From Serinibacter salmoneus (lineage in GTDB: Bacteria; Actinomycetota; Actinomycetes; Actinomycetales; Beutenbergiaceae), in contig NZ_PDJD01000001.1 in the NCBI RefSeq assembly GCF_002563925.1, forward strand, positions 1,804,973-1,868,972: a stretch of DNA of 64,000 nucleotides, in the 5' to 3' direction. This document shows positions 1 to 64,000 of the stretch, one piece after another. The notes under the pieces are model-generated. The model ran no database searches and was not told the DNA's origin. It saw nothing but the letters and a program-made list of their open reading frames with translations. Position numbers and translations under genes: made by a program. Position 1 is the stretch's first letter; each line of letters starts with the position of its first letter.

Positions 1-570
1 CCGTTCGTGGATGTGTCGGTGGAGAACATGTTCTTCACCGAGATCGCCTGGCTGGCCGAGCAGGGCATCTCCACCGGCTGGAGCACCCCGCAGGGCCAGG
101 AGTACCGACCCCTGCAGCCCATCGCCCGTGACGCCATGGCCGCCTTCCTGTACCGGATGGCCGAGGTGGAGGACTACACACCCCCCACCACCTCACCCTT
201 CGCCGACGTGGCCACGAGCAACCAGTTCTACACCGAGATCGCCTGGCTGGCCGAGCAGGGCATCTCCACCGGCTGGAGCACCCCGCAGGGCCAGGAGTAC
301 CGACCCCTGCAGCCCATCGCCCGTGACGCCATGGCCGCCTTCCTGTACCGGATGGCCGAGGTGGAGGACTACACACCCCCCACCACCTCACCCTTCGCCG
401 ATGTGGCCACGGGCAACCAGTTCTACACCGAGATCGCCTGGATGCAGACCACCGGCATCTCCACCGGCTGGGAGGGCAACAACGGCACCAGCCTCTACCG
501 GCCCCTGACCGACGTCGCCCGCGACGCCATGGCCGCCTTCCTCTACCGCTACGACCACCTGGAGGACTGA
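1..570 (+). CDS. C-terminal part of a surface protein with SLH-like repeats (5' end outside window)
   Basis: The reading frame is open from the first base, so the start lies upstream of the window. What remains is three SLH-like modules of about 65 residues, each built on the pattern F-x-x-EIAW followed by GISTGW, a YRPL motif and RDAMAAFLYR. Modules of this kind sit at the C-terminus of many secreted actinobacterial enzymes and adhesins and are thought to hold them at the cell surface. The first two modules are almost identical at DNA level; the third has changed (a WMQTTGISTGW segment). The frame ends with TGA and is followed by a perfect hairpin. The catalytic or binding part of the protein cannot be named from this fragment. 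Confidence 0.8.
   Translation, partial: PFVDVSVENMFFTEIAWLAEQGISTGWSTPQGQEYRPLQPIARDAMAAFLYRMAEVEDYTPPTTSPFADVATSNQFYTEIAWLAEQGISTGWSTPQGQEYRPLQPIARDAMAAFLYRMAEVEDYTPPTTSPFADVATGNQFYTEIAWMQTTGISTGWEGNNGTSLYRPLTDVARDAMAAFLYRYDHLED
31..570 (+). repeat. 195-bp tandem repeat encoding SLH-like modules
   Basis: The same sequence starts at 31, 226 and 421, a period of exactly 195 bp (65 codons). Copies 1 and 2 differ at only a few bases; copy 3 is diverged and shortened. Exact repeats in frame suggest recent expansion or gene conversion of a surface module. Confidence 0.9.
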
Positions 571-595
571 CCCCCACCACCACCCCCACACCAGC

Positions 596-629
596 GCGGG
601 CCCCGGGAGCACACGCTCCCGGGGCCCGC
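596..629 (+). terminator. Hairpin terminator after the SLH protein
   Basis: A perfect 15-bp inverted repeat (GCGGGCCCCGGGAGC, loop ACAC) lies 26 bases after the stop codon. There is no T-run, as is common for actinobacterial terminators. Confidence 0.75.
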
Positions 630-724
630 CCTGTGCTGCCCGAGCCCTCCGCCACCACCGGGCCCGGTTTGACCCGTGCCGTAACGTGCTCGGGACACAT
701 GTACGACGACCGGAAAGGACAGTG

Positions 725-2224
725 ATGTCCGACCAGGGGTTCCAGATCGCCGCCGTAGTGGTCTACTTCGCGCTGATGCTCGGCATCGGCTACTACGCCT
801 ACCGCAAGACCGCCAGTGACCTCGGCGGCTACATGCTCGGCAGCCGGGGGCTGCGGCCGAGCGTCGCCGCCCTCTCCGCCAGCGCCTCCGACATGTCCGG
901 GTGGCTGCTGCTCGGCCTCCCGGGCGCCATCTACGCCGCCGGCCTGATCGAGGCATGGATCGCCATCGGCCTGATCATCGGCGCGTGGCTCAACTGGACG
1001 TACGTGGCGCCCAGGTTGCGGGCCTACTCCGAGATCTCCGACAACGCCATCACGATCCCGAGCTTCTTCGCCAAGCGCATCAAGGGGAATGTGCGGCCGC
1101 TGCGGATCTCCGCCGCGATCGTGATCCTCGCGTTCTTCACCTTCTACGTCTCCTCCGGGATGGTGGCGGCCGGGAAGTTCTTCGTCAGTTCCTTCGGGTG
1201 GAACTACCTGGCCGGGATGGGGCTGGTGGCGGTCATCACGCTCGCCTACACCCTCTTCGGCGGGTTCCTCGGCGCCACCCTGACCGATGTGGCGCAGGGC
1301 CTGTTGATGTTCGCGGCGCTGATCGCGGTGCCGATCGTGGCCGTGGTCCAGATGGGCGGCATCACCGAGACGGCGAACGCCATCACCGCGGTGAACCCGG
1401 AGGCGTTCAACCTGTTCGCGGGGATCAGCGAGGACGGCGCCCTGCTGTGGACGATCGGTCTGATCTCCACCGCCGCGTGGGGCCTGGGCTACTTCGGTCA
1501 GCCGCACATCATCGTGCGCTTCATGGCGCTGCGCACCCCGGCGGAGGCCAAGGTGGGCAAGCGGATCGCCATCAGCTGGATGGCGCTGACCGCCGCCGGC
1601 GCGATCGCCACCGCATTGATCGGCATCGGCTACTTCGCGCAGAACCCGGACGCCAGCCTGGCCGATCCGGAGACGGTGTTCCTGGTGCTGAGCCAGGTGT
1701 TCTTCCACCCGTTCGTGGCCGGCCTGGTCCTGGCCGCGGTGCTGGCGGCGATCATGTCGACGATGTCCTCCCAGCTCGTGGTGTGCTCCTCCGCGCTCGT
1801 GGAGGACCTGTACAACATGGTCGGCAAGCGCTCCTCCGACCGCGCCCAGCTGATCCTGGGCCGCGTGGGTGTGCTCGCGGTGGCGGTCGTGGCCGCCCTG
1901 CTCGCCCTGGACCAGAACGCCGCGGTGCTGGACCTGGTGGCGTTCGCGTGGGCCGGCTTCGGTGCCGCGTTCGGACCGATCGTGTTGCTGTCGCTGTACT
2001 GGAAGAAGCTGACCGCCGAGGGCGCGATGGCCGGTCTGGTGACCGGTGCGATCGTGGTGGGCGTGTGGGGCAACGTGCCCGCGCTGACCGGCGCGATGTA
2101 CGAGATCGTGCCCGGGTTCCTGCTCAACCTGCTGGTGGCCGTGGTGGTCAGCCGGATGACCGCACCGGAGAACCCGGGCGTGGAGCAGGAGTTCGACGAG
2201 ATGGTCGAGGAGGTCACAGGCTGA
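725..2224 (+). CDS. putP: Sodium/proline symporter, PutP type (SSS family)
   Basis: A 499-residue polytopic membrane protein of the sodium:solute symporter family that should import proline with Na+. The PutP signature SASASDMSGWLLLGLPG lies at residues 51-67 and contains the aspartate needed for Na+ binding in characterised PutP. Length matches the family (about 500 aa). The start at 725 follows GGAAAGGAC; an in-frame ATG at 686 would add 13 polar residues and lacks a ribosome site. The last 11 bases overlap the 3' end of the convergent kinase gene. Strong membrane periodicity runs throughout. Substrate is assigned from the family signature, not from context; no put genes are adjacent. Confidence 0.9.
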   Translation: MSDQGFQIAAVVVYFALMLGIGYYAYRKTASDLGGYMLGSRGLRPSVAALSASASDMSGWLLLGLPGAIYAAGLIEAWIAIGLIIGAWLNWTYVAPRLRAYSEISDNAITIPSFFAKRIKGNVRPLRISAAIVILAFFTFYVSSGMVAAGKFFVSSFGWNYLAGMGLVAVITLAYTLFGGFLGATLTDVAQGLLMFAALIAVPIVAVVQMGGITETANAITAVNPEAFNLFAGISEDGALLWTIGLISTAAWGLGYFGQPHIIVRFMALRTPAEAKVGKRIAISWMALTAAGAIATALIGIGYFAQNPDASLADPETVFLVLSQVFFHPFVAGLVLAAVLAAIMSTMSSQLVVCSSALVEDLYNMVGKRSSDRAQLILGRVGVLAVAVVAALLALDQNAAVLDLVAFAWAGFGAAFGPIVLLSLYWKKLTAEGAMAGLVTGAIVVGVWGNVPALTGAMYEIVPGFLLNLLVAVVVSRMTAPENPGVEQEFDEMVEEVTG

Positions 2225-3251
2225 CCGAGTCGAGCCCCCGCGGCTCGGGGGCGGCAGTGGGCATGGGGAACCACGCACCCAGTCGCCGCTCCTGAAGTGA
2301 CTGCAGGGCTCGGGGGCCGATCCGCTCGGCGAGGCAGAACGCCCCGTCGAGCGGGTCGCCCACGGCCCGCGTGACCTCCGCGCCCGGCAATCGGCGCAGG
2401 ACTTCCGCGCGAAGCGCCTGCGCGGTCACGCCGCCCTCGGAGACGACACCGCCCGTCCAGGTCACGCGGCGCGAGGCTCCCGGGAACGCCGCCGCACACA
2501 GCGTGCGAGCCAGTTCCCTGCCGGCCTCTCGACAGATCGCCGCACTGAGGTCGTCACCCTCGAGCGCGAGCTGGGCCACGGGGCGGGCGGCGCGCGCGAG
2601 GATCCCGGCGCGTTCGTCACTGGTGTAGAGCTGCGCCGCCCAGGAATCCACCTCCCCCAGCTCGGCCGTGAGCGCCTCGCGCAGGCGCACCGGGTCCATG
2701 CGGCGGCCGTCCACAGCCTCCACGACGGCGCGCATCGCCTGGCGGCCGATCCAGGCCCCGCCGCCGAGGTCACCGAGCAGGTGCCCCCAACCGTCGACCA
2801 CCCGCCAGGACGTGGCCATGTCGGTGCCGAGGCCGACCGAACCGGTCCCGGCCGCGACCATCGCACCGGGATGTCCGTCCAGGGCGCCGACGGCGGCCGT
2901 CACGGCGTCGGAGACGATCAGGACCTCGCTGCGTGGGAGGTCCGCCCGCACCCGTTCGGCCACGGAGCCGAGGTCGCCTCCCAGACCGACGATCCCGGTT
3001 GCGCCGATCACCACGAGCGTCGGCCCCTCACGCAGGTCCTCACCGGCGACGGGGCCTGCGGCCTCGAGCGCCAGGGCCAGGACCCGCGAGACGACACCCG
3101 CGAGACCGAGTCCCGCCTGCGAGATCGACATCCCTGGCCCCTGGAGCCGGGGCGAGCAGGAGGACCCCCACCGCTGCCATCGCGCCCGGCTCCCCGACCC
3201 ACCGACGTCGATCGCGAGACGGTGCCACGACCTGCGGTCCATTGACCTCAT
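2214..3251 (-). CDS. BadF/BadG-family amino-sugar kinase, probable MurNAc/GlcNAc kinase (MurK/NagK-like)
   Basis: A 345-residue ASKHA-fold kinase. The N-terminal phosphate-binding motif DVGGSGSRAR is at residues 15-24 and a second loop, AAGTGSVGLG, follows in the middle; these are typical of the BadF/BadG family that includes GlcNAc kinase and clostridial MurK. The start codon overlaps the murQ stop as ATGA, so translation is coupled. With MurQ directly upstream, the likely reaction is ATP-dependent 6-phosphorylation of imported MurNAc and GlcNAc, which gives MurQ its substrate. Specificity between the two sugars cannot be read from sequence, so no gene symbol is given. It is the last gene of the salvage regulon. 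Confidence 0.82.
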   Translation of the reverse strand: MRSMDRRSWHRLAIDVGGSGSRARWQRWGSSCSPRLQGPGMSISQAGLGLAGVVSRVLALALEAAGPVAGEDLREGPTLVVIGATGIVGLGGDLGSVAERVRADLPRSEVLIVSDAVTAAVGALDGHPGAMVAAGTGSVGLGTDMATSWRVVDGWGHLLGDLGGGAWIGRQAMRAVVEAVDGRRMDPVRLREALTAELGEVDSWAAQLYTSDERAGILARAARPVAQLALEGDDLSAAICREAGRELARTLCAAAFPGASRRVTWTGGVVSEGGVTAQALRAEVLRRLPGAEVTRAVGDPLDGAFCLAERIGPRALQSLQERRLGAWFPMPTAAPEPRGLDSVSL

Positions 3252-4225
3252 CGCCGCAGCTCCGCACCCGTGGCACGCAGCGCCCGACGGACGACGCCGC
3301 CGTGCGCACGCAGCAGCTCACGATCCGCGGCGAGGTCCTGGGGCTCGATGCCGGCATGGTCCCGCAGCGTCCGCAGGAGGGCGAGCGGCAGGTCCCCCTG
3401 CGCCTCCTGCAGCGCGGGAGCGCACTCCCGGGGGCTGGCTCCGCAGGCCTGGGCGAGCAGACGCAAGGCGCGAGCGCGCAACTTCTCGTTCGTCGGGCGG
3501 ACGTCCACCATGAGATTGGAGTAGGTCTTGCCGAGGCGCACCATCGCGGCAGTCGAGAACATATTGAGCGCCATCTTCTGTGCGGATGCCGCCTTCATGC
3601 GGGTCGACCCGGTGATCACCTCCGGGCCGGTGTCCAGGACCACACCGATGTCGGCCAGAGCGAGGAGTTCAGCCTCGGGGTTGGCCGTGACCAGGGCGGT
3701 GGTCGCACCGATGCGGCGCGCGAACTCCAGCGCACCGCGCACGTACGGGGTCCGCCCGGAGGCCGCGAGGCCCACCACCAGGTCCTGGCGCTGCAGTCCT
3801 GCGAGGTCAGCGGCGCCGAGCGCGGGGTCGTCCTCGGCGCCCTCCACCGCCTCCAGCATGGCGGCAGCGCCACCCGCGAGGTGTGCGCGGAACCACTCCG
3901 TGCCCACCCCGTAGGTCGGAAGCAGTTCGACCGCGTCGAGCACCCCGATGCGCCCGGAGGTGCCGGCTCCGAGGTAGTGCACCTTCCCGCCCCCGGTGAT
4001 GGCCTGCACGGCGGCGTCGACCAGGGCCGCGATCCGGCCGGCCGCGGCATGCACCGCGACGGCTACCCGGTGATCCTCGGTCGCAATCGTCTCCACGATC
4101 TCGGATGCGGACATCAGATCGATCGCCATCGTGCGCGGGTTGCGCTCCTCGGTGGGCGAGCGCAGCGCGGCGAGTTCGCACCGCTGCGCCTCGTCGGTGG
4201 CCTCGATTCCGGCCTGAACGTTCAC
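3248..4225 (-). CDS. murQ: N-acetylmuramic acid 6-phosphate etherase
   Basis: This cytoplasmic SIS-domain enzyme cleaves the lactyl ether of MurNAc-6-phosphate to give GlcNAc-6-phosphate and D-lactate. The SIS phosphosugar motif GAGTSGRIGVLDAVELLP starts at residue 86, and the family signature TNEKLRARA is near the C-terminal third; the glutamate in DAVELLP is the expected acid/base residue. Length (325 aa) is close to the usual 300. It is the first gene after an internal promoter that carries two operator-like sites (4266-4311), and it overlaps the downstream kinase by ATGA. Confidence 0.95.
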   Translation of the reverse strand: MNVQAGIEATDEAQRCELAALRSPTEERNPRTMAIDLMSASEIVETIATEDHRVAVAVHAAAGRIAALVDAAVQAITGGGKVHYLGAGTSGRIGVLDAVELLPTYGVGTEWFRAHLAGGAAAMLEAVEGAEDDPALGAADLAGLQRQDLVVGLAASGRTPYVRGALEFARRIGATTALVTANPEAELLALADIGVVLDTGPEVITGSTRMKAASAQKMALNMFSTAAMVRLGKTYSNLMVDVRPTNEKLRARALRLLAQACGASPRECAPALQEAQGDLPLALLRTLRDHAGIEPQDLAADRELLRAHGGVVRRALRATGAELRR

Positions 4226-4265
4226 GTGACCTTGCCTCTCGTCGTGTCCGCACGCGCGAACAGAC

Positions 4266-4311
4266 TGAAAGTATCACTCAGGCGGCACGGTGTCCATGAA
4301 AGTTGCGTTCA
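4266..4311 (-). promoter_or_regulatory. murQ promoter with two RpiR-type operator sites
   Basis: Read on the minus strand, TGGACA (4296-4291) and TACTTT (4273-4268) are separated by 17 bp and lie just upstream of murQ. Two 15-bp sites, TGAAAGTTGCGTTCA (4297-4311) and TGAAAGTATCACTCA (4266-4280) on the plus strand, begin 31 bp apart. One abuts the -35 and the other covers the -10. The distal site overlaps the stop codon of the regulator gene. The same arrangement recurs at 13279-13324. Binding by the adjacent RpiR-family protein is inferred. Confidence 0.75.
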
Positions 4312-5169
4312 CTGGCGGCGAGCCACGGCCTCGTAGGTCCGGCGCAGGAGTTCGCTCGACTCCCCGAAGGTCTCCTGAGCCGTGCGGATGAACAACACGT
4401 CCAGCACGGCATGCTGGGCGCTGCGGCTGGCCATCGCGCCCGAGCGGAAGCGCCTCTCGGTGGCGCGGGTGGTGAGCACGATGTCCGCACGGTGGGCGAG
4501 CGGGGAATCCGGGTCGTTCGTCACCGCGATGGCCGTAGCGCCTGCTTCCAGCGCCACATCGAGCACGCTCAGCACCTCACCCGTCCGCCCGGAGTGCGAG
4601 ACGGCGAGGACACAGTCGCCGGGGGCGAGGACCGCGGCGGAGGGCAGGGCGAGATGAACGTCGGGGCTGTAGGCGCACGAGTGGCCGATGCGGCGCAGTT
4701 TCTGGTGCAGGTCCTGAGCGGTGAGTCCGCTGGCGCCGAATCCGACGATCTCGATCCGGCGCGCCGCGACCACCGAGGCCACCGCGCGCTCGAGGCTGTC
4801 GCGATCCAGTGATCGCAGGGTCTGCTCGATCGCGCTGACCTCGTGGAACCGCACCTTGGCGATCACGTCCTCGATGCCGTCTGCCGGATCGATCTCGTCG
4901 GTGTCGAGTTCGAACCGTTCCAGCTCGGCCTGACCGCGGCTGACGGTGGCCGCCATGGCGATGCGGAACTCTCGGTAACCCGAGAACCCCACCGACTGGC
5001 AGAATCGCGCGACCGTGGCCGGCGAGACCTCGCACAGGATCGCGAGGTCGCCCGCCGTGGCATCCAGGAGGGCCTCGGGACGTTCCAGGACGACGGCTGC
5101 GACCTTTCCCTCCTGAGCGCTCAACCGGTCCCGGGAGAGACGGACGAGTTCCAGTGCGTCCTGCTGCAT
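4309..5169 (-). CDS. MurR/RpiR-family transcriptional regulator (HTH + SIS)
   Basis: A 286-residue regulator with an N-terminal RpiR-type helix-turn-helix (about residues 1-75; the segment SPATVARFCQSVGFSGYREF is the recognition region) and a C-terminal SIS phosphosugar-binding domain (about 125-260, with VGFGASG and AVSHSGRTGE). Such proteins sense a phosphorylated amino sugar; in E. coli MurR responds to MurNAc-6-phosphate. It lies inside the operon between anmK and murQ, which argues that it controls this regulon. The ATG at 5169 follows an AGGG ribosome site; the frame stays open upstream, but that part is a shadow of anmK. It is very likely the protein that reads the paired TGAAAGT sites. 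Confidence 0.9.
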   Translation of the reverse strand: MQQDALELVRLSRDRLSAQEGKVAAVVLERPEALLDATAGDLAILCEVSPATVARFCQSVGFSGYREFRIAMAATVSRGQAELERFELDTDEIDPADGIEDVIAKVRFHEVSAIEQTLRSLDRDSLERAVASVVAARRIEIVGFGASGLTAQDLHQKLRRIGHSCAYSPDVHLALPSAAVLAPGDCVLAVSHSGRTGEVLSVLDVALEAGATAIAVTNDPDSPLAHRADIVLTTRATERRFRSGAMASRSAQHAVLDVLFIRTAQETFGESSELLRRTYEAVARRQ

Positions 5170-5177
5170 GTGGACCC

Positions 5178-6461
5178 TCACTCTCGTGGTCGCAGCGCCG
5201 GGTGCGGCACCGGTGCGTCGTCGTCGGCATCGTATCGCCGCCGCGTGCCCCGGCGGCGTGCGGGGGACACCCGTACGGCGTCGACCCGCCCCAGCACCGG
5301 CGGCAGGACGAGAGCGACGGGGCCGGGTGAGAACTGTCCCAACACCCGCCCCTGATGGGGGGACCCGGGCAGCCGGATGGGGACCCCGCACCAGCTGAGG
5401 TACCCGATGAGGGCGAACATCACCGATTCCTTGAACTCGGCCGCGATCCCCCACCGGTCGCTCGACTCCACCGGGATCCCCTGCTCCCTGCACGCGGCCC
5501 GCAGCCAGGCCATGAGAGTCGGGTTGCGTGCGCCACCACCGGAGACGATCAGGCGTGCTGGACTCTCGGGCAGCCCCCTCAGCGCCTCGGCGACGGTGCT
5601 CACCGTGAGCGAGGTCAGGGTCGCGACGAGGTCCCGGGTGGCGGGTCTCGGCGCACCGGAACCGGCGAGACACTCCTCCAACCAGTGGGGACCGAACGTC
5701 TCCCGACCGGTGGTGCCGCGCTGCCCGCTCGCCAGGTAGGGGTGCGCGCGGAGCCTGGCCAGCAACGCGTCGTCGATCCTGCCGCTCGCCGCGTATCGCC
5801 CGTCCCGGTCGTAGCGCTGCAGGCCACACGATGCCGCGACCACCACATGGTCGATGAGGGCGCACCCGGGGCCGGTGTCCCACGCGAGCACGCCACCATC
5901 CGGTGCCACGACCTGCAGATTGGCGATGCCCCCGAGATTCAGCGTTGCCTGTGCCCGCCCCTGGGCTCGTGCGACATCGCCGAGCAGGAGTCGGTCCAGC
6001 ACGGCCATCAGCGGCGCACCCGCCCCGCGTGCGGCGATGTCGCTCAGCCGCAACTGGGACAGCACGGGAGCACCGAAGGCCTCGGCGATCCAGGGTGCGG
6101 CGCCGAGTTGCAGGGATCCCCGGGTGGCACCGCCCTGCACCCAGTGGTGCACGGTCTGGCCGTGGGAGACCACCAGGTCCACACGCTCCCGGCTCGAGCG
6201 CGGACCAAGAACGGCAGCGGCGTCACCGAACGCCTGTCCGAGCAGGGTGTCGACCTCGCACATCTCCGCTGCGGTCGTGGCGCGCCCGTGAGCCAGCGTG
6301 ATCACCTGCTCCCGGAGGCGCGCCGGCATCTCGATCGTCTCCTGGAGGAGGGGACGCAACTGCAGCACCGTGCGGTCCGCGCTGCGGTGGGGCCGGATAT
6401 CGACCAGGGCGACGTCGATGCCGTCCGCCGAGGTCCCCGACTGCAGTGAGACGATCCTCAT
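5178..6461 (-). CDS. anmK: Anhydro-N-acetylmuramic acid kinase
   Basis: AnmK opens the 1,6-anhydro ring of anhydroMurNAc and phosphorylates it, feeding MurNAc-6-phosphate to MurQ. Family motifs are clear: GTSADGIDVALVD at residues 9-21, the SHGQTVHH segment, NLGGIANL and DTGPGCALIDH. At 427 residues it is longer than the usual 370-390; the extra sequence is an Arg-rich tail after the conserved core. Its ATG overlaps the nagZ stop (ATGA) and it ends 8 bases before the regulator gene. AnmK in a Gram-positive implies handling of lytic transglycosylase products, either its own or those released by other bacteria. Confidence 0.93.
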   Translation of the reverse strand: MRIVSLQSGTSADGIDVALVDIRPHRSADRTVLQLRPLLQETIEMPARLREQVITLAHGRATTAAEMCEVDTLLGQAFGDAAAVLGPRSSRERVDLVVSHGQTVHHWVQGGATRGSLQLGAAPWIAEAFGAPVLSQLRLSDIAARGAGAPLMAVLDRLLLGDVARAQGRAQATLNLGGIANLQVVAPDGGVLAWDTGPGCALIDHVVVAASCGLQRYDRDGRYAASGRIDDALLARLRAHPYLASGQRGTTGRETFGPHWLEECLAGSGAPRPATRDLVATLTSLTVSTVAEALRGLPESPARLIVSGGGARNPTLMAWLRAACREQGIPVESSDRWGIAAEFKESVMFALIGYLSWCGVPIRLPGSPHQGRVLGQFSPGPVALVLPPVLGRVDAVRVSPARRRGTRRRYDADDDAPVPHPALRPRE

Positions 6462-7921
6462 CGCGACCCGGCCACGAGTTCGGCTACCACGTCGGCTGTC
6501 ACCCGGGAGTCACCCAGGGTGGTGATCGCGAGGACACCCTCGGGAAGCACGGCCGGGAGCCCGAGGTTGACCACCAGGCTGCCGGGGGCGTGCGCGAGGA
6601 CCCCCCTCAGGGCATCGCGTTGCTCGCCACCCTCGTGGAGGTCGTCACACAGCACGATCCCGCCCTCGCGCGGCAGGTCCGCCGCCGATCGGATCAACGC
6701 AACCCGCTCCAGGCCGGCGCGCGCGAGCGCGTCCAGCAGGTGCGGGGGGCGATGCTCGACGGCCATGGTGGGCCGGGGCCGAAGGTCCAGCACGGCGCGG
6801 ACCGGCCCCCCTCCCACCGGCTGCACGTCCTGTGCCGTGCGCGCGAGCACCTCGCGCACCAGCGGGCGGAAGTCCCGGTCGTGCCGACCGGCACGCCCCC
6901 TGATGCCGCCGCAGCGGTGACCGAGTGCGGCCACGCGTGCCCCGGCCTCCTGGAGCCGGGACAGCGGCAGCCGCCCGGCGAGCACCGCATCGGTGATCGC
7001 CTCGCGCATGCGCAGGAAGTCCTCTTCGTCGCTGCCCGCCACGCGCCCAGGGTTCGCGGGGTTGCCCACGCAGAGCAGGTCCGCTCCGGCGCGCAGGGCG
7101 GCCACCGCCCCTTCCCCCGGGCCCACGGTGGCGCTGATGGCCGCCATATCGAGTGCGTCGGTGACGATGACCCCGGTGAACCCCTCCTCGCGCGCCAGTT
7201 CGGCCACGCGCGCGGAGAGCGTGGCCGGCCCCGCTCCCAGGGGAGGCACTGTGAGGTGAGCGGTCATGAGGGCATCGACGCCGGCGGCGATGGCGGCGCG
7301 GAACGGAGGGAGGTGAACCGTCTGCAGGTCCTGCAGGCTGCCGCGGAAGACCGGGGAGCCGACGTGGGAGTCCACCACGGTGTCGCCGTGCCCGGGGAAG
7401 TGCTTGGCGCAGGCCCGTGCTCCCGCCGCGTGCAGACCCTGCACCATCGCCGTCACATGACGAGCCACCAGGGCCGGGTCCCCACCGAAGGATCGAACGC
7501 CGATCACCGGGTTGCGCGGGTCCGTGTTGACGTCGGCCACAGGCCCCAGCACGACGTCGATCCCCACCTCGGTGCACCGTGTCCCCAACGCCACGCCGAC
7601 CTCGCGGGTCCGGGCGGTGTCGTCGATGCGACCGAGCTGGGCGTGACTGGGCAGGGGCGAGCCGAGTCGCTGGTCCAGGCGGGTGACCGTCCCGCCCTCC
7701 TCGTCCGAGGCGACCATGACGTGGGGACCCCACGCGTGCAGGGACCGGGTCAGCTCGCGCACCCGTTCCGGGTCGTGCGGGTCGATGTTCTGCCCGAACA
7801 GGACCACCCCGGGCAGTCCGTCGTCCAGCGCCCGCGCGAGCCACGGCGGAACGGTGGTGCCCAGGAAGCCCGGCCACAGGACGGCGGTCGCGGCGCGTCG
7901 CAGGTAGGTGAGGTCGGCCAT
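6458..7921 (-). CDS. nagZ: Glycoside hydrolase family 3 beta-N-acetylhexosaminidase (NagZ)
   Basis: NagZ removes the non-reducing GlcNAc from GlcNAc-MurNAc or GlcNAc-anhydroMurNAc units. The NagZ signature KHFPGHGDT is at residues 173-181, with the Asp/His pair of the flexible catalytic loop at D184/H186, and the predicted nucleophile is D255 in VTDALDM. There is no signal peptide, so it should act in the cytoplasm on imported disaccharides. At 487 residues it carries about 130 residues beyond the short proteobacterial form; this C-terminal part is not assigned. The start lies one base after the permease stop, and its own stop overlaps anmK. Confidence 0.93.
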   Translation of the reverse strand: MADLTYLRRAATAVLWPGFLGTTVPPWLARALDDGLPGVVLFGQNIDPHDPERVRELTRSLHAWGPHVMVASDEEGGTVTRLDQRLGSPLPSHAQLGRIDDTARTREVGVALGTRCTEVGIDVVLGPVADVNTDPRNPVIGVRSFGGDPALVARHVTAMVQGLHAAGARACAKHFPGHGDTVVDSHVGSPVFRGSLQDLQTVHLPPFRAAIAAGVDALMTAHLTVPPLGAGPATLSARVAELAREEGFTGVIVTDALDMAAISATVGPGEGAVAALRAGADLLCVGNPANPGRVAGSDEEDFLRMREAITDAVLAGRLPLSRLQEAGARVAALGHRCGGIRGRAGRHDRDFRPLVREVLARTAQDVQPVGGGPVRAVLDLRPRPTMAVEHRPPHLLDALARAGLERVALIRSAADLPREGGIVLCDDLHEGGEQRDALRGVLAHAPGSLVVNLGLPAVLPEGVLAITTLGDSRVTADVVAELVAGSR

Positions 7922-7922
7922 C

Positions 7923-8756
7923 TCAGCCCTTCACCGCCCCGGCCACGAGGCCGCCGGAGATACGGGACTGCACGATGACGAAGAAGATCACCACGGGGAT
8001 CGTCATCACGGTCGAGGCGGCCATCACCGATCCCCAGTCGTTGGAGTACTCCCCGAAGAACTGCTTCAGGCCGATGGCCACGGTGTAGCTGTGCGTGTTC
8101 CCGCCCAACAGTGTCATGGCGAAGATGAACTCGTTCCATGCCGTGATGAAGGCGAACACACTGGTGGCCGCCAGACCGGGTGCCGTGAGGGGAAGAAGCA
8201 CCGAGCGGAACATCCGGCCCCAACTCGCACCGTCGATGAACGCCGCCTCCTCCAGTTCCACCGGGATGGCCGCCACGAATCCCCGCAACATCCAGATGCC
8301 GAACGGCAGCGAGAACGCGACGTACACCAGGGCGAGTCCGGCGAGTTGTCCCAGCAGGCCCAGGTCCCGCACCTGGACGAACAGCGGGATCACCAGTGCT
8401 TCCAGGGGGACCATCTGCACGGCAAGGACCATGAGCAGGACCGTGGTGCGCAGCCGGAACCGGAAGCGGGCCACGGCCACCGCGGCCAGGAGCGCGACCA
8501 CACCCGAGCAGACCACCGTCACCAACGCGATGACGGCGGAGTTGCGCAGGAACAGCCCGAGGCCGCCCTCGGTGAAGACCCCGGAGAAGTGCGACCACGT
8601 CCAGGTGATGTCCAGCGGGTGCCGGCGGGACTGGCCCGCTCCGGCGTCGAAGGCGCTCAGCACCATCCAGAGCACCGGGAAGAGCGAGAAGGCCACCACC
8701 GCGGCAGCGGCGATGCCCGTGAGTATCCGGGCGGGCATGCCCGTGGCAGTCCTCAC
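7923..8756 (-). CDS. Carbohydrate ABC transporter permease, MalG type
   Basis: An inner-membrane subunit of a CUT1-family sugar importer. About six hydrophobic segments are visible, and the EAA loop that contacts the ATPase is present as EEAAFIDGASWGRMF. I place the start at the GTG that overlaps the stop of the upstream permease (GTGA), because AAGGAGG lies 7 bases before it; an ATG six codons further in (8738) is the alternative. No ATP-binding subunit is encoded nearby, which is usual in actinobacteria that share one MsiK-type ATPase among several importers. The context suggests a muropeptide-derived amino sugar or disaccharide as substrate. Confidence 0.88.
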   Translation of the reverse strand: MRTATGMPARILTGIAAAAVVAFSLFPVLWMVLSAFDAGAGQSRRHPLDITWTWSHFSGVFTEGGLGLFLRNSAVIALVTVVCSGVVALLAAVAVARFRFRLRTTVLLMVLAVQMVPLEALVIPLFVQVRDLGLLGQLAGLALVYVAFSLPFGIWMLRGFVAAIPVELEEAAFIDGASWGRMFRSVLLPLTAPGLAATSVFAFITAWNEFIFAMTLLGGNTHSYTVAIGLKQFFGEYSNDWGSVMAASTVMTIPVVIFFVIVQSRISGGLVAGAVKG

Positions 8757-9637
8757 AGCTGATCCTCCTTCATGAGTGTGCGGATGTAGACGACCGTGAT
8801 CGCCATGAGCACGGCCGTCAGCAGCACGGCGATCGCCGCACCGAATCCGTACCGGTTCTGCCCGAAGCTCTCCACGTAGGACCACACCCCGAGGTTGAGC
8901 ACCTCGCGGTTGGAGCCCGCGCCCCCGGGCATGAGGTAGACCTGCGCGAACACCTTGAAGTCCCAGATCGTCGAGAGGATGATCACCACCACGAAGACCT
9001 GCCGGATCGAGGGAACGACGAGCGAGAAGAACCGGCGCACCGGACCGGCGCCGTCCAGCGAACCCGCTTCGAGCATCTCCTGGGGCACCCCCAGCAGCCC
9101 CGCAAGCACCGTGACCGCCACGAACGGGAAACTGTGGTGCACCACGTTCAGCCCGGCGATGAGGTAGAAGGTGAGCCGCCCGGTGAACCAGTTGACCGGC
9201 GTCTCCATCAGGCCCAGCGCCATGAGCGTCTGGTTGACCACGCCGCCGTCGGCGTCGAAGATCCACACCCACACGTAGGTCCCGGTGACCGCCGGCATGG
9301 CCCACGCCACCATCACGGCCGTACCCACCACGACCCGCCAGGTGGGGCTCAGTCGCGACATGAGGATGGCAACGAGGGTGCCCAGCACGACGGTGGCGAT
9401 GACGACGACGACGGCGAACCCGAGGGTGTTGACCAGGGCCACCCGCCACAGTTGCGGATCCTGGAGCACCTCCAGGTAGTTGGCCACCCCGATGTAGTTG
9501 CTCTCCCCCGTGCGGATCTCCCGCAGCCCGTAGTCCTGCAGCGAGAACAGGACCACGCGCAGCAGGGGCCACAGCAGCAGGCCCGCGAAGACGAGCAGTG
9601 CCGGGGTCAGCAGCAGCCAGGGACGCGTCGCGGTCAT
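8753..9637 (-). CDS. Carbohydrate ABC transporter permease, MalF type
   Basis: The partner permease of a CUT1 importer, 294 residues with six or so membrane spans. The EAA loop reads EMLEAGSLDGAGPVRRFF. The ATG at 9637 is preceded by GAGGTG at good spacing; an ATG at 9733 would add a basic 32-residue N-terminal tail of the kind some MalF proteins have, so the exact start is open. It overlaps the MalG-type gene by four bases and lies 116 bases after the binding-protein gene. Confidence 0.87.
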   Translation of the reverse strand: MTATRPWLLLTPALLVFAGLLLWPLLRVVLFSLQDYGLREIRTGESNYIGVANYLEVLQDPQLWRVALVNTLGFAVVVVIATVVLGTLVAILMSRLSPTWRVVVGTAVMVAWAMPAVTGTYVWVWIFDADGGVVNQTLMALGLMETPVNWFTGRLTFYLIAGLNVVHHSFPFVAVTVLAGLLGVPQEMLEAGSLDGAGPVRRFFSLVVPSIRQVFVVVIILSTIWDFKVFAQVYLMPGGAGSNREVLNLGVWSYVESFGQNRYGFGAAIAVLLTAVLMAITVVYIRTLMKEDQL

Positions 9638-9753
9638 CGCACGTGCACCTCGGGGTCGTCGCACCCGGGACGCCCCGCGGGCCGGGGTCCCCGCTGGGCG
9701 CGGGGACCTCGACCTGCCCACTCGAGTGGTCATCTGGTTCAACACCCGCGGAC

Positions 9754-11028
9754 CTACTCGCCGTTGAGGAGCTCGGTCATCTCCGAGGCCGCCGCCTGGC
9801 TGGCCTGGGAGACGGTGGACTTCCCCGACAGGATCGACTGCATCATGGTCGGCACCGACTTCTTCGCCTGCACGGCGGCGAATGCGGGGGTGACCGGGAG
9901 CGCGGCGCCGCCCTCGACCATCTGGACGGCGAACGGGGTGACCAGCGGGTCTCCGGAGGCCACGGCGGACTCCATCAGCGTCTGCTCCCCGGGGAAGTAT
10001 CCGGTGCCCTCGACCCACTCGGCGGCGAAGTCGCCCGTGGTCATCATCCTGACCAGTTCGAAGGCCAGGTCGCGGTCCTGCGCCGTGTCGAAGATGCTCA
10101 GGTGCGAGCCGCCGAGCACCGCGGGTGCGATACCCCCGTCACGACCGGGGATCGGCATCGCGCCGATCTTGCCCTCGAGGTCGGGGTTCTTCTCGAGGAT
10201 GGCGCTCGGGGTCCAGGATCCCATGATGGCCATGGCGACATCCCCACTGGCGAAGGCGTCCAGCAGGTCGGTCTCCTTCCAGGTGGTGGCCCCGGCGGTG
10301 GAGAAGTCGTGCTCGAGGGCCAGCGAGGTGAGGAAGTCGATGCCCTCCTGGGACTGCTCGGAGTCCAGGCCGCTGACCCAGGCGCCATCGGTCTGGGTGG
10401 CGACCTGCCCACCGGCGCCCCAGACGAACGGGTACACCAGTTGCTCGGCGTCGCCGGGCACGGGGAACGGGATGAGCTCGGGCCGCTCGGCGGCGATGAC
10501 CTCGGCGGCGTCCACGAGTTCGGCCCACGTCGTCGGTTCCTGCAGCCCCAGGTCATCGAAGACGTCGGCGCGGTAGAGCACGGCGCGCACCCCGGCGTAC
10601 CAGGGCATGCCGTACAGCTCGCCCTCGTAGGTGCCCGAGTCCACCAGGCCCTGCACGAGGTCGCCCTCCAGCCCGGCCGCGGCCACCATCTCATCGATGG
10701 GAGCCAGCGCCCCCGACGCCGCGAACTCCGCGGTCCACGTGGTGCCCGTCTCCGCGACATCCGGGGTGGTGCCACCGGCGATCGCCGTCACGAAGCGGTC
10801 GTGGGCGTCAGCCCACTGCACCTCCTCGAAGACGACCGGGACGCCGGTCTCCTCCTCGAACGCCGCACCCACGCGGTCGTAGTAGCTCTGGGTGTCCGGA
10901 TTGGTGCCCTTCATGATCCAGACGGTCATCGACTCCGGCGTGGAGTCCTCCTGTGGCGCGGCCGAGCAGCCGGACAGGACGAGTGCGGCGGCCGCGAGCA
11001 GGGTTGCGGGCAGGGCATAGCGAGGCAT
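9754..11028 (-). CDS. ABC transporter sugar-binding lipoprotein
   Basis: A 424-residue extracellular solute-binding protein of the SBP_bac_1 type. It starts with a lipoprotein signal whose lipobox is LSGC, cleaved before Cys20, followed by VWIMKGTNPDTQSYYDR, typical of CUT1 binding proteins. It should capture the sugar outside the membrane and hand it to the two permeases encoded just downstream. Position after the wall-anchored hydrolase and before nagZ/anmK suggests that the ligand is a peptidoglycan fragment such as MurNAc or GlcNAc-MurNAc; this is inference from context. Confidence 0.88.
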   Translation of the reverse strand: MPRYALPATLLAAAALVLSGCSAAPQEDSTPESMTVWIMKGTNPDTQSYYDRVGAAFEEETGVPVVFEEVQWADAHDRFVTAIAGGTTPDVAETGTTWTAEFAASGALAPIDEMVAAAGLEGDLVQGLVDSGTYEGELYGMPWYAGVRAVLYRADVFDDLGLQEPTTWAELVDAAEVIAAERPELIPFPVPGDAEQLVYPFVWGAGGQVATQTDGAWVSGLDSEQSQEGIDFLTSLALEHDFSTAGATTWKETDLLDAFASGDVAMAIMGSWTPSAILEKNPDLEGKIGAMPIPGRDGGIAPAVLGGSHLSIFDTAQDRDLAFELVRMMTTGDFAAEWVEGTGYFPGEQTLMESAVASGDPLVTPFAVQMVEGGAALPVTPAFAAVQAKKSVPTMMQSILSGKSTVSQASQAAASEMTELLNGE

Positions 11029-11082
11029 GGTTCTCCTAGAGATGGACGGGGTGGGACGGAAGAGAGTTCGCCGGCGAGGCGG

Positions 11083-13212
11083 TCAGCGGCGCGCGAGATG
11101 GCGGCGCACCAGCAGGCCGCCGCCGATGCACAGCAGGCCCAGTGCCGCCGGCACCGAGTACCCCGCGATGCCGGTGGCGGCCAGCGCCCCGGTGGCGGGA
11201 GTCGCGTTCGGCGGCGAGGAGGGGGCGGGAGGCTCTGGAGCAAGGGAGGAACCGACCTCCCCCGGGGTCGGGGCGGGCGTGTGCGTCGGGGTGGACGTCG
11301 CAGTCGAGGTGGGCGAGGTGGTGGGTGAACCGGTGGGCGACGGCGAGCCCGTGGCTGAGGGCTCTGCGGTCGGGGTAGGGGTCGGGGTGGGGACGTGACC
11401 CTCGACGGCGACCACGGCCTGACTCTCCTGACCTGCGGCGTTCACGGCCGAGACACTCCAGCGGGTGGACTGCGCGCTGTCCGCGGGAAGGTCCCATCCC
11501 AACGCGCCGGCACCGCCGCCCCACACCACATCCACGAGTTCGGACCACTCGCCGGTCCCGGTCTCGGCGTGCTGCGCACGCACCGCGTACCACCGGGTGG
11601 CGGCCGGATCGGCCGCGTCCCAGTCCAGACGTCCCTCGGAGAGGGTGACCTCCAGCGGCGCCTGGGGCGCGCCGTCACCCAGCCAGCTCTTCTCCGGCAC
11701 CAGGTGCGGATCCGCGAACGCCTCGCTGCGCAGGTGGGTGATCGCCGCGTTCTTCGCCTCGTGCCGCGCGACCTGTGCGCCGGGCAGCGCGGCGGTATCG
11801 CTGGGGATCATATCGTTGTAACTGAACAGCACGCTGCCGTGGATCCCCGGGAGAAGGGCATTGAACCGCATCTGGTTGGCGACCTCGTGCGGGTTCAGCC
11901 ACGCCGTCTCCCAGCCACCGTTCGTCACGTGCTTGTACAGGGCGTGGCCGGTGTAGATCTGGACGCGACTGTGCTCGGCCTGGGTGCTCCACCACTGCGC
12001 GAGCTCTCCGTAGGGAGCCGCTGCCTGGTCGAAGCTCCAGTAGATCTGCGGTACCAGGTAGTCGACCAGTTCCTCCTCGACCCAGCGGCGGGTGTCGGCG
12101 AACACGCTGCCGGAGTAGGTCTGTGAGGAGCTCACGGGTGTGTGGGAACCCGCGGGGTGCAGTTCCTGGTGTTCCCAGATCCCGAACGGGCTGACCCCGA
12201 GTTGGACCGCGCTGCCGCGGGAGGCGTTGTGCTCGCGGATCACCTCACCCACCTGGGTGATGAGCGCAGAGACGTTGTCACGGCGCCACTGCTCGACGCC
12301 GGCCGCGGTGTCGGGGTACCCCGCGGTGATGCCGTGTGCCTCGAAGGTCGCCCGGTCCTCCCCAGCCTCCCCGAAGAGCACGGTCTCGCCGTCCACCGTG
12401 ATGCGGTACGGGTAGAAGTAGTCATCGAAGTGGATCGCGTCGATGTCATAGCCGGAGACGAGTTCTGCGACGGTGTCGGCCACGTGCTGACGCACCGCCG
12501 GAAGGCCGGGATCCAGGAAGAGCTTGCCGTCGAAGCGCAGCACCTCCTCGGGATGGAGTGCTGCATACCCCGTGGGTGCCAGGAGGTCGGCCTCCACGAG
12601 CGCGGCGATGTAGTCGGTGACGCTGAGCGCGTGCACCTCCTCGGCGCTCAATCCGAGGCCGGTCAGCACGGCAGGGTCGGAGTCGCGCGAGACGGTCACG
12701 CGGTAGGGGTTGAGCCACGCGTGGAACTCCATCCCCTCCTCGTGCGTGCGCGCCACCATCAGGTCGAGCGGGTCGAATCCTGGGTCCTGCCCCTGACGGC
12801 CGGTGAGGAAGGTCGACCACGGGTTGATCGCCGAGCGGTAGAAGGCATCGGCCTGGGGCCGTACCTGGAAGATCACCGCGTTCATGTTCCAGTCCACGAA
12901 GTCCCCCAGCACGCGGTCGTACTCCTGCGCATACTGCTCGGCGGAGTCGACGCGGGGGAAGTTGAGGTTGGAGACCGTCGCCACCCAGGCACTCGCGAAT
13001 GCGCGCTCCTGCTCGGCGGGGTGAGCGGCGAGTTGCACGCTCTGCGCTGATCCCGGGTACAGCGGGACCTCGCGGGTGGTGTCGTACCCGAGACTCCCGT
13101 CGCTCAGCGTGACGAACGGGTGAAGGACCTGGTGCGGCTCGCCGACCGCCGCGGTACCCATGAGCGCCGCGAGCACCACCGCCACGCCGCTGAAGACATA
13201 CGACCTCTGCAC
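11083..13212 (-). CDS. Secreted GHL10-type glycosyl hydrolase-like protein with LAXTG wall anchor
   Basis: A 709-residue exported protein. Residues 1-25 form a signal peptide. A GHL10 domain (glycosyl hydrolase-like 10, the YngK/YddW group) covers roughly residues 70-480, with NMNAVIFQVRPQADAFY, the loop FHAWLNPYRV and DAIHFDDYFYPYR (about 258-270). A fibronectin-III-like module (about 525-610) and a Pro/Thr/Ser linker follow. The C-terminus is LAATG (677-681), then a hydrophobic span and a basic tail, the layout of a class E sortase signal. As first gene of the muropeptide regulon it is best read as the enzyme that attacks glycan strands at the cell wall or on foreign walls. The substrate is not known from sequence. 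Confidence 0.85.
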   Translation of the reverse strand: MQRSYVFSGVAVVLAALMGTAAVGEPHQVLHPFVTLSDGSLGYDTTREVPLYPGSAQSVQLAAHPAEQERAFASAWVATVSNLNFPRVDSAEQYAQEYDRVLGDFVDWNMNAVIFQVRPQADAFYRSAINPWSTFLTGRQGQDPGFDPLDLMVARTHEEGMEFHAWLNPYRVTVSRDSDPAVLTGLGLSAEEVHALSVTDYIAALVEADLLAPTGYAALHPEEVLRFDGKLFLDPGLPAVRQHVADTVAELVSGYDIDAIHFDDYFYPYRITVDGETVLFGEAGEDRATFEAHGITAGYPDTAAGVEQWRRDNVSALITQVGEVIREHNASRGSAVQLGVSPFGIWEHQELHPAGSHTPVSSSQTYSGSVFADTRRWVEEELVDYLVPQIYWSFDQAAAPYGELAQWWSTQAEHSRVQIYTGHALYKHVTNGGWETAWLNPHEVANQMRFNALLPGIHGSVLFSYNDMIPSDTAALPGAQVARHEAKNAAITHLRSEAFADPHLVPEKSWLGDGAPQAPLEVTLSEGRLDWDAADPAATRWYAVRAQHAETGTGEWSELVDVVWGGGAGALGWDLPADSAQSTRWSVSAVNAAGQESQAVVAVEGHVPTPTPTPTAEPSATGSPSPTGSPTTSPTSTATSTPTHTPAPTPGEVGSSLAPEPPAPSSPPNATPATGALAATGIAGYSVPAALGLLCIGGGLLVRRHLARR

Positions 13213-13278
13213 GTCTCATCCCATCTACGATGGTCCGCCGACTTCGCCGGACCCGTGCGCCGCCATGGAGCACGGTCA

Positions 13279-13324
13279 TGAAAGTAACGTTCAGCAGGGC
13301 CCCTGTCAATGAAACTTCTACTCA
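13279..13324 (-). promoter_or_regulatory. Main promoter of the muropeptide operon with two RpiR-type operator sites
   Basis: On the minus strand TTGACA (13309-13304) and TACTTT (13286-13281) are 17 bp apart, a near-consensus sigma-70 promoter upstream of the GHL10 gene. Two 15-bp sites, TGAAAGTAACGTTCA (13279-13293) and TGAAACTTCTACTCA (13310-13324), begin 31 bp apart, one over the -10 and one just upstream of the -35. Site sequence, spacing and position relative to the promoter match the murQ promoter at 4266-4311. Confidence 0.8.
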
Positions 13325-13402
13325 GATACGCGGGAACATCCTCGGGTGGCCCGTGGTTACATGCAAGTGAATGCACCATCCCGCGAGACCCCGGAGGCCA
13401 TC

Positions 13403-14584
13403 GTGCAGTTCGGCATCATGTCCGTCAGCGACATCACCCGCGACCCCGTCAGCGGCACCACGCCCAGCGAGGCCGAGCGGATCGCCTCGATCGTGCGGAT
13501 CGCGCGCAAGGCCGAGGAGGTGGGCCTGGACGTCTTCGCGATCGGCGAGCACCACAACCCGCCGTTCTTCTCCTCCGCCCCCACCACCCTGCTCGCCCAC
13601 ATCGGCGCGCTGACCGAGCGCCTGGTGCTGACCACCTCCACCACGCTGATCACCACGAACGACCCGGTGCGCATCGCCGAGGAGTACGCGATGCTGCAGC
13701 ACCTGGTGGGCGGCCGGATGGACCTCATGCTCGGGCGCGGCAACACCGCCCCCGTCTACCCCTGGTTCGGGCAGGACATCCGCCAGGGCCTCCCCCTGGC
13801 GCTGGAGAACTACAACCTGCTGCACCGGCTCTGGCGCGAGGACGTGGTGGACTTCGAGGGCCACTTCCGCACCCCGCTGCAGGGCTTCACCGCCACCCCC
13901 CGCCCGCTGGACGGCGTGGCCCCCTTCGTGTGGCACGGTTCCATCCGCACGCCGGAGATCGCCGAACAGGCCGCGTACTACGGCAACGGGTTCTTCGCCA
14001 ACCACATCTTCTGGCCGCCGGAGCACACCAAGCGCATGGTCGACTTCTACCGGCAGCGCTTCGAGCACTACGGGCACGGCACGGCCGGTGAGGCGATCGT
14101 GGGCCTGGGCGGGCAGCTCTTCCTGGGCCGGACCTCCCAGGAGGCGCGCGAGCGGTTCCGCCCCTACTTCAACGCCGCCCCGGTCTACGGCAACGGCCCG
14201 ACCCTGGAGTCCTTCAGCACCCAGACGCCACTCAGCGTGGGCAGCCCGGCCGAGGTCATCGACAAGACCCTGGGGTTCCGGGAGTACGCCGGGGACTACC
14301 AGCGTCAGCTCTTCCTCATGGACCACGCCGGGCTGCCGGAGTCCCTGGTGATGGAGCAGCTGGAGATGCTCGGCAGTGAGGTGCTGCCCACCCTGAGGGC
14401 CGAGACGCAGGCGCGCCGCGCCCCGGGGACCCCGGACGCCCCCACGCACGCCGCGCGGGTCGCGACACAGTTCCCCGACGGCGTGGGCCGCCAGGTGCGT
14501 CCGCTCGCCAACCGCGGCGACAACGTGACCGGCGGGTCCCCGTACGAGGACTCCGAGTTCGTGGCCACCTACCCGACCCTGTAG
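13403..14584 (+). CDS. LLM-class flavin-dependent oxidoreductase, CE1758-like family
   Basis: A luciferase-like FMNH2-dependent monooxygenase of 393 residues. The bacterial luciferase fold is shown by the N-terminal QFGIMSVSDI strand, the IGEHHNPPFF segment and the LGRGNTAPVYPWF region. The GTG at 13403 is chosen because GGAGG ends five bases before it and the protein then begins at the first conserved strand; the frame is open from GTG 13346. The flavin reductase gene follows 80 bases downstream. The pair matches what I remember of the CE1758/CE1759 families of Corynebacterium, whose substrate is unknown. Confidence 0.85.
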   Translation: MQFGIMSVSDITRDPVSGTTPSEAERIASIVRIARKAEEVGLDVFAIGEHHNPPFFSSAPTTLLAHIGALTERLVLTTSTTLITTNDPVRIAEEYAMLQHLVGGRMDLMLGRGNTAPVYPWFGQDIRQGLPLALENYNLLHRLWREDVVDFEGHFRTPLQGFTATPRPLDGVAPFVWHGSIRTPEIAEQAAYYGNGFFANHIFWPPEHTKRMVDFYRQRFEHYGHGTAGEAIVGLGGQLFLGRTSQEARERFRPYFNAAPVYGNGPTLESFSTQTPLSVGSPAEVIDKTLGFREYAGDYQRQLFLMDHAGLPESLVMEQLEMLGSEVLPTLRAETQARRAPGTPDAPTHAARVATQFPDGVGRQVRPLANRGDNVTGGSPYEDSEFVATYPTL

Positions 14585-14664
14585 CGCCCGCCTGCCACCC
14601 ACCCAGCCGCCCGACAGCCGCCACCCGCCAGCCGCCCAGCAACACCCGCCGCAAGGAGAGCACC

Positions 14665-15339
14665 GTGACCGCCCATCGCCTCGTCGTCGTGAACGCCGGC
14701 ACCTCCGACCCCTCGGCCACCCGGATGCTCGCCGACCGGGCCGCCGCCCGGGTGACCCGCGCCGCGGGTGAGGTCGGGGAGGAGGTGCGGATCGACGTCG
14801 TCGACCTGCGTCAGCTCCTGCCGGAACTGCCCGGGGCGCTGGCCTCGCGGCACCTGGGTGAACAGTTCACGCGCGCGGTGGACCTGCTCGCCCAGGCCGA
14901 CGGCGTGATCGCGGCCGGCCCCGTGTACGCCGCCGGACCCAGCGGCCTGTTCACCTCCTTCTTCCAGGTGCTGGACACCGATCTGCTCATCGGCAAGCCG
15001 GTGCTGCTGGCCGCCACGGCCGGCACCGCGCGGCACGCCCTGGTGGTGGACGGGGAGATGCGCTCGATGTTCGCCTACCTGCGGGCGCTGCCGGTGCCCA
15101 CGAGCCTGTTCGCGGCGAGCGAGGACTGGGGCGACGGCGCGCTGGAGGGTCGCATCGAGCGCGCGGCCCGCGAACTGGTGCTGCTCATGCGCTCCGGGTT
15201 CGCCCGCGCCGTGCGGGAGGAGACCTGGGGCGCCTACCAGCACGAGTTCGGCTCCGCGGGTGACACCGGCGAGGTGAGCGTGGACACCGACCTGATGCGG
15301 CTGGCCACCGGCGGCCGCTACACGCCCAGAGCGAACTGA
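14665..15339 (+). CDS. NAD(P)H-dependent FMN reductase, CE1759-like family
   Basis: A 224-residue flavodoxin-fold reductase. The N-terminal strand VVVNAGTSDPSATRMLADR and the loop GPVYAAGPSGLFTSFF bind flavin in this group. It should supply reduced FMN to the luciferase-like monooxygenase encoded immediately upstream. GTG start with AAGGAGAG eight or so bases upstream. The two genes look like one transcription unit. Confidence 0.85.
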   Translation: MTAHRLVVVNAGTSDPSATRMLADRAAARVTRAAGEVGEEVRIDVVDLRQLLPELPGALASRHLGEQFTRAVDLLAQADGVIAAGPVYAAGPSGLFTSFFQVLDTDLLIGKPVLLAATAGTARHALVVDGEMRSMFAYLRALPVPTSLFAASEDWGDGALEGRIERAARELVLLMRSGFARAVREETWGAYQHEFGSAGDTGEVSVDTDLMRLATGGRYTPRAN

Positions 15340-15388
15340 CACCCGCTCGCACGGGGACCGCGGGGGCGCGGGCGTAGCGTGAGGAGCG

Positions 15389-16399
15389 ATGAGTACCGCA
15401 ACCAGCACGCAGATCCTGCTCGCCTCCCGCCCCACCGGGTGGCCCTCCCCCGAGAACTTCACCACCACCACGACCGAGCTCGCCGAGCTCGCCCCCGGCG
15501 AGGTCCGGGTGCGCAACGAGTTCGTCTCCGTGGATCCCTACATGCGCGGCCGGATGAACGACTCCCGCTCCTACGTGGCCCCGTACGCGCTGGGTGAGCG
15601 CATCACCGGCGGCGCCGTCGGGCGCGTGATCGCCTCCGCGGACGGCACGCTGGCCGAGGGCACGCTGGTGCTGCACCAGCACGGCTGGAGCGACACGATC
15701 CAGGCGCCCGCCGCCACCTTCAGCGCCCTGCCGGAGGTGCCCGGGGTGCCCAGCTCGCTGCACCTGCACATCCTCGGGATGACCGGGATGACCGCCTACG
15801 TGGGGCTCACCGCGATCGCGCAGCTGCGCGAGGGCGAGACGGTGTTCGTCTCCGGAGCCGCGGGTGCCGTGGGCACCGCCACCGGCCAGCTCGCGAAGCT
15901 GCTCGGCGCCGGGCGGGTCATCGGCTCGGCGGGCAGCCCCGAGAAGGTGGCGCTGCTGACGCAGAAGTACGGCTACGACGCCGCGTTCGACTACAAGGAC
16001 GGCGACGTGGCCGGGCAGCTCGCCGCGGCGGCCCCCGAGGGCATCGACGTCTTCTTCGACAACGTGGGTGGGGACCACCTCGAGGCGGCCCTCGCGGCGT
16101 TCAACGACGGCGGCCGCGCCGCGCTGTGCGGGGCGATCTCCGCCTACAACGCCACCGAGGCACCCGCCGGACCGCGCAACCTGACCAACCTCATCACCCG
16201 CGGGTTGCGCCTGGAGGGCTTCACCCTGGGCCACTACCTGCACCTGGCCGGGGAGTTCCGCGAGCGGGTGACCCCGTGGTTCGCCGAGGGCCGGATCGCC
16301 TACGACGAGACGGTCGTGGACGGCATCGAGAACACCGTGGAGGCCTTCCTCGGCATGATGCGCGGGCAGAACACCGGCAAGATGCTCGTGCGCATCTGA
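15389..16399 (+). CDS. NADP-dependent oxidoreductase, MDR superfamily (CurA/leukotriene-B4 dehydrogenase type)
   Basis: A 336-residue zinc-independent medium-chain reductase, probably reducing the double bond of enones with NADPH. The hallmark VDPYMRGRM is near residue 50, GMTGMTAYVGL precedes the nucleotide-binding fold, and the glycine-rich loop is SGAAGAVGTATGQLAK. No zinc ligands are present. A TAGCGT box at 15375-15380 sits nine bases before the ATG. It is not obviously linked to the flavin pair upstream. Confidence 0.87.
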   Translation: MSTATSTQILLASRPTGWPSPENFTTTTTELAELAPGEVRVRNEFVSVDPYMRGRMNDSRSYVAPYALGERITGGAVGRVIASADGTLAEGTLVLHQHGWSDTIQAPAATFSALPEVPGVPSSLHLHILGMTGMTAYVGLTAIAQLREGETVFVSGAAGAVGTATGQLAKLLGAGRVIGSAGSPEKVALLTQKYGYDAAFDYKDGDVAGQLAAAAPEGIDVFFDNVGGDHLEAALAAFNDGGRAALCGAISAYNATEAPAGPRNLTNLITRGLRLEGFTLGHYLHLAGEFRERVTPWFAEGRIAYDETVVDGIENTVEAFLGMMRGQNTGKMLVRI

Positions 16400-16421
16400 C
16401 GCGAGACGGGGGGTGGCGCGG

Positions 16422-16440
16422 TGAGGTAAGGCTCACCTAC
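16422..16440. promoter_or_regulatory. IdeR/DtxR-type iron box
   Basis: TGAGGTAAGGCTCACCTAC agrees with the 19-bp consensus TTAGGTWAGSCTWACCTAA at 16 of 19 positions. It overlaps a TACGCT -10 box (16438-16443) lying six bases before the ATG of the siderophore-interacting protein. Iron-loaded IdeR should therefore block the promoter directly. Confidence 0.88.
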
Positions 16441-16449
16441 GCTGGTGTC

Positions 16450-17268
16450 ATGTCGATCCTTGCCGCACCGCACGCCCCCGTCACCCGCGAGCTGCACCCG
16501 CTGCACGCGCGCGGCCTCACGGTGAGCGACGTCGTCGACCTCTCCCCCGTGATGCGGCGCATCACCTTCACCCTCGACGAGGGCGACGCCGACGTGCCGG
16601 CCCCGGCGATGGCGCCGGCCGACCACATCAAGCTCGCCTTCCCCGACGCGGCGGGCGAGCTGCGCGCGCCGCGGGTGGAGGACGATCGCCCGGTCCGGCC
16701 CGCGGGCGAGCCGCCGATCCTGCGCGACTACACGGTGCGCGCGGCGGCGCCGGGCAGCGTGGTGATCGAGTTCGTGCTGCACGAGCACGGCCCCGCGGGG
16801 CGCTGGGCGCGGGCGGCGCGCGTGGGTGACCGGCTCGCCTCGATCGGGCCGCGCGGCTCGATCCACTTCCCCGCCACCTACCCGCGGTACGTGCTCGGCG
16901 GCGACGAGACCGCCCTGCCGGCGATCTCCCGCTGGTTGGAGGAGCTGCCCGACGGCGCACAGGCCGAGGTGGTCCTCGAGGTCGCCGATGCCTCCGCCCG
17001 CCAGGCGCTCCCCGCCTGCGATGCCGCCTGGGTCCGCTGGGTCTACCGCAGCGAGCAGGAGACGCTGGCCGACGCGATCACCGAGACCCGCCTGGACGCC
17101 GACACCTTCGTGTTCGTGGCCGGGGAGGCCACCCAGCTGAAGAACCTGCGCCGCTACCTGCTGCGACACGTGGGCCTGGACCGCGCCCAGGTGGACGTGG
17201 ACGGCTACTGGAAGCAGGGCACCGCGAACCTGGACCACCACGCGCCGTTGGACGACGACGAGGACTGA
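16450..17268 (+). CDS. Siderophore-interacting protein (ViuB/FscN-like ferric-siderophore reductase)
   Basis: A 272-residue NAD(P)H:flavin reductase of the SIP family that releases iron from imported siderophores in the cytoplasm. The FAD-binding segment LRDYTVRAA and the Rossmann part with YVLGGDETALPAI and FVAGEATQLKNLRRYL are clear, and the family C-terminal motif YWKQGTANLD is present. The ATG at 16450 is six bases after the -10 box, so the mRNA is probably leaderless. The overlapping iron box makes iron repression very likely. Confidence 0.93.
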   Translation: MSILAAPHAPVTRELHPLHARGLTVSDVVDLSPVMRRITFTLDEGDADVPAPAMAPADHIKLAFPDAAGELRAPRVEDDRPVRPAGEPPILRDYTVRAAAPGSVVIEFVLHEHGPAGRWARAARVGDRLASIGPRGSIHFPATYPRYVLGGDETALPAISRWLEELPDGAQAEVVLEVADASARQALPACDAAWVRWVYRSEQETLADAITETRLDADTFVFVAGEATQLKNLRRYLLRHVGLDRAQVDVDGYWKQGTANLDHHAPLDDDED

Positions 17269-17379
17269 TCAGCCACCGGGACGCCCCGTCTCACCAGGCG
17301 CCCGCGCCGGTTGATCGAGAAGCGTCGATGCGAGGATGGGGTGACCCGATGAGGTGGTCGGACATCGCGCAGCGAGGCT

Positions 17380-17395
17380 CGGTGCTCGAGCACCG
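17380..17395. promoter_or_regulatory. Perfect 16-bp palindrome upstream of the alcohol dehydrogenase
   Basis: CGGTGCTCGAGCACCG is fully self-complementary and ends 15 bases before the ATG. Its position suits a repressor operator; no cognate regulator is adjacent. Confidence 0.45.
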
Positions 17396-17410
17396 GATTG
17401 TGAGTCAACC

Positions 17411-18451
17411 ATGAAGGCACTGCGCTACGTCGAGGTCGGTCAGCCCCCGCAGGTGCAGGAGATCCCCATCCCGCAACCCGGCCCGGGGGAGGTACGACTG
17501 AAGGTCACCGCGGCCGGCGCCTGCCACTCCGACAGTTTCGTCATGGGACTGTCGGCCGAGGAGTACGCGGCATTCGGTTACCCGCTCCCGATGACCCTGG
17601 GTCACGAGGGCGTCGGGATCGTGGACGCCCTGGGCGAGGGCACCACCGGGGTGGAGATCGGTGAGGCGGTCGCGGTCTACGGACCGCGCGGCTGCGGTCG
17701 GTGCCACTCCTGCGCCCAGGGCATGGAGAACTACTGCCAGCACGCCGCCGGCCTGGGCCTGACCCCGCCCGGGCTGGGCCACGACGGCGCGATGGCGGAG
17801 TACATGATCGTCAGCGATCCCCGCCTGCTGGTGCCGCTCGGCGACCTCGACCCGGCCGCGAGCGTGGCGCTCACCGATGCCGGGCTCACGCCGTACCACG
17901 CGATCAAGGGCTCCCTCGATCTGCTGGTCCCGGGCAGCACCGCGGTCGTCGTGGGCGTCGGCGGGCTCGGGCACATGGCGATCCAGGTGCTCAAGGCCCT
18001 TACCGGCGCCACGATCATCGGCATCGACGTGACCGAGGAGAAGGCCGCGTTCGCGGTGGAGAACGGCGCCCACCACGCCTTCGTCTCCGGCGCGGGGGTG
18101 GCCGAGAAGATCCGCGAGGTGGCGGGCGGCCCGGTGACCGCGATCTTCGACTTCGTCGCGAACGACGCCGTCATGGCGATGGCGAGCGAGATCGCGGGGC
18201 CGTGCACCGATTTCGTGGTGGTGGGTGCGGGCGCCCCGACCCGCACGGTCGGCCTGCTCGGGCAGCCGTTCGGCTCCCGGATCCGCGCGCCCTACTGGGG
18301 CTCGCGCCCGGAACTGATGGAGGTGCTGGACCTGGCCCGCTCCGGCGACCTGGCCGTGGAGACGGAGCACTTCAGCCTTGACGACGGCGCCGAGGCCTAC
18401 CGCAAACTGCACGACGGCGAGCTGCGCGGCCGGGCGGTCGTCATCCCGTAG
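17411..18451 (+). CDS. Zinc-dependent NAD(P)+ alcohol dehydrogenase
   Basis: A 346-residue medium-chain dehydrogenase with both zinc sites: the catalytic ligands C38 (GACHSDS) and H64/E65 (TLGHEGVG), and the structural four-cysteine lobe CGRCHSCAQGMENYC. The Rossmann loop is VGVGGLGHMAIQ. It should oxidise primary or secondary alcohols or reduce aldehydes. The ATG at 17411 starts at the conserved MKALRY; an upstream ATG at 17354 would add 19 poorly conserved residues across the palindrome. The substrate is not evident. Confidence 0.9.
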   Translation: MKALRYVEVGQPPQVQEIPIPQPGPGEVRLKVTAAGACHSDSFVMGLSAEEYAAFGYPLPMTLGHEGVGIVDALGEGTTGVEIGEAVAVYGPRGCGRCHSCAQGMENYCQHAAGLGLTPPGLGHDGAMAEYMIVSDPRLLVPLGDLDPAASVALTDAGLTPYHAIKGSLDLLVPGSTAVVVGVGGLGHMAIQVLKALTGATIIGIDVTEEKAAFAVENGAHHAFVSGAGVAEKIREVAGGPVTAIFDFVANDAVMAMASEIAGPCTDFVVVGAGAPTRTVGLLGQPFGSRIRAPYWGSRPELMEVLDLARSGDLAVETEHFSLDDGAEAYRKLHDGELRGRAVVIP

Positions 18452-18466
18452 GCGCAGTCCCCCGCG

Positions 18467-19159
18467 TCACGGCGTGTTCCAGCCCGGGGTCAGGCGGGAG
18501 GCCCCGGGCTGGAGCAGTTCCGCCGCGAGCTGGGCGGTGCCGGCCCGGGGCACCCGCCCCACGACCACGTCCCAGGCGCCGGAGGTGTCCTGCCGCCAGC
18601 GCACCAGGTGACGCATCTCGTGCACGGCACGCACCAGGTCGGCCCCGGAGTACCAGACGCCCACGAACCCTCCGGGCTCCTTGCCGGCCTCGAGCGGGTC
18701 CGGGCAGGCGATGATCGCGGCCGCCTCCAGGTCCGGGCCCGGGGCGAGATCGGCCTCGGGTGCCGCAGGTTCGGCAGGGGCGCCGCGCCGTCGCGCCCAG
18801 CGGCGCACGCCGGCGGCGAGCAGCCGCAGCGCCACCGGCGAGGGCAGGCCCACCAGGAGGCGGCGGCGCGGGCCGGCGAGGGTGCGGGTGGTGCGCAGTC
18901 CGGCCGCGTCGCCCAGCACCACGTCCGGGTGCAGGGCGAGGCGCGCGGCGGCAGCCGCCTCGGGGTCGAGGCGGGGGTCGATCGCGATCACGGTCACGCC
19001 GATCTGCCAGCACGCCCGCGCCACGTCCGATCGCAGCGAGGGGCTCGCGATCGCGAGCAGTGCGCGGTCCCCGGCAATGAGCCCCTTGCGGCGCAGCAGC
19101 ACGGTCAGGGCGAGCACCTCATCGCGCACCGGCGCGGGCGGGTCGGTCAGCGTGGTCAT
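18467..19159 (-). CDS. Truncated adenylate-forming-enzyme-like protein, function unknown
   Basis: A 230-residue protein whose first half resembles the N-terminal part of AMP-binding acyl-CoA ligases (LRRKGLIAGDRALLAIASPS, then ACWQIGVTVIAIDPRLDPE). The later adenylation motifs, including the P-loop-like Thr/Ser/Gly-rich A3 motif, are absent. It could be a degenerate ligase or a member of a small actinobacterial AMP-binding-like family; I cannot assign a reaction. The ATG at 19159 is preferred over 19195. High-GC and in local codon style. Confidence 0.6.
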   Translation of the reverse strand: MTTLTDPPAPVRDEVLALTVLLRRKGLIAGDRALLAIASPSLRSDVARACWQIGVTVIAIDPRLDPEAAAAARLALHPDVVLGDAAGLRTTRTLAGPRRRLLVGLPSPVALRLLAAGVRRWARRRGAPAEPAAPEADLAPGPDLEAAAIIACPDPLEAGKEPGGFVGVWYSGADLVRAVHEMRHLVRWRQDTSGAWDVVVGRVPRAGTAQLAAELLQPGASRLTPGWNTP

Positions 19160-19260
19160 GGCATCCAGCCTGCCCGGGCCGTGCCCGCGTGACATCCGCC
19201 TGCGGGTGGGATTCGCGTGTCCACCCCTCGGGGGATGCCCCTAGGTGCGCCCCTCATCCG

Positions 19261-19370
19261 CGAGGTAGTTCTGCAGGCACCCCGAGGTGGTTCTGCAGGC
19301 ACCTCGAGGTAGTTCTGCAGGCACCCCGAGGCGGTTCCGCAGGCACCCCGAGGCGGTTCTGCAGACCTCA
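19261..19370. repeat. Five tandem copies of a 22-bp minisatellite
   Basis: Units begin at 19261, 19283, 19305, 19327 and 19349, exactly 22 bp apart, each close to GAGGTRGTTCTGCAGGCAC plus a few bases. Every unit contains the palindrome CTGCAG or a one-base variant. The array sits between two minus-strand genes and touches the stop codon of the upstream one. Twenty-two is not a multiple of three, so it is not selected as coding sequence. Confidence 0.92.
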
Positions 19371-20453
19371 GGGGTGCAGCACGAGCTTGCCGACGTGCGC
19401 GCGCCGCTCAAGGTCGGCCTGCGCCCGCGCGGCCTCGGCGAGCGGGTAGGTGCCGGCGATGACCGGGGCGACCTGCCCGCGGCGCGCCATCTCCATCAGC
19501 AGCGCGAAGTGCTCCCGGGTATGCATCGTGGAGCCGACGATGCTCGCGTTGGTCAGGTAGAGCCGGCGCACGTCCAGGCTGATCGCGTACCCGCCGAGCG
19601 CCCCGGCCACCACCCAGCGGGCGCCGGGCGCCAGCATCGGCAGGCCACCCGAGAGCAGGTCCCCGGCCACCACGTCCAGCACCACGTCGATCCCGTCGGG
19701 CGCGCGGGCCGCCACCGCCTCGGCGATGTCGAGGGAGTCGGAGCGGGGCACGACGGCGTGGGCCCCGGCCGCGCACACCGCCTCGGCCTTGCCCGGGCTC
19801 GCCAGGGCGATCACGCGGGCGCCGCGCGCCCGAGCGAGCTGCACCAACGCCAGCCCCACACCGCCGGAGGCGCCGGAGACCAGCACGGTCTCGCCCTCGC
19901 GCTGCCGCCCGCGCTCCAGCATGCCCAGAGCCGTGCCGTAGGCGATCGGCAGGGCCGCGAGCTGGTCGTCGGTGAGCGGGGAACCGGTGACGTCGTGGGC
20001 GCGCTCGGCGGGCACCCGCACGTACTGGGCGTACCCGCCGTCGCTCTCGCTTCCCATGATCGCGATCGGCGGGGACTCGACCCGGTCGGGGTGGTAGGTG
20101 GCGGGGTCCAGCACCACGCGGCGGCCCACCATGCCTGCGTCCACGCCCTCGCCGACGGCGACCACCACACCGGCCACATCGCCGCCCTGGATGCGCGGCA
20201 GGTCCATCTCGCCGAGCCATCCCGCGAGCGCCTCGGGGTCCTGCGCGGTGCCGTAGGCGCCCTGCCGGGTCCACACGTCGGTGTTGTTCAGCGCCGCAGC
20301 GCTCACCCGCACCAGCACCTCACCCGCCGCCGGCCGCGGGGTGGGGACCTCGGCGTGCTCGAGCACCTCGGGGCCGCCGTGGCGGGTCAGGAGCACGGCG
20401 CGCATCGTGGCGGGAACCGGCTCGGGGGTGGGTGCCGTGGGCGTGGATGTCAT
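19368..20453 (-). CDS. Zinc-binding-dehydrogenase-family oxidoreductase (quinone oxidoreductase-like)
   Basis: A 361-residue MDR enzyme. After a Pro/Thr-rich N-terminus it shows MRAVLLTRHGGPEVLE, LNNTDVWTRQGAYG and the NADPH loop SGASGGVGLALVQLAR. Zinc ligands are lacking, so a quinone-oxidoreductase-like activity is likely. The ATG at 20453 has AGGAGG seven bases upstream. A perfect 14-bp palindrome lies just before the gene, suggesting control by a TetR- or MarR-like repressor encoded elsewhere. Confidence 0.83.
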   Translation of the reverse strand: MTSTPTAPTPEPVPATMRAVLLTRHGGPEVLEHAEVPTPRPAAGEVLVRVSAAALNNTDVWTRQGAYGTAQDPEALAGWLGEMDLPRIQGGDVAGVVVAVGEGVDAGMVGRRVVLDPATYHPDRVESPPIAIMGSESDGGYAQYVRVPAERAHDVTGSPLTDDQLAALPIAYGTALGMLERGRQREGETVLVSGASGGVGLALVQLARARGARVIALASPGKAEAVCAAGAHAVVPRSDSLDIAEAVAARAPDGIDVVLDVVAGDLLSGGLPMLAPGARWVVAGALGGYAISLDVRRLYLTNASIVGSTMHTREHFALLMEMARRGQVAPVIAGTYPLAEAARAQADLERRAHVGKLVLHP

Positions 20454-20474
20454 GGTCGTCCTCCTGCCCGGATC

Positions 20475-20488
20475 ACACCGATCGGTGT
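20475..20488. promoter_or_regulatory. Perfect 14-bp palindrome upstream of the MDR gene
   Basis: ACACCGATCGGTGT is fully self-complementary and lies 22 bases before the ATG at 20453. Its size and symmetry are typical of TetR-family operators. Confidence 0.55.
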
Positions 20489-20540
20489 ACCCGACCACGG
20501 TAGACCGCCCGGCGACGCACACCTCGCGCCACCTCAGCCC

Positions 20541-21140
20541 TCAGCGGCCCACCTCGCGGCCCAGGCCGTACCCGGTCAGCCGCCACCCGCCGTCGGCGGC
20601 CTGCGTCACCTCGTTCCACGCCCCGTGCGGCAGGTTGCCCAGCACGCGCTGGGTGCCGAGCCCGAGCAGGGCCAGCAGTCCGTACATGAGCGCGCCGCCG
20701 TGGCTCACCACGACCACCCGCTCCCCCGCGCTCGCCGCGTCGCGCAGCGCCGGGGCCACCCGGGCACCGAGGTCCGCGCTGCTCTCCCAGCCGGGGACGT
20801 CGGGGTCACCACCGGCCCGGCGCACCGCGTACTGCTCGGGCCAGCGCTCGCGGACCTCCTCCCACGTGAGGCCCTGCCACGGCCCGTAGTCGCGCTGCGT
20901 GAGGGCATCGTCCACGCGCAGCGGGACCTCGGCCGCACGAGCGATCGCCGTCGCCGTGTCCCGGGCGCGCTGCAGCGGGGAGGTGAGCACCGCATCGGGC
21001 TGGTAGCGCGAGACCAGGGCGCCGGCCACGCGCGCGGCCTGCGCCACGCCGTCGGGCCCGAGTGGGGTGTCCAGGCGGCCCTGCAGCCGCCCCTCGAGGT
21101 TGTGCGGGGTGCGCGCGTGGCGCACGAGGATCACAGGCAC
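20541..21140 (-). CDS. Histidine phosphatase family protein
   Basis: A 199-residue branch-1 histidine phosphatase (GpmB/CobC-like). The phosphohistidine motif is LVRHARTPHN, with Ala replacing the usual Gly of RHG, and the second histidine is in VVVSHGGALM. It removes phosphate from a small metabolite or phosphoprotein; context gives no clue to the substrate. Confidence 0.87.
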   Translation of the reverse strand: MPVILVRHARTPHNLEGRLQGRLDTPLGPDGVAQAARVAGALVSRYQPDAVLTSPLQRARDTATAIARAAEVPLRVDDALTQRDYGPWQGLTWEEVRERWPEQYAVRRAGGDPDVPGWESSADLGARVAPALRDAASAGERVVVVSHGGALMYGLLALLGLGTQRVLGNLPHGAWNEVTQAADGGWRLTGYGLGREVGR

Positions 21141-21168
21141 GTCTGCCAGCCTACGAGCGCCGCTGGGC

Positions 21169-21624
21169 TCAGTCCGCCACCACCTGGACCGTGAACGTGA
21201 TGTCCTCGGCGCCCCCGGTCAGCGTGACGTCGGTGCGGCCCACCTCCAGCGCGGTGACGCCGGGGTTGAAGGCGGCGTTGCCGTCCAGACGTCCCGGGGT
21301 GAACTCGGCGACCGAGGGTTCGGCCACCTGGCCGTCATAGGTGTCCACCGGGTCATCCCCGGTGGTGATGTCCAGGACCTGGCCCGGCACGAGATCCACC
21401 GTCTGCCCCGGCAGATCGGTGGCGGCCATGACGACCGGGGCGATCACGCTAGTCCCGGACTCGGCGTTCTCAGCGGACTCGGTGCTCTCAGCGGATTCGG
21501 TGCTCTCAGCGGACTCGGTGCCCACGTTGCTCTCCGTGGAACCGGAGCAGCCCGCGAGCAGGAGGACCGAGACCACGGCGAGCGGGGCGGTGAGACGAGC
21601 GAGGGGTGCGGGGGGTGTCCTCAT
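21169..21624 (-). CDS. Small lipoprotein with Glu/Ser/Thr repeats
   Basis: A 151-residue exported protein. The signal ends in LLLAGC (lipobox), then comes a low-complexity stretch with AESTES repeats and a C-terminal domain of about 95 residues ending TLTGGAEDITFTVQVVAD, rich in predicted beta strands. ATG at 21624. The domain is not recognised. It is divergent from the Gfo/Idh/MocA gene with 45 bases between them. Confidence 0.75.
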   Translation of the reverse strand: MRTPPAPLARLTAPLAVVSVLLLAGCSGSTESNVGTESAESTESAESTESAENAESGTSVIAPVVMAATDLPGQTVDLVPGQVLDITTGDDPVDTYDGQVAEPSVAEFTPGRLDGNAAFNPGVTALEVGRTDVTLTGGAEDITFTVQVVAD

Positions 21625-21669
21625 GCGCCCGAGTGTGGCAGAACCGCCGCGACACGGCACGATGGGGGC

Positions 21670-22671
21670 ATGAGTAGCGACGCGACACGGTGGGCCATCC
21701 TCGGACCGGGCATGATCGCCCGCGACTTCATGGTGGGACTGGAATCGGGCACGCACGGGGTGCTGCACGCCGTCGGCTCCTCCGACCGGGCTCGCGCGGC
21801 GGCCTTCGCCGCGGAGTACGGTGCGCCGCACGCCGGCACCTACGAGGAGGTCCTCGACCGCGCGGACGTGGACGCCGTGTACGTGGCGACCGTCCACACC
21901 ACCCACACGGACGTGGCCACCCGCGCGCTGCGCGCCGGGAAGGCGGTGCTGTGCGAGAAGCCCATGGCCGTGACCGCCGGTGGCACCGAGTCGGTGCTCG
22001 CGGTGGCCGCGGAGGAGGCACGCCCGTTCGTCGAGGCGTACAAGTACCGCTTCACCCCGATGTTCCGCGCGCTGCGGGACGTGATCGGCGGCGGGGAGAT
22101 CGGCCAGGTCACCGGCTTCACCGGCTCGTTCGGGTTCCCCGCGCCCTCGCGCACCGGCCGGCTCTTCGATCCCGCGGTGGCCGGCGGCGCGATCTGGGAC
22201 GTCGGCTGCTACCCGGTTTCCTTCGCGGTCGGCGTGGCGGCGGCGGGCGGGGCACCGCTCGGCACCGCCCGCGTGAGCGACGTGAGCGCCCAGCTCACCC
22301 TCGGGGTGGACGCCACGGCCGATGCGACCCTGACCCTCGGCGACTACACCGCGCGGGTGCGCACCGCCATCGTGGCCGAGCGCAGCACCGCGGTGGAGAT
22401 CACCGGCACGGACGGCTCGATCCTGCTGCCGGACGGCTGGGGCGGCCGCGCCACCAGCACCACCCACGCGGAGATCCGCACCGGCACCGGGGTGCGCACC
22501 CTGGAGGTGCCCAGCGTGAACCCGATGGGCGCCGAGGCCGAGGCCGTCTCCCTGGCGCTGGCGGCCGGGCGCCTGGAGGCCCCGGAGATGCCGTGGCGGG
22601 AGTCCCGCGTGATCACCGCGCTGCTGGAGGACTGGCACGAGCAGGCGCGGGCGGCGGGCACCGAACTCTGA
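21670..22671 (+). CDS. Gfo/Idh/MocA-family NAD(P)-dependent oxidoreductase
   Basis: A 333-residue dehydrogenase with an N-terminal Rossmann fold (WAILGPGMIARDF) and the family motif CEKPMAV near residue 100, followed by the alpha/beta C-terminal domain (GGAIWDVGCYPV). Enzymes of this group oxidise or reduce sugar or cyclitol carbons. No sugar-specific neighbour allows a narrower call. A CACGAT box lies six bases before the ATG. Confidence 0.88.
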   Translation: MSSDATRWAILGPGMIARDFMVGLESGTHGVLHAVGSSDRARAAAFAAEYGAPHAGTYEEVLDRADVDAVYVATVHTTHTDVATRALRAGKAVLCEKPMAVTAGGTESVLAVAAEEARPFVEAYKYRFTPMFRALRDVIGGGEIGQVTGFTGSFGFPAPSRTGRLFDPAVAGGAIWDVGCYPVSFAVGVAAAGGAPLGTARVSDVSAQLTLGVDATADATLTLGDYTARVRTAIVAERSTAVEITGTDGSILLPDGWGGRATSTTHAEIRTGTGVRTLEVPSVNPMGAEAEAVSLALAAGRLEAPEMPWRESRVITALLEDWHEQARAAGTEL

Positions 22672-22704
22672 GCTTGGCTCTGAGTCAAACGAGCACCGAC
22701 GACG

Positions 22705-23430
22705 ATGGGCACCCCGACCCCCGGCATCAGCGCGGCACATGACCCAGGCCCCGACCCGCGCGGGGGCATCCCGCCCGAGCCGTGGTTCCTCGGCGGGGAC
22801 CTGCGACTGTCCACCTGGCTGGTGCCGGTCGCGGACCTGCCACCCCAGGTGCGCGAGGTACCCCCGGGATGGCGACTGCTTCGCCTGGGGCGCTTCGCCG
22901 TCGTCGGGGCCGTGGTGGCGCACTACGCCCCCGGCGGGGTGCTCGCCTACGAAGAGCTGCTCGTGGCCCTGCCCGTGCGCCGCGGCGCGCGGCTGCGGAT
23001 CACGATCCCGCAGATCTGGGTGACCACCACCCCGGCGCGCGACGGCGGTCGTCACCTCTGGTCGATCCCGAAGGAGCTGGCGGACATCACCCGGGAGGCG
23101 GCGCCCTCGGGCAGCATGCGGGTGCGGGTGTGGCGCGACGGCGTGCGCCTGGCCTCCCTGGCCGCCCGCCCCGCCCGGCGGCGGCTGCCCGGCACGTGGA
23201 CCCTCCCGCTGCCCACCATCCAGGTGCTCGACGGCGTGCGGGTCGCCGCCACCAACCGGGTCACCGCGCGCCTGCGGCCGCTGCGCACCCGGTGGCGGTT
23301 CGCGGGGCCGCTCGCCTTCCTCGACGGGCGCCGGCCCGCGTTCAGCCTCATGCTGGATGAGGCTGCCATCACCTTCGGCCGCAACGTCGCGCGCCACGTC
23401 AGCCCTCACATCACCCAGGAGGATGCATGA
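22705..23430 (+). CDS. Acetoacetate decarboxylase-like family protein
   Basis: A 241-residue protein of the acetoacetate decarboxylase-like fold. The best marker is GGRHLWSIPKELADI, which matches the family GGR-x-x-W-x-IPKELA motif containing the catalytic-lysine region. Many actinobacterial members are not true decarboxylases. It overlaps the following SDR gene by ATGA, so the two are co-translated, which suggests consecutive steps on a keto or lipid substrate. The exact start is uncertain because of a Pro/Gly-rich N-terminus. Confidence 0.75.
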   Translation: MGTPTPGISAAHDPGPDPRGGIPPEPWFLGGDLRLSTWLVPVADLPPQVREVPPGWRLLRLGRFAVVGAVVAHYAPGGVLAYEELLVALPVRRGARLRITIPQIWVTTTPARDGGRHLWSIPKELADITREAAPSGSMRVRVWRDGVRLASLAARPARRRLPGTWTLPLPTIQVLDGVRVAATNRVTARLRPLRTRWRFAGPLAFLDGRRPAFSLMLDEAAITFGRNVARHVSPHITQEDA

Positions 23431-24251
23431 ACATCGGACGGATCGCCGTCGTCACCGGCTCGGCCCGCGGCATCGGGGCGCAGGTCGCCCGCGACCTGAC
23501 CGCCGCCGGCTACACCGTGATCGTCAGCGACCGCGACGCCGCGGCCGCCGAGGCCACCGCCGCCGAGATCGGCGCACACGGCTATGCGCTCGATGTGACC
23601 GACGCCGCCGCGGTGGCGGCCTTCGTGGAGCGGGTGGAGAGTGAGCACGGGCCGATCGCGGTGTGGGTGAACAACGCCGGGATCATGCCCACCGGGCCGT
23701 TCCTGCAGCAGGAGGCCGCGGAGGCCGAGGCGATCCTCGCGGTGAACCTCGGCGGCGTCCTGACCTGCACCCGCGCCGTGCTGCCGGGGATGGTGGCGCG
23801 CGGTCGGGGCACGATCGTGCAGATCGCCTCGGCCACCGCCACCAAGCCGATCGCGGGGCTGGCGGTCTACTCCGGGTCCAAGGGTGCGGTGCTCTCCTTC
23901 AGCCGCGCGCTGCGGCGGGAACTGCGCGGCACCGGGGTGCACGTGGCGGCCGTGCTGCCCTACCTCGCCGACACCGCGCTCGGAGCCTCACTCCCGGCGC
24001 AGCGTTTCTTCCGGCAGGTCACGCCGAGCGAGGTCAGCGCCGGGGTGATGCGCGCGATCCGGCACCGGCGGGGCATCCAGTACGTGCCGGGCATCCTGCG
24101 CTGGGGGCCGTGGTTCCTGGACGCCCTGCCGCAGGGGCTGGCCGATCGGATCGATGACTTCCTGGGGACGGACGGCATCGGCCTGGGCGGGGACCCCGAG
24201 GTGCGCGGCGCTTATCGCCGCGAGGCGCTCGGGGAGTCCGAGCGGCCCTGA
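23427..24251 (+). CDS. Short-chain dehydrogenase/reductase
   Basis: A 274-residue classical SDR. The cofactor loop is TGSARGIG, the structural motif NNAGIM is present, and the catalytic Tyr-Lys pair sits in VYSGSKGAV. The C-terminal half carries an extension ending near the membrane-like segment GPWFLDALPQGL. Coupled by ATGA to the acetoacetate-decarboxylase-like gene. Substrate unknown. Confidence 0.88.
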   Translation: MNIGRIAVVTGSARGIGAQVARDLTAAGYTVIVSDRDAAAAEATAAEIGAHGYALDVTDAAAVAAFVERVESEHGPIAVWVNNAGIMPTGPFLQQEAAEAEAILAVNLGGVLTCTRAVLPGMVARGRGTIVQIASATATKPIAGLAVYSGSKGAVLSFSRALRRELRGTGVHVAAVLPYLADTALGASLPAQRFFRQVTPSEVSAGVMRAIRHRRGIQYVPGILRWGPWFLDALPQGLADRIDDFLGTDGIGLGGDPEVRGAYRREALGESERP

Positions 24252-24256
24252 ACGGC

Positions 24257-24415
24257 GAACAGCGAGGCTCGGACCTCGCCCAGGACGGAGAATCCGCACA
24301 CCCCGATCCCGCCATGGGGCATCGGTGCAGGTCAAGCACCCTCGAGCCACGGTCGCGCGGTCAGGCCCCGCGGATTGTCCGTCCCCAGCGAGGTGGCTGC
24401 CGCCCGCTGGCTCAC
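24257..24415. repeat. Dispersed intergenic inverted-repeat element, copy 1
   Basis: The core GCATCGGTGCAGGTCAAGC (24319-24337) is flanked by inverted arms, GACGGAGAATCCGC (24284-24297) against GCGGATTGTCCGTC (24370-24383), 13 of 14 paired. Three further copies with the same core lie near 30810, 32212 and 48959. It fills the gap before the SMR genes. Confidence 0.65.
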
Positions 24416-24544
24416 CATGAGGTCTCGGCGGCGTCGTGACACACTGGCTGGCGTGCTGACGTCCCCCACCAGCAGATCCGCGGCCCGCGCGCATGCCGCC
24501 ACGCCCTCCCCCGCGCACCCAGCGCCCGTCAGAGGGAGCGGACG

Positions 24545-25054
24545 ATGAACCGCTGGCTCGCGCTGATCGGCGCCGTGGTCTCGGAGGTCTCCGCGACCCT
24601 GGCGCTGCGCGCCGCCCTGGACCAGCCGCTCTGGTACGTGCTCGTGGTGGTCGGGTACATCGGAGCCTTCACCCTGCTGACCCTCGCGATGCGAGCCGGG
24701 CTCGCGCTCGGGGTCGCCTACGGCGTGTGGGCCTCCCTCGGTGTGGCACTGACCGCGATCCTCAGCCACCTCGTGTTCGGCGAGGCACTCACCGGCACGA
24801 TGGTGATCGGTCTCGTGCTCATCATCGGCGGCGTCTTGCTCATCGAGCTCGGATCGCAGCGCGCCCGGGACCGGGAGGCCGCGGCGGCGGGCGCGGGCGT
24901 GTCCGAGGAGCCGGGAGCGAGCGCGCTGCCCGGGGAGATCCCCGCCGGTGCGGCGGGTCGCCACGCCGGGACGAGCACCGGGGAACTGCCCGTGGTGAGC
25001 GAGCCCGCGGTGACCGAGCCCGCGATGACCGACGACGAGGGGCGGGTGCGCTGA
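24545..25054 (+). CDS. SMR-family multidrug/cation exporter subunit, long form
   Basis: A small four-helix exporter of the DMT/SMR family. Four hydrophobic segments fill residues 1-105 and the membrane-embedded Glu is in VVSEVSATLALRAAL. Unusually it has a polar tail of about 65 residues (Glu/Ala/Pro-rich) that should lie in the cytoplasm. It overlaps the next gene as TGATG. Two adjacent, unequal SMR genes usually form an obligate heterodimer (as in EbrAB or YkkCD). GGGAG lies before the ATG. Confidence 0.88.
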   Translation: MNRWLALIGAVVSEVSATLALRAALDQPLWYVLVVVGYIGAFTLLTLAMRAGLALGVAYGVWASLGVALTAILSHLVFGEALTGTMVIGLVLIIGGVLLIELGSQRARDREAAAAGAGVSEEPGASALPGEIPAGAAGRHAGTSTGELPVVSEPAVTEPAMTDDEGRVR

Positions 25055-25374
25055 TGGGGTGGCTGTTCGTGGCCGGCGCGATCGTGTTCGAGGTCGCGGC
25101 GACGATGGCGCTGCGCGCCGCGGTGCACGGCACGCGCGCCTGGTACATCCTGGTGGGCTCCGGCTACCTGGTCTCCTTCACCATGCTCTCCCTCGCGCTC
25201 GCCGCGGGGATCCCGCTCGGGGTCGCCTACGGGGTGTGGTCGGCGACGGGCATCGCGCTGACCGCCATCCTGTCGAAGTTCATCTTCAAGGAGCCGCTCA
25301 CGCTGCTGATGACGATCGGGATCGCCCTGGTGATCGGCGGCGTGGTGTTCGTGGAGACCGGCGTCTCGCACTGA
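25054..25374 (+). CDS. SMR-family multidrug/cation exporter subunit, short form
   Basis: A 106-residue standard SMR protein with four membrane helices; the conserved glutamate is in IVFEVAATMALRAA. Start overlaps the stop of the long partner (TGATG), so the two are made in equal amounts. The pair probably exports lipophilic cations or guanidinium-like compounds as antiporters; I see no guanidine riboswitch upstream. Confidence 0.9.
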   Translation: MGWLFVAGAIVFEVAATMALRAAVHGTRAWYILVGSGYLVSFTMLSLALAAGIPLGVAYGVWSATGIALTAILSKFIFKEPLTLLMTIGIALVIGGVVFVETGVSH

Positions 25375-25512
25375 GCGCCTCACCCGCCATGTCGTCCGGA
25401 GCCACCTGGGGCGCGTGACCCCATTCCGCGCCGGACGCGCCACCCGCGATGACCGACGCCTCCCCCTCCGACCCCCTCCCGCCGCGTTACCTCGATCGCT
25501 ATCCTGGGTCCC

Positions 25513-26166
25513 ATGCCAGGGACCGGGGCGGGTCTCGGCGTCGCGCTCGGGTGGCGCTCCGCGACGCTCCTGCTGTGCGTGCTCGGACTCCTCACCGACG
25601 GATGGGGCACGCCGTTCCTCTCCCCGCAATCCAACCTCCTGGTCGCCGGCTACCTCGCGTGCTGCCTGTACTGGATGGTGCGGCGCCGCACCCCGGACGC
25701 CCCCGCCCCGACCCTGCGGGGCCTGGTCACGGTGACGATCGTGTTCGTGGGGCTGATCTCGCACTGGACCTACGACGACGCCGTCAACCCCCTCCCTGGT
25801 CTGACCGATCCCGACCCTGCGGCCGCGATCGCGAATCAGTCCGCGTTCCTCATCCACTACGTGGTGCCGGCGATGATGCTCCTGGACTGGCTGTTCCTGC
25901 GGCCGCACGGCGCGTGCTCGCTGCGCCGGGCGCTGCTGTGGCCCACGTACCTGATCGGGTACGGCGTGGTCATCACGGTGCGCTCCATCGCCCTCCCGCA
26001 CGTGTGGGCGCGCTACCCCGTGCCCATGTTCGACCCCTCGGCGGGAGGCTGGGCGGCAGTGGCGCTGGCGGTCCTCGGCCTCGCCGCCGGCGCCTACGCG
26101 CTCGCGCTGCTGCTGTGGTGGCTCGACCGCCTGATCGCGGTGCGCCTCATCCACCACGCCCCCTGA
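25513..26166 (+). CDS. Pr6Pr-family membrane protein
   Basis: A 217-residue integral membrane protein with about six hydrophobic segments. FLSPQSNLLVAGYL and FLIHYVVPAMMLLDWLFLRP match the Pr6Pr group of unknown function. A TATCCT -10 box lies seven bases before the ATG at 25513, indicating a leaderless message and favouring this start over the open frame upstream. Confidence 0.8.
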   Translation: MPGTGAGLGVALGWRSATLLLCVLGLLTDGWGTPFLSPQSNLLVAGYLACCLYWMVRRRTPDAPAPTLRGLVTVTIVFVGLISHWTYDDAVNPLPGLTDPDPAAAIANQSAFLIHYVVPAMMLLDWLFLRPHGACSLRRALLWPTYLIGYGVVITVRSIALPHVWARYPVPMFDPSAGGWAAVALAVLGLAAGAYALALLLWWLDRLIAVRLIHHAP

Positions 26167-26218
26167 GCTGCCATTCCGCTCGGCCCACCGCGGGCCGGGC
26201 TGCGGCACGATGGTCGGT

Positions 26219-27919
26219 ATGACGCCGCTGCCCGTGCCGCCGCTGCGGCAGAGCCTGGACCGCTACCTGGCCGCCGTGCGGCCCCTGGTGACCGAGGCGC
26301 AGGTCCGGCACACCGAGGCGGTGGTGGCGGAGTTCGCCGCCACCGACGGCCCCGCCTGCCAGGCCGCGTTGGAGCGGCGCGCCGCGAGTGAGACCTCCCG
26401 CGGCGAGAGCTGGCTCTCGGTCGGCTGGCTGGAGGGCTATCTCGCCACGCGGGAGTCGCTGCCGCTGAGCAGCAATGTGGCCTTCCACCTCGCACTGTCC
26501 GCCCCGGGTGCGGGCGTGGCGCGCGCCGCCGCGATCATCCGGCGGATCGCGGCGGTGCACCTCGCCCACCTGCGGGGCGAACTGGCGGGTGAGGTGACGG
26601 GCCGTGGCGACGCCGTCGACCCCCGACAGCGGGCGGTGCTCGCCGGAGGTCTGCGCCACCCCCGCCCCGGGCGGGACGAGACGCAGGCCGGCCGCCCGGG
26701 TGTGGCCGACCGGGAGGTCGGGGTGCTGTGGCGCGGGCACCTGGTGATGATCCCGATCGCCGACGGCGCAGGTCACCCGTTCCCGGCGGCTGCGGTCGAG
26801 CGCAGCCTGGTTCGCGCGATGCAGGAGGCGCCGGTGCAGTCGGGCACCTTCACGCACCTGAGCTACCTCGGCAGCGAGGCCGCGTCGCAACACCTGAGCG
26901 CACTGCTCCAGGACGCCCGGAACGCGGCGACCTATCGCCGATTGCGGGACGCCCTGTTCCTGGTCAACCTGCGACCGGAGGCCGCGGAGCCCGCGCAGGC
27001 GCTGCGCAGTGTCGCCTTCGAGCTCGACCAGGCGTGGGCGTACAAGCCGCTGACCTACCAGGTGGGACTCGCCGATGACCACGTGAGCGTGCACGTGGAG
27101 CACAGCCTGGTCGACGGCGGCACGCTGCACGCGCTGGTGGCGCAGATGCAGACCGTGGGCGGGGACGACGAGCGCGGGGTGCGCACCGCAGGAGCCGTGG
27201 GCGCCGACCTGCTGGAGTGGGTGACCCCGCCGGAGCAGCGCGAGCGGTTGGCGGCGCAGGTGCAGGCCTATCGCGCCGAGGCGGCGACCATGCGCGTGCA
27301 GGTGCTGCGTGCGCCGAATCCGATCCCTGCGGACGCCCGGATCAGCGGCGACGCCGTGGCCCAGGCCACGCTGACCTACGCCCAACTCGCCACCTACGGG
27401 CGGGTGCGCAGCGCCTACGAGGCGGTCGACATGCGCGAGTACCTCGCGGGCCGCACCGAGTGCCTGCGCCCGGTGACCACCGAGGCGGTCGCGCTCGCGC
27501 GGGGTCTGCTGGAGCAGGAGGCCCCCGAGCACCTGCTGACGGCGACGCTGGAGGCGCACAAGCAGCGGGTGATCGCGTGCAAGCGGGGACAGTCCTTCGA
27601 ACGTCACCTGCTCGGGTTGCGCTGGGCGGCCGACGAGCTCGGCCTGACCCCCGCGCTGTTCAGCGACCCGAGTTACGCGGCGCTGACCACCGACTTCCTG
27701 TCCACGACCTCGCTAGGACGCGAGGACCCCATCGTGCGGTTCGTCTTCGCACCCACGAGCCCGGGCGGCATCGGGGTGAACTACACCCCGCACGCGGACG
27801 GCGGGAGGCAGGTGGAGTTCTGCCTGATCCACCGCGACGGCGAGGCCCAGCAGGTGGCGCGCTTCGCCGAGGCGATCCAGGAGGGCACGGCGGCGATCGC
27901 CGCAGCCCTGCGCGCGTAG
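26219..27919 (+). CDS. Choline/carnitine O-acyltransferase family protein
   Basis: A 566-residue member of a family that moves acyl groups between CoA and carnitine or choline. The catalytic motif HSLVD is at residues 295-299, and the substrate-site region YEAVDMREYLAGRTECLRP matches the family. The C-terminal block FVFAPTSPGGIGVNYTP is also typical. Length is close to eukaryotic carnitine acetyltransferase. An alternative ATG is nine bases upstream at 26210; I prefer 26219 because a CACGAT box lies seven bases before it. The family is uncommon in bacteria and the true acceptor is unknown. Confidence 0.88.
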   Translation: MTPLPVPPLRQSLDRYLAAVRPLVTEAQVRHTEAVVAEFAATDGPACQAALERRAASETSRGESWLSVGWLEGYLATRESLPLSSNVAFHLALSAPGAGVARAAAIIRRIAAVHLAHLRGELAGEVTGRGDAVDPRQRAVLAGGLRHPRPGRDETQAGRPGVADREVGVLWRGHLVMIPIADGAGHPFPAAAVERSLVRAMQEAPVQSGTFTHLSYLGSEAASQHLSALLQDARNAATYRRLRDALFLVNLRPEAAEPAQALRSVAFELDQAWAYKPLTYQVGLADDHVSVHVEHSLVDGGTLHALVAQMQTVGGDDERGVRTAGAVGADLLEWVTPPEQRERLAAQVQAYRAEAATMRVQVLRAPNPIPADARISGDAVAQATLTYAQLATYGRVRSAYEAVDMREYLAGRTECLRPVTTEAVALARGLLEQEAPEHLLTATLEAHKQRVIACKRGQSFERHLLGLRWAADELGLTPALFSDPSYAALTTDFLSTTSLGREDPIVRFVFAPTSPGGIGVNYTPHADGGRQVEFCLIHRDGEAQQVARFAEAIQEGTAAIAAALRA

Positions 27920-27969
27920 AACACGGGGCGCGTAGAGCACGGGTCGCGTAGCGCACCACTCCGCCGCGA

Positions 27970-27986
27970 TATGATGGATTCATCAT
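27970..27986 (+). promoter_or_regulatory. Promoter and operator overlapping the ArsR-family start
   Basis: TATGAT (27970-27975) is a -10 box nine bases before the ATG at 27985. It overlaps ATGATGGATTCATCAT (27971-27986), an inverted repeat with 6-bp arms that includes the start codon. A dimeric regulator bound here would block transcription, so autoregulation by the ArsR-type protein is likely. Confidence 0.65.
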
Positions 27987-28353
27987 GCCATTCAGTCACG
28001 CGGATCGTCCGATCTACGAACTCAAGGCCAACCTGTTCAAGGGCCTGTCCCACCCGCTGCGCATCCGGATCCTGGAGTTGCTCTCCGCAGCCTCGGAGGT
28101 CAGCGTGGCCGACCTGCTGAGCGAGACCGCCCTGGAGCCCTCGCACCTCTCCCAGCACCTCGCAGTGCTGCGGCGCTACCAGTTGGTGCTCTCCGAGCGC
28201 CGCGGCAGCCACGTCTTCTACCGCCTCACCCACCCCGAGACCGCGGAGATGCTGGCTGTTGCCCGGCGCCTGCTCCTGCACCTGCTGGACGACGACGCCG
28301 CGCACCTCAGCGGTGTCCGGGACCTTCCGCCGCTCACCGGGGACCGGGCATGA
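27985..28353 (+). CDS. ArsR-family winged-helix regulator
   Basis: A 122-residue ArsR/SmtB-type repressor. The winged helix spans about residues 20-90, with the recognition helix in ALEPSHLSQHLAVLRRY. No CVC metal motif in the alpha-3 helix is seen, so the signal is probably not arsenite or a thiolate-bound metal. Its stop overlaps the start of the SulP transporter (ATGA), which it probably controls. Confidence 0.87.
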   Translation: MPFSHADRPIYELKANLFKGLSHPLRIRILELLSAASEVSVADLLSETALEPSHLSQHLAVLRRYQLVLSERRGSHVFYRLTHPETAEMLAVARRLLLHLLDDDAAHLSGVRDLPPLTGDRA

Positions 28354-30065
28354 CCGCCCCGCAGGTCTCCTCCCCCACCCCGGCGCGCGGTCGGCGCCGG
28401 GCAGGTGGCGCACTGCGCGCGACCGCACGCCACCTGGTGGACCTGCTGCCCAGCGCCGCCGACTACGCCGGTGCCCGCCGCACCTGGCGCCGCGACCTGG
28501 TGGCGGGCGTCACGGTCGGCATCGTCGCCCTCCCCCTGGCGCTCGGGTTCGGCGTCAGCTCGGGGCTCTCCCCCGCCGCCGGCCTGATCACGGCGATCGT
28601 GGCGGGGCTCATCGCCGCGGTCTTCGGCGGCTCCCACGTGCAGGTCTCCGGCCCCACCGGCGCCATGGTGGTGGTGCTGGTCCCGATCGTGGCCACCCAC
28701 GGTGCCGGGGCGGTGGCCCTGGTAAGCGTGATGGCGGGCGTGTTGGTGCTGCTCGCCGGCATCCTGCGGCTGGGTCGCGCGGTGAGTTTCATCCCGTGGC
28801 CGGTCATCGAGGGTTTCACCCTCGGGATCGCGGCCATCATCTTCCTGCAGCAGATCCCCTCCCTCACAGGAGCCGACGACACCGCGGAGCTCAGTTCCAA
28901 CGCGCTGGTGGCGGCCGTGCAGTCGCTGCTCGGCGCCGACCCTCGCTACCTGCTGTGGGCCATCGGCGCCGTGGCAGTGGTGGTGGCGTGCATGGTGCTC
29001 GCGCCCCGGATCCATCCGGCGCTGCCCGGGTCCCTGCTCGGGGTCGTGTGCGTCACGGTGCTGACGGCGCTCGTGCCCACCCCGTTGGAGGTGATCGGGG
29101 CGCTGCCCAGCACGCTCCCCGCCCCGACGATCCCGCCCTTCAGCCCCGACCTGCTGCTGGACCTCGCCCCGGCGGCGGCGACCGTGGCGGCCCTCGCCGC
29201 GATCGAGTCACTGCTCTCGGCCCGGGTGGCCGCCTCGCTCGCCGACACCGGCCCGTACAACCCCGACCGGGAACTGCTCGGGCAGGGACTGGCCTCGGTG
29301 GGATCGGGCCTGTTCGGCGGGATGCCCGCCACCGGCGCCATCGCCCGCACCGCGGTCAACGTGCGCTCCGGTGGCCGCACCCGGATCGCGGCGGTGACCC
29401 ACGCCGTCGTGCTGCTGCTGATCGTGCTGGCCCTCGCCCGGCCGGTGGGGCTGATCCCGCTCGCCGGGCTCGCCGGTGTGCTCATGGTGACGGCCTGGAA
29501 CATGGTGCACCGTGCCACCGTCCGCTCGATCCTGCGCTCCACCCGGGGGGATGCGATCACCTTCGTGATCACCGCCCTGGTGACGGTCTCCTTCGACCTC
29601 ATCGTCGCCGTCGGGATCGGGATCGTGATCGCCGGCATCGCCGCGATCCGCAGCCTCTCGCGCACCGCGATGGTGCACCGGCAGGAGGTCTCCCCGCCCC
29701 GGGAGGCCGGTGACGACCGGATCGCGATCATCGCCTTCGCCGGGCCCCTGATGTTCGCCTCCGCCGACCGGGTGTTCGAGGAGGTCACCCGCGTGGAGGG
29801 CGTGGAGGTGGTCATCCTGCGGCTGTCCACCCTGGAGCACCTGGACGCCACCGGGGCCCATATCCTCAGCGACATCGTGCAGGCACTGGAACGGCGCGGG
29901 ATCACGGTGCTCATCAAGGGCGTGCAGCCCGTGCACGACTCGCTGCTGCGGGAGGTCGGCGTGCTCGCCGCGCTGCGCCACACCAACCACCTCTTCGACG
30001 ACCTCGACGCCGCGATCGCCCATGCGCGCTCGCACGTGGCGCGATCCGAGCGCACCGCCGGTTGA
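28350..30065 (+). CDS. SulP-family inorganic anion transporter with STAS domain
   Basis: A 571-residue SLC26/SulP permease. The membrane domain (about residues 45-435) begins with DLVAGVTVGIVALPLALGF and carries FGGSHVQVSGPTGAMVV, the anion-site signature. A cytoplasmic STAS domain follows (about 455-560; LRLSTLEHLDATGAHIL). Members carry sulfate, bicarbonate or other anions. Translational coupling to an ArsR-family repressor suggests induction by a specific ligand, perhaps its substrate. Confidence 0.9.
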   Translation: MTAPQVSSPTPARGRRRAGGALRATARHLVDLLPSAADYAGARRTWRRDLVAGVTVGIVALPLALGFGVSSGLSPAAGLITAIVAGLIAAVFGGSHVQVSGPTGAMVVVLVPIVATHGAGAVALVSVMAGVLVLLAGILRLGRAVSFIPWPVIEGFTLGIAAIIFLQQIPSLTGADDTAELSSNALVAAVQSLLGADPRYLLWAIGAVAVVVACMVLAPRIHPALPGSLLGVVCVTVLTALVPTPLEVIGALPSTLPAPTIPPFSPDLLLDLAPAAATVAALAAIESLLSARVAASLADTGPYNPDRELLGQGLASVGSGLFGGMPATGAIARTAVNVRSGGRTRIAAVTHAVVLLLIVLALARPVGLIPLAGLAGVLMVTAWNMVHRATVRSILRSTRGDAITFVITALVTVSFDLIVAVGIGIVIAGIAAIRSLSRTAMVHRQEVSPPREAGDDRIAIIAFAGPLMFASADRVFEEVTRVEGVEVVILRLSTLEHLDATGAHILSDIVQALERRGITVLIKGVQPVHDSLLREVGVLAALRHTNHLFDDLDAAIAHARSHVARSERTAG

Positions 30066-30082
30066 CCTGGTGAACTGGTGCC

Positions 30083-30703
30083 ATGGCCGAGAAGGTTGAC
30101 CTGAAGAAGACCCTCCCCGGTTTCCGCGCCACTCGCGGACGCTTCGAGGTGATCGACGTGCCCGAGTTCGCCTACCTGATGATCGACGGTCACGGCACCC
30201 CCGGCACCTCCCCCGCCTACGTCCAGGCGCTGGAGGCCCTCTACCCGGTGGCGTACAAGACGAAGTTCGCCTCCAAGACCCAACTCGAGCGCGACTACGT
30301 GGTGCCGCCGCTGGAGGGCCTGTGGTGGGCGCAGGACATGGACTCCTTCACCACCGCGCGCGACAAGTCGCAGTGGGACTGGACGCTCATGCTCATGCTG
30401 CCCGCGTGGGTGGGTGCCGACCTCGTGGAGGCGGCGATCGCCGTCGTCGGGTCGAAGAACCCGCCGGCGCGGCTTGGCGCGGTGCGGATCGAGACGCTCA
30501 CCGAGGGCAGGTGCGTGCAGACGCTGCACCTCGGGCCCTACGACGACGAGGGGCCGCTCCTGCAGGAGATGCACCACTCCTTCATGCCGGCGCACGGGCT
30601 GCGCTTCGCGGGAAAGCACCACGAGATCTACCTCGGCGATCCGCGCCGCACCGCGCCGGAGAAGTTGCGCACGATCCTGCGCCAGCCGGTGGCGCCGGCC
30701 TGA
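30083..30703 (+). CDS. GyrI-like small-molecule-binding protein
   Basis: A 206-residue stand-alone GyrI-like domain protein (SOUL/GyrI fold), with VPEFAYLMIDGHGTPGTSPAYVQ at the N-terminus and the closing segment HHEIYLGDPRRTAPEKLRTILR. Such proteins bind or hydrolyse small lipophilic compounds and are often linked to drug resistance. It begins 17 bases after the SulP gene and may share its transcript. Confidence 0.85.
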   Translation: MAEKVDLKKTLPGFRATRGRFEVIDVPEFAYLMIDGHGTPGTSPAYVQALEALYPVAYKTKFASKTQLERDYVVPPLEGLWWAQDMDSFTTARDKSQWDWTLMLMLPAWVGADLVEAAIAVVGSKNPPARLGAVRIETLTEGRCVQTLHLGPYDDEGPLLQEMHHSFMPAHGLRFAGKHHEIYLGDPRRTAPEKLRTILRQPVAPA

Positions 30704-30727
30704 CGGCGGAGGGTGGCCGTGCCCGGC

Positions 30728-30905
30728 GCCGCCGAGCCACGCCGCTTCGCTGCGGGCGGATCGCTTTCGCTGTCGGCGGTTCTCTGAGCACCCGCGGCAG
30801 CGTCGCCATGCATCGCCGCAGGTCACAGGCTCGCGGTTCACCGCGGCCCTTCGCGCAGCCGCCGTGCGCGAAGGCTATCCGCCGCCAGCGAAGGCGCGGC
30901 GGGTG
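30728..30905. repeat. Dispersed intergenic inverted-repeat element, copy 2
   Basis: The core GCATCGCCGCAGGTCACAG (30810-30828) lies between long imperfect arms; CGCCGCTTCGCTG on the left pairs with CAGCGAAGGCGCGGCG on the right. The right arm also holds a perfect hairpin, CCTTCGCGCA/TGCGCGAAGG with a 7-base loop (30848-30874). It fills the gap between two convergent genes and could serve as a bidirectional terminator. Confidence 0.65.
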
Positions 30906-30957
30906 AGCCCGGTCTGCGTCCATGCTAGATCCGTGCTGGATCCCTCGCGTGCCGTGG

Positions 30958-32064
30958 TCAGAAGCCGAGGAGGCGGCTGGCCGCACGCGCGCCGAGCAGG
31001 CGCCGCACGGCCGCGATGGTCAGCAGGCTGAGCGCCACCACCACGGCGAGTTCCGCGATCTGCAGGCCGGGGAGGAAGGGGAACTCGCCGTCGGCGATCG
31101 GGAGGCCGATCACCTGCCACGCGAGCACGATCCAGACCATGTGCACGTAGTAGATCCCGTAGGAGTCCCGGCCCAGGCGGTCCAGACCCAGCCAGCGCTC
31201 CCCCGCGCGTTGCTCGCGGCGGCGATGGATCGCGAGCAGCAGGGCGATGACGGCGAAGGAGTACGCCACCGAGGAGACGGTGAGCTGGTCGGCGGCGAAG
31301 CCGGGCTCCACACCCAGTTGCAGCAGCAGGTACGCCTCCCCCACGCTCGCCGCGAACGTCACGGCCACGGCCGCCACCGCGCCGCCGACCCCCAGGCGCG
31401 GGGCGCCGTGGCGCCGCACCCACAGCCCGGCGAGGTAGAACGCGAACCAGCCAGCGAACCAGGTGTTCGCGAACGACGGCGCCGCCCCCTCGGTCAGGGC
31501 CCTCGCGTACACGGAGGCCAGATAGGCGGGGGTGATCAGCCACAGGGCCCAGCGCCACCGGGTCTCCAGGAGCCGCAGCACCAGCGGGGTGAGCACCACG
31601 AGCTGCAGCAGCACCACGATGAAGTACAGGTGCGCCACGGAGGAGCCGAGAACGACGTCCCGCAGGAGGAGGCGGAGGTTCCAGGCGCTGGCGTCGGCTT
31701 CTCCTCCGCTGTCGTTCGAGGCGCTCTCAACCCAGGCGATCAGCAGCGTGTAGCCCACGGACCACAGCAGGAACGGGATCCCGAGGCGCGCCGCGCGGGT
31801 GCGCAGCCACCCGGGGCCGACCTTGGTGGGGGTGACGAAGTAGGCGGCGAGGAAGATGAACACGGCGACGGCGAAGTTCATCGCCTGACGCACCACCAGC
31901 CAGTAGTCGAACGCCCAGTCGTGAGCTCCGCCGTCGTAGGCAATGCCGTTGCGGGTGTGGATCCAGATCACCGCGAGGATGCACACCCCGCGCACCGCGT
32001 CCCAGTACCGGTCGCGGCCGGCCCGGGCGGGTCTGCTGGGCGCGGTGGGGAGGGATGAGGCCAT
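30958..32064 (-). CDS. Acyltransferase-3 family membrane protein
   Basis: A 368-residue polytopic protein with about ten hydrophobic segments. It begins with the family pattern RYWDAVRGVCILAVIWIHTRNG, where the R-x-x-x-IH arrangement contains the expected catalytic histidine, and has FYLAGLWVRR in the middle. Such enzymes O-acylate cell-wall or exported sugars. No glycan cluster is adjacent. Confidence 0.85.
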   Translation of the reverse strand: MASSLPTAPSRPARAGRDRYWDAVRGVCILAVIWIHTRNGIAYDGGAHDWAFDYWLVVRQAMNFAVAVFIFLAAYFVTPTKVGPGWLRTRAARLGIPFLLWSVGYTLLIAWVESASNDSGGEADASAWNLRLLLRDVVLGSSVAHLYFIVVLLQLVVLTPLVLRLLETRWRWALWLITPAYLASVYARALTEGAAPSFANTWFAGWFAFYLAGLWVRRHGAPRLGVGGAVAAVAVTFAASVGEAYLLLQLGVEPGFAADQLTVSSVAYSFAVIALLLAIHRRREQRAGERWLGLDRLGRDSYGIYYVHMVWIVLAWQVIGLPIADGEFPFLPGLQIAELAVVVALSLLTIAAVRRLLGARAASRLLGF

Positions 32065-32129
32065 CCCGTCAGGCTAGGTCGGCAGTGCGGCCCTGTGGGG
32101 ATTCGCCGCAATACCCATTCGCGTCGGCG

Positions 32130-32313
32130 CGGCTCGGCGTAGTGGCCTCGCTGAGGGCGGTGCGCCCCTCGCTACGGGCGGTCGATCTGCGGCGTGGTGA
32201 AACGCTCCAGCGCATCGCTGCAGGTCAAGTACGTACGCTTCGACGACGTCGCGGGCCTCCGGCACCACGTGACCGCCCGTAGCGAGGGGCGCACCGCCCG
32301 TAGCGAGGGAACG
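32130..32313. repeat. Dispersed intergenic inverted-repeat element, copy 3, with a perfect 25-bp inverted repeat
   Basis: Bases 32159-32183 and 32271-32295 form a perfect 25-bp inverted repeat with 87 bases between. A shorter third copy of the arm (GCACCGCCCGTAGCGAGGG) overlaps and follows at 32291. The centre contains GCATCGCTGCAGGTCAAGT (32212-32230), the core shared with the other three copies. This region has open frames on both strands, but none looks like a gene. After the element, 32320-32369 holds a partial duplicate of the pdxH 3' end. Confidence 0.75.
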
Positions 32314-32369
32314 GACGCCGGCGCGAGCCGCTCCCGCTCCCGCTCCCAGGCACAAGCGGGTGCCACGCC

Positions 32370-33014
32370 CTACGGCGCGAGCCGCTCTCGCTCCCAGCCC
32401 GCCCCTGCGCGGCGGTAGCGCACGCGGTCGTGCAGGCGGTCGGTGCGGCCCTGCCAGAACTCGATCTCGCTGACCGTGATGCGGTAACCGCCCCAGGTGG
32501 CCGGCGCGGGCACCGGGCCGCCGGCGAACCTGTCCGTGGCGTCGGCGAGCGCCGCCCGCAGCGCCTCCTCGGTGGTGACCGCCGACTGCACCCCGGTGTG
32601 CAGCGCGAGCTGCACGTGCCGGGGGCGTTCGGAGAACCGTCGACGCACCTCCTCCCCCGCGAGCGCCACCGCGACGCCGCGGATCCGCACCTGCCGCTCC
32701 AGCGCATGCCACGGCAGCACGAGCTCGCAGCGCGGGTCCTCGGTGAGGTCGGCGCCGGTGGGTGAGGCAGTGTCGGTCATCACCACGACCTCGCCGGCGG
32801 TGAGGTGCACGGGGTTGACCATGCGCACCGAGGGTCCGCGCGCCGCAGAGGCTGTGGCGAGGGCCGCCGCACTCGGCAGCGGCACGCCGTGCTCGCGCGC
32901 CTGATCCAGCCACAGCGTCAGGAGGGATTGCGGATCGTTGGGAGCTTCGCCGTCGGGCAGCCCGTGTGCGGCGAAGCGCGCCCGCGCTGCGGACTGAGGC
33001 TCGGGCGTGCTCAT
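32370..33014 (-). CDS. pdxH: Pyridoxine/pyridoxamine 5'-phosphate oxidase
   Basis: A 214-residue FMN enzyme that oxidises PNP or PMP to pyridoxal 5'-phosphate. Signatures are [17 protein letters not shown] (FMN-binding region), [19 protein letters not shown] and the C-terminal [16 protein letters not shown], which closes the active site. Length fits the family. It ends RLAP as in many homologues, and its last codons are partly duplicated just downstream. Confidence 0.93.
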
Positions 33015-33042
33015 CGCTGCCCTGCGGTCGCTGCCCCGGGGC

Positions 33043-34116
33043 TCAGGAGCGCCGCAGGGTGGCGAACGTGGGGCAGTCGAACGGGTCGCGCCCGCCGAGG
33101 CCCACGCGGTTGAGGTAGGCGATCACGATCCGGTAGGACTCCGGCAGGGACACCTCGGTGTAGGGGATCCCGATCGAGGCGCAGTGCGCCTTGACGATCC
33201 GGGCGGTCTCGATGAGGTGCGGGCGCGGCATGCTCGGGAAGAGGTGGTGTTCCACCTGGAAGTTGAGGCCTCCCATGAGCAGGGTCATCGCGCGGCCGCC
33301 GCGGATGTTGCGTGAGGTCAGCACCTGCTTGGACAGGAAGTCCAGCTTGCTGCCCGCGGGCACGATGGGCATGCCCTTGTGGTTGGGCGCGAAACTCGCT
33401 CCCATGTAGACGCCGAAGACGGCCAGCTGCACCCCGACGAACGCGAACGCCATGCCCAGGGGCAGCACCCAGAACACCACCGCGAGGTAGGCGCTCAGGC
33501 GCAGGGCGATCGTCATCAGTTCGAGGAGGCGGGAGCGTCCGCGTTCGTTACGCACCACGGAGCGCACCGAGGTCACGTGCAGGTTGAGCCCCTCGAGGGT
33601 GAGCAGCGGGAAGAACGCATACCCCTGGTAGCGGGTGAGCCAGGCGCGCAGCCCGGTGCGCTTGGCGGCGTCCTCCTCCAGGAACACGATGGTGTCCGGC
33701 TGGATGTCGGGATCCTTGCCGATCTGGTTGGGGTTGGCGTGGTGGCGGGTGTGCTTCGCCATCCACCAGGTGTAGGAGATGCCGACGACGGCGTTGGCCA
33801 TCAGCCGGCCCCACCGGTCGTTCCTCGGGCCGGAGCTGAAGACGACGCGGTGGGCCATCTCGTGGGTGATGAAGGCGAACTGCGTCAGCACGATCCCGAG
33901 GCCGGCGGCGATCAGCAGCTGCAGCCAGGAGTGCTCCAGGAGCACGAATCCGGTGATCAGGCCGCCGAGGGCTGCGCTGAGCGCGAGGGTCAGCACGAGG
34001 TAGTAGCGCGGTGCGCGCGCGAGCAGGCCGCGCTCTCGCACCGTCTTGGACAGGGCGGAGTAGGTGCTCACAACGGCGTTGCGAGGCTCACGGGTCGGTG
34101 TGGAGGTGCCGGTCAT
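33043..34116 (-). CDS. Membrane fatty acid desaturase
   Basis: A 357-residue di-iron desaturase. The three histidine boxes are HEMAH (85-89), HTRHH (122-126) and QVEHH (287-291), the last with the Gln typical of acyl-CoA front-end or linoleoyl-type enzymes. Four membrane spans are visible. It should introduce a double bond into membrane acyl chains. The ATG at 34116 has GGGAG upstream; the frame is open further but with unlikely sequence. Confidence 0.9.
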
Positions 34117-34283
34117 GCGGCTCCCGTCGTTGCAGTGGACGACTTCCCAGCCGCGGCCAGACACTGCGCGTGCTGACCTACCCCCCAGTCTACGCCGCGA
34201 ACCTACGGTTGCGTAACCTCGGGGCCCAGCATCCTCGCCGCATTGCTCGGGCGTGGCGATCCCGCGCTTCCTATGCTGAGGGC

Positions 34284-34718
34284 GTGGACACGGTGACGCG
34301 CCTCTCGCGAACGGTGGCATCCTGCGGCCTCGCGGCGGCCGGGGCGCTGCACGCAGTATGGGCCCTGGGGTCGCCCTGGCCCGCCGGCTCAGCGCGCGAA
34401 CTCAACGAACTCGTGGTGGGCAACGGCGAGGTCGCCCCCGGCACGGCCGCCACGTGGCTGGTCTGCGGATCCGCGCTCGCGGGTGCGGCCGTGGCCGCGG
34501 GCGCGATGGGAGATCGGCCACTCGCCGTATGGGGGCGCCGGATCGCCGGTGCCGCGCTCCTCGCGCGCGCCGCTCTGGGCGGCAATGCCGCGCTGCGGGT
34601 GTTGGGCCTGCCGCCGGGTGGCGACCGCTTCACGCGGTTGGATCGGCGCTACTACCGTGCGCTGTTCGCGGTGCTGGGTGCGGCACTGGTGCTGGGCGCG
34701 CGGCGGTCGCCGTCGTAG
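34284..34718 (+). CDS. DUF3995-like small membrane protein
   Basis: A 144-residue protein with four hydrophobic segments. GALHAVWALGSPWP and the ELNELVVG segment agree with what I know of DUF3995, a family of unknown function. A TATGCT -10 box (34272-34277) lies six bases before the GTG, so the message is probably leaderless; this fixes the start. Confidence 0.75.
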   Translation: MDTVTRLSRTVASCGLAAAGALHAVWALGSPWPAGSARELNELVVGNGEVAPGTAATWLVCGSALAGAAVAAGAMGDRPLAVWGRRIAGAALLARAALGGNAALRVLGLPPGGDRFTRLDRRYYRALFAVLGAALVLGARRSPS

Positions 34719-34728
34719 GCGCCCCGGC

Positions 34729-34755
34729 GCATCGCGGCATCGCGGCATCGCGGCA
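34729..34755. repeat. Three tandem copies of a 9-bp repeat
   Basis: GCATCGCGG is repeated exactly three times between the DUF3995-like gene and the HicA-like gene. Confidence 0.85.
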
Positions 34756-34811
34756 ACCAGCCCGAAGGGCAGAATCGGCACAACAGCGTTACGCACCCGG
34801 AGGCGACCTGC

Positions 34812-34852
34812 GTCTATCACGCTAGACACCCGGGTGCCTACCCGACTAGACT
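34812..34852 (+). promoter_or_regulatory. Promoter and operator of the HicAB-like pair
   Basis: TAGACT (34847-34852) is a -10 box six bases before the ATG at 34859. Upstream lies GTCTATCACGCTAGAC (34812-34827), an inverted repeat with 5-bp arms, and the half-site CTAGAC recurs at the -10 itself (34846-34851). This fits autorepression by the HTH-bearing HicB-like protein. Confidence 0.5.
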
Positions 34853-34858
34853 CCATCA

Positions 34859-35116
34859 ATGGTCAATGGCACGCGCTCGGCCCAACAGGTGCTGCGCGCC
34901 GTGCGCAAGAACGCCAGACGGCTCGGACTGAGCGTGGAAGAGCTACCCCGACGCGGGAAGGGTTCGCACTCGATCTGGGTCGTCCTGGACGCAGAGGGCA
35001 ATGAGGTCGGAAGGATCGGCCTGACAGGGCATGCCGGGCAGCAGTCGCAGATCGTCACGCGTAGCAACGAGAAGGCCCTGCTGGACCTCTTCGGAGAAGG
35101 GTGGTTGGACAAGTGA
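34859..35116 (+). CDS. HicA-like type II toxin
   Basis: An 85-residue protein that resembles the HicA double-stranded-RNA-binding-like toxin: a basic helix (SAQQVLRAVRKNARRLG) and the conserved glycine-histidine element RRGKGSHSIWVV, whose His is the catalytic residue in HicA mRNA interferases. The sequence is longer and more divergent than classical HicA. It overlaps the following gene as GTGA, the usual toxin-antitoxin coupling. Confidence 0.72.
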   Translation: MVNGTRSAQQVLRAVRKNARRLGLSVEELPRRGKGSHSIWVVLDAEGNEVGRIGLTGHAGQQSQIVTRSNEKALLDLFGEGWLDK

Positions 35117-35496
35117 CACGGACATTCAACGTTCGCCTCGAGCGCGAGGGCCGCTGGTGGGTCGCCGTGGCCGACGGGATTCCCGGTGCCGCCACCGAGA
35201 CCGCGCGCTTGGCCGACCTGGGCAACGAGATGACCGACCTCCTCGCCGGGCTCCTTGACCTCGACGAGGACGACATCTCGCTGACGTGGGACGCGTCCGC
35301 GGTTCTGGGCGCCGAGGGCAACCGCGTGTGGAATGACTTCCTCGCCGAGCGGGACGACCTCGCGCGGCGCCAGGCGGAACTCAATGCCAAGCGCGATGAG
35401 GCGCTCCTCGCCCTGCGCGACGGCGGCGTCTCGATCCGGGACTCGGCCGTGCTGGTCGGGCTCTCACACCAACGCGTCGCACAGCTGCTGCAATAG
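35113..35496 (+). CDS. HicB-like antitoxin with C-terminal helix-turn-helix
   Basis: A 127-residue protein. The N-terminal half has the HicB partial RNase-H-like fold (FNVRLEREGRWWVAVADGIPGAATE), where the WVA-x-x-x-x-IPG element replaces the usual PD/EGG strand. A coiled segment follows, and the C-terminus (DGGVSIRDSAVLVGLSHQRVAQLL) is a helix-turn-helix. It should neutralise the HicA-like protein and repress the operon. The GTG start overlaps the toxin stop. Confidence 0.72.
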   Translation: MTRTFNVRLEREGRWWVAVADGIPGAATETARLADLGNEMTDLLAGLLDLDEDDISLTWDASAVLGAEGNRVWNDFLAERDDLARRQAELNAKRDEALLALRDGGVSIRDSAVLVGLSHQRVAQLLQ

Positions 35497-35528
35497 CGGC
35501 TTAGCCCAGGTACGCGCGCTCGGCCTGA

Positions 35529-36116
35529 CTACCGGGTGCTCTCCCCCACCAGCACCCCGTCCAGCACATTGGCCAGCAGCGCCTCGGCGAAGGCGTGGTC
35601 GACCACCTCGTCGGGCACCAGGAGCCGGTGGTAGACCGCGCCCCAGAGTTGGTCCACGAGCACCCGCACGTCCACGTCGTCGCGGATCTGCCCCGCCCGC
35701 TGCGCCGCCGCCATGCGGTCGGTGGCCAGTCGCCGTCGCACCGAGGAGTACAGCTCCCGGTAGGCGGCGGAGAGCTCGGGGTCGGCCTGAGAGCGCCCGA
35801 TGAGCTCCGGCAGCAGCCGCCCCGCCGGGGTGGTGGTCATGAGGGTGACGAAGCGGTGGAGCTGGTGGGCCAGGTCGGCGCGGATGTCGCCGGTGTCGGG
35901 GAAGGCGAGGGTGTCCTCGACGGCGTGGACGTAGCCGTCCAGGGCGAGCACGCCGAGGGAGGCCCAGGCCTTGTAGAGGGTGGCCTTGCTGACCCCCGAT
36001 TCGCGGGCGACCCGTTCGTAGGTGAGGCCGGCGAGGCCCTCGGCCAGCAGGATGTGCCCGACGGCGTGGATCACGTCCGCGCGCACCTCACCTGCCGGGC
36101 GGCGTCCGCGGCCCAC
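35529..36116 (-). CDS. TetR-family transcriptional repressor
   Basis: A 195-residue TetR regulator. The N-terminal HTH is at about residues 12-58 (GLAGLTYERVARESGVSKATLYKAW) and the C-terminal helices form the ligand-binding domain. GTG start overlaps the stop of the SDR gene by one base, so both are on one transcript. It very probably binds the palindrome at 36907-36923 in front of that transcript. Confidence 0.88.
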   Translation of the reverse strand: MGRGRRPAGEVRADVIHAVGHILLAEGLAGLTYERVARESGVSKATLYKAWASLGVLALDGYVHAVEDTLAFPDTGDIRADLAHQLHRFVTLMTTTPAGRLLPELIGRSQADPELSAAYRELYSSVRRRLATDRMAAAQRAGQIRDDVDVRVLVDQLWGAVYHRLLVPDEVVDHAFAEALLANVLDGVLVGESTR

Positions 36117-36889
36117 TACGCCAGTCCCCCGTTGGTGAAGATCACCTGGCCGTTGACCCAGCGGGCGGGGCCGGCGAGGAAGGCGACGGTCTCGGCGATG
36201 TCGGCGGGTTCACCCAGGCGCTCCAGGGGCGCGGCCTTGGCGAGGCTCGCGATCGTGGCCTCGTCCTTGCCGTCCAGGAACAGCGGTGTGGCGGTGGGTC
36301 CGGGGGCCACGGTGTTCACGGTGATGTCCCGGCCGCGCAGTTCGCGGGCGAGTACGGGGGTGAGGGCCTCGACGGCGGCTTTGGAGGCGACGTAGCCGCC
36401 GTAGGTGGGGAAGGAGGTGCGGGTGACGGTGGTGGAGAAGGTGATGATCGCTCCCCCGGCGCGCACCCGGTTCGCGGCGAGCTGGGCGACGACGACGGTG
36501 CCGCGGATGTTGGTGCGGTGCATCCGGTCCAGCTCGTCCAGGTCGAGGGTGGCGATCGGGGCGAGGGTCATGACGGCGGCGGTGTGGACGACGACGTCGA
36601 TCCCGCCGTAGGCCTGCTCGGTGGCGTCGAAGGCGGCGGCCATGGCGTGCTCGTCGGCGACGTCACCGCCCACGGCGATCGCCTGCCCTCCCGCGGCGGT
36701 GATGCGCTCGACGAGGGCCTGCGCCTTGGCCTGGTTGCCGGCGTAGTGGACGGCGACGGCGTACCCGTCGGCGACGAGGCGCTCGACGGCGGCCGCGCCG
36801 ATGCCGCCGGAGCCCCCGGTGACGAGGGCGACGCGGGTGGTGGGTGCGGTGGTGCTCGGCTTGGCGGGCGTGGCGGACTGCGTGGGCAT
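36116..36889 (-). CDS. SDR-family oxidoreductase
   Basis: A 257-residue classical SDR related to 3-ketoacyl-reductase-like enzymes. Cofactor loop TGGSGGIG, catalytic Tyr-Lys in YGGYVASKAAVE, and the C-terminal WVNGQVIFTNGG. In operon with its TetR regulator and controlled by the operator immediately upstream. The substrate is probably the inducing xenobiotic or a metabolite of it; this is inference. Confidence 0.88.
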   Translation of the reverse strand: MPTQSATPAKPSTTAPTTRVALVTGGSGGIGAAAVERLVADGYAVAVHYAGNQAKAQALVERITAAGGQAIAVGGDVADEHAMAAAFDATEQAYGGIDVVVHTAAVMTLAPIATLDLDELDRMHRTNIRGTVVVAQLAANRVRAGGAIITFSTTVTRTSFPTYGGYVASKAAVEALTPVLARELRGRDITVNTVAPGPTATPLFLDGKDEATIASLAKAAPLERLGEPADIAETVAFLAGPARWVNGQVIFTNGGLA

Positions 36890-36906
36890 GGCGACTCCTC
36901 GGCTAT

Positions 36907-36923
36907 ATGAACGCTGCGTTCAT
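36907..36923. promoter_or_regulatory. TetR-type operator
   Basis: ATGAACGCTGCGTTCAT is a perfect inverted repeat (8-bp arms, one central base) 17 bases upstream of the SDR start. It also covers the stop codon of the HNH gene, which runs in the same direction into this region. Confidence 0.8.
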
Positions 36924-37324
36924 TTAAGCACGGGGGCCTCGGTGCCTTCCAGTGGTTCTGGCTCGGACCGGAGCGACTGCAGCACGAGCGCCCAGCGTTC
37001 GAGGAAGGCGCGCTCGTCCAGCTTCTTGCGGCGCAGCCAGCCGGTGACCTCGCTGTTGTGCTTGCTGGCGTTGCAGGAGGCGCACGCGGGCACCACGTTC
37101 GCGATCGTGTACCGCCCGCCGCGGGAGATCGGCATCACGCAGTCGCGCTGCAGGGCGACGCCGTCCGCCCCGCAGTACGCGCACCCGAGCCACGCTTCCT
37201 GCAGGAGGACCCACTGGTCGTCGGTGAGGTCGTTGTCCACCCGGTCCAGGCGCCGCTGTCGACGCCGCGCGTACCGCTGCCGCGCCTTGGCCGGCACACG
37301 CGCGGGGTATCGGCGGCGGGGCAT
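36920..37324 (-). CDS. HNH endonuclease family protein
   Basis: A 134-residue basic protein with an HNH fold: the zinc-finger pairs CAYC and CASC frame the catalytic region RDCVMPISRGG and NVVPACASCNASKHN. A TACAGT -10 box lies six bases before the ATG at 37324 on the minus strand, supporting this start and a leaderless message. It could be a nicking or defence nuclease or a mobile-element remnant; nothing adjacent decides this. Confidence 0.83.
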   Translation of the reverse strand: MPRRRYPARVPAKARQRYARRRQRRLDRVDNDLTDDQWVLLQEAWLGCAYCGADGVALQRDCVMPISRGGRYTIANVVPACASCNASKHNSEVTGWLRRKKLDERAFLERWALVLQSLRSEPEPLEGTEAPVLK

Positions 37325-37493
37325 GGCTGGACTGTACCGGCACGGCTCCGCGAGGGTGGGGCGCCGCACACTGCCCACGCCTACGGCCCGCGAGGCACGA
37401 GCGATACCTCAGTCGATGCCTGCGAGGTCACCGCACTCAGGCCAGCATTGCACCGGGCGACGGCTACACCCTTCAGAAAACAACACGACGCGG

Positions 37494-37883
37494 TTAGGCG
37501 GTGTCGTACTCGTCGATGACGTCATCCAAGATGCGGACGGTCTGCCGTTGTTTCCTGATCTCTTGCGCAAGCCGCTCTCGGTAATCGCGGAGAACATCGA
37601 CAAGCAGAGACGTTCGGGCGCTCTCGTCCACCATGCATGGCAGCACCGGCTTGATTTCTCGGCTGCTGAGCCCTGCCGAGAACAGTCGCTGGATCAGGAT
37701 CACCCTGTCCACGGCCTCGGGCCGGAACCGCCGGTGCCCGGTGTCGGTTCGCTGCGACTGAATCAGGCCCTGCTCTTCGTAGTACCGGATCGATCCCGTG
37801 CTCACACCACTGGCCTCAGCGAGCATCCCGATCGACAGGACGCGGTCCGCTGACGTCGTCACATCCACGTCAATGCCGGACAT
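37494..37883 (-). CDS. MerR-family transcriptional regulator
   Basis: A 129-residue MerR protein. The winged helix starts with LSIGMLAEASGVSTGSIRYYEEQGLI and continues into GHRRFRPEAVDRV, followed by a dimerising coiled coil. No metal-binding cysteine pair is seen near the C-terminus, which suits a drug-sensing type. It is divergent from the MFS exporter gene. On its own strand a TACCAT box lies six bases before the ATG at 37883. Confidence 0.86.
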   Translation of the reverse strand: MSGIDVDVTTSADRVLSIGMLAEASGVSTGSIRYYEEQGLIQSQRTDTGHRRFRPEAVDRVILIQRLFSAGLSSREIKPVLPCMVDESARTSLLVDVLRDYRERLAQEIRKQRQTVRILDDVIDEYDTA

Positions 37884-37965
37884 GCCCGCATGGTAGCCCA
37901 CCGACTTGCCCAGGCGCCGCCGAGGAGCGCGTCCGGATGCGGAGCGACGTCGCTCGCGCAGCCAC

Positions 37966-37997
37966 TTGCACCTCACTCAGATGTCAACTCTTACCCT
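37966..37997 (+). promoter_or_regulatory. MFS promoter with 20-bp spacer (MerR-type)
   Basis: TTGCAC (37966-37971) and TACCCT (37992-37997) are separated by 20 bp, a stretched spacer characteristic of MerR-activated promoters, and a weak dyad (TTGCAC ... GTCAA) fills it. The -10 lies six bases before the ATG at 38004. Confidence 0.6.
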
Positions 37998-38003
37998 CTC
38001 GGC

Positions 38004-39298
38004 ATGGCACTCACGTCTCAGGCTCCTGTTGCCCACGCGTCGATGACCCGGGCACAGGGCATCGCGCTTGCCACGATCGGCCTGGCGCAGTTCGGCATCG
38101 CGACCGACTTCTCCACCGTTTATGTCGCGATGCCGACCATCAGCACTGATCTCGGCATGGACCCCGCAATGCTGCAATGGCTGATGACGGCGTACTCTCT
38201 GCCCTTTGCGGGCTTCCTGCTCTTCGGCGGCAAAGTCGTCGATAGGGTCGGGGCTGTCCGCGTTTTCATCATGGGGAGTGCTGCGTTCGGCGTGGCCAGT
38301 CTCTCCTGGCTGGGGTTGCGGCCGCGGACTGGATAGTAGTCGCGGGCCGCGCACTCCAGGGGCTCGCCGGAGCTTTCCTGTCTCCTGCGATCCTGGCGCT
38401 GCTATCTGTGAATTTCCCAACTGGCCCCCTACGCTCCAAGGCGTACGCGACCTGGGGAGCCGTGGGCGCGTCCGGGCTTGCGGCCGGCGTCATTCTCGGA
38501 GGGTTGTTCACAGAGGTCACCTGGCGGCTGGTCTTCCTGATCAATATCCCCATTGTGCTCTCCTGCATCTGGGGTGCCCGCAAGATGGCCGACACCGCTC
38601 ACCTTGATCCCGCGCGCGCTCGCGTGCCTGCGGTGTCGACGACGCTCGGTACGGCCGCCACCGTGCTCGTCGTCCTCACGCTGACACTGGTTGGGGATAG
38701 CAGTGCCGACCTGGTCTGGCTCGTCGCCGTCGCCGTTGCCGCCGTCCTCGCCCTGGCCGCGTTCATGATCAACGAGCGCCACTCGGTCACTCCGCTGGTC
38801 GACCGACAGTTGCGCAAGATCAAGAACCTCCGTCGGGGCGCCCTCGCAGCCGCACTGTACATGTCCAGCGTCGGAACGGAGTTCTTTATCGTGACTCTGT
38901 TCGTGCAGGAACAACGGGGATTCTCACCACTTGCCGCCGGCATGGCATTTCTACCGATGGCCGCACTCACTACCGTCGGGAACGTCCTTGCCGGACGCCT
39001 ACTGAAGGCATGGACGGCCCCAGTTGTGCTGATCCTCGGCTTCGGCCTCTCTGCGGCAGGACTCTTGATGCTCACGGCCATGCTCACGGTTGAGTCGTTC
39101 TGGATCGGGCTATTGCCCGGATTCCTCATCAGTGGCCTCAGCCATGGCATGGTGTTCACCGCGGTGTTCGTGCTCGGCAACACCGGCGTCCCCGGAGCTC
39201 TCAGCGGAGCCGCGGGCGTTCTGCTCGCCGCAGCGACCATGCGCTCACGCCGCTCACACCCGAACGTCACTGATTCAGCACGCGCACCACAATCGTGA
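38004..39298 (+). pseudogene. MFS drug exporter (DHA2-like), frameshifted
   Basis: The first 110 codons encode a normal MFS N-terminus (MTAYSLPFAGFLLFGGKVVDRVG) and then stop at 38336. The protein continues in another frame from about 38306 (DWIVVAGRALQGLAGAFLSP onward) to 39298. Comparing the frames, a single base has been lost near 38303-38305, in the place of an expected SLLAG. Near the C-terminus GALSGAAGVLLAAA looks like a join where a helix pair of the usual DHA2 ending is missing. So the gene is probably dead, unless the frameshift is a sequencing error. It is divergent from the MerR regulator. Confidence 0.8.
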
Positions 39299-39420
39299 TG
39301 GCCTCGACCGCGAGGTCATCCGCTTCCTCCGGACTACTAAACCCGACGGGATCGAGACCAAGGGTTGAATCGCCCTTTGGTTGGGCGGAGTCGCCCGACT
39401 TGGGAACGAGGGTGAACGCA

Positions 39421-39513
39421 TGCGGGAGGACGAGCGCGCGGGGGAACCGGCCACACGGCGGTACTCCGATCAGGAGAAGGCAGGCGTGTCCGAATGGTCC
39501 GGTCGGTGCAGGC
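39421..39513 (+). mobile_element. Degraded IS3-family orfA start
   Basis: MREDERAGEPATRRYSDQEK resembles the N-terminus of IS3 OrfA and shares the RYSD-x-EKA-x-V pattern with the second remnant at 40815-41068. Similarity stops after about 25 codons. It points toward the erm gene. Confidence 0.5.
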
Positions 39514-39606
39514 TGAGCCGGCGACCACTGCCCGCCCGTGACGGTCCGCGCACCCTCGGTGGCGTCCACGCCGAGGAGTCTGCTGGCGCATGGACGGGTA
39601 ATAGCG

Positions 39607-39643
39607 TTGCTGACGTGCAATGGGACCGCCTACGCTGGTTGGC
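39607..39643 (+). promoter_or_regulatory. erm promoter
   Basis: TTGCTG (39607-39612) and TACGCT (39631-39636) with an 18-bp spacer. The -10 is seven bases upstream of the leader-peptide ATG, so transcription should begin at or next to that ATG. Confidence 0.65.
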
Positions 39644-39688
39644 ATGTTGGTTCACGGCACTGCTTCGCTGCGTCTGCGCAGCCGCTAA
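39644..39688 (+). CDS. erm leader peptide with RLR stalling motif
   Basis: A 14-codon reading frame, MLVHGTASLRLRSR, ends 102 bases before erm. The RLR element is the (+)X(+) type of motif known to stall macrolide-bound ribosomes in Erm leader peptides, and the sequence resembles the leader I remember for erm(X) of Corynebacterium. The 102 bases after it contain pairing stretches (GAGCA with TGCTC, CCCGG with CCGGG) that could sequester the erm ribosome site. Drug-induced translational attenuation is inferred. Confidence 0.75.
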   Translation: MLVHGTASLRLRSR

Positions 39689-39790
39689 CGGCGACGAGCA
39701 CACTCCACCCGTTGTTGCTCCCGCCCCCGGTGATCACGGCCGGGCGGCTCTTTCAGCGTGCCCGGCTCCGCCACAACCACGGAGCAAACA

Positions 39791-40615
39791 GTGCCTACCT
39801 ATCAAGGTGGCCGTCATGAGCACGGCCAGAACTTCCTGACTGACCAAACCCCCATCGCCACGATCACTCAACTCGTGGCCACCACCGAGGGCCCGATCAT
39901 CGAGATCGGCCCCGGAGAGGGATCCCTTACCACGCCACTGGCCCAGCTCGGGCGACCGGTGACAGCCGTCGAGATCGACACCCAGCTCGCCAGGCGCCTG
40001 ACCGAGCAATGCCCCTCACACGTTGAGGTCGTCGCCGACGACTTCCTGAACTACCGACTTCCCGCGTCAGCGTATGTGCTCGTCGGCAACCTGCCGTTTC
40101 ACCAGGCCACAGCCATATTGCGACGCATCCTGCACGCCCCGACATGGACCGACGCAATCGTGCTTGTGCAATGGGAAGTTGCGCGGCGCAGAGCAGGCGT
40201 TGGTGGCGCAACGATGATGACGGCGCAATGGGCGCCTTGGTTCGAGTTCACGCTGCACAGTCGGGTTCCAGCCCGCGCTTTCACCCCACGACCGGGCGTC
40301 GACGGCGGAATCCTCACCATCCACCGCCGCGAACACCCGCTACTGCCCCCGGCACAGCGACGCCAGTTCCACGCCCTGGTCCACCGCGTCTACACCGGCC
40401 CCGGACGCGGGCTCGCCCAGATCCTCGCACGCACCACCCCACTCAACTCACCCCAGGCAGCACAGATGTGGCTGCGCGGCCACGGCGTGACCGCTGCCGG
40501 TCTGCCGAAGGACATGCCCGTCGAGGCATGGGTGGACCTGTTCAACGCCACCGGTTCCTCGCCGTCTGCACGCCGTTGGCAGAAGCAGCATTCGTACTCG
40601 AGGAGGCGCCGTTGA
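39791..40615 (+). CDS. erm: 23S rRNA (adenine-N6)-methyltransferase, macrolide-lincosamide-streptogramin B resistance
   Basis: A 274-residue Erm methyltransferase that modifies A2058 of 23S rRNA. The N-terminus GGRHEHGQNFLTD is characteristic of actinobacterial Erm, the SAM site is EIGPGEGSLT (38-47) and VADDFLNYRLP, and the catalytic motif is NLPFH (100-104). The basic C-terminal domain is complete and ends SRRRR. GTG start with GGAG six bases upstream. It lies within the lower-GC island between two IS3 remnants, which points to acquisition. The class of Erm cannot be fixed without alignment. Confidence 0.93.
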   Translation: MPTYQGGRHEHGQNFLTDQTPIATITQLVATTEGPIIEIGPGEGSLTTPLAQLGRPVTAVEIDTQLARRLTEQCPSHVEVVADDFLNYRLPASAYVLVGNLPFHQATAILRRILHAPTWTDAIVLVQWEVARRRAGVGGATMMTAQWAPWFEFTLHSRVPARAFTPRPGVDGGILTIHRREHPLLPPAQRRQFHALVHRVYTGPGRGLAQILARTTPLNSPQAAQMWLRGHGVTAAGLPKDMPVEAWVDLFNATGSSPSARRWQKQHSYSRRRR

Positions 40616-40814
40616 TGAGCATCGCAGCGCGGCGACAGGCCTGCGTCTACAAGGAAGAGACCAGTAAGACCACGGGGCCGCCCTCCGGTGAACAGCCACA
40701 GAACAGGCGGCACGAGAGCTGGCCGAAGCTCCCGGACGGGACTGGCCGCTCCGTGGCCTTGCCACGCTGGTCCATGCACCCCGTGACAGTCATTACGAGC
40801 ATCTCGCCTGTGAG

Positions 40815-41068
40815 CGTGACGCCGCCAGCGACGTCACCGCGGTACGCGTCGATGAACGCAATCACGTCCGGTATCGGCGGTCGAGCTCCGCCCCGAAGCC
40901 CAGTTGCGTCATGGCCCGATGCACGGTGCCGCGCTCGGTCCCCAGCTCGGCGCTCAGGGTGCGCACCTTCCGCACCCCGGCGGCCTTCTCATCATCCGAG
41001 TACCACCGCGTCTGCGGCTTCCCCGGCGTCTGCTCCAACCGCGGGACGAACGACGCCTCCTCCCGCAT
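40815..41068 (-). mobile_element. Internally deleted IS3-family transposase remnant
   Basis: On the minus strand a frame starts MREEASFVPRLEQ and continues RWYSDDEKAAGVRKVRTLS then ELGTERGTVHRAM, a normal IS3 OrfA N-terminus. It then jumps to FGAELDRR, the usual OrfA end, and is followed at 40865 by MIAFIDAYRGD, the start of OrfB. The rest of OrfB is missing. It faces the fragment at 39421. The surrounding stretch 40616-41206 holds no other gene that I can support. Confidence 0.7.
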
Positions 41069-41206
41069 GATCGTGGGCTAGCGGCCAACGACACCCGGAT
41101 CGCATCATGGAACGAGAACGTTCAAGCCATCACTGACGAATGCGGCTCTCACTCCGATCGAGTCACCCAGAGCCCGCTAGGTCAGGCGCTAGAACCACGG
41201 GAGTTC

Positions 41207-41755
41207 CTACCGGCATGGCACGGTCTCAACAGGGACTTGCAAATCAAAGCCGATCATGAGTCTCTCCGTCTGCGTCATACTGTCGACCATTTCAGACGAG
41301 CCTAGAACATTGGCATCCCCGGACCCCCAAGTAATATTGGCGACACCTGAGCTTCCGAAAACGCCTTCCGGGCCAGACCACGACACCTCGTTGCCAGCAC
41401 TGCCAGCTACCATTTGCTTGTACACGTCGATCTGAATGCGCTCGCCATCGTGTTCGCCGAAGCCTTGAAGTTCCAGCTCCCGCTCGATTGTTCCGTCGTT
41501 CAGAGGCTCACAGTTGCGCACCTCGGTTATAGCATAAGTCGTTAAGTCGTTGACCCGCACCGTACCCATGATGGATGCACGTTCGCCATCGGCTACCTCG
41601 CCAGCCGTCGAATCTTCGTGCGAATCCTCTTCGCTGACAGTTGACTCATCGGGACTATTCTCCGCCAGGTCCGGTGCGTGGGAACTAGAGGAACATCCGC
41701 TCAGCATGAGGGTAGCGATCGCAAGTGATGCAAAACCTCTAGAAACAGTCTTCAT
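41207..41755 (-). CDS. Exported lipoprotein, unknown function
   Basis: A 182-residue protein with a lipoprotein signal (lipobox LSGC, cysteine at 21), an acidic Ser/Glu/Asp spacer of about 35 residues, and a soluble domain (MGTVRVNDLTTYAITEVRNCEP onward) with two cysteines, one in VRNCEP and one near the end in ETVPC. The layout of a beta-rich domain closed by a late Cys recalls small mycobacterial LpqH-like antigens, but I cannot establish homology. AAGGAGAG precedes the ATG. It follows a small gene on the same strand and is divergent from the LuxR-type regulator. Confidence 0.78.
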   Translation of the reverse strand: MKTVSRGFASLAIATLMLSGCSSSSHAPDLAENSPDESTVSEEDSHEDSTAGEVADGERASIMGTVRVNDLTTYAITEVRNCEPLNDGTIERELELQGFGEHDGERIQIDVYKQMVAGSAGNEVSWSGPEGVFGSSGVANITWGSGDANVLGSSEMVDSMTQTERLMIGFDLQVPVETVPCR

Positions 41756-41788
41756 GATCTCTCCTTGGGCAACTGGTGGTGATGGTGT

Positions 41789-42160
41789 TCATAAGGCCGC
41801 GCAACACAACCCGAACCGCGTATCCACGCGATGGCCGCTCTCTCGTCTCATTTGCGCTGGGCGAAAGCACTGCTCATATGCTCTGAGGCGTCTGCGACAA
41901 CCAGCAGCGAACTCGGCGGAGGCATCTCCGAGCGCAAGAGCCAGCTCAGGATGCCCACTGTTCGCTCCCTTGTCGCTGGCCACCGCCGAGGCGCCCTGTG
42001 ACCGATCTGCGGCGTTGACGTACACATCGGTCACACCGTCGAGTACCGCCTCGCCCGCATACGCCGGCGTGCCGCCTCCGCGTACCACGAGTGCCATCTC
42101 GGACGGCGTTCGCAGGGAGGGCGGGAGCGGAGGCCTTCGAGCAGTGCAGTGCGTGGGCAT
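41789..42160 (-). CDS. Small predicted helical protein, unknown
   Basis: An open frame of 123 codons, perhaps really starting at the internal ATG 42097 (MALVVRGGGTPAYAGEAV), which would give 102 residues. From that ATG the codons keep a strong third-position G/C preference. The segment HPELALALGDASAEFAAGC followed by RRRLRAYEQCF reads like one long helix, faintly similar to ESAT-6/WXG100-type secreted proteins, with Cys where Trp would be. It lies 33 bases upstream of the lipoprotein gene and is divergent from the LuxR-type regulator, suggesting a small regulated unit. Function is not known, and it may not be a gene. Confidence 0.45.
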   Translation of the reverse strand: MPTHCTARRPPLPPSLRTPSEMALVVRGGGTPAYAGEAVLDGVTDVYVNAADRSQGASAVASDKGANSGHPELALALGDASAEFAAGCRRRLRAYEQCFRPAQMRRESGHRVDTRFGLCCAAL

Positions 42161-42185
42161 GTCTCTCTCTCGTGGACGGCACGGA

Positions 42186-42210
42186 CCTAGCGAGCGTTGC
42201 GAACGCTAGG
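42186..42210. promoter_or_regulatory. Inverted repeat between the divergent island genes
   Basis: CCTAGCG (42186-42192) and CGCTAGG (42204-42210) form an inverted repeat with 11 bases between; an inner AGCGTT/AACGCT pair is also possible. It lies between the small gene and the LuxR-type regulator and could be the operator for one or both. Confidence 0.5.
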
Positions 42211-42306
42211 CTTGTCCCGGGGCGGGAGCCATAGTGAGAAGTTGACTACACGCGAGGGTTGCGGTGCAGGGCAGTCCCTTGAAAGTGCGGAGAGGACACG
42301 CCGAAC

Positions 42307-44868
42307 GTGAGTGGAGACGCCCCACGCCAGGGCACGGTGAGGTTTCTTGTTGAAGAGACCCTGACTCATGGTCGAGCAAAATTACTCACGGGCCCGGACG
42401 GTAGTGGTAAGTCTCACACTATGCGGCTGACGCGTGCGCAGTTGCTCGAAGCTGGAGCAAGAGCGCCTCTCATTGTTGGCTCCGCTGCAGGTGCATCAGT
42501 GCCGTTGGGAGCCTTCGCGGGTGTCAGAGATCTGTCACCCGCTGCACTGGAGTCTCCGGCCGTCGTCGTCGATACTTTCTCACGACGGCGTTCTGAAACC
42601 GTCCTCTTGGTCGACAACGTGGATCTGCTTGACGGCGCCTCTCTCTACGTCGTTACACAGCTCATTTCCAGCACGCAGATACCCGCCGTTCTCACTGTAC
42701 GTGACCTTGACAGCGCGCCGCAGGACATTCACGATCTCTATGATAGCGGGTATCTCACCGAATTAGAACTCTCCGCACTGTCGGAAGCCGAGGCGCGTCT
42801 GCTGATCTCCAGCCTCATCGGCGGAATCCCGACACCCCGCGCCGAGGTCGAGATCCTCGCGGCAGCCGGGACAAACCCACTGCACCTCCGCGAGATCATA
42901 CGGGGAACACTGGACAACGGCGGCCTCATCGAGACTCCCCACGGTTGGGAGATCAACGGACCTCCTGCACCGAGCCAACGGCTGACCGGACTTGTCGCGG
43001 AGCGCTTCAGCCACCTACCGACGACAACGATTGAGGCCGCCACACTCATCGCGTTGACAGGGGAATGCCCTTCTGCCGCGATAAGCACCGATGACCGAAA
43101 CGCCTTGGCGCATGCTGACCTCATTGAGAGCACTGATTGCGGCTGGTTGAGACTATCGCGACCGCTGGATGCTCACTACCTCATCTCTCACGCCTCTTCC
43201 GCATTGCGACACGAGGTCGTGCACCGTGCGATACGCGTACTCAGCGGGCCGGCCGCAGAAACGCGCCCGCATGCGCAGCGCCAAGCAACTCTCTTGGCTT
43301 TGGATCACGGGTGTGATTTTGCGCCACACTCCATGATGGCGCTGGCCGAATATGCCCTCGGATCGTTCGATGCACCTCTCGCGCTTCGCGCAGCCACCGC
43401 AGTCTTGGAGCACGAACCAGATCATTTGCCTGCTCTGATTACCGGCGGCCTAGCAGCGTCACTGCTCGACCGCACAAGTACCGCCGACTCGCATTTTGAT
43501 AGGGCAAAGCGAATTGCGCACACCGATGCTGAGAAGACATCGGTGGCTCTCGCCTACGCGCAGCATGTCGGCATCCGCCATTCAGATGCGAAAACTGCAC
43601 TACAGACCGTTCAAGACGCGCTCGCCTCAGTACACGACGAGGCGAGCATTGCGCACTTGCAAGGTGCGAGCGTACGTTGGGCTGCTGTCGCGGGACAGGC
43701 ACACGATACGATCACCACACAGCGAGAGAGCCGTGGCCACGAAGGGGCGATGAGCCTGATCACGGCTGGAGTCTCAGGAGTAGTTTCTGGTCCCTTGCAG
43801 CAAACGACCACACTGCTGCCTCGACTGCGGCAGGTCCCCGATGAGTTCCTTGCGCTCGTTCCTGGTGGCGATACATTGATAGAACTCACTGAAATAATGG
43901 CGTTGTCCTACAGTGGGGACGTTCTCGCTACCCGAAGGCGCTTGAGGCAAGCAATTACGTCAGCGCAAGACAGCAATCCAGAATCGTTGGGTGCCTGGGA
44001 ATATGCACTCGGATTCCTCGAGTTCTTTTCAGCGGACGCTGAGCGCGCGTACAATATCGGCCAAAGCGCTGCTTCCCATCTTGCGTGGCGGGACGGCACC
44101 GGCCTCCTCCCTGCCGCTCGTGCCCTCACTGCGGCAGCGGCTCTTGCCACGGGGCGAAGCATCGAAGCGCGCAAAGGGCTTGACAGCATTCCTGATGCTG
44201 CAGCAAGTGACCCGAAAGTGGTGATGCTACGAAGTTGGGTTGAAGCATGGCAGGCTAACGCAGAACGCCGTGCTGACCAAAGCGCTGACCTGTTACTCGA
44301 CACAGCCAACTGGCTCATGTCAACACAGCACACCTACTTTGGGGGCATGATCGCGCACTGCGTTGCGCGGATGGGTCGCCGACCATTCGAAAGCGCCGCG
44401 CTGCTTCGATCCGCATCCACGATCGCGGGCGGCGGACTACTGCAGCTTTTCACGAGCCACGCCGATGCCGTTGCAAACAGCGACTTCGAGAGATTGGCGC
44501 AGGTTGCCGCGGATGCGTCCGAACTGGGGCTCGTCACCACGGCAGCCGATACACGTCTGTGGTTGTCAGCGGTCGATGAACGGCGGAAGGTTTCTGCGAT
44601 GGCAGCAAGAAGGCACCTCCTTGCCGCTGACGAGATGCGTGTAGCGATGCCGACGATGGCATTATGGAACGCACAGCCTGATCGCTCCACATTGCTTACA
44701 GAACGCGAACATCGGGTTGCACGGCTCGCCGCCGATAGATACTCCTCGAAGGAGATCGCCGAGATTAACGACGTCTCGGTCAACACCGTCACAAACCAAC
44801 TGAACGCAGCCTTTCGGAAGTTGGGTGTCAGCAGCCGAGCCGAGCTTCGTGATCTTTTCCGCGCTTAG
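42307..44868 (+). CDS. Large LuxR-family regulator with AAA-type ATPase domain (LAL/MalT-like)
   Basis: An 853-residue regulator. Walker A is GPDGSGKS (29-36) and Walker B TVLLVDNVD (98-106); a long helical, TPR-like middle follows (about 300-780), and the C-terminal 60 residues form a LuxR HTH (LTEREHRVARLAADRYSSKE, then VNTVTNQLNAAFRKLG). Such proteins are ATP-dependent activators triggered by a ligand or partner protein. The GTG at 42307 is used. Its codon use is less GC-rich than flanking core genes, so it was probably acquired. The divergent lipoprotein unit is the obvious candidate target. Confidence 0.88.
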   Translation: MSGDAPRQGTVRFLVEETLTHGRAKLLTGPDGSGKSHTMRLTRAQLLEAGARAPLIVGSAAGASVPLGAFAGVRDLSPAALESPAVVVDTFSRRRSETVLLVDNVDLLDGASLYVVTQLISSTQIPAVLTVRDLDSAPQDIHDLYDSGYLTELELSALSEAEARLLISSLIGGIPTPRAEVEILAAAGTNPLHLREIIRGTLDNGGLIETPHGWEINGPPAPSQRLTGLVAERFSHLPTTTIEAATLIALTGECPSAAISTDDRNALAHADLIESTDCGWLRLSRPLDAHYLISHASSALRHEVVHRAIRVLSGPAAETRPHAQRQATLLALDHGCDFAPHSMMALAEYALGSFDAPLALRAATAVLEHEPDHLPALITGGLAASLLDRTSTADSHFDRAKRIAHTDAEKTSVALAYAQHVGIRHSDAKTALQTVQDALASVHDEASIAHLQGASVRWAAVAGQAHDTITTQRESRGHEGAMSLITAGVSGVVSGPLQQTTTLLPRLRQVPDEFLALVPGGDTLIELTEIMALSYSGDVLATRRRLRQAITSAQDSNPESLGAWEYALGFLEFFSADAERAYNIGQSAASHLAWRDGTGLLPAARALTAAAALATGRSIEARKGLDSIPDAAASDPKVVMLRSWVEAWQANAERRADQSADLLLDTANWLMSTQHTYFGGMIAHCVARMGRRPFESAALLRSASTIAGGGLLQLFTSHADAVANSDFERLAQVAADASELGLVTTAADTRLWLSAVDERRKVSAMAARRHLLAADEMRVAMPTMALWNAQPDRSTLLTEREHRVARLAADRYSSKEIAEINDVSVNTVTNQLNAAFRKLGVSSRAELRDLFRA

Positions 44869-45129
44869 GCCGAGACGTGTCGCGGGTCGCACATTGCGGC
44901 TATTCGCCGATCCGGTGTAGAGCGAGGACTCTGGTGTCGCGGCTTGCGGGTGAGGCGAGCGCCCTGATGATCAGGAGCGACCAAGCTGGCGGCCGCTGCG
45001 CGCCGGGGAAGAGCACCTCACCGACAAGCCGCGCTGATCCCCCCGAGAAGGGGCCCTGAAGCAGCAAAAACGATGTCGAACCCGCACTCCTGTCCTAGTT
45101 TCACAGGAAACACCGCATGCCTGAACAGC
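44869..45129. other. Non-coding gap after the LuxR-type regulator
   Basis: No gene, RNA or clear hairpin that I can support. Open frames here are short and have no start context. Confidence 0.5.
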
Positions 45130-45386
45130 TACCTCGATCACCAGCCACCGACGGAGTTCTAGGAGGTCTACGACGCTGCCCGCCCGGCCCCAGCGTCCTG
45201 GTGGAAGCCCAAGAGATCGAGTCGCCATCTCACGCAGGGCGGTCGTCGGCATCGGCCGCGCCCACGCAAAAGCGACCGTCCTGGTCCACAACCACGAAGC
45301 CAGCGTCACCACACCAACCGGCCAACCCTCGCGGCCTACACCCTCGGACCCCACCAAGGGCTACCAACGAAGAAACGGCTGAACCA
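45130..45386 (+). mobile_element. Transposase C-terminal scars
   Basis: Two broken fragments: around 45130-45200 a frame with SYLDHQPPTEF interrupted by a stop, then EVYDAARPAPASWW, similar to an IS3 OrfB end; and at 45222-45383 RRAVVGIGRAHAKATVLVHN leading, after compensating frameshifts, to DPTKGYQRRNG and a stop, similar to the end of IS481-type integrases. Both are degraded. Confidence 0.4.
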
Positions 45387-45409
45387 CCATCACAGGTGGT
45401 TCAGCCGTT
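45374..45409. terminator. Perfect 15-bp hairpin at the island edge
   Basis: AACGGCTGAACCACC and its exact complement are separated by ATCACA. It overlaps the stop of the transposase scar and lies 25 bases before the 3' end of tRNA-Ala. Confidence 0.75.
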
Positions 45410-45434
45410 CACAATGTCCTGAGACATCGCACTG

Positions 45435-45507
45435 TGGAGCTAAGGGGATTCGAACCCCTGACCTCTTCCATGCCATGGAAGCGCGCTACCAACTGCGCCA
45501 TAGCCCC
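45435..45507 (-). tRNA. tRNA-Ala (anticodon GGC)
   Basis: A 73-base cloverleaf on the minus strand. Acceptor stem GGGGCTA pairs with TAGCTCC (one G-T), the anticodon arm is CTTCC-ATGGCAT-GGAAG with anticodon GGC, and the T arm AGGGGTTCGAATCCCCT is canonical. CCA is not encoded. The 3' end faces the lower-GC island. Confidence 0.95.
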
Positions 45508-45658
45508 GTGTCTGCCGGTTGTCTCCCCCGCAGGCCTGGACTATCTTACGTGACCCGCGGCCCAGACACAAACCGGCGGGATTGCAACGATCCTGGGCCC
45601 TCCGGGCCGCCAGCAGCCCCGCCCGAGGCCGTCAACGAACCCCTGCCGCACGTGCCCC

Positions 45659-46273
45659 TCACGCGACCCCGACGTTGTGCGCATCGAGCCGCCAGCGCGG
45701 CTCGCGCGGGGAGGACTCCAGGATCGACCAGTGGCAGTTCCCGAGTCCGCGGATCCCGGCCCAGTCGTCCGCATCGAGGCCGAGCAGCGTGGTGATCCCC
45801 ACGGCAATGCAGGCGCCATGCGCGGCCACGAGCAGCGTGGAGCCGTCGGGCATCAACCCCGCATGCGCCTCCACGCCGGCGGCGAACCGCTGGCCGACCT
45901 CCGCGCGACGCTCCGCGCCGATCCCCTCGGGGTGCTCCCCGCGCTTCCACGCGGCCGCAGCCTCGGGCCAGCCCTCGGCGATCTCGTCGGCGTGCAGGCC
46001 CTCCCACACGCCGAAGTGGCGCTCCCGCAGCCGCGCGTCGGTCGCCACGTCCATGTCCAGCAGGTGCGCCGCCGCCCACGCGGTGTCCGCGGCACGCACC
46101 AGGTCCGAGGCCACGATCACGCTCGGGTTGAACTCCGCCACCCGGTGCGCGGCACGTTCGGCCTGCGCGCGCCCGGTCGCGTTCAGCGGGATGTCCACCT
46201 GGCCCTGCAGGCGGAAGGAGGCGTTGTAGTCCGTCTGGCCGTGGCGCCACAGCACCACCCGGGAGGCGACCAC
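45659..46273 (-). CDS. Histidine phosphatase family protein (phosphoglycerate mutase-like)
   Basis: A 204-residue branch-1 histidine phosphatase. The catalytic histidine is in VVLWRHGQTDYN, with RAADTAWAAAHLL, RERHFGVWEGL and the second catalytic histidine in LLVAAHGACI. The GTG start overlaps the rsfS stop by one base. The position downstream of rsfS is conserved in many actinobacteria. Confidence 0.9.
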   Translation of the reverse strand: MVASRVVLWRHGQTDYNASFRLQGQVDIPLNATGRAQAERAAHRVAEFNPSVIVASDLVRAADTAWAAAHLLDMDVATDARLRERHFGVWEGLHADEIAEGWPEAAAAWKRGEHPEGIGAERRAEVGQRFAAGVEAHAGLMPDGSTLLVAAHGACIAVGITTLLGLDADDWAGIRGLGNCHWSILESSPREPRWRLDAHNVGVA

Positions 46274-46665
46274 TACGCCGGGGAGGCTTCGCCGTCGGGC
46301 TCCTCGCCCAGGTCGGGCAGCTCGATCTGCGGGCAGTCGCCCCACAGTCGCTCCAGGGCGTAGAACACGCGGTCCTCGGCGTGCTGCACGTGCACGATGA
46401 TCTCGCCGTAGTCCAGTAGCACCCAGCGGGCCTGCGACTGCCCCTCCTTGCGCACCGCCTTCACGCCGGCGCCGTGCAGGGCCTCCTCCACGCCGTCCAC
46501 GATCGCGGAGACCTGCCGTTCGGTGGAGCCGGAGGCCAGCACGAACGCGTCGGTCAGCACGAGGCGTTCCGAGACGTCCAGGGCGATGATCTCCTCGGCC
46601 TTCTTCTCCGCGGCGGCCAGGGCGGCCACCCCGGCAAGCTCCACGGCCTTGGGCGATGCGGTCAC
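46273..46665 (-). CDS. rsfS: Ribosome silencing factor
   Basis: A 130-residue RsfS/Iojap protein that binds L14 of the large subunit and blocks subunit joining when nutrients are low. Recognisable parts are AAEKKAEEIIALDVSERL, FVLASGSTERQVSAIVDGVE and the core QARWVLLDYGEIIVHV. GTG at 46665 is chosen because GGAG ends five bases upstream; GTG 46671 is an alternative. It belongs to the nadD-rsfS-phosphatase cluster. Confidence 0.93.
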   Translation of the reverse strand: MTASPKAVELAGVAALAAAEKKAEEIIALDVSERLVLTDAFVLASGSTERQVSAIVDGVEEALHGAGVKAVRKEGQSQARWVLLDYGEIIVHVQHAEDRVFYALERLWGDCPQIELPDLGEEPDGEASPA

Positions 46666-46687
46666 GAACACTCCAGTCGGTAGGGGG

Positions 46688-47779
46688 TCACTCGAAGAAC
46701 AGGAAGTAGGCGCCGGTGCCCAGCGCCACGCCGAGCACGATCAGCCCGACGATCGCCAACGGCACCACCCAGCGCGGCCGCGGGGTGAAGCCCTCGGCCT
46801 CCAGGCTCGCTGCGGCCTCGCGCGCGAGTTCATCAGGCTTGAGCGGCGGACGCGACAGCGCCCCCGACACCTCCGGCGGGCGGCGGGGCACAGCCGCCCC
46901 CGCGCTGCCGTTCACACCGCCCCAGGAGGGTGTGGCGCCACCGTTGCCCAGCACCGAGACGCGGCGGGGCCGCTCGGTCGGGGTCGTCGGGGCGGTCGGG
47001 GTGGTCGGCGTGCTCGAGGAAGCCGGCGCACCCGCGCCGTCCGGGGCCGGAGTGTCCTCGGTGACCGCGGGGATCATGGAACTGGACCAGTCGATCGGCC
47101 CGGTGATCTCCACCCGGGAGTCCTCCCGGGCGCGCGTGGAGCGCACCGCGGAGAGTTCCCCGGTGGACTCCAGGCGCCGCACGCCCTGCGCGCGCGCCGG
47201 CGGTACCACCGAGGGGGTCGACGGCGCAGCCTCACCCTGGTCATCCGCCTCCCGTGGGCCCGGGGCCGGCATCCGCTCGCCCCGCGAGGGCGTGGCCGGC
47301 GCGGGCATGTCACGCATCGAGCGGCGGCTCGGCGGGCGTGACGGGCCGGGCGACGGCGTCTCGCGGCTCACCGCAGCATCGGGCGGCACGCTCGGGGAGG
47401 AACTGGTGTCGGCGATGTGCTCCCCCGCCGTGGCCGCCGGGATCGCCGTCTGGGTCTGCTGACGGCGCGAACGCCGGGTGGGGGGATGCCCACCGGCCTG
47501 CAACCAGGCGGCGCCCGGCGACTGGGGCTGCTGCGGCTGCGCCGACTCCTGCGCGCCCTGCTCCGGGGCTGCGGCGGGTGCGCCCGGCTGCCCCGAGCGG
47601 TCCGCGGCGCCACCGCTCACGGGGGCGGCGTCGCCGCCCGAGGTGGCTGCGTCGTCGTCCCGGACCGGGGTCAGATTCGCGGCCGTGGCCTGCGCGGCGG
47701 CCTCGGCACGCTCAGCGAGCTGGCGCTGCTCGCGCAACTCGCGGCGCGTCAACGGACGCTCCGACTTCTCCTCACTCAT
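46688..47779 (-). CDS. Proline/alanine-rich protein with one C-terminal membrane span
   Basis: A 363-residue protein of mostly disordered Ala/Pro/Ser/Thr sequence. It starts with a charged helix ([20 protein letters not shown]) and ends with a single hydrophobic span at the extreme C-terminus ([21 protein letters not shown]), so the bulk is probably cytoplasmic. Start overlaps the nadD stop by eight bases and is preceded by GGAGAGG. A disordered protein between nadD and rsfS is frequent in Micrococcales; its role is unknown. Confidence 0.75.
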
Positions 47780-48395
47780 CAGCCTCTCCACTCCCCCGGT
47801 ACAACTGATACTTCTGGATGTACTGCACCACGCCGTCGGGCACCAGGTACCAGACCGGGCGCCCGCGCCCCACTCGTTCGCGGCAATCGGTCGACGATAT
47901 CGCCAACGCCGGGATCTCCAGGAAGGAGACCTTCGCGGCGGGCAGGCCCTCGGGGCTGAGATCGTGCCCGGGGCGGGTGACTCCCACGAAGTGCGCCAGG
48001 GAGAACAGCTCCGCGGCGTCCTTCCAGGACAGGATCTGGCTCAGCGCGTCCGCCCCGGTGATGAAGAACAACTCATCGTGGGGACGTTCGGCGCGCAGAT
48101 CGCGCAGCGTGTCGATCGTGTAGGTAGTGCCGGTGCGGTCGATGTCCACCCGGGAGACGGTGAAGGTCGGGTTGGAGGCGGTGGCGACCACCGTCATGAG
48201 ATATCGGTGCTCCGCCGGGGTGACGCGACGATCCGCCTTGAACGGCTGCAACCCGGTGGGGACGAAGACGACCTCGTCGAGCGCGAACTGCGCGGCGACC
48301 TCACTGGCCGCCACGAGGTGGCCGTGGTGGATGGGGTCGAACGTGCCACCCATCACGCCGACACGTCGCGACCCGGGGTCGCGCTGGCTGGGCAC
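47772..48395 (-). CDS. nadD: Nicotinate-nucleotide adenylyltransferase
   Basis: NadD joins nicotinate mononucleotide and ATP to form deamido-NAD. The nucleotidyltransferase motif [17 protein letters not shown] is near the N-terminus and the second signature [10 protein letters not shown] near the C-terminus (the usual form is ISSTxIR, so Cys is a local change). The GTG at 48395 is two bases after the stop of a small membrane-protein gene, which suggests coupled translation. 207 residues, normal length. Confidence 0.93.
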
Positions 48396-48397
48396 TG

Positions 48398-48550
48398 TCA
48401 GCGTCGACGCGTCCCGACGCTGCGGAAGGCATACGTCGCGAGCAGGAGCAGCAGGAGGACCGCGAGCGTGATGCCGCCGTAGAGCCACGGGTTGGGCCGC
48501 GTGGACTCCTCGTGCGCAACCTCGGCGAGCAGAACGAGCGTGCTGGTCAT
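48398..48550 (-). CDS. 50-residue single-span membrane protein upstream of nadD
   Basis: An ATG frame that encodes a short N-terminal part ([19 protein letters not shown]), one membrane span ([20 protein letters not shown]) and the basic tail RSVGTRRR. It ends two bases before nadD. A tiny membrane protein with this layout is often present just upstream of nadD in actinobacteria, so I take it to be real. Function unknown. Confidence 0.7.
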
Positions 48551-48814
48551 TCGGTCATCCTTCCCATCGGCCTCGAGACCTCCCCGTGCCGCACCAATCC
48601 TCCCATGAACCGCAACCCGGGCGCCGCCCGGTGTCGCCGGGGGTCTCAGGGGTCGACGCAGGGGGTGGCACAGGGGCTGGCGCAGGGGGACCTTGTACCC
48701 GGTTCGGAGCCCTCCCGAGCGCGGATGATTGATCCAGGCGCAAGGAACTCCGCCGCAGGCCCCCGGGTCGGCGGCGGCGGGTTGAGGCGAACTAGCGCCG
48801 GAGTGAGCCTCCCC
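48551..48814. other. Intergenic region upstream of the nadD cluster
   Basis: It should hold the promoter of the minus-strand nadD cluster. I do not see a convincing -35/-10 pair, tRNA or riboswitch. A short run of CAGGGGSTGGCRCAGGGG-like direct repeats lies at 48659-48690. Confidence 0.4.
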
Positions 48815-48849
48815 GAGGCCCCGTCACCGCATCGCGGTGGCGGGGCCTC
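48815..48849. terminator. Long hairpin, possible terminator
   Basis: GAGGCCCCGTCACCGC and GCGGTGGCGGGGCCTC pair over 16 bases with one G-T, loop ATC. It lies downstream of proA on the minus strand, beyond the repeat element, and may end that transcript. Confidence 0.65.
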
Positions 48850-48885
48850 TTGCGTGCGGCGGGGGCGGCCGGCTGCGCGCCGTGC

Positions 48886-49050
48886 CGAGCCGCGCTTCGC
48901 GCACGGCGGGTCGCCTTCGCGGGCGGCGGATACGCGCGGCGCCGTTGGCGGGGCCGGCGCATCTACCCAGGTCACAGCGGTGCGGTGACGCCGGGACGAT
49001 CGCAGAACCGCCGCGCGCGAAGCCCAACCGTCGTGCGCGAAGCCGACGGC
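48886..49050. repeat. Dispersed intergenic inverted-repeat element, copy 4
   Basis: Core GCATCTACCCAGGTCACAG (48959-48977). Arms: GCTTCGCGCACGGCGG (48894-48909) pairs with CCGTCGTGCGCGAAGC (49028-49043) at 15 of 16 positions. The right arm reaches to within eight bases of the proA stop. Confidence 0.65.
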
Positions 49051-49057
49051 GCCGGGT

Positions 49058-50401
49058 TCAGGGCCGGATGTGACCGTCGCCCTCGACCACCCACGTGGTG
49101 GTCGTGAGCTCCGCCAGGCCCATCGGGCCGCGGGCGTGCAGCTTCTGCGTGGAGATCCCCAGCTCGGCACCCAGGCCCAGCTGCCCGCCGTCGGTGAAGC
49201 GGCTGGAGGCATTCACCATCACGGCGGCGGAGTCCACGCCCTGCGTGAACCGCCGGGCCGCGGCGATGCTCGGGGTGCAGATCACCTCGGTGTGCCCGGA
49301 GGAGTAGGTGCGGATGTGCTCCAGCGCGGCCTCCATGTCCCCGACCACGCGCACCGCGATGTCCAGGCTGAGGTACTCCGTGGCCCAGTCCTCCGCAGTG
49401 GCGGGCACCACCCGGGCGCCCTCGGGGGCGTAGGAGGCGGCGACGTCGTCCGTGTGCAGCGTGACGTCCGCGCCGGCCAGGGCGGCGAGCGCCGCCGGGA
49501 GGAACTCCGCGGCCGCGTCCCGGTGCACCAGCAGGGTCTCCAGGGCGTTGCAGACGCCCACGCGCTGGGTCTTGCCGTTCATGAGGATCGCAACGGCCTG
49601 CGCCACGTCCGCGCCGGCGTCCACGTACAGGTGGCAGTTGCCCACGCCGGTCTCGATGACCGGCACCGTGGACTGCTCCACCACGGTCTGGATGAGGCTG
49701 GCTCCGCCGCGCGGCACCACCACGTCCACCAGGCCGCGGGCGCGCATGAGTTCCACTCCCCCGGGCCGGCCGTAGGCGTCCACGGAGGTCACCAGGTCGG
49801 CGGGCAGGCCCTGGGCGGCGAGCGCCTCGCGCAGCACCGCGATGATCGCCTCGTTGGAGCGGGCGGCGGCGCTCCCACCCCGCAGCACGACGGCGTTGCC
49901 CGACTTCAGCGCCAGGCCCGCCACGTCCACGGTCACGTTGGGGCGGGCCTCGTAGATCACGCCGACCACGCCGAGCGGCACCCGGGTCTGGCGCACCCGC
50001 AGGCCGTTGGGCAGGCTCTGGCCACGCACCACCTCACCGACGGGGTCCGCCAGGGCCGCGACCTCGCGCAGCGCGTCGGCGATTCCGGCGATGCGGGCCT
50101 CGTCCAGGCGCAGCCGGTCCACCAGGCCCGCGCTCATACCGGCGGCGCTCTCACGCTCCACGTCCTGCGCGTTGGCGGTGAGGATCTGCGGGGCGTGGGC
50201 CACGAGGGCGTCGGCGATCGCGAGCAGCGCGGCGTTCTTCTGCTCGCCGGTGGCGGCGGCGAGGGCCCGGGCGGCGACCTTGGCCTGGCGGGCGATCGCG
50301 TGCACACCCTCGCGCACCTCCGACTCGCTCGCCTGCGGCGGGCTGTCGGCCGTGGCTGCGGCGGCGGTGTACTCGGCCTGGGAGGTGTGCTGCGTGGACA
50401 T
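49058..50401 (-). CDS. proA: Glutamate-5-semialdehyde dehydrogenase (gamma-glutamyl phosphate reductase)
   Basis: ProA reduces gamma-glutamyl phosphate to glutamate semialdehyde with NADPH in proline synthesis. The catalytic cysteine is in [13 protein letters not shown], the NADPH region in [17 protein letters not shown], and the C-terminal [18 protein letters not shown]-like motif reads [18 protein letters not shown]. 447 residues, slightly longer than the 415-430 usual because of an Ala/Ser-rich N-terminal tail. ATG at 50401; the frame is open further upstream without support. proB and obgE lie 8 kb away. Confidence 0.95.
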
Positions 50402-50468
50402 GCTCACAGGGTAGGACGCCGCGCCCCGCGGCGGGCGCGGCGTCTCACCCGTCCCATCGCCGCCGCTA

Positions 50469-51449
50469 TCACTTCCAGTCGGCCAGCGCGGCGTCCAGGG
50501 CCGCGTCCAGACCGGCGGAGGCCGGCAGCAGGTCCTCGGCCACGCCGTCGCCCTCCAACACCCCGAGGGAACGCAGCTCGGGGGCCAATTGGGTGGCCAG
50601 GGCGACCACATCGGTGGGCACGGAACCGGGGAGGATCACCACGCCGTCGACCGCCCCGGAGGCATACCAGGCCTGCAGTTCCTCGGCCACGCCGCGGGCG
50701 GTGCCGGCGATCGTGAGGGTGTCGGCCTGGGCGCCCAGGTCGCGCAGCAGGTCGGCGCGGAAGAGGGCGGAGGCGGCGTCGTCCCCGATCACGGTGATGG
50801 CGTCGACGACCACGCGCACGTCATCGGGGTTGCGGCCGGCCTGGGTGGCGGCGGTGCGGATGGCGGTGCGCCACTCGCGGGCCTCCGCGATGGTGCTGAC
50901 GCGCAGGCGCACCACGTCGGAGTGGCGGCCGGCGACCACGGCGGTGGCGCGGTCGGTCGGGGCGGTCACCAGCAGCGGGCGGCGCCCGCCGGTGTTGGCG
51001 TCCCTGTTCGCGGCCCAGACGCGGCGGATCTCCTCGTGCACTCCGCCGGCGGTGGTGCTGATCGGCACCTGCCAGCCGCCGTTGCCGCCGGTGCGGGCGT
51101 GGATGCCGGCCACGGCGCGAGCCAGGCGGACCGGGTCGATGAACCCGGCGGGCAGGGCGGGGGCGATCGCGGGGCCGTCGGTGAGGTGGCCCTCGGCGCC
51201 GAGGCGGGAGGCGAGCACGGCCGGGTCGAGCCAGGCGTCCTGACGGGAGGTGTCCTCCAGGCGGAAGGACTCCCCCACGGTGACGAGCTCGACCCCGGCC
51301 TCGCGGGCCAGGTCGAGGTACTCGGCGACGTCGGTCAGGGAGACCTTCTCGCCGGTGCGGGCGGTGGCGCGCCGCTGCACGCTGGCCTTCGCGCCAAGGG
51401 TGGTGAGGTCGAGGCCGAGAGTGAAGCGGGTGCTGGTGGTTGCAGACAT
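50469..51449 (-). CDS. LLM-class flavin-dependent monooxygenase under SAM-IV control
   Basis: A 326-residue luciferase-like protein: [15 protein letters not shown] at the N-terminus, [14 protein letters not shown], an [14 protein letters not shown] segment and [26 protein letters not shown]. These match the TIM-barrel LLM family. It is preceded by a leader of roughly 450 bases with a SAM-IV riboswitch and a Met/Cys-rich leader peptide, so it is almost certainly part of sulfur-amino-acid metabolism, perhaps oxygenolytic release of sulfite from an organosulfur compound. The divergent flavin reductase would supply FMNH2. Substrate unproven. ATG at 51449. Confidence 0.82.
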
Positions 51450-51656
51450 GAGAGTGGTCCTGGTTCTCCTGCGCGGGGCAGGGGCGATGTGTGGGGGCAC
51501 GCGCGCTCGCTCGCGCCATTTGGGCGCGGGGCGCATCGGGGTGCGCCTGAGGTGCGCGGCGGCGTGCCGGGGTTGTGTGGGTACGACGACGGTGGGGGCT
51601 GGTCTGGCCAGCAGGTGCGAGGAGCCCGTGGGCCTAGTCGCTGAACCGCACCGCCG

Positions 51657-51746
51657 TCAGCGCATACACAGGCATGCCATCGGCATGCCACACATCGAGG
51701 ACGTGGTGGAGTGTCGCAGGGTTGGGGTCTGCACTCGCGTTGCCAT
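51657..51746 (-). CDS. 29-residue Met/Cys-rich leader peptide
   Basis: A short frame starts at ATG 51746, nine bases after AAGGAA, and ends with TGA at 51657. Its last 12 residues are MCGMPMACLCMR: four Met and three Cys in twelve. This density is what a transcriptional or translational attenuator sensing charged tRNA-Met or tRNA-Cys would need. It lies between the SAM-IV aptamer and the monooxygenase, and hairpins follow it (for example GGCGCA/TGCGCC at 51530-51547). A competing frame over part of this region is discussed among the rejected items. Confidence 0.65.
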   Translation of the reverse strand: MATRVQTPTLRHSTTSSMCGMPMACLCMR

Positions 51747-51784
51747 CGTGTCCAGTTCCTTCGGGGTTCCCCGCCGTGGCGGGG

Positions 51785-51896
51785 TGAGCGCTTGCACTGG
51801 CAGGTAGCCAGCGCCTGGTCGTCACCCGGGGCACCCCGCCGCAGAGGAGGGTTGCCGGCCAGCTAGCCGGGGCTGTGTGCTGGCACTCAAGACCGT
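51785..51896 (-). ncRNA. SAM-IV riboswitch
   Basis: On the minus strand the sequence follows the SAM-IV consensus closely: GGTCTTGAGTGCCAGC, AGCCCCGGCTAGCTGGCC, GGCAACCCTCC, GCGGCGGGGTGCCCCGGG, TGACGACCAGG and, in the pseudoknot/P4 part, GCAAGCGC. The aptamer starts about ten bases after the -10 box. It is followed by a short CCCCGC/GCGGGG hairpin and then the ribosome site of the leader peptide, so ligand binding probably controls translation of that peptide. Confidence 0.93.
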
Positions 51897-51903
51897 GACG
51901 CTC

Positions 51904-51936
51904 ACGCTAGGGCGGATTGAGTTGTCGTGTCAACTC
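51904..51936 (-). promoter_or_regulatory. Promoter of the SAM-IV transcript with overlapping dyad
   Basis: TTGACA (51933-51928) and TAGCGT (51909-51904) on the minus strand, 18-bp spacer. The inverted repeat GAGTTGACACGACAACTC (51936-51919) covers the -35, so a repressor may act in addition to the riboswitch. Confidence 0.8.
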
Positions 51937-52039
51937 TCTGCGCGTGTGACGCGCACCGCGTGTTCCACCCTCTCGTCCATCATGTGGAACGCCTCACGAA
52001 CCCCTGCACGTGGACCTGTGACGGTCGTAGTTTCGATGC

Positions 52040-52591
52040 ATGAGCCCGTCAGCCCCCTGCAGCACGCGGCAGCGCCCCGCCGAGGCCGTGGACGCCACCG
52101 CGTTCAAGGACCTCTTCCGCCGCCACCCGGCCGGGGTGGCGATCGTGACGCTGGAGGGCCCCGACGGCCCCGTCGGATTCACCGCCACCTCGGTGATCTC
52201 GGTGTCCGCCGAACCGGCCTACCTGGCCTTCTCCATCGCCCAGGCTTCCTCCTCCTATGGCGCGCTCGCGACGGCGTCCAGCGCCGTGGTCTCCTTCCTC
52301 GCCCAGGACCAGGCCGAGTTGTCGGTGCGGTTCGCGACCTCCGGGATCGACCGGTTCGCCGACCAGCACGTGGCCTACCTCCCCACCGGCGAGCCGCGCC
52401 TCGCCGACGTCGACTCCTGGGCCCGGATCGAGCTCACGGAGCGGGTGACCGCCGGGTCCTCGCTGTTGGTGGTGGGCCGGGTCACCGACCTGGTTGACGA
52501 CGGCGCAGCCGACCCGGGCGCACCGGCCCGCCTGGTGTACGTGGACCGGACCTATCACCGAGCGGACGCCGCGAGTCAGATCGCGCCGTAG
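52040..52591 (+). CDS. Flavin reductase family protein
   Basis: A 183-residue FMN-binding split-barrel flavin reductase (HpaC/DIM6-type): FKDLFRRHPAGVAIVT, GFTATSVISVSAEPAYLAFS and the conserved HVAYLPTGEPRLADVDSWA region. It should reduce free FMN with NAD(P)H for a partner monooxygenase. Its gene is divergent from the SAM-IV-controlled LLM monooxygenase, the natural partner. A TAGTTT box (52028-52033) lies six bases before the ATG, indicating a leaderless message without the riboswitch. Confidence 0.88.
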   Translation: MSPSAPCSTRQRPAEAVDATAFKDLFRRHPAGVAIVTLEGPDGPVGFTATSVISVSAEPAYLAFSIAQASSSYGALATASSAVVSFLAQDQAELSVRFATSGIDRFADQHVAYLPTGEPRLADVDSWARIELTERVTAGSSLLVVGRVTDLVDDGAADPGAPARLVYVDRTYHRADAASQIAP

Positions 52592-52743
52592 CGCGCAGGC
52601 GTGCGGGCGTGCGGGCGTGCGGCCTTCGGGGCCGGTGTTCAGTGCGGCTCTCGGGGCCGTTGTCCACAGGGCGTGATGCCCGTTCCCCCACACCACGCGG
52701 ATTCCCCCTAGCCTGACGACCACCGGCTATCGAGGGGGACGCG

Positions 52744-53391
52744 ATGACGCTTGGCACGATTCGACCGCGCGGATGGACTGTCCGCCTGACCGCAGCCGGG
52801 CTGGCCGTGGGGCTGCTCGGCGCCTGCTCCGGCGGGGACGACGCCGTCGAGACCACGGCACCCGAGACCACCACGGCCACCAGCGCGGAACCGACGACCG
52901 CCGAGCCCACCACCCAGGAGCCCACTGAGACGGACTCCCCCACGCCCACGGAGTCCCCCAGCTCCGAATGGACCGAGGAGGAGCAGGCCCTCATCGAGGA
53001 GGCCGAAGCTGCCTACCTCGCTGGGCTCGCGGCCTACAACGACGCCGCCCAGGAGGGATTCAGCGAGCAATCCGGGATCGACGAGGTGATGTCGTACTAC
53101 ACGGGCGAAGCGAGGAACATCATCGCGCGCGAGATCTCCCTCTACGTCGAGCAGCAAAGGGTCCTCGTCGGGGCGGTTCGCGCTGACGGTATCGAGCCGA
53201 TCGCCGTCAGCCCGGAGTCCGTGTCTCTCCGGGTGTGCACGGACACGACCGAGATGGACTATCTGATTGCCGGAGAACCGTCTGAGGGACGCGGCCAGCG
53301 CATCGAGATTGTCGAGACGCTACAGCGGGGAGAGTCCCAGGTTGTCTGGGAGATTTCCGCCTCCGAGATCGAGGAAGGCGCCTTGTGCTGA
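52744..53391 (+). CDS. Lipoprotein of the local Cys-paired family, member 1
   Basis: A 215-residue lipoprotein. Lipobox LGAC, then a Thr/Glu/Pro linker of about 45 residues, then a domain starting SEWTEEEQALIEEAEAAYLA. Two cysteines remain in the domain: one in SLRVCTDTTEM and one as the final residue (EEGALC). The same pattern (Trp start, mid Cys, late Cys) recurs in three genes at 56045-58015. It probably forms an NTF2-like fold closed by a disulfide; this is inference. Its end overlaps the next gene. Confidence 0.75.
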   Translation: MTLGTIRPRGWTVRLTAAGLAVGLLGACSGGDDAVETTAPETTTATSAEPTTAEPTTQEPTETDSPTPTESPSSEWTEEEQALIEEAEAAYLAGLAAYNDAAQEGFSEQSGIDEVMSYYTGEARNIIAREISLYVEQQRVLVGAVRADGIEPIAVSPESVSLRVCTDTTEMDYLIAGEPSEGRGQRIEIVETLQRGESQVVWEISASEIEEGALC

Positions 53392-54314
53392 GTCGGGCAC
53401 TGGTCACGCTGCTGAGCGTGATCCTCGCAGCAGTGATCGGCGCTCCGTCTGCGCACGCAGACGCCAGCGGAGATTGCGACGCAAACGGCCGCTTTGCAAA
53501 CTGCGACCTCGACTCGCGAGCTCCATGGCAACCGCCACCGGAAAACGCCATCACTCCAATAATCGAGGACGGAGAGTCCGGTGATCCCGGAAAGCCTCGG
53601 GTTTGCCGATCCAACTCAACACGAGTGGAGATACCGTGCGAGGTGGGCGGTCTAGTTTGGCTCTCGTCCTCCAACTGCTACGTCGACCCAGTGCCCGTGA
53701 GTCTCGATGCGGACGGCAACGGCGGGATGTTCCGGTGCTACATCGGCGGCCCCGAGCAAGGTGCGGGCGCCAACTTCATCCTGATCTCATTGCCGGTCGC
53801 GCCACCGGCGACGACACCGCCGTCCCCAGCGTTGCTGGCGCAACGCGCGGTCGACTCGATGCAGTTACGGGCGATCGACATCGGCATGGCGCCCGAGCCC
53901 GACAACGCCGACCCGAACATCCTCATCCGCATGCCCAACCAGGTCTTCGCGGCCGACTCCGGCCCCGAGACCACCGGCCCGAACTCAGCCGAGGCCTCCG
54001 CCGGCGGCATCACCGTCACCGCGACCGCTGAACTCGCCTCGGTCACGGTCGACCCGGGCGACGGCAGCGCCACCACCCCCTGCACCACCGACCAACTCTC
54101 CACCAGCACCCGCGCCCTCGAGGGCGCCGACGTCTGCTCGGTGGTCTGGGAACGCACCAGCACCGCGCAGCCCGGCGGAACCTACGACCTCGCCGTCACC
54201 TCCAGCTGGCAAGTCGAATGGAGCGGCGGCGGCGAGGCCGGAACGATAGCGTTCGACCTCGTCAACACCCGCCCCGTCGCCGTCATCGACCGCAAGGTCA
54301 ACCTCGTCCCATGA
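53385..54314 (+). CDS. Secreted protein with C-terminal beta domain, unknown function
   Basis: A 309-residue exported protein. Signal peptide with cleavage after SAHA (about residue 25). Several cysteines occur in the middle (RVCRSNSTRVEIPCEVGG, SSNCYVDP). The C-terminal 100 residues form a likely beta domain ending QVEWSGGGEAGTIAFDL and RPVAVIDRKVNLVP. GTG start overlaps the stop of the lipoprotein gene, so the two are coupled. The C-terminal 283 bp is repeated as a broken copy at 55676-55957. Confidence 0.75.
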   Translation: MLSRALVTLLSVILAAVIGAPSAHADASGDCDANGRFANCDLDSRAPWQPPPENAITPIIEDGESGDPGKPRVCRSNSTRVEIPCEVGGLVWLSSSNCYVDPVPVSLDADGNGGMFRCYIGGPEQGAGANFILISLPVAPPATTPPSPALLAQRAVDSMQLRAIDIGMAPEPDNADPNILIRMPNQVFAADSGPETTGPNSAEASAGGITVTATAELASVTVDPGDGSATTPCTTDQLSTSTRALEGADVCSVVWERTSTAQPGGTYDLAVTSSWQVEWSGGGEAGTIAFDLVNTRPVAVIDRKVNLVP

Positions 54315-54321
54315 ACAACAA

Positions 54322-54380
54322 GGGAAGGGGCCTGCAGCGATCACTCGAATCCCGCGACCAGGCCTTGCCCCTCCTTTGAC
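54322..54380 (+). terminator. Imperfect hairpin after the secreted-protein gene
   Basis: GGGAAGGGGCCTG pairs imperfectly with CAGGCCTTGCCCCTCC (bulge of three), followed by TTT. It is a weak call. Confidence 0.4.
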
Positions 54381-54576
54381 CGGAACAGAAGTTCACCGGA
54401 CGAGGCCGCTGATTGCGTCGACGTCACCGCCAGGCCTCGGCCGTGATTCTGCCTTGCGTGCGCGAAAATGCGCCATGTGCAGTTGTGGTGGGCATACTGA
54501 TTCCGAGCGCGCTCAGTCCGGGTGATGGCGCATCTTATTCACCCGAGCGAAGGCCACCTGAGGCCCCCTTGTATCG

Positions 54577-55500
54577 TCACCACACTCCGCGAGCTCGCCA
54601 TTTCTGCACAAGTTCGTCCTCGATGATTTGCTCCGTGAGTCGAGATTGGCTGTCAAGCGAGAAAGTCCCACTGAAGTCGCGCCGCAGGATCCCGATCGCC
54701 GGGATAAGGAGATAGCGGACAGCCGCAGGGTGCCGCCAAAGATCTGCAGACGTGACAGAACCAATCACGGCAACAACGGCACGACCCTCTCGCATCGGAA
54801 GCGACGACCTCGAGAGCGCCGCAGCCAAGGTCTCAGCAGCAACATTGAACGCCAAGGGGTCTGCCACTTCTTTGATGGTTTTGACCGTGTTTCCAGACCT
54901 TGCGCGAGGATGACGCACCTCTTTGAACACCGTCGACTGCGAACCGGGGAACGCAGCAATGTCTGACGATCTCGGCGCTGCTGTCGGGCGGGTCTTGTCC
55001 CAAGCACCGAGAGTCGCGGCGAGAGCACTACTCCAGAAGAAACCGCTTGCCCGATCGGGTCGACCCGCGAAGGCCTGAACCTGTCTAGCGACGTCACTCC
55101 AGCTCGTTCGGCAGGTCAAGCCCTCCAATAAGGGCACCCAGTCAACCTTGCTCGACTTCGGAATCAAGTGAACGATGCGAAGGACATCCCGCACCGCAAC
55201 ATCGACGATGCGCTGCTCGATCTGCGAACACTGCTTCTGCGGAGTCGCAGATGCAACCGGCTGCCAGTCCTTCCTACGGACGGACTCGCCAGCGACTGGG
55301 TCGGCGGAGACACTTCTGAAGGGAGAGCCGAACAGTCTCGTGAGCTCGGCGTCGAACTTCTCGGGCTTTCCACACGACTTGAAGGCGGCCATCAAGATGT
55401 TCTTCTGATGCACCATTCCCACGCAGTGACAGTTGCACCCGACCCGCTTGGCACTCTGGCACGGCGCGCTGTGATTCACGGGGGCTGGCTGAGCGGTCAT
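54577..55500 (-). CDS. Unrecognised protein in an insertion between duplicated sequences
   Basis: A 307-codon frame with visibly lower GC and codon use unlike its neighbours. The N-terminus carries a Cys/His cluster (H10, C14, C22, C24, C26, H31; VGCNCHCVGMVHQ), which could bind zinc. The remainder is a mixed alpha/beta protein without signal peptide or membrane span (LRIVHLIPKSSKVDWVPLLE, AVVAVIGSVTSADLWRHPAA). I do not recognise the family. It lies opposite in direction to its neighbours, between a gene end and a broken copy of the same gene end, so it looks like cargo. Confidence 0.6.
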   Translation of the reverse strand: MTAQPAPVNHSAPCQSAKRVGCNCHCVGMVHQKNILMAAFKSCGKPEKFDAELTRLFGSPFRSVSADPVAGESVRRKDWQPVASATPQKQCSQIEQRIVDVAVRDVLRIVHLIPKSSKVDWVPLLEGLTCRTSWSDVARQVQAFAGRPDRASGFFWSSALAATLGAWDKTRPTAAPRSSDIAAFPGSQSTVFKEVRHPRARSGNTVKTIKEVADPLAFNVAAETLAAALSRSSLPMREGRAVVAVIGSVTSADLWRHPAAVRYLLIPAIGILRRDFSGTFSLDSQSRLTEQIIEDELVQKWRARGVW

Positions 55501-55675
55501 GATGCACGGGTCCTCACTGCCCCTCGGGAGGGGCCACCTCTAATGATCCCAAATTGTTCCTGAGCGCCGATACTACACTCACTCCCCCTCTAAGGTCATC
55601 ATGAACTCCCAGCGTCCAGTTACCGTCGGGCAGGGGTCGTGGTGAGCCTGCGCCTTCGTTGCCGCGTGTCGCCGT

Positions 55676-55957
55676 ACTCGCCTCGGTCACGGTCGACCCA
55701 GGCGACGGCAGCGCCACCATCCCCTGCACCACCACACAACTCTCCACAGCGTGCGCGCCCTCGAGGGACTCGACATCTGCTCGATGGGCTGGGAGCGCAC
55801 CAGCACTGCGCAGCCCGGCGGAACCTACGACCTCACCGTCACCTCCAGCTGGCAAGTCGAATGGAGCGGCGGCGGCGAAGCCGGAACGATGGCGTTCGAC
55901 CTCGTCAACACCCGCCCCGTCGCCGTCATCGACCGCAAGGTCAACCTCGTCCCCTGA
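55676..55957 (+). pseudogene. Broken duplicate of the 3' end of the secreted-protein gene
   Basis: This 282-bp stretch is nearly identical to 54032-54314, from the TCGCCTCGGTCACGGTCGAC segment to the stop codon. One base is missing in the stretch after CTCTCCAC, which breaks the frame, and there is no 5' part. It is therefore a non-coding remnant of a second gene copy. Confidence 0.88.
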
Positions 55958-56044
55958 CCAGAGGCTTGGCCGCATCATCACCGACCCTCCCCGCCGCGGG
56001 CCCCGCGGAGTAGCCTGCATGGCACCTGCCGCAGGGAGTGCAGG

Positions 56045-56716
56045 ATGGCTCATAGGACACGGTTCGGCCGCGCAGGCGCTGCGCGCACGAGGAGTGCCAG
56101 GTGCGCGACCCGCGCGTCGTGCGCCACGCTCGCGGCCGTCGCGACCCTCGCCACCACGGCGTGCACCCCGGGTGAGCCCTCCTCGTCAGCGCCACCCACG
56201 CCGTCGGCCAGCGCGCCGTCGGCCCTCACGCCGTCCCCCGACCCCAGCACGATCGCCATCGGCACCTGGTGGAACGCCGACGAACTCGCCTTCATCGCCG
56301 AGGCCACCGCCTTCTACCGCGCCACCTTCGATCAGCTCATCGCGGGCATGCAGCGCCGCTACGCGGACCCCGAGCACGTCGCCGCCCTCGTCGCGGTGCA
56401 CACCGCCAAGGCGCGCGAGGACCTGCTGGAGGAGATCCGCCTCGCCCGGGAGGACGACCTCACCCTGATCGGCACCCCGCGCCTGACCCACACCGCCGTG
56501 CGCTCCCTGGTGGCCTCCCCGGTGGTGTCCGCGATCGTGCTCGAGGTCTGCGTCGACTGGTCGCCCACCGGCAGCGGCCGCGCCGTCGAGCCGCTGACCG
56601 TCACGATCATGCGCTCCGCCGACGGCGCCCTGCGCATCCGCGCCATCCAGGGCGCCGACGACGTGCCCTGCCCGGCTCGCGGCGACCCCTTACGCCCGGG
56701 CACACCCCAGGAGTAG
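56045..56716 (+). CDS. Lipoprotein of the local Cys-paired family, member 2
   Basis: A 223-residue exported protein. After an Arg-rich N-terminus the signal ends in LATTAC, a weak but acceptable lipobox, followed by a Pro/Ser linker. The domain starts TWWNADELAFIAEATAFYRA and has the mid motif VLEVCVDWSP and a late cysteine (DDVPC). Its upstream leader (56007-56047) is similar base for base to that of the next gene, with the same 38-base distance from GGAGTAG to the ATG, showing recent duplication. Confidence 0.78.
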   Translation: MAHRTRFGRAGAARTRSARCATRASCATLAAVATLATTACTPGEPSSSAPPTPSASAPSALTPSPDPSTIAIGTWWNADELAFIAEATAFYRATFDQLIAGMQRRYADPEHVAALVAVHTAKAREDLLEEIRLAREDDLTLIGTPRLTHTAVRSLVASPVVSAIVLEVCVDWSPTGSGRAVEPLTVTIMRSADGALRIRAIQGADDVPCPARGDPLRPGTPQE

Positions 56717-56747
56717 CGTTCCGGGCACATGCTGCAGGGGGTGCAGG

Positions 56748-57359
56748 ATGACTCGCAGGACGGGAACCGGCCGCGGGGGTGCGGCACTCGCGACATGCGC
56801 AGGCATCGTCGTCGGCATCCTCGCGGCCTGCACCCCGGGTGCCGATCCCACCCCGAGCCAGCCCGCGCCGTCGGCCACCTCCACCGCAACGGTCGCGCCG
56901 ACCCAGTCCGCGGGCCCCTGGTGGAACGAGGAACAGCGCGCGTTCCTGGAGCAGGCCACCGCCTTCTACCTCGACCTGCACGAGCGCTATCTCCTGGCGA
57001 TGGCGACCGGGTTCGCCGACGAGGGCAACACCGCCGCGCTCCTGGCGGCGCACGCCGACCAGGCCCGGGAGGCCCTGCTGACCGAGCAGCGCCAGGCACT
57101 GGAGGACGAGCTCACCTTCGCGGGCAAACCCGAGATCGCGATCCTGGGGGCCTCCTCGCTGAACCTCACCGACTACGTCTCCGGGGTGGTGCTCGAGGTG
57201 TGCCTGGACTGGTCGCCCGTGCAGTTCACCGTGCGAGGCGAACCCGTCGAGCAGGGCGAGCTGGGCGTCACGCAACTGCGCGAGTCGATCGTCCGAGCGC
57301 CCGACGGCACGCTGCGGCTGCACGCCAGCGAGCCGGTGGACGACCTGGATTGTCCATGA
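56748..57359 (+). CDS. Lipoprotein of the local Cys-paired family, member 3
   Basis: A 203-residue lipoprotein, lipobox LAAC. The domain starts PWWNEEQRAFLEQATAFYLD, has VLEVCLDWSP in the middle and ends DDLDCP. It is the closest relative of member 2 by sequence, spacing and leader. Its stop overlaps the ATG of member 4 (ATGA). The family role is unknown. Confidence 0.8.
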   Translation: MTRRTGTGRGGAALATCAGIVVGILAACTPGADPTPSQPAPSATSTATVAPTQSAGPWWNEEQRAFLEQATAFYLDLHERYLLAMATGFADEGNTAALLAAHADQAREALLTEQRQALEDELTFAGKPEIAILGASSLNLTDYVSGVVLEVCLDWSPVQFTVRGEPVEQGELGVTQLRESIVRAPDGTLRLHASEPVDDLDCP

Positions 57360-58015
57360 GCCACCGGTCCGCGGCCGCGACATTCACCGCCGGGACCCTC
57401 ACCGCCGGGATACTGAGCGCCGGAATGCTGAGCGCCGGGATGCTGCTGGGCTGCACGCCGGGCGCTCCGCCCCCAGCACCGCAGCCATGGATCGCACCCG
57501 CCACGAACGCGCCCACCCACTCCCCGGTGGGGACCTCCACCGGCCGAGGCACACCGGTGGCCGTCGACGACGCCGTCGCCTTCACCCTGGAGACGCTCGC
57601 GCTCTACGTTGCGGGGGCGCAGACCGGCTTCGAGGAGGGCACGACGGCGCAACTCACCTCCCGCCACGCCGGCGCCTCGGCCGCGCAGCTGGCGGAGGAG
57701 ATCGCGCACCTGCGCCGGGAGGGCGTGCGTCTTCACGGGGAACCGGCCGTCACCAGGGTGCAGGTCGCTGCGGCGCGCCGGAGCACCTGGCACCAGGAGC
57801 GCGCCGAGGACGGCACGCTCCTCGCCTCCGCCTGGCACGAGCGGATCGTGGTGGACCTCTGCCTGGACTGGGCGGACACGGAGATCCTGCGCACGGGAGA
57901 CGGCTGGGGGCGGCACGGCCTCGGCGCCGAGAGCGCCCGGTACACGCTCACCCGCGTGCAGGGCGGGGATTTCGCCGTGCGCGAGCATCAACCCGCGCCG
58001 GAGGCGACCTGCTGA
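57356..58015 (+). CDS. Lipoprotein of the local Cys-paired family, member 4
   Basis: A 219-residue lipoprotein. The signal contains three AGILSAG/AGMLSAG-type repeats before the lipobox LLGC. The domain has VAFTLETLALYVAGAQTGF, the mid motif VVDLCLDWADTE and a terminal cysteine (PEATC). The N-terminal Trp motif of the other members is weak here. Coupled to member 3 by ATGA overlap; divergent in sequence but the same cysteine plan. Confidence 0.76.
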   Translation: MSHRSAAATFTAGTLTAGILSAGMLSAGMLLGCTPGAPPPAPQPWIAPATNAPTHSPVGTSTGRGTPVAVDDAVAFTLETLALYVAGAQTGFEEGTTAQLTSRHAGASAAQLAEEIAHLRREGVRLHGEPAVTRVQVAAARRSTWHQERAEDGTLLASAWHERIVVDLCLDWADTEILRTGDGWGRHGLGAESARYTLTRVQGGDFAVREHQPAPEATC

Positions 58016-58069
58016 GCCGTGCGCCGGGAACCCGCCCGACCCCGCCTGGCCCCACCTCACTCGGCGCCC

Positions 58070-59200
58070 TCAGCGCGTGCGGTGCACCTTCGGCCGCAGC
58101 ACCACGAGGTCGTCGCGGTGCACCACGGGCCGGTCGGCGCCGAACCGCTCCCGCAGCACGCCGCTCGAGAGGCCCAGCCGCTCCGGGAGTTCCTCGCTGC
58201 CGTAACCCGCGAGTCCGCGCGCCACCACCGACCCCGTGGGGGTGAGCAGTTCCACCGGGTCGCCGGGGTCGAAGGTCCCCGAGACGTCCACCACGCCCGC
58301 GGCGAGCAGGGACCGCTTGCCGTCCGTGATCGCCGCCACCGCGCCGTCGTCCAGCATCAGCGACCCGCGGGTGGAGGCCGCGTGCGCGAGCCACAGCCGC
58401 CGGGTCCGGGGCCGCGCATGCGTCGCCTCGAACCAGGTGCCCACGTCCTGACCCGCCAGGGCCGGCGCGATGTCCCGCGCCGCGGCCACCAGGGTCGGGA
58501 TCCCGGCGCCGGTGGCCGTCATGGCGGCCTCCACCTTGGTGGTCATGCCGCCGGTCCCCACGCCACTACCGCGCTGGGAGACCTCCACGCCGTCCAGCTC
58601 GCCGGGGTGGGCGACCACGGAGATCCGCCGCGAATCCGCCAGCCGCGGGTGCCCGGTGTAGAGGGCATCCACATCGGTGAGCAGCACCAGCGCATCGGCC
58701 TGCACCACGTGCGCCACCAGCGCGGCGAGCCGGTCGTTGTCGCCGAACCGGATCTCGTCCGTGGCCACCGTGTCGTTCTCGTTGATGACCGGCACCATGC
58801 CGAGCGCGAGCAGCCGCTCCAGCGCCCGCTGCCCGTTCTTGTACTGGGCGCGCCGGATCACGTCCTCCGCGGTCAGCAGCACCTGCGCCACCGTCAGCCC
58901 GTGCGCGGCGAACGCGCGGGTGTAGTGCGCCACGAGCAGCCCCTGCCCCACGCTCGCCGCCGCCTGCTGCGTGGCCAGGTCCCGCGGCCGCGTCGTCAGG
59001 CCCAGCGGCGCGAGCCCCGCGGCGATCGCGCCGGAGGAGACCAGCACCACCTGGGTGCCCGCGGCGAAGCGACCCGCCACCGCATCGGCGACGGCGGTCA
59101 CCGCCCCCGAGTCCAGTCCGCCACCGGAGGCGTCGGTCAGCGAGGACGAACCGATCTTCACCACGATGCGGCGGGCGCCGCGCAGGGCGGCGCGGCTCAC
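58070..59200 (-). CDS. proB: Glutamate 5-kinase
   Basis: ProB phosphorylates glutamate as the first step of proline synthesis. The amino-acid kinase domain (about residues 8-260) begins [14 protein letters not shown] and contains [29 protein letters not shown] and [14 protein letters not shown]-terminal PUA domain follows. 376 residues, normal length. The GTG start overlaps the obgE stop as GTGA, so translation is coupled. proA is 8 kb away on the same strand. Confidence 0.94.
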
Positions 59201-60726
59201 GAGTCGTCGCCCTCGACGTCCGGGTCGGCCCACACCCCGAGGTCCCGCTCGCGCTCCAAGCGCTCGCGCGCCGCGGCGTCCGAGGCCATCCGGGCGGCGT
59301 ACTGCTCGCGCCGCTCCCCCGTGGTGCGGCGCTGCGGACCGTCCAGACGGATATCCGTCCCGCGCGGGGCCAGCAGCTCCGCGCCGGTGGCGATCGTGGG
59401 CTCCCAGTCGAAGACCACACCGCCCTGCACGTCCCCGATCACCACGGTGTCGCCGGGCAGTGCACCCGCCTTCGCGAGCTGCTCCTCCACACCGATCCGC
59501 GCGAGCCGGTCCGCGAGGTAGCCCACGGCCTCGTCGTTGGCGAAGTCGGTCTGACGCACCCACCGCTCGGGCTTGGAGCCGCGCACCTGGTAGGCCTCGC
59601 CGTCCGGCGTCTTCACGCGCTTGACGGAGAACTCCGCCTCGTCCCGGCCCCGGGGGCGCAGCACCACGGGTGCGGCCTCGGGTTCGGGGCGCTCCGCCCG
59701 CACCTTGGCGACCAGCTCCGCCAGGGCGAAGGAGAACTGCCGCAGCCCGGCGTGGGAGACCGAGGAGATCTCGAACACCCGGTAGCCGCGCGCCTCCAGG
59801 TCCGGGCGCACGATGTCGGCCAGGTCCTGGCCGTCAGGGATGTCGGTCTTGTTCAACGCCACCAACTGCGGGCGCTCCAGCAGCGGCACGTCGCTGCCGG
59901 CGATGTCCAGGTCCGGGGCGTACGCCTCCAGTTCCGCCAGGATCGCGTCCAGGTCGCTGATGGGGTCGCGCTGGGACTCCAGGGTGGCGCAGTCCAGCAC
60001 GTGTACTAGCACCGCGCACCGCTCGATGTGCCGCAGGAACTCCAGGCCCAGGCCCTTGCCCTGGCTCGCACCGGGGATCAGGCCCGGCACGTCCGCCACG
60101 GTGAAACGCTCCTCGCCCGCCTGCACCACGCCGAGGTTCGGCACGAGGGTGGTGAACGGGTAGTCGGCGATCTTGGGCCGCGCGGCACTCATGGCCGCGA
60201 TCAGGGAAGACTTCCCGGCGCTGGGGAAGCCCACGAGCGCCACGTCCGCCACCGACTTCAGTTCCAGGACGACCTCGGCCTCCTCGCCGGGCTCACCCAG
60301 CAGGGCGAACCCGGGGGCCTTGCGCTTCGGGGAGGCCAGGGCCGCGTTCCCGAGCCCGCCCTGCCCGCCGCGCGCGATGACGAGGCGGGTGCCGGCACCC
60401 ATGAGATCAGCGAGCACCTCGCCGTCGCGGGTGCGCACCACGGTGCCCTCGGGGACCTTCAGCTCCACGTCCGCGCCGTTGGCGCCGTGCCGCATATCGC
60501 CCTTGCCCTGGGTGCCGTTCTCCGCGGTGCGGTGCGGCCGGTGGTGGTAGTCCAGCAGCGTGGTGGTCTGCGGATCGACCACGAGCACCACGTCTCCCCC
60601 GTTGCCGCCGTTGGCCCCATCGGGCCCGCCGAGCGGCTTGAACTTCTCGCGGTGCACGGACGCGCAGCCGTTGCCGCCGTCACCGCCGGCGGCGAACAGG
60701 ACGACTCGGTCGACGAATGCAGCCAC
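59197..60726 (-). CDS. obgE: Obg-family GTPase
   Basis: ObgE/CgtA is a ribosome-associated GTPase that acts in 50S assembly and the stringent response. The Gly-rich Obg domain (about 1-160) has [16 protein letters not shown], the G domain carries [11 protein letters not shown] (G1), [10 protein letters not shown] (G3) and NKTD (G4), and a C-terminal OCT domain follows (about 350-430). An acidic tail extends to 509 residues. GTG at 60726 has GGAGGA upstream; the longer ATG frame adds MWRNEN and spoils the spacing. A strong terminator separates it from rpmA. Confidence 0.95.
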
Positions 60727-60812
60727 GTTCTCGTTCCTCCACATCAGGGGTCCGGCCGGTCCGGCCGGTCAGGGGTGGGGCGATCACCGGTGGGTGAGCG
60801 GACCCGGATACG

Positions 60813-60852
60813 CCGTGAGGGGCGCACCGCGTGTGCGGTGCGCCCCTCACGG
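60813..60852. terminator. Perfect 18-bp hairpin between rpmA and obgE
   Basis: CCGTGAGGGGCGCACCGC and its exact complement with loop GTGT. It lies 15 bases after the rpmA stop and should end most rplU-rpmA transcripts, leaving obgE-proB dependent on read-through or its own promoter. Confidence 0.88.
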
Positions 60853-60866
60853 ACTTGAAGCCTTGA

Positions 60867-61115
60867 TCAGGCCACGATGTCGACCACGCGACGCCCACGG
60901 CGGGTGCCGAACTGCACGGCACCGGGCTGCAGGGCGAACAGCGTGTCGTCGCCGCCGCGACCGACACCCTCACCCGGGTGGAAGTGCGTGCCGCGCTGAC
61001 GGACGATGATCTCACCCGTCTTGACGACCTGGCCGCCGTACCGCTTCACGCCGAGGCGCTTGGCGTTGGAGTCGCGACCGTTGCGAGAGGAGCTTGCGCC
61101 CTTCTTGTGTGCCAT
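60867..61115 (-). CDS. rpmA: 50S ribosomal protein L27
   Basis: 82 residues, [20 protein letters not shown] at the start and the conserved [23 protein letters not shown] core. L27 lies at the peptidyl-transferase centre. No N-terminal extension of the kind cleaved in Firmicutes. AAAGGGG precedes the ATG. Cotranscribed with rplU, 34 bases upstream. Confidence 0.98.
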
Positions 61116-61149
61116 GAGCACACCCCTTTCTGCTGGGAGCCGCGGGGGC

Positions 61150-61458
61150 TCAGGCGATCGCGGTGACCTTGAGGCGCGTCAACTTCTGACGGTGCCCCTG
61201 GCGCTTGCGGTAGCCGGTCTTGTTCTTGAACTTCATGATGGTGATCTTCGGGCCCTTCTCGTCCCGAACGATCTCCGCCGAAACCGTGACCTTCTCCAGA
61301 TCCTTGGCTGCGGAGGTGACCTTCTCACCGTCCACGAGGAGGAGGGGGGTCAGCTCGACCTGGTCGCCGACAGCACCGGTCACCCGGTCCATGACGACGA
61401 TGTCACCGACGGTCACCTTCTCCTGACGGCCACCCGCCTTGACGATCGCGTACACCAC
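61150..61458 (-). CDS. rplU: 50S ribosomal protein L21
   Basis: 102 residues, [18 protein letters not shown] at the start and the C-terminal [18 protein letters not shown] signature. It binds 23S rRNA in the large subunit. The GTG at 61458 has AGGAG nine bases upstream and gives the usual length; a second GTG follows immediately. First gene of the rplU-rpmA unit. Confidence 0.97.
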
Positions 61459-61593
61459 GTTGCATCTCTCCTCTACGACTGCTGCGCATCGAACCCGCCG
61501 CGGCACAGGGCGCACCCGGCAGTGGCTGCAGCAGCTTGGCTTTGCGGCACGCGGTAATCCACACGCGCCGACGTTCAAGAATACGCAGCCGGA

Positions 61594-61620
61594 CCGACCG
61601 GGTCAAACTGACCCGGTCGG
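61594..61620 (-). terminator. Terminator after rne
   Basis: Perfect 12-bp inverted repeat CCGACCGGGTCA/TGACCCGGTCGG with loop AAC, eight bases beyond the rne stop. Confidence 0.85.
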
Positions 61621-61628
61621 GACGTACG

Positions 61629-64000
61629 TCAGGACGTGCTCGCCTCCTGATCGGCGGGCTCGTCCTCGGTCTCACTGGCCTCGTTCTCGGCCGGTGCGGC
61701 CTCAGCGGAATCCGGCACGACGGCGTCGCTCACCTCGGCCGGCTGGCTCGCCTCGGCCTGCTCTGCCTGAGGTACGGGCGCCGGCTCGGCCGGGGCTGCG
61801 TCGTCGGCCACAACCGACTCCACGCCCTCACCCGACTCCGCGTCCTCACCCGTTTCCGCGTTCTCGGCCGGCTTCTCGTCGTCGTGCGCGTGCTGCGCGG
61901 CGGCGGCGATCTGCGCGAGTGTGGCCTTCACGGCGGCGCGGGCGGCGTCATCGGGCTCCGGCGCGTTGCCGGCCGAGGCGCCTGCGCTCGACCCGCCATC
62001 GCCGTTGCCGCCCCGGGAGGAACGACGACGACCACCACGCGAACGCCCGGACTCCTCCGGGGCGCTTTCCTCGGTCTCCACGTGCGCGTGCGGCTCGGAG
62101 GAGGTGATGAACCCCCGGCCCTTGCAGTGCTCACAGGGGGTGGAGAAGGCCTCCACGAGACCCTGCCCCACCCGCTTGCGGGTCATCTGCACCAGCCCCA
62201 GCGAGGTGACCTCGGCCACCTGGTGGCGGGTGCGGTCCCGGGCGAGGCACTCGATCAGGCGGCGCAGCACCAGGTCGCGGTTGGACTCCAGGACCATGTC
62301 GATGAAGTCGACCACGATGATCCCGCCGATGTCGCGCAGCCGCAGCTGCCGGACGATCTCCTCCGCGGCCTCGAGGTTGTTCTTCGTGACGGTCTCCTCG
62401 AGCGTGCCGCCCGAGCCGGTGAACTTGCCGGTGTTGACGTCCACCACGGTCATGGCCTCGGTGCGGTCGATCACCAGCGAGCCGCCGGAGGGCAGGTAGA
62501 CCTTGCGGTCCATGCCCTTGGCGAGCTGCTCGTCGATCCGGGTGGAGGCGAACACGTCACCGGGGCCGGCCCACTTGGTCAGGCGCTCGGCGAGGTCGGG
62601 AGCCACGGAGCCGAGGTACTCGCTGATCGTGGCCCACGCCTCCTCGCCGGCGACGGTCAGGGAGGCGAAGTCCTCGTTGAAGACGTCGCGCACCACGCGC
62701 AGCGCGAGCTCGGGCTCGGACTTCAGCAGCAGCGGCGCCTTCTTTCCCTTGCCGCTCGCCTTCGCCTGGATCGACTCCCACTCGGAGGTGAGACGCTCCA
62801 CGTCGCGACGCAGTTCGTCCTCGCTGGCGCCCTCGGCGGCGGTGCGCACGATGACGCCCTGCCCCTCGGGGACGATCTCCTTCAGCAGCTTCTTCAGCCG
62901 GGCACGCTCGTTGTCCGGGAGCTTGCGTGAGATGCCGGTCATCGCACCGGAGGGCACGAGCACGAGGTAGCGGCCCGCGAGGGTGATCTGCGAGGTCAGT
63001 CGCGCACCCTTGTGGCCGATCGGGTCCTTGGTGACCTGCACGAGCACCTGGTCGCCGGACTTCAGCGCCTGCTCGATGCGGCGCGGCTGCCCGTCCAGGC
63101 CCGCGGCCTCCCAGTTCACCTCGCCGGCGTACAGCACGGCGTTGCGGCCACGGCCGAGGTCCACGAATGCGGCCTCCATGCTCGGCAGCACGTTCTGCAC
63201 GCGGCCGAGGTACACGTTGCCGACCATGGTGGTCTGCTTGGCCTGCGCCACGTAGTGCTCCACGAGGACGCCGTCCTCGAGCACCGCGATCTGCGTCATG
63301 TTCTCGCGCTGGCGCACCACCATCGAACGCTCCACGCTCTCGCGGCGCGCGAGGAACTCGGCCTCGGTGAGGATGTGGCGGCGACGGCCCGCGTCGCGGC
63401 CCTCGCGGCGGCGCATCCGCTTGGCCTCCAGGCGGGTGGAGCCCTTCAGCGCGGTCACCTCATCGCGTGCGCGGGCGGCCTCGTCGCCCTCCTCGCTGCG
63501 GCGACCGCGGCGACGGCGACGGCGACGGCTGCTGGAGCCCGAGGACTCACCGTCGGTCTCGTCCTTGGTCTCGGCAGAGCCGTCGGTGTCATCGTTCGAA
63601 CCGGCGTCCTCGGATCCCGAGGCCTGGTCGCCCTGCTGGCCACCCTGGGCCTTGCCGCCCTGCTGGTTACCGCCCTGCTGGTTACCGCCCTGGCCGGCGC
63701 CGGAGTCGTCGGCGCTGCCGCCTCCAGAGCCGCCGCGCTTGCGGCCACGGCCACCGCGGCGACGACGGCGCTTGCGCGGCTGGCCGGAGCCCTCGCCATC
63801 GCTGCCCTCGCCATCGCTGGCGTCGCTGTCCGACTCGTCGTCGGAGTCAGCGTCGTCGGAGTCAGCGTCGTCGGAGTCACTGTCCTCGGCGTCGTCGCTC
63901 TCGGAGTCAGCACCCTCGGAGTCGTCGTCCGTGGCCTCGTCGGCGTCCACCGCGGTCTCCTCCTCGGCGGCCTCCGGGGTCACCTCGCCGGTGGACGTGT
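61629..64000 (-). CDS. rne: Ribonuclease E/G family protein (5' end outside window)
   Basis: The 3' 790 codons of an RNase E/G. After a long acidic, low-complexity N-terminal region (Ser/Asp/Glu runs, Arg-rich RRRRRGRR blocks, Gln/Gly repeats) come the S1 domain (GNVYLGRVQNVLPSMEAAFVDLG), the RNase-H-like and DNase-I-like parts (VVDVNTGKFTGSGG, GGIIVVDFIDM with the catalytic aspartates) and the Zn-link CEHCKGRGF. A Glu/Ala/Pro-rich tail closes the protein. It processes rRNA and mRNA and may scaffold a degradosome. The frame is open to the last base, so the start lies beyond 64000. Followed by rplU, the conserved actinobacterial order. Confidence 0.95.
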   Translation of the reverse strand, partial: TSTGEVTPEAAEEETAVDADEATDDDSEGADSESDDAEDSDSDDADSDDADSDDESDSDASDGEGSDGEGSGQPRKRRRRRGGRGRKRGGSGGGSADDSGAGQGGNQQGGNQQGGKAQGGQQGDQASGSEDAGSNDDTDGSAETKDETDGESSGSSSRRRRRRRGRRSEEGDEAARARDEVTALKGSTRLEAKRMRRREGRDAGRRRHILTEAEFLARRESVERSMVVRQRENMTQIAVLEDGVLVEHYVAQAKQTTMVGNVYLGRVQNVLPSMEAAFVDLGRGRNAVLYAGEVNWEAAGLDGQPRRIEQALKSGDQVLVQVTKDPIGHKGARLTSQITLAGRYLVLVPSGAMTGISRKLPDNERARLKKLLKEIVPEGQGVIVRTAAEGASEDELRRDVERLTSEWESIQAKASGKGKKAPLLLKSEPELALRVVRDVFNEDFASLTVAGEEAWATISEYLGSVAPDLAERLTKWAGPGDVFASTRIDEQLAKGMDRKVYLPSGGSLVIDRTEAMTVVDVNTGKFTGSGGTLEETVTKNNLEAAEEIVRQLRLRDIGGIIVVDFIDMVLESNRDLVLRRLIECLARDRTRHQVAEVTSLGLVQMTRKRVGQGLVEAFSTPCEHCKGRGFITSSEPHAHVETEESAPEESGRSRGGRRRSSRGGNGDGGSSAGASAGNAPEPDDAARAAVKATLAQIAAAAQHAHDDEKPAENAETGEDAESGEGVESVVADDAAPAEPAPVPQAEQAEASQPAEVSDAVVPDSAEAAPAENEASETEDEPADQEASTS

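Follow-up and report, generated by a model that had tools for sequence, protein, structure and literature searches.

A SAM-IV riboswitch followed by a conserved Met/Cys-rich leader frame: a candidate two-input sulfur control before an LLM-type monooxygenase gene in Serinibacter salmoneus and relatives

The leader of an LLM-type flavin monooxygenase gene in Serinibacter salmoneus contains a full-length SAM-IV riboswitch aptamer, a Shine-Dalgarno (SD)-led upstream open reading frame (uORF) rich in Met and Cys codons and a stem at the uORF stop codon, and the presence of all these elements together with the LLM gene was confirmed in the 64,000-nucleotide stretch of DNA analyzed here (the window; Table 1). 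The arrangement of SAM-IV, long leader, and LLM gene was found at 37 loci from four family-level groups of one order, and a short SD-led frame occupies the same slot in every one of the 37, as the earlier note on this DNA had anticipated when it proposed aligning SAM-IV loci for a conserved Met/Cys-rich frame. We consider it probable that this is a two-input sulfur-control leader, in which the riboswitch would gate translation of a Met/Cys leader peptide and ribosome stalling on that peptide would lead to LLM expression. For the wider proposition, that in all four family-level groups a riboswitch gates, in series, a codon-sensing peptide of the same pathway, giving a NOR gate tuned by lineage from Met plus Cys to mainly Cys, the balance seems to us to tip slightly in favor.

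SAM is the end of the methionine branch. In the proposed circuit, plentiful SAM would cause the riboswitch to block uORF translation, and the leader would stay in a default non-permissive state; at low SAM, the uORF would be translated. With charged Cys-tRNA, and in most lineages also charged Met-tRNA, the ribosome would run through and depart, and the stop-codon stem would re-form. With uncharged tRNA, it would stall on the UGU/AUG codons and cover the 5' arm of the stem, and the LLM gene would be expressed. The monooxygenase, probably serving organic-sulfur scavenging, would be made only when SAM and charged Cys/Met-tRNA are both short, which is the logic of a NOR gate. The leader would work like a leader-peptide attenuator set under a riboswitch.

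Table 1. Features of the LLM leader and its surroundings in the window
Feature	Position	Strand	Basis or remark
Dyad GAGTTG-ACACGA-CAACTC (GAGTTGACACGACAACTC) over the -35	51919..51936	-	from sequence; similar in part of the relatives
-35, TTGACA	51928-51933	-	inside the dyad
Likely -10, TAGCGT	51904-51909	-	from sequence
SAM-IV riboswitch aptamer, RF00634	51783..51894	-	102 bits, full length
uORF Shine-Dalgarno, AAGGA	51757..51761	-	from sequence; GAGGAA/GAAGGA types there in most relatives
uORF, 29 codons, Met/Cys-rich leader peptide	51657..51746, stop codon included	-	conserved in relatives
Stem I inside the Met/Cys codons, GGCAUGCC-GAU-GGCAUGCC	51671..51689	-	covariation, 7 sequences
Stem II 5' arm (GCGCUGACGGCGGUG); starts in last sense codon, spans uORF stop	51649..51663	-	
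Stem II 3' arm (CACCGUCGUCGU)	51583..51594	-	folds and covariation
LLM-type flavin monooxygenase, 326 aa, ATG at 51449	50469..51449	-	AGGA at 51458-51461
Flavin reductase (PF01613), divergent neighbor of the LLM gene	52040..52591	+	domain match

The aptamer reported in the earlier note was recovered by its covariance model (RF00634) over all 116 model positions (1-116), with 102 bits (gathering score, 38), and it is the sole Rfam match in 51440-52050, even at E ≤ 1. The ribosome site and 29-codon peptide described behind it are likewise present: GAAGGA stands 5' of the ATG of a frame encoding MATRVQTPTLRHSTTSSMCGMPMACLCMR, which ends MCGMPMACLCMR. The LLM frame as given in the ORF listing runs from 51536; the relatives and an AGGACC ribosome site favor the ATG at 51449.

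Relatives were searched for the LLM protein in 79 genomes (43 matched) and for SAM-IV in 59 (46 matched), and the order-wide search covered 396 genomes for each, the LLM profile at 1e-20 being found in 84 and SAM-IV in 225. The 37 loci are made up of the 25 first compiled (24 relatives and the window) and 12 loci of f3 and f9; L027-L031, L062-L068, L070, and L074-L097 are repeat genomes of the set, and L069 is identical with L138 and counted once. Among 40 further fetched loci, 34 were scanned for SAM-IV, leaving out L156-L159, L166, and L167 as well as weaker LLM matches without a locus. The scan took in 40 loci in all, and SAM-IV precedes the LLM gene in 17 of these, 12 with the uORF and 5 without it (L154, L163, L164, L169, and L171); L059 is a sixth locus without it. 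In the first 25 loci, the frame has 25-35 codons and starts 58-83 nt past the aptamer core, with ATG in 23 and GTG in two (L048 and L054), and the peptide is 24-40 residues long throughout the set. At least four Met/Cys occur among the last 16 residues at 32 of the 37 loci, corresponding to 32 of the 33 scored automatically (L069 standing for L138). The five loci below four, namely L132, which was scored, and L101, L140, L142, and L143, counted by hand on the peptides, have two or three each, mainly Cys ahead of the stop; Met is missing from the last 16 residues in four of them and occurs once in L101. A wider origin of the LLM protein, also considered, was not borne out, as its profile at E ≤ 1e-35 matched two of 396 genomes sampled from the phylum, including the genome from which the window comes.

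The sequence of the peptide varies by lineage. For example, the uORF encodes MVTRVQSPSPLLPASSSMMCGTPCACMCMR in Miniimonas, MIQDRTTVPQRPALRFATCMMCCCSMSA in Ruania, and MAQAKVLRFGRTTRSNMGACMCMCPCTKA in Pseudactinotalea; at four f3 loci it reads MTTHLSPRQ(I/T)TSR(C/R)GSSMCMCGRPCMSV, and at two f9 loci of genus g60 (one of them Flavimobilis) it ends ...RMCMCMSTCADRCCQR. Six f9 loci of genus g45 (L101, L103, L132, L140, L142, and L143) have the ends SCCR, PCCR, LCR, ACR, SCRCR, and RCRCRR, and UGU-CGC-UGA terminates the uORF in five of these six. With few or no Met codons near the end, the input in the g45 lineage seems to be Cys alone.

The frame is not a general companion of SAM-IV. The comparison set was 91 SAM-IV loci with other genes behind them: 39 with a class V aminotransferase, 30 with MetY, and 22 with others, by motif test. 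None has a frame of 15-60 codons that starts 35-110 nt after the aptamer core and contains as many as three Met/Cys among the last 16 residues. These controls are mostly high-scoring aptamers rather than a random sample, and L011, whose contig ends 67 nt past the aptamer, and the LLM duplicates L014, L015, and L019 were left out. Six SAM-IV loci before more distant LLM genes (L059, L154, L163, L164, L169, and L171) are also without a Met/Cys-rich frame. The frame is therefore specific to this LLM group, and neither to SAM-IV generally nor to all pairs of SAM-IV and an LLM gene.

The earlier note also placed hairpins between the peptide and the gene, and this was borne out: the leader folds strongly (z -4.25), and the stem located at the stop codon of the uORF is conserved. 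Stems I and II are common to seven leaders of the window's subgroup, in which 92.5% of cells pair, compared with 23-57% in slid versions; covariation is 0.241, a value that none of 500 shuffles reached (0.154 after shuffling), with six pairs changed on both sides. Stem II, which is invariant over half its length, contributes just one of these six pairs, so covariation supports mainly stem I, where five of seven pairs have both partners changed in one or more of the 7 sequences. The 5' arm of stem II would fall within the stretch occupied by a ribosome at the last UGU/AUG codon. The structure behind the uORF differs among subgroups, the Ruania type having another hairpin 3' of the stop, with 98.3% of cells paired and a single pair changed on both sides. 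A stop-codon stem common to the Ruania subgroup, worked out by eye, was rejected, as it fails in at least L044, L046, L051, and L056.

The leader shares with classical attenuators a conserved SD-led frame before the gene (37 of 37) and a run of regulatory codons near the end of that frame. It is not classed with them because no intrinsic terminator with a U-run was found in the window's leader. High-GC bacteria have few intrinsic terminators. A search for mutually exclusive hairpins gave no alternative pair common to the subgroups, and the stop-codon stem is conserved in one subgroup. A case for Rho from composition was rejected: the leader behind the uORF is rich in C (43%, with 29.5% G), but the same holds to about the same degree for seven SAM-IV/MetY leaders, and composition is hence no evidence for Rho. 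As to the output, the same first steps could end on translation, with the stalled ribosome unmasking the LLM ribosome site, an account that overlaps with ours in everything except the last step. Mycobacterial Cys leader ORFs have been termed translation attenuation (PMC13236596, citing Canestrari 2020, in the portion of the text available), and in a crude model of stalled-ribosome masking the predicted accessibility of the LLM start rises from 0.31 to 0.57 in L041. On the other hand, the mean over 25 loci is unchanged (0.51, 0.50, and 0.51), effects in single loci go both ways, with lowered accessibility under a stalled ribosome in L034 and L046, and 140-273 nt separate the uORF stop from the LLM ATG in these 25 loci. 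We therefore regard a translational output as unlikely, and a final step on transcription, through Rho or through a hairpin without a U-run, as the more likely one.

How the riboswitch would reach the uORF is suggested by distance. Between the aptamer core and the uORF start there are 75 nt in the median (n = 25), and for class V aminotransferase genes behind SAM-IV, for which the first SD-preceded start was taken, 79 nt (n = 38, quartiles 74-82), so the uORF occupies the position where SAM-IV puts one class of its targets, one that it appears to control directly. MetY genes behind SAM-IV start at varying distances, from 59 to 301 nt; the slot is therefore not fixed for SAM-IV as a whole, and this slightly reduces our confidence in the favored explanation. 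The earlier claim that SAM sets uORF translation through SAM-IV thus receives support from placement, which is consistent with such control; consensus folds of two subgroups contained no conserved pairing that hides the uORF SD. The same placement agrees with a simpler account in which the uORF is a coupling element and nothing else: SAM-IV would control its translation, translation would protect the mRNA from Rho or decay, the LLM gene would be a plain SAM-off gene, and the Met/Cys codons would add little. Riboswitch-controlled uORFs of such a sort are described in Mycobacterium tuberculosis, as far as the accessible parts of PMC11260477 and PMC12810186 go. However, a coupling element does not predict in-frame Met/Cys at the terminus, the enrichment of UGU codons described below, or the absence of the frame behind 91 other SAM-IV aptamers, and we judge this account to be quite unlikely.

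The codons themselves speak for a sensor. A count over 464 kb of this genome, made up of 20 stretches and the window, gave 2657 ATG frames of 15-60 codons, nested starts included, 377 of them with an SD-like site; two of the 2657 have at least six Met/Cys in the last 16 residues, a threshold picked after the uORF was seen, and the window uORF alone of these two has an SD-like site. Met plus Cys make up 2.3% of codons in 200 long ORFs of this genome. Compared with its own dinucleotide shuffles, the window uORF alone is only modestly unusual (7 versus 3.9 Met/Cys, p 0.045), and the L036 uORF is not significant (p 0.085), so that the case for enrichment rests on the set of loci: over 25 loci, 161 Met plus Cys were observed versus 66 expected from dinucleotide shuffles. 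These 161 are found among 716 in-frame residues; Met plus Cys come to 12.2% and 1.4% in the two remaining forward frames and to 2.4-9.6% in the reverse frames, and the uORF frame has the highest Met plus Cys content of the forward frames in 25 of 25 loci. An alternative 66-codon frame over the uORF was discarded, as it has no NCBIfam match and its frame is the Met/Cys-poor one, with 1.4% in the 25 loci. The Met/Cys residues are concentrated at positions 2-13 ahead of the stop (25 loci).

Variation within and between lineages points the same way. Both Met columns of MCCCxM are invariant in the Ruania-type subgroup, whose 12 loci give 10 distinct sequences, and among these 10 the three Cys columns switch between UGU and UGC with one CGC exception. 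UGU accounts for 79 of 568 Cys codons in this genome. In 23 distinct uORF tails, it accounts for 45 of 83 Cys codons, but for 29 of 167 in long ORFs at those loci (Fisher p 4e-9), and in the six g45 loci for 13 of 14 versus 4 of 38 in the long ORFs of eleven f9 loci (p 5e-8). A stalling sensor would be expected to use rare codons for the sensed amino acid, and the UGU bias fits this. The sensing of Met-tRNA or Cys-tRNA proposed in the earlier note is thus favored by the frame-specific enrichment, the near-synonymous variation of Cys codons in one subgroup, the rare UGU, and the clustering before the stop; the part of it that does not hold throughout is Met, because the six g45 loci end mainly in Cys.

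These observations also bear on whether the peptide itself acts, as a Cys/Met micropeptide with a role in metal binding or in thiol or redox sensing, or as a ribosome-arresting nascent chain. CCC, MCMC, SCCR, and similar motifs might coordinate metal, and a length of 24-40 residues throughout would suit such a product; however, outside the Met/Cys codons nothing is common to the subgroups, the peptides tried gave no NCBIfam or Pfam match, some loci retain just one or two Cys before a final Arg, and the UGU preference would suggest decoding speed rather than chemistry, which together leave an acting peptide improbable. A further reading, in which an RNA hairpin built on the palindrome GCAUGC gives rise to the Met/Cys codons incidentally and the frame goes unread, is very improbable, for although in this genome these codons sit in stem I (GGCAUGCCGAUGGCAUGCC) and the window uORF is just modestly enriched over its shuffles, other subgroups arrive at Met/Cys through different DNA, the enrichment is frame-specific, the SD-like site and start codon are kept, and the Cys columns switch between UGU and UGC.

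The product of the controlled gene is an LLM-type protein of 326 aa, shorter than its NtaA/YtnJ-type relatives (about 420-450 aa). PF00296 matches it just above the cut-off (30.8 versus 27.9), and the four NCBIfam families that matched are all below theirs. Among relatives of solved structure, a profile search ranked MoxC/YtnJ first (E 5e-29); next came a nitrilotriacetate monooxygenase and an enzyme of dibenzothiophene desulfurization. The structure predicted for the protein (mean pLDDT 82.5) matches the folds of NtaA, BdsA, YtnJ, DmoA, and SfnG; by profile and fold together the protein resembles MoxC/YtnJ, NtaA, DszA/BdsA, DmoA, and SfnG. Some of the close fold matches act on non-sulfur substrates. 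A flavin reductase similar to the divergent neighbor in the window lies near the LLM gene in at least 9 of the 24 relatives' loci L033-L056, a lower bound set by a flank of about 1.5 kb. Because of the SAM-IV control and these relatives, the LLM gene product is most likely an FMN-dependent enzyme for organosulfur scavenging.

Some loci show further features around the gene. Two f9 genomes have an additional SAM-IV pointing in the direction opposite to the LLM gene (L142, 2069-2171 (+); L143, 762-891 (-)), with a gene behind it that, from a motif, looks like one for an NADPH-dependent FMN reductase, and the Cys uORF is on the LLM side only. L169 has two SAM-IV aptamers back to back (1538-1648 (-) and 2342-2459 (+)), scoring 105 and 102 bits; they are separated by about 0.7 kb, and one stands directly 5' of an LLM gene without a uORF. 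In L055 and L056 (genomes G002 and G021), the LLM match is split in two, which may point to a broken gene, although both loci retain the aptamer and the uORF.

A dyad on the -35 had been put forward as a third layer of control. The dyad itself is there, and a perfect or imperfect one is found at the same place in L034-L036, L039, L041-L044, L046, L049-L053, and L056, for example as GGTTGACACGGCAACC in L034 and L036 and as GGTTGACACGTCATCC in Ruania types. TTGACA is absent from that place in 20 SAM-IV loci before other genes, and a promoter consensus scan of the window's leader returned none at its cut-off. The dyad over the -35 is a possible operator, and the additional layer is at present a lead only.

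Each half of the proposed device has precedents. PMC1262725 and PMC4633059 report actinobacterial Cys leader peptides that lack an obvious terminator; to judge from the accessible sections of both, these leaders resemble the frame studied here in being short, with Cys codons near the stop, and in lying 5' of sulfur genes, and the mycobacterial ones (PMC1262725) also in having no conserved terminator. The Cys leaders of PMC4633059 differ in that they are on leaderless mRNAs and, in the part of that paper available, are not tied to a riboswitch, whereas here an SD-led frame follows SAM-IV and usually contains Met too. In Streptomyces lividans, metL before metNIQ (PMC8079986, in excerpt) similarly encodes a 29-residue peptide with a Met/Cys-rich end before a sulfur amino acid operon, but it is leaderless, and SAM-IV is given separately there, before a cysteine desulfurase gene. 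In Rhodobacterales, a Cys uORF motif with a terminator precedes cysS (PMC8632094, from the passages available). On the riboswitch side, the B12 riboswitch/uPPE2 (PMC11260477) and Mbox/rv1805A (PMC12810186) systems of M. tuberculosis share with the present leader a translational riboswitch with a uORF as its first target, but the available portions of these papers describe no codon sensor for an amino acid matching the pathway. A SAM-II riboswitch is an example of translation controlled at a distance (PMC9373788, in the part consulted). Tandem riboswitch logic gates (PMC5912903 and PMC9481103, both in partial text) also bring two inputs to one leader and differ in that both are ligand aptamers; in the accessible text of the review PMC9481103, the word "leader" occurs in the reference list only. 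The SAM-IV aptamer (RF00634) is of full length here, and, unlike at the 91 other loci, a Met/Cys-rich short frame precedes the gene. No description of SAM-IV combined with a leader peptide, and nothing on a SAM-IV riboswitch with a monooxygenase, was found in the literature searched, which is weak evidence of novelty as most subscription papers lie outside that search. The suggestion that two such sensors in series had not been described needs narrowing accordingly: the combination was not found, but riboswitch-controlled uORFs are known from M. tuberculosis and Cys/Met leader peptides from Actinobacteria, so far as the sources available to us go, and what may be new is their combination.

Were the proposed circuit to hold, it would be a natural two-sensor gate made from an aptamer and a translating ribosome that read linked metabolites, SAM and charged Cys/Met-tRNA, and it would show a riboswitch re-aimed from a gene to a sensor peptide. 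The lineage series, with Met plus Cys in some uORFs and mainly Cys in others, provides a natural experiment on the sensed amino acid. From a wider point of view, the arrangement makes a testable claim on how high-GC bacteria may join riboswitches to attenuation.
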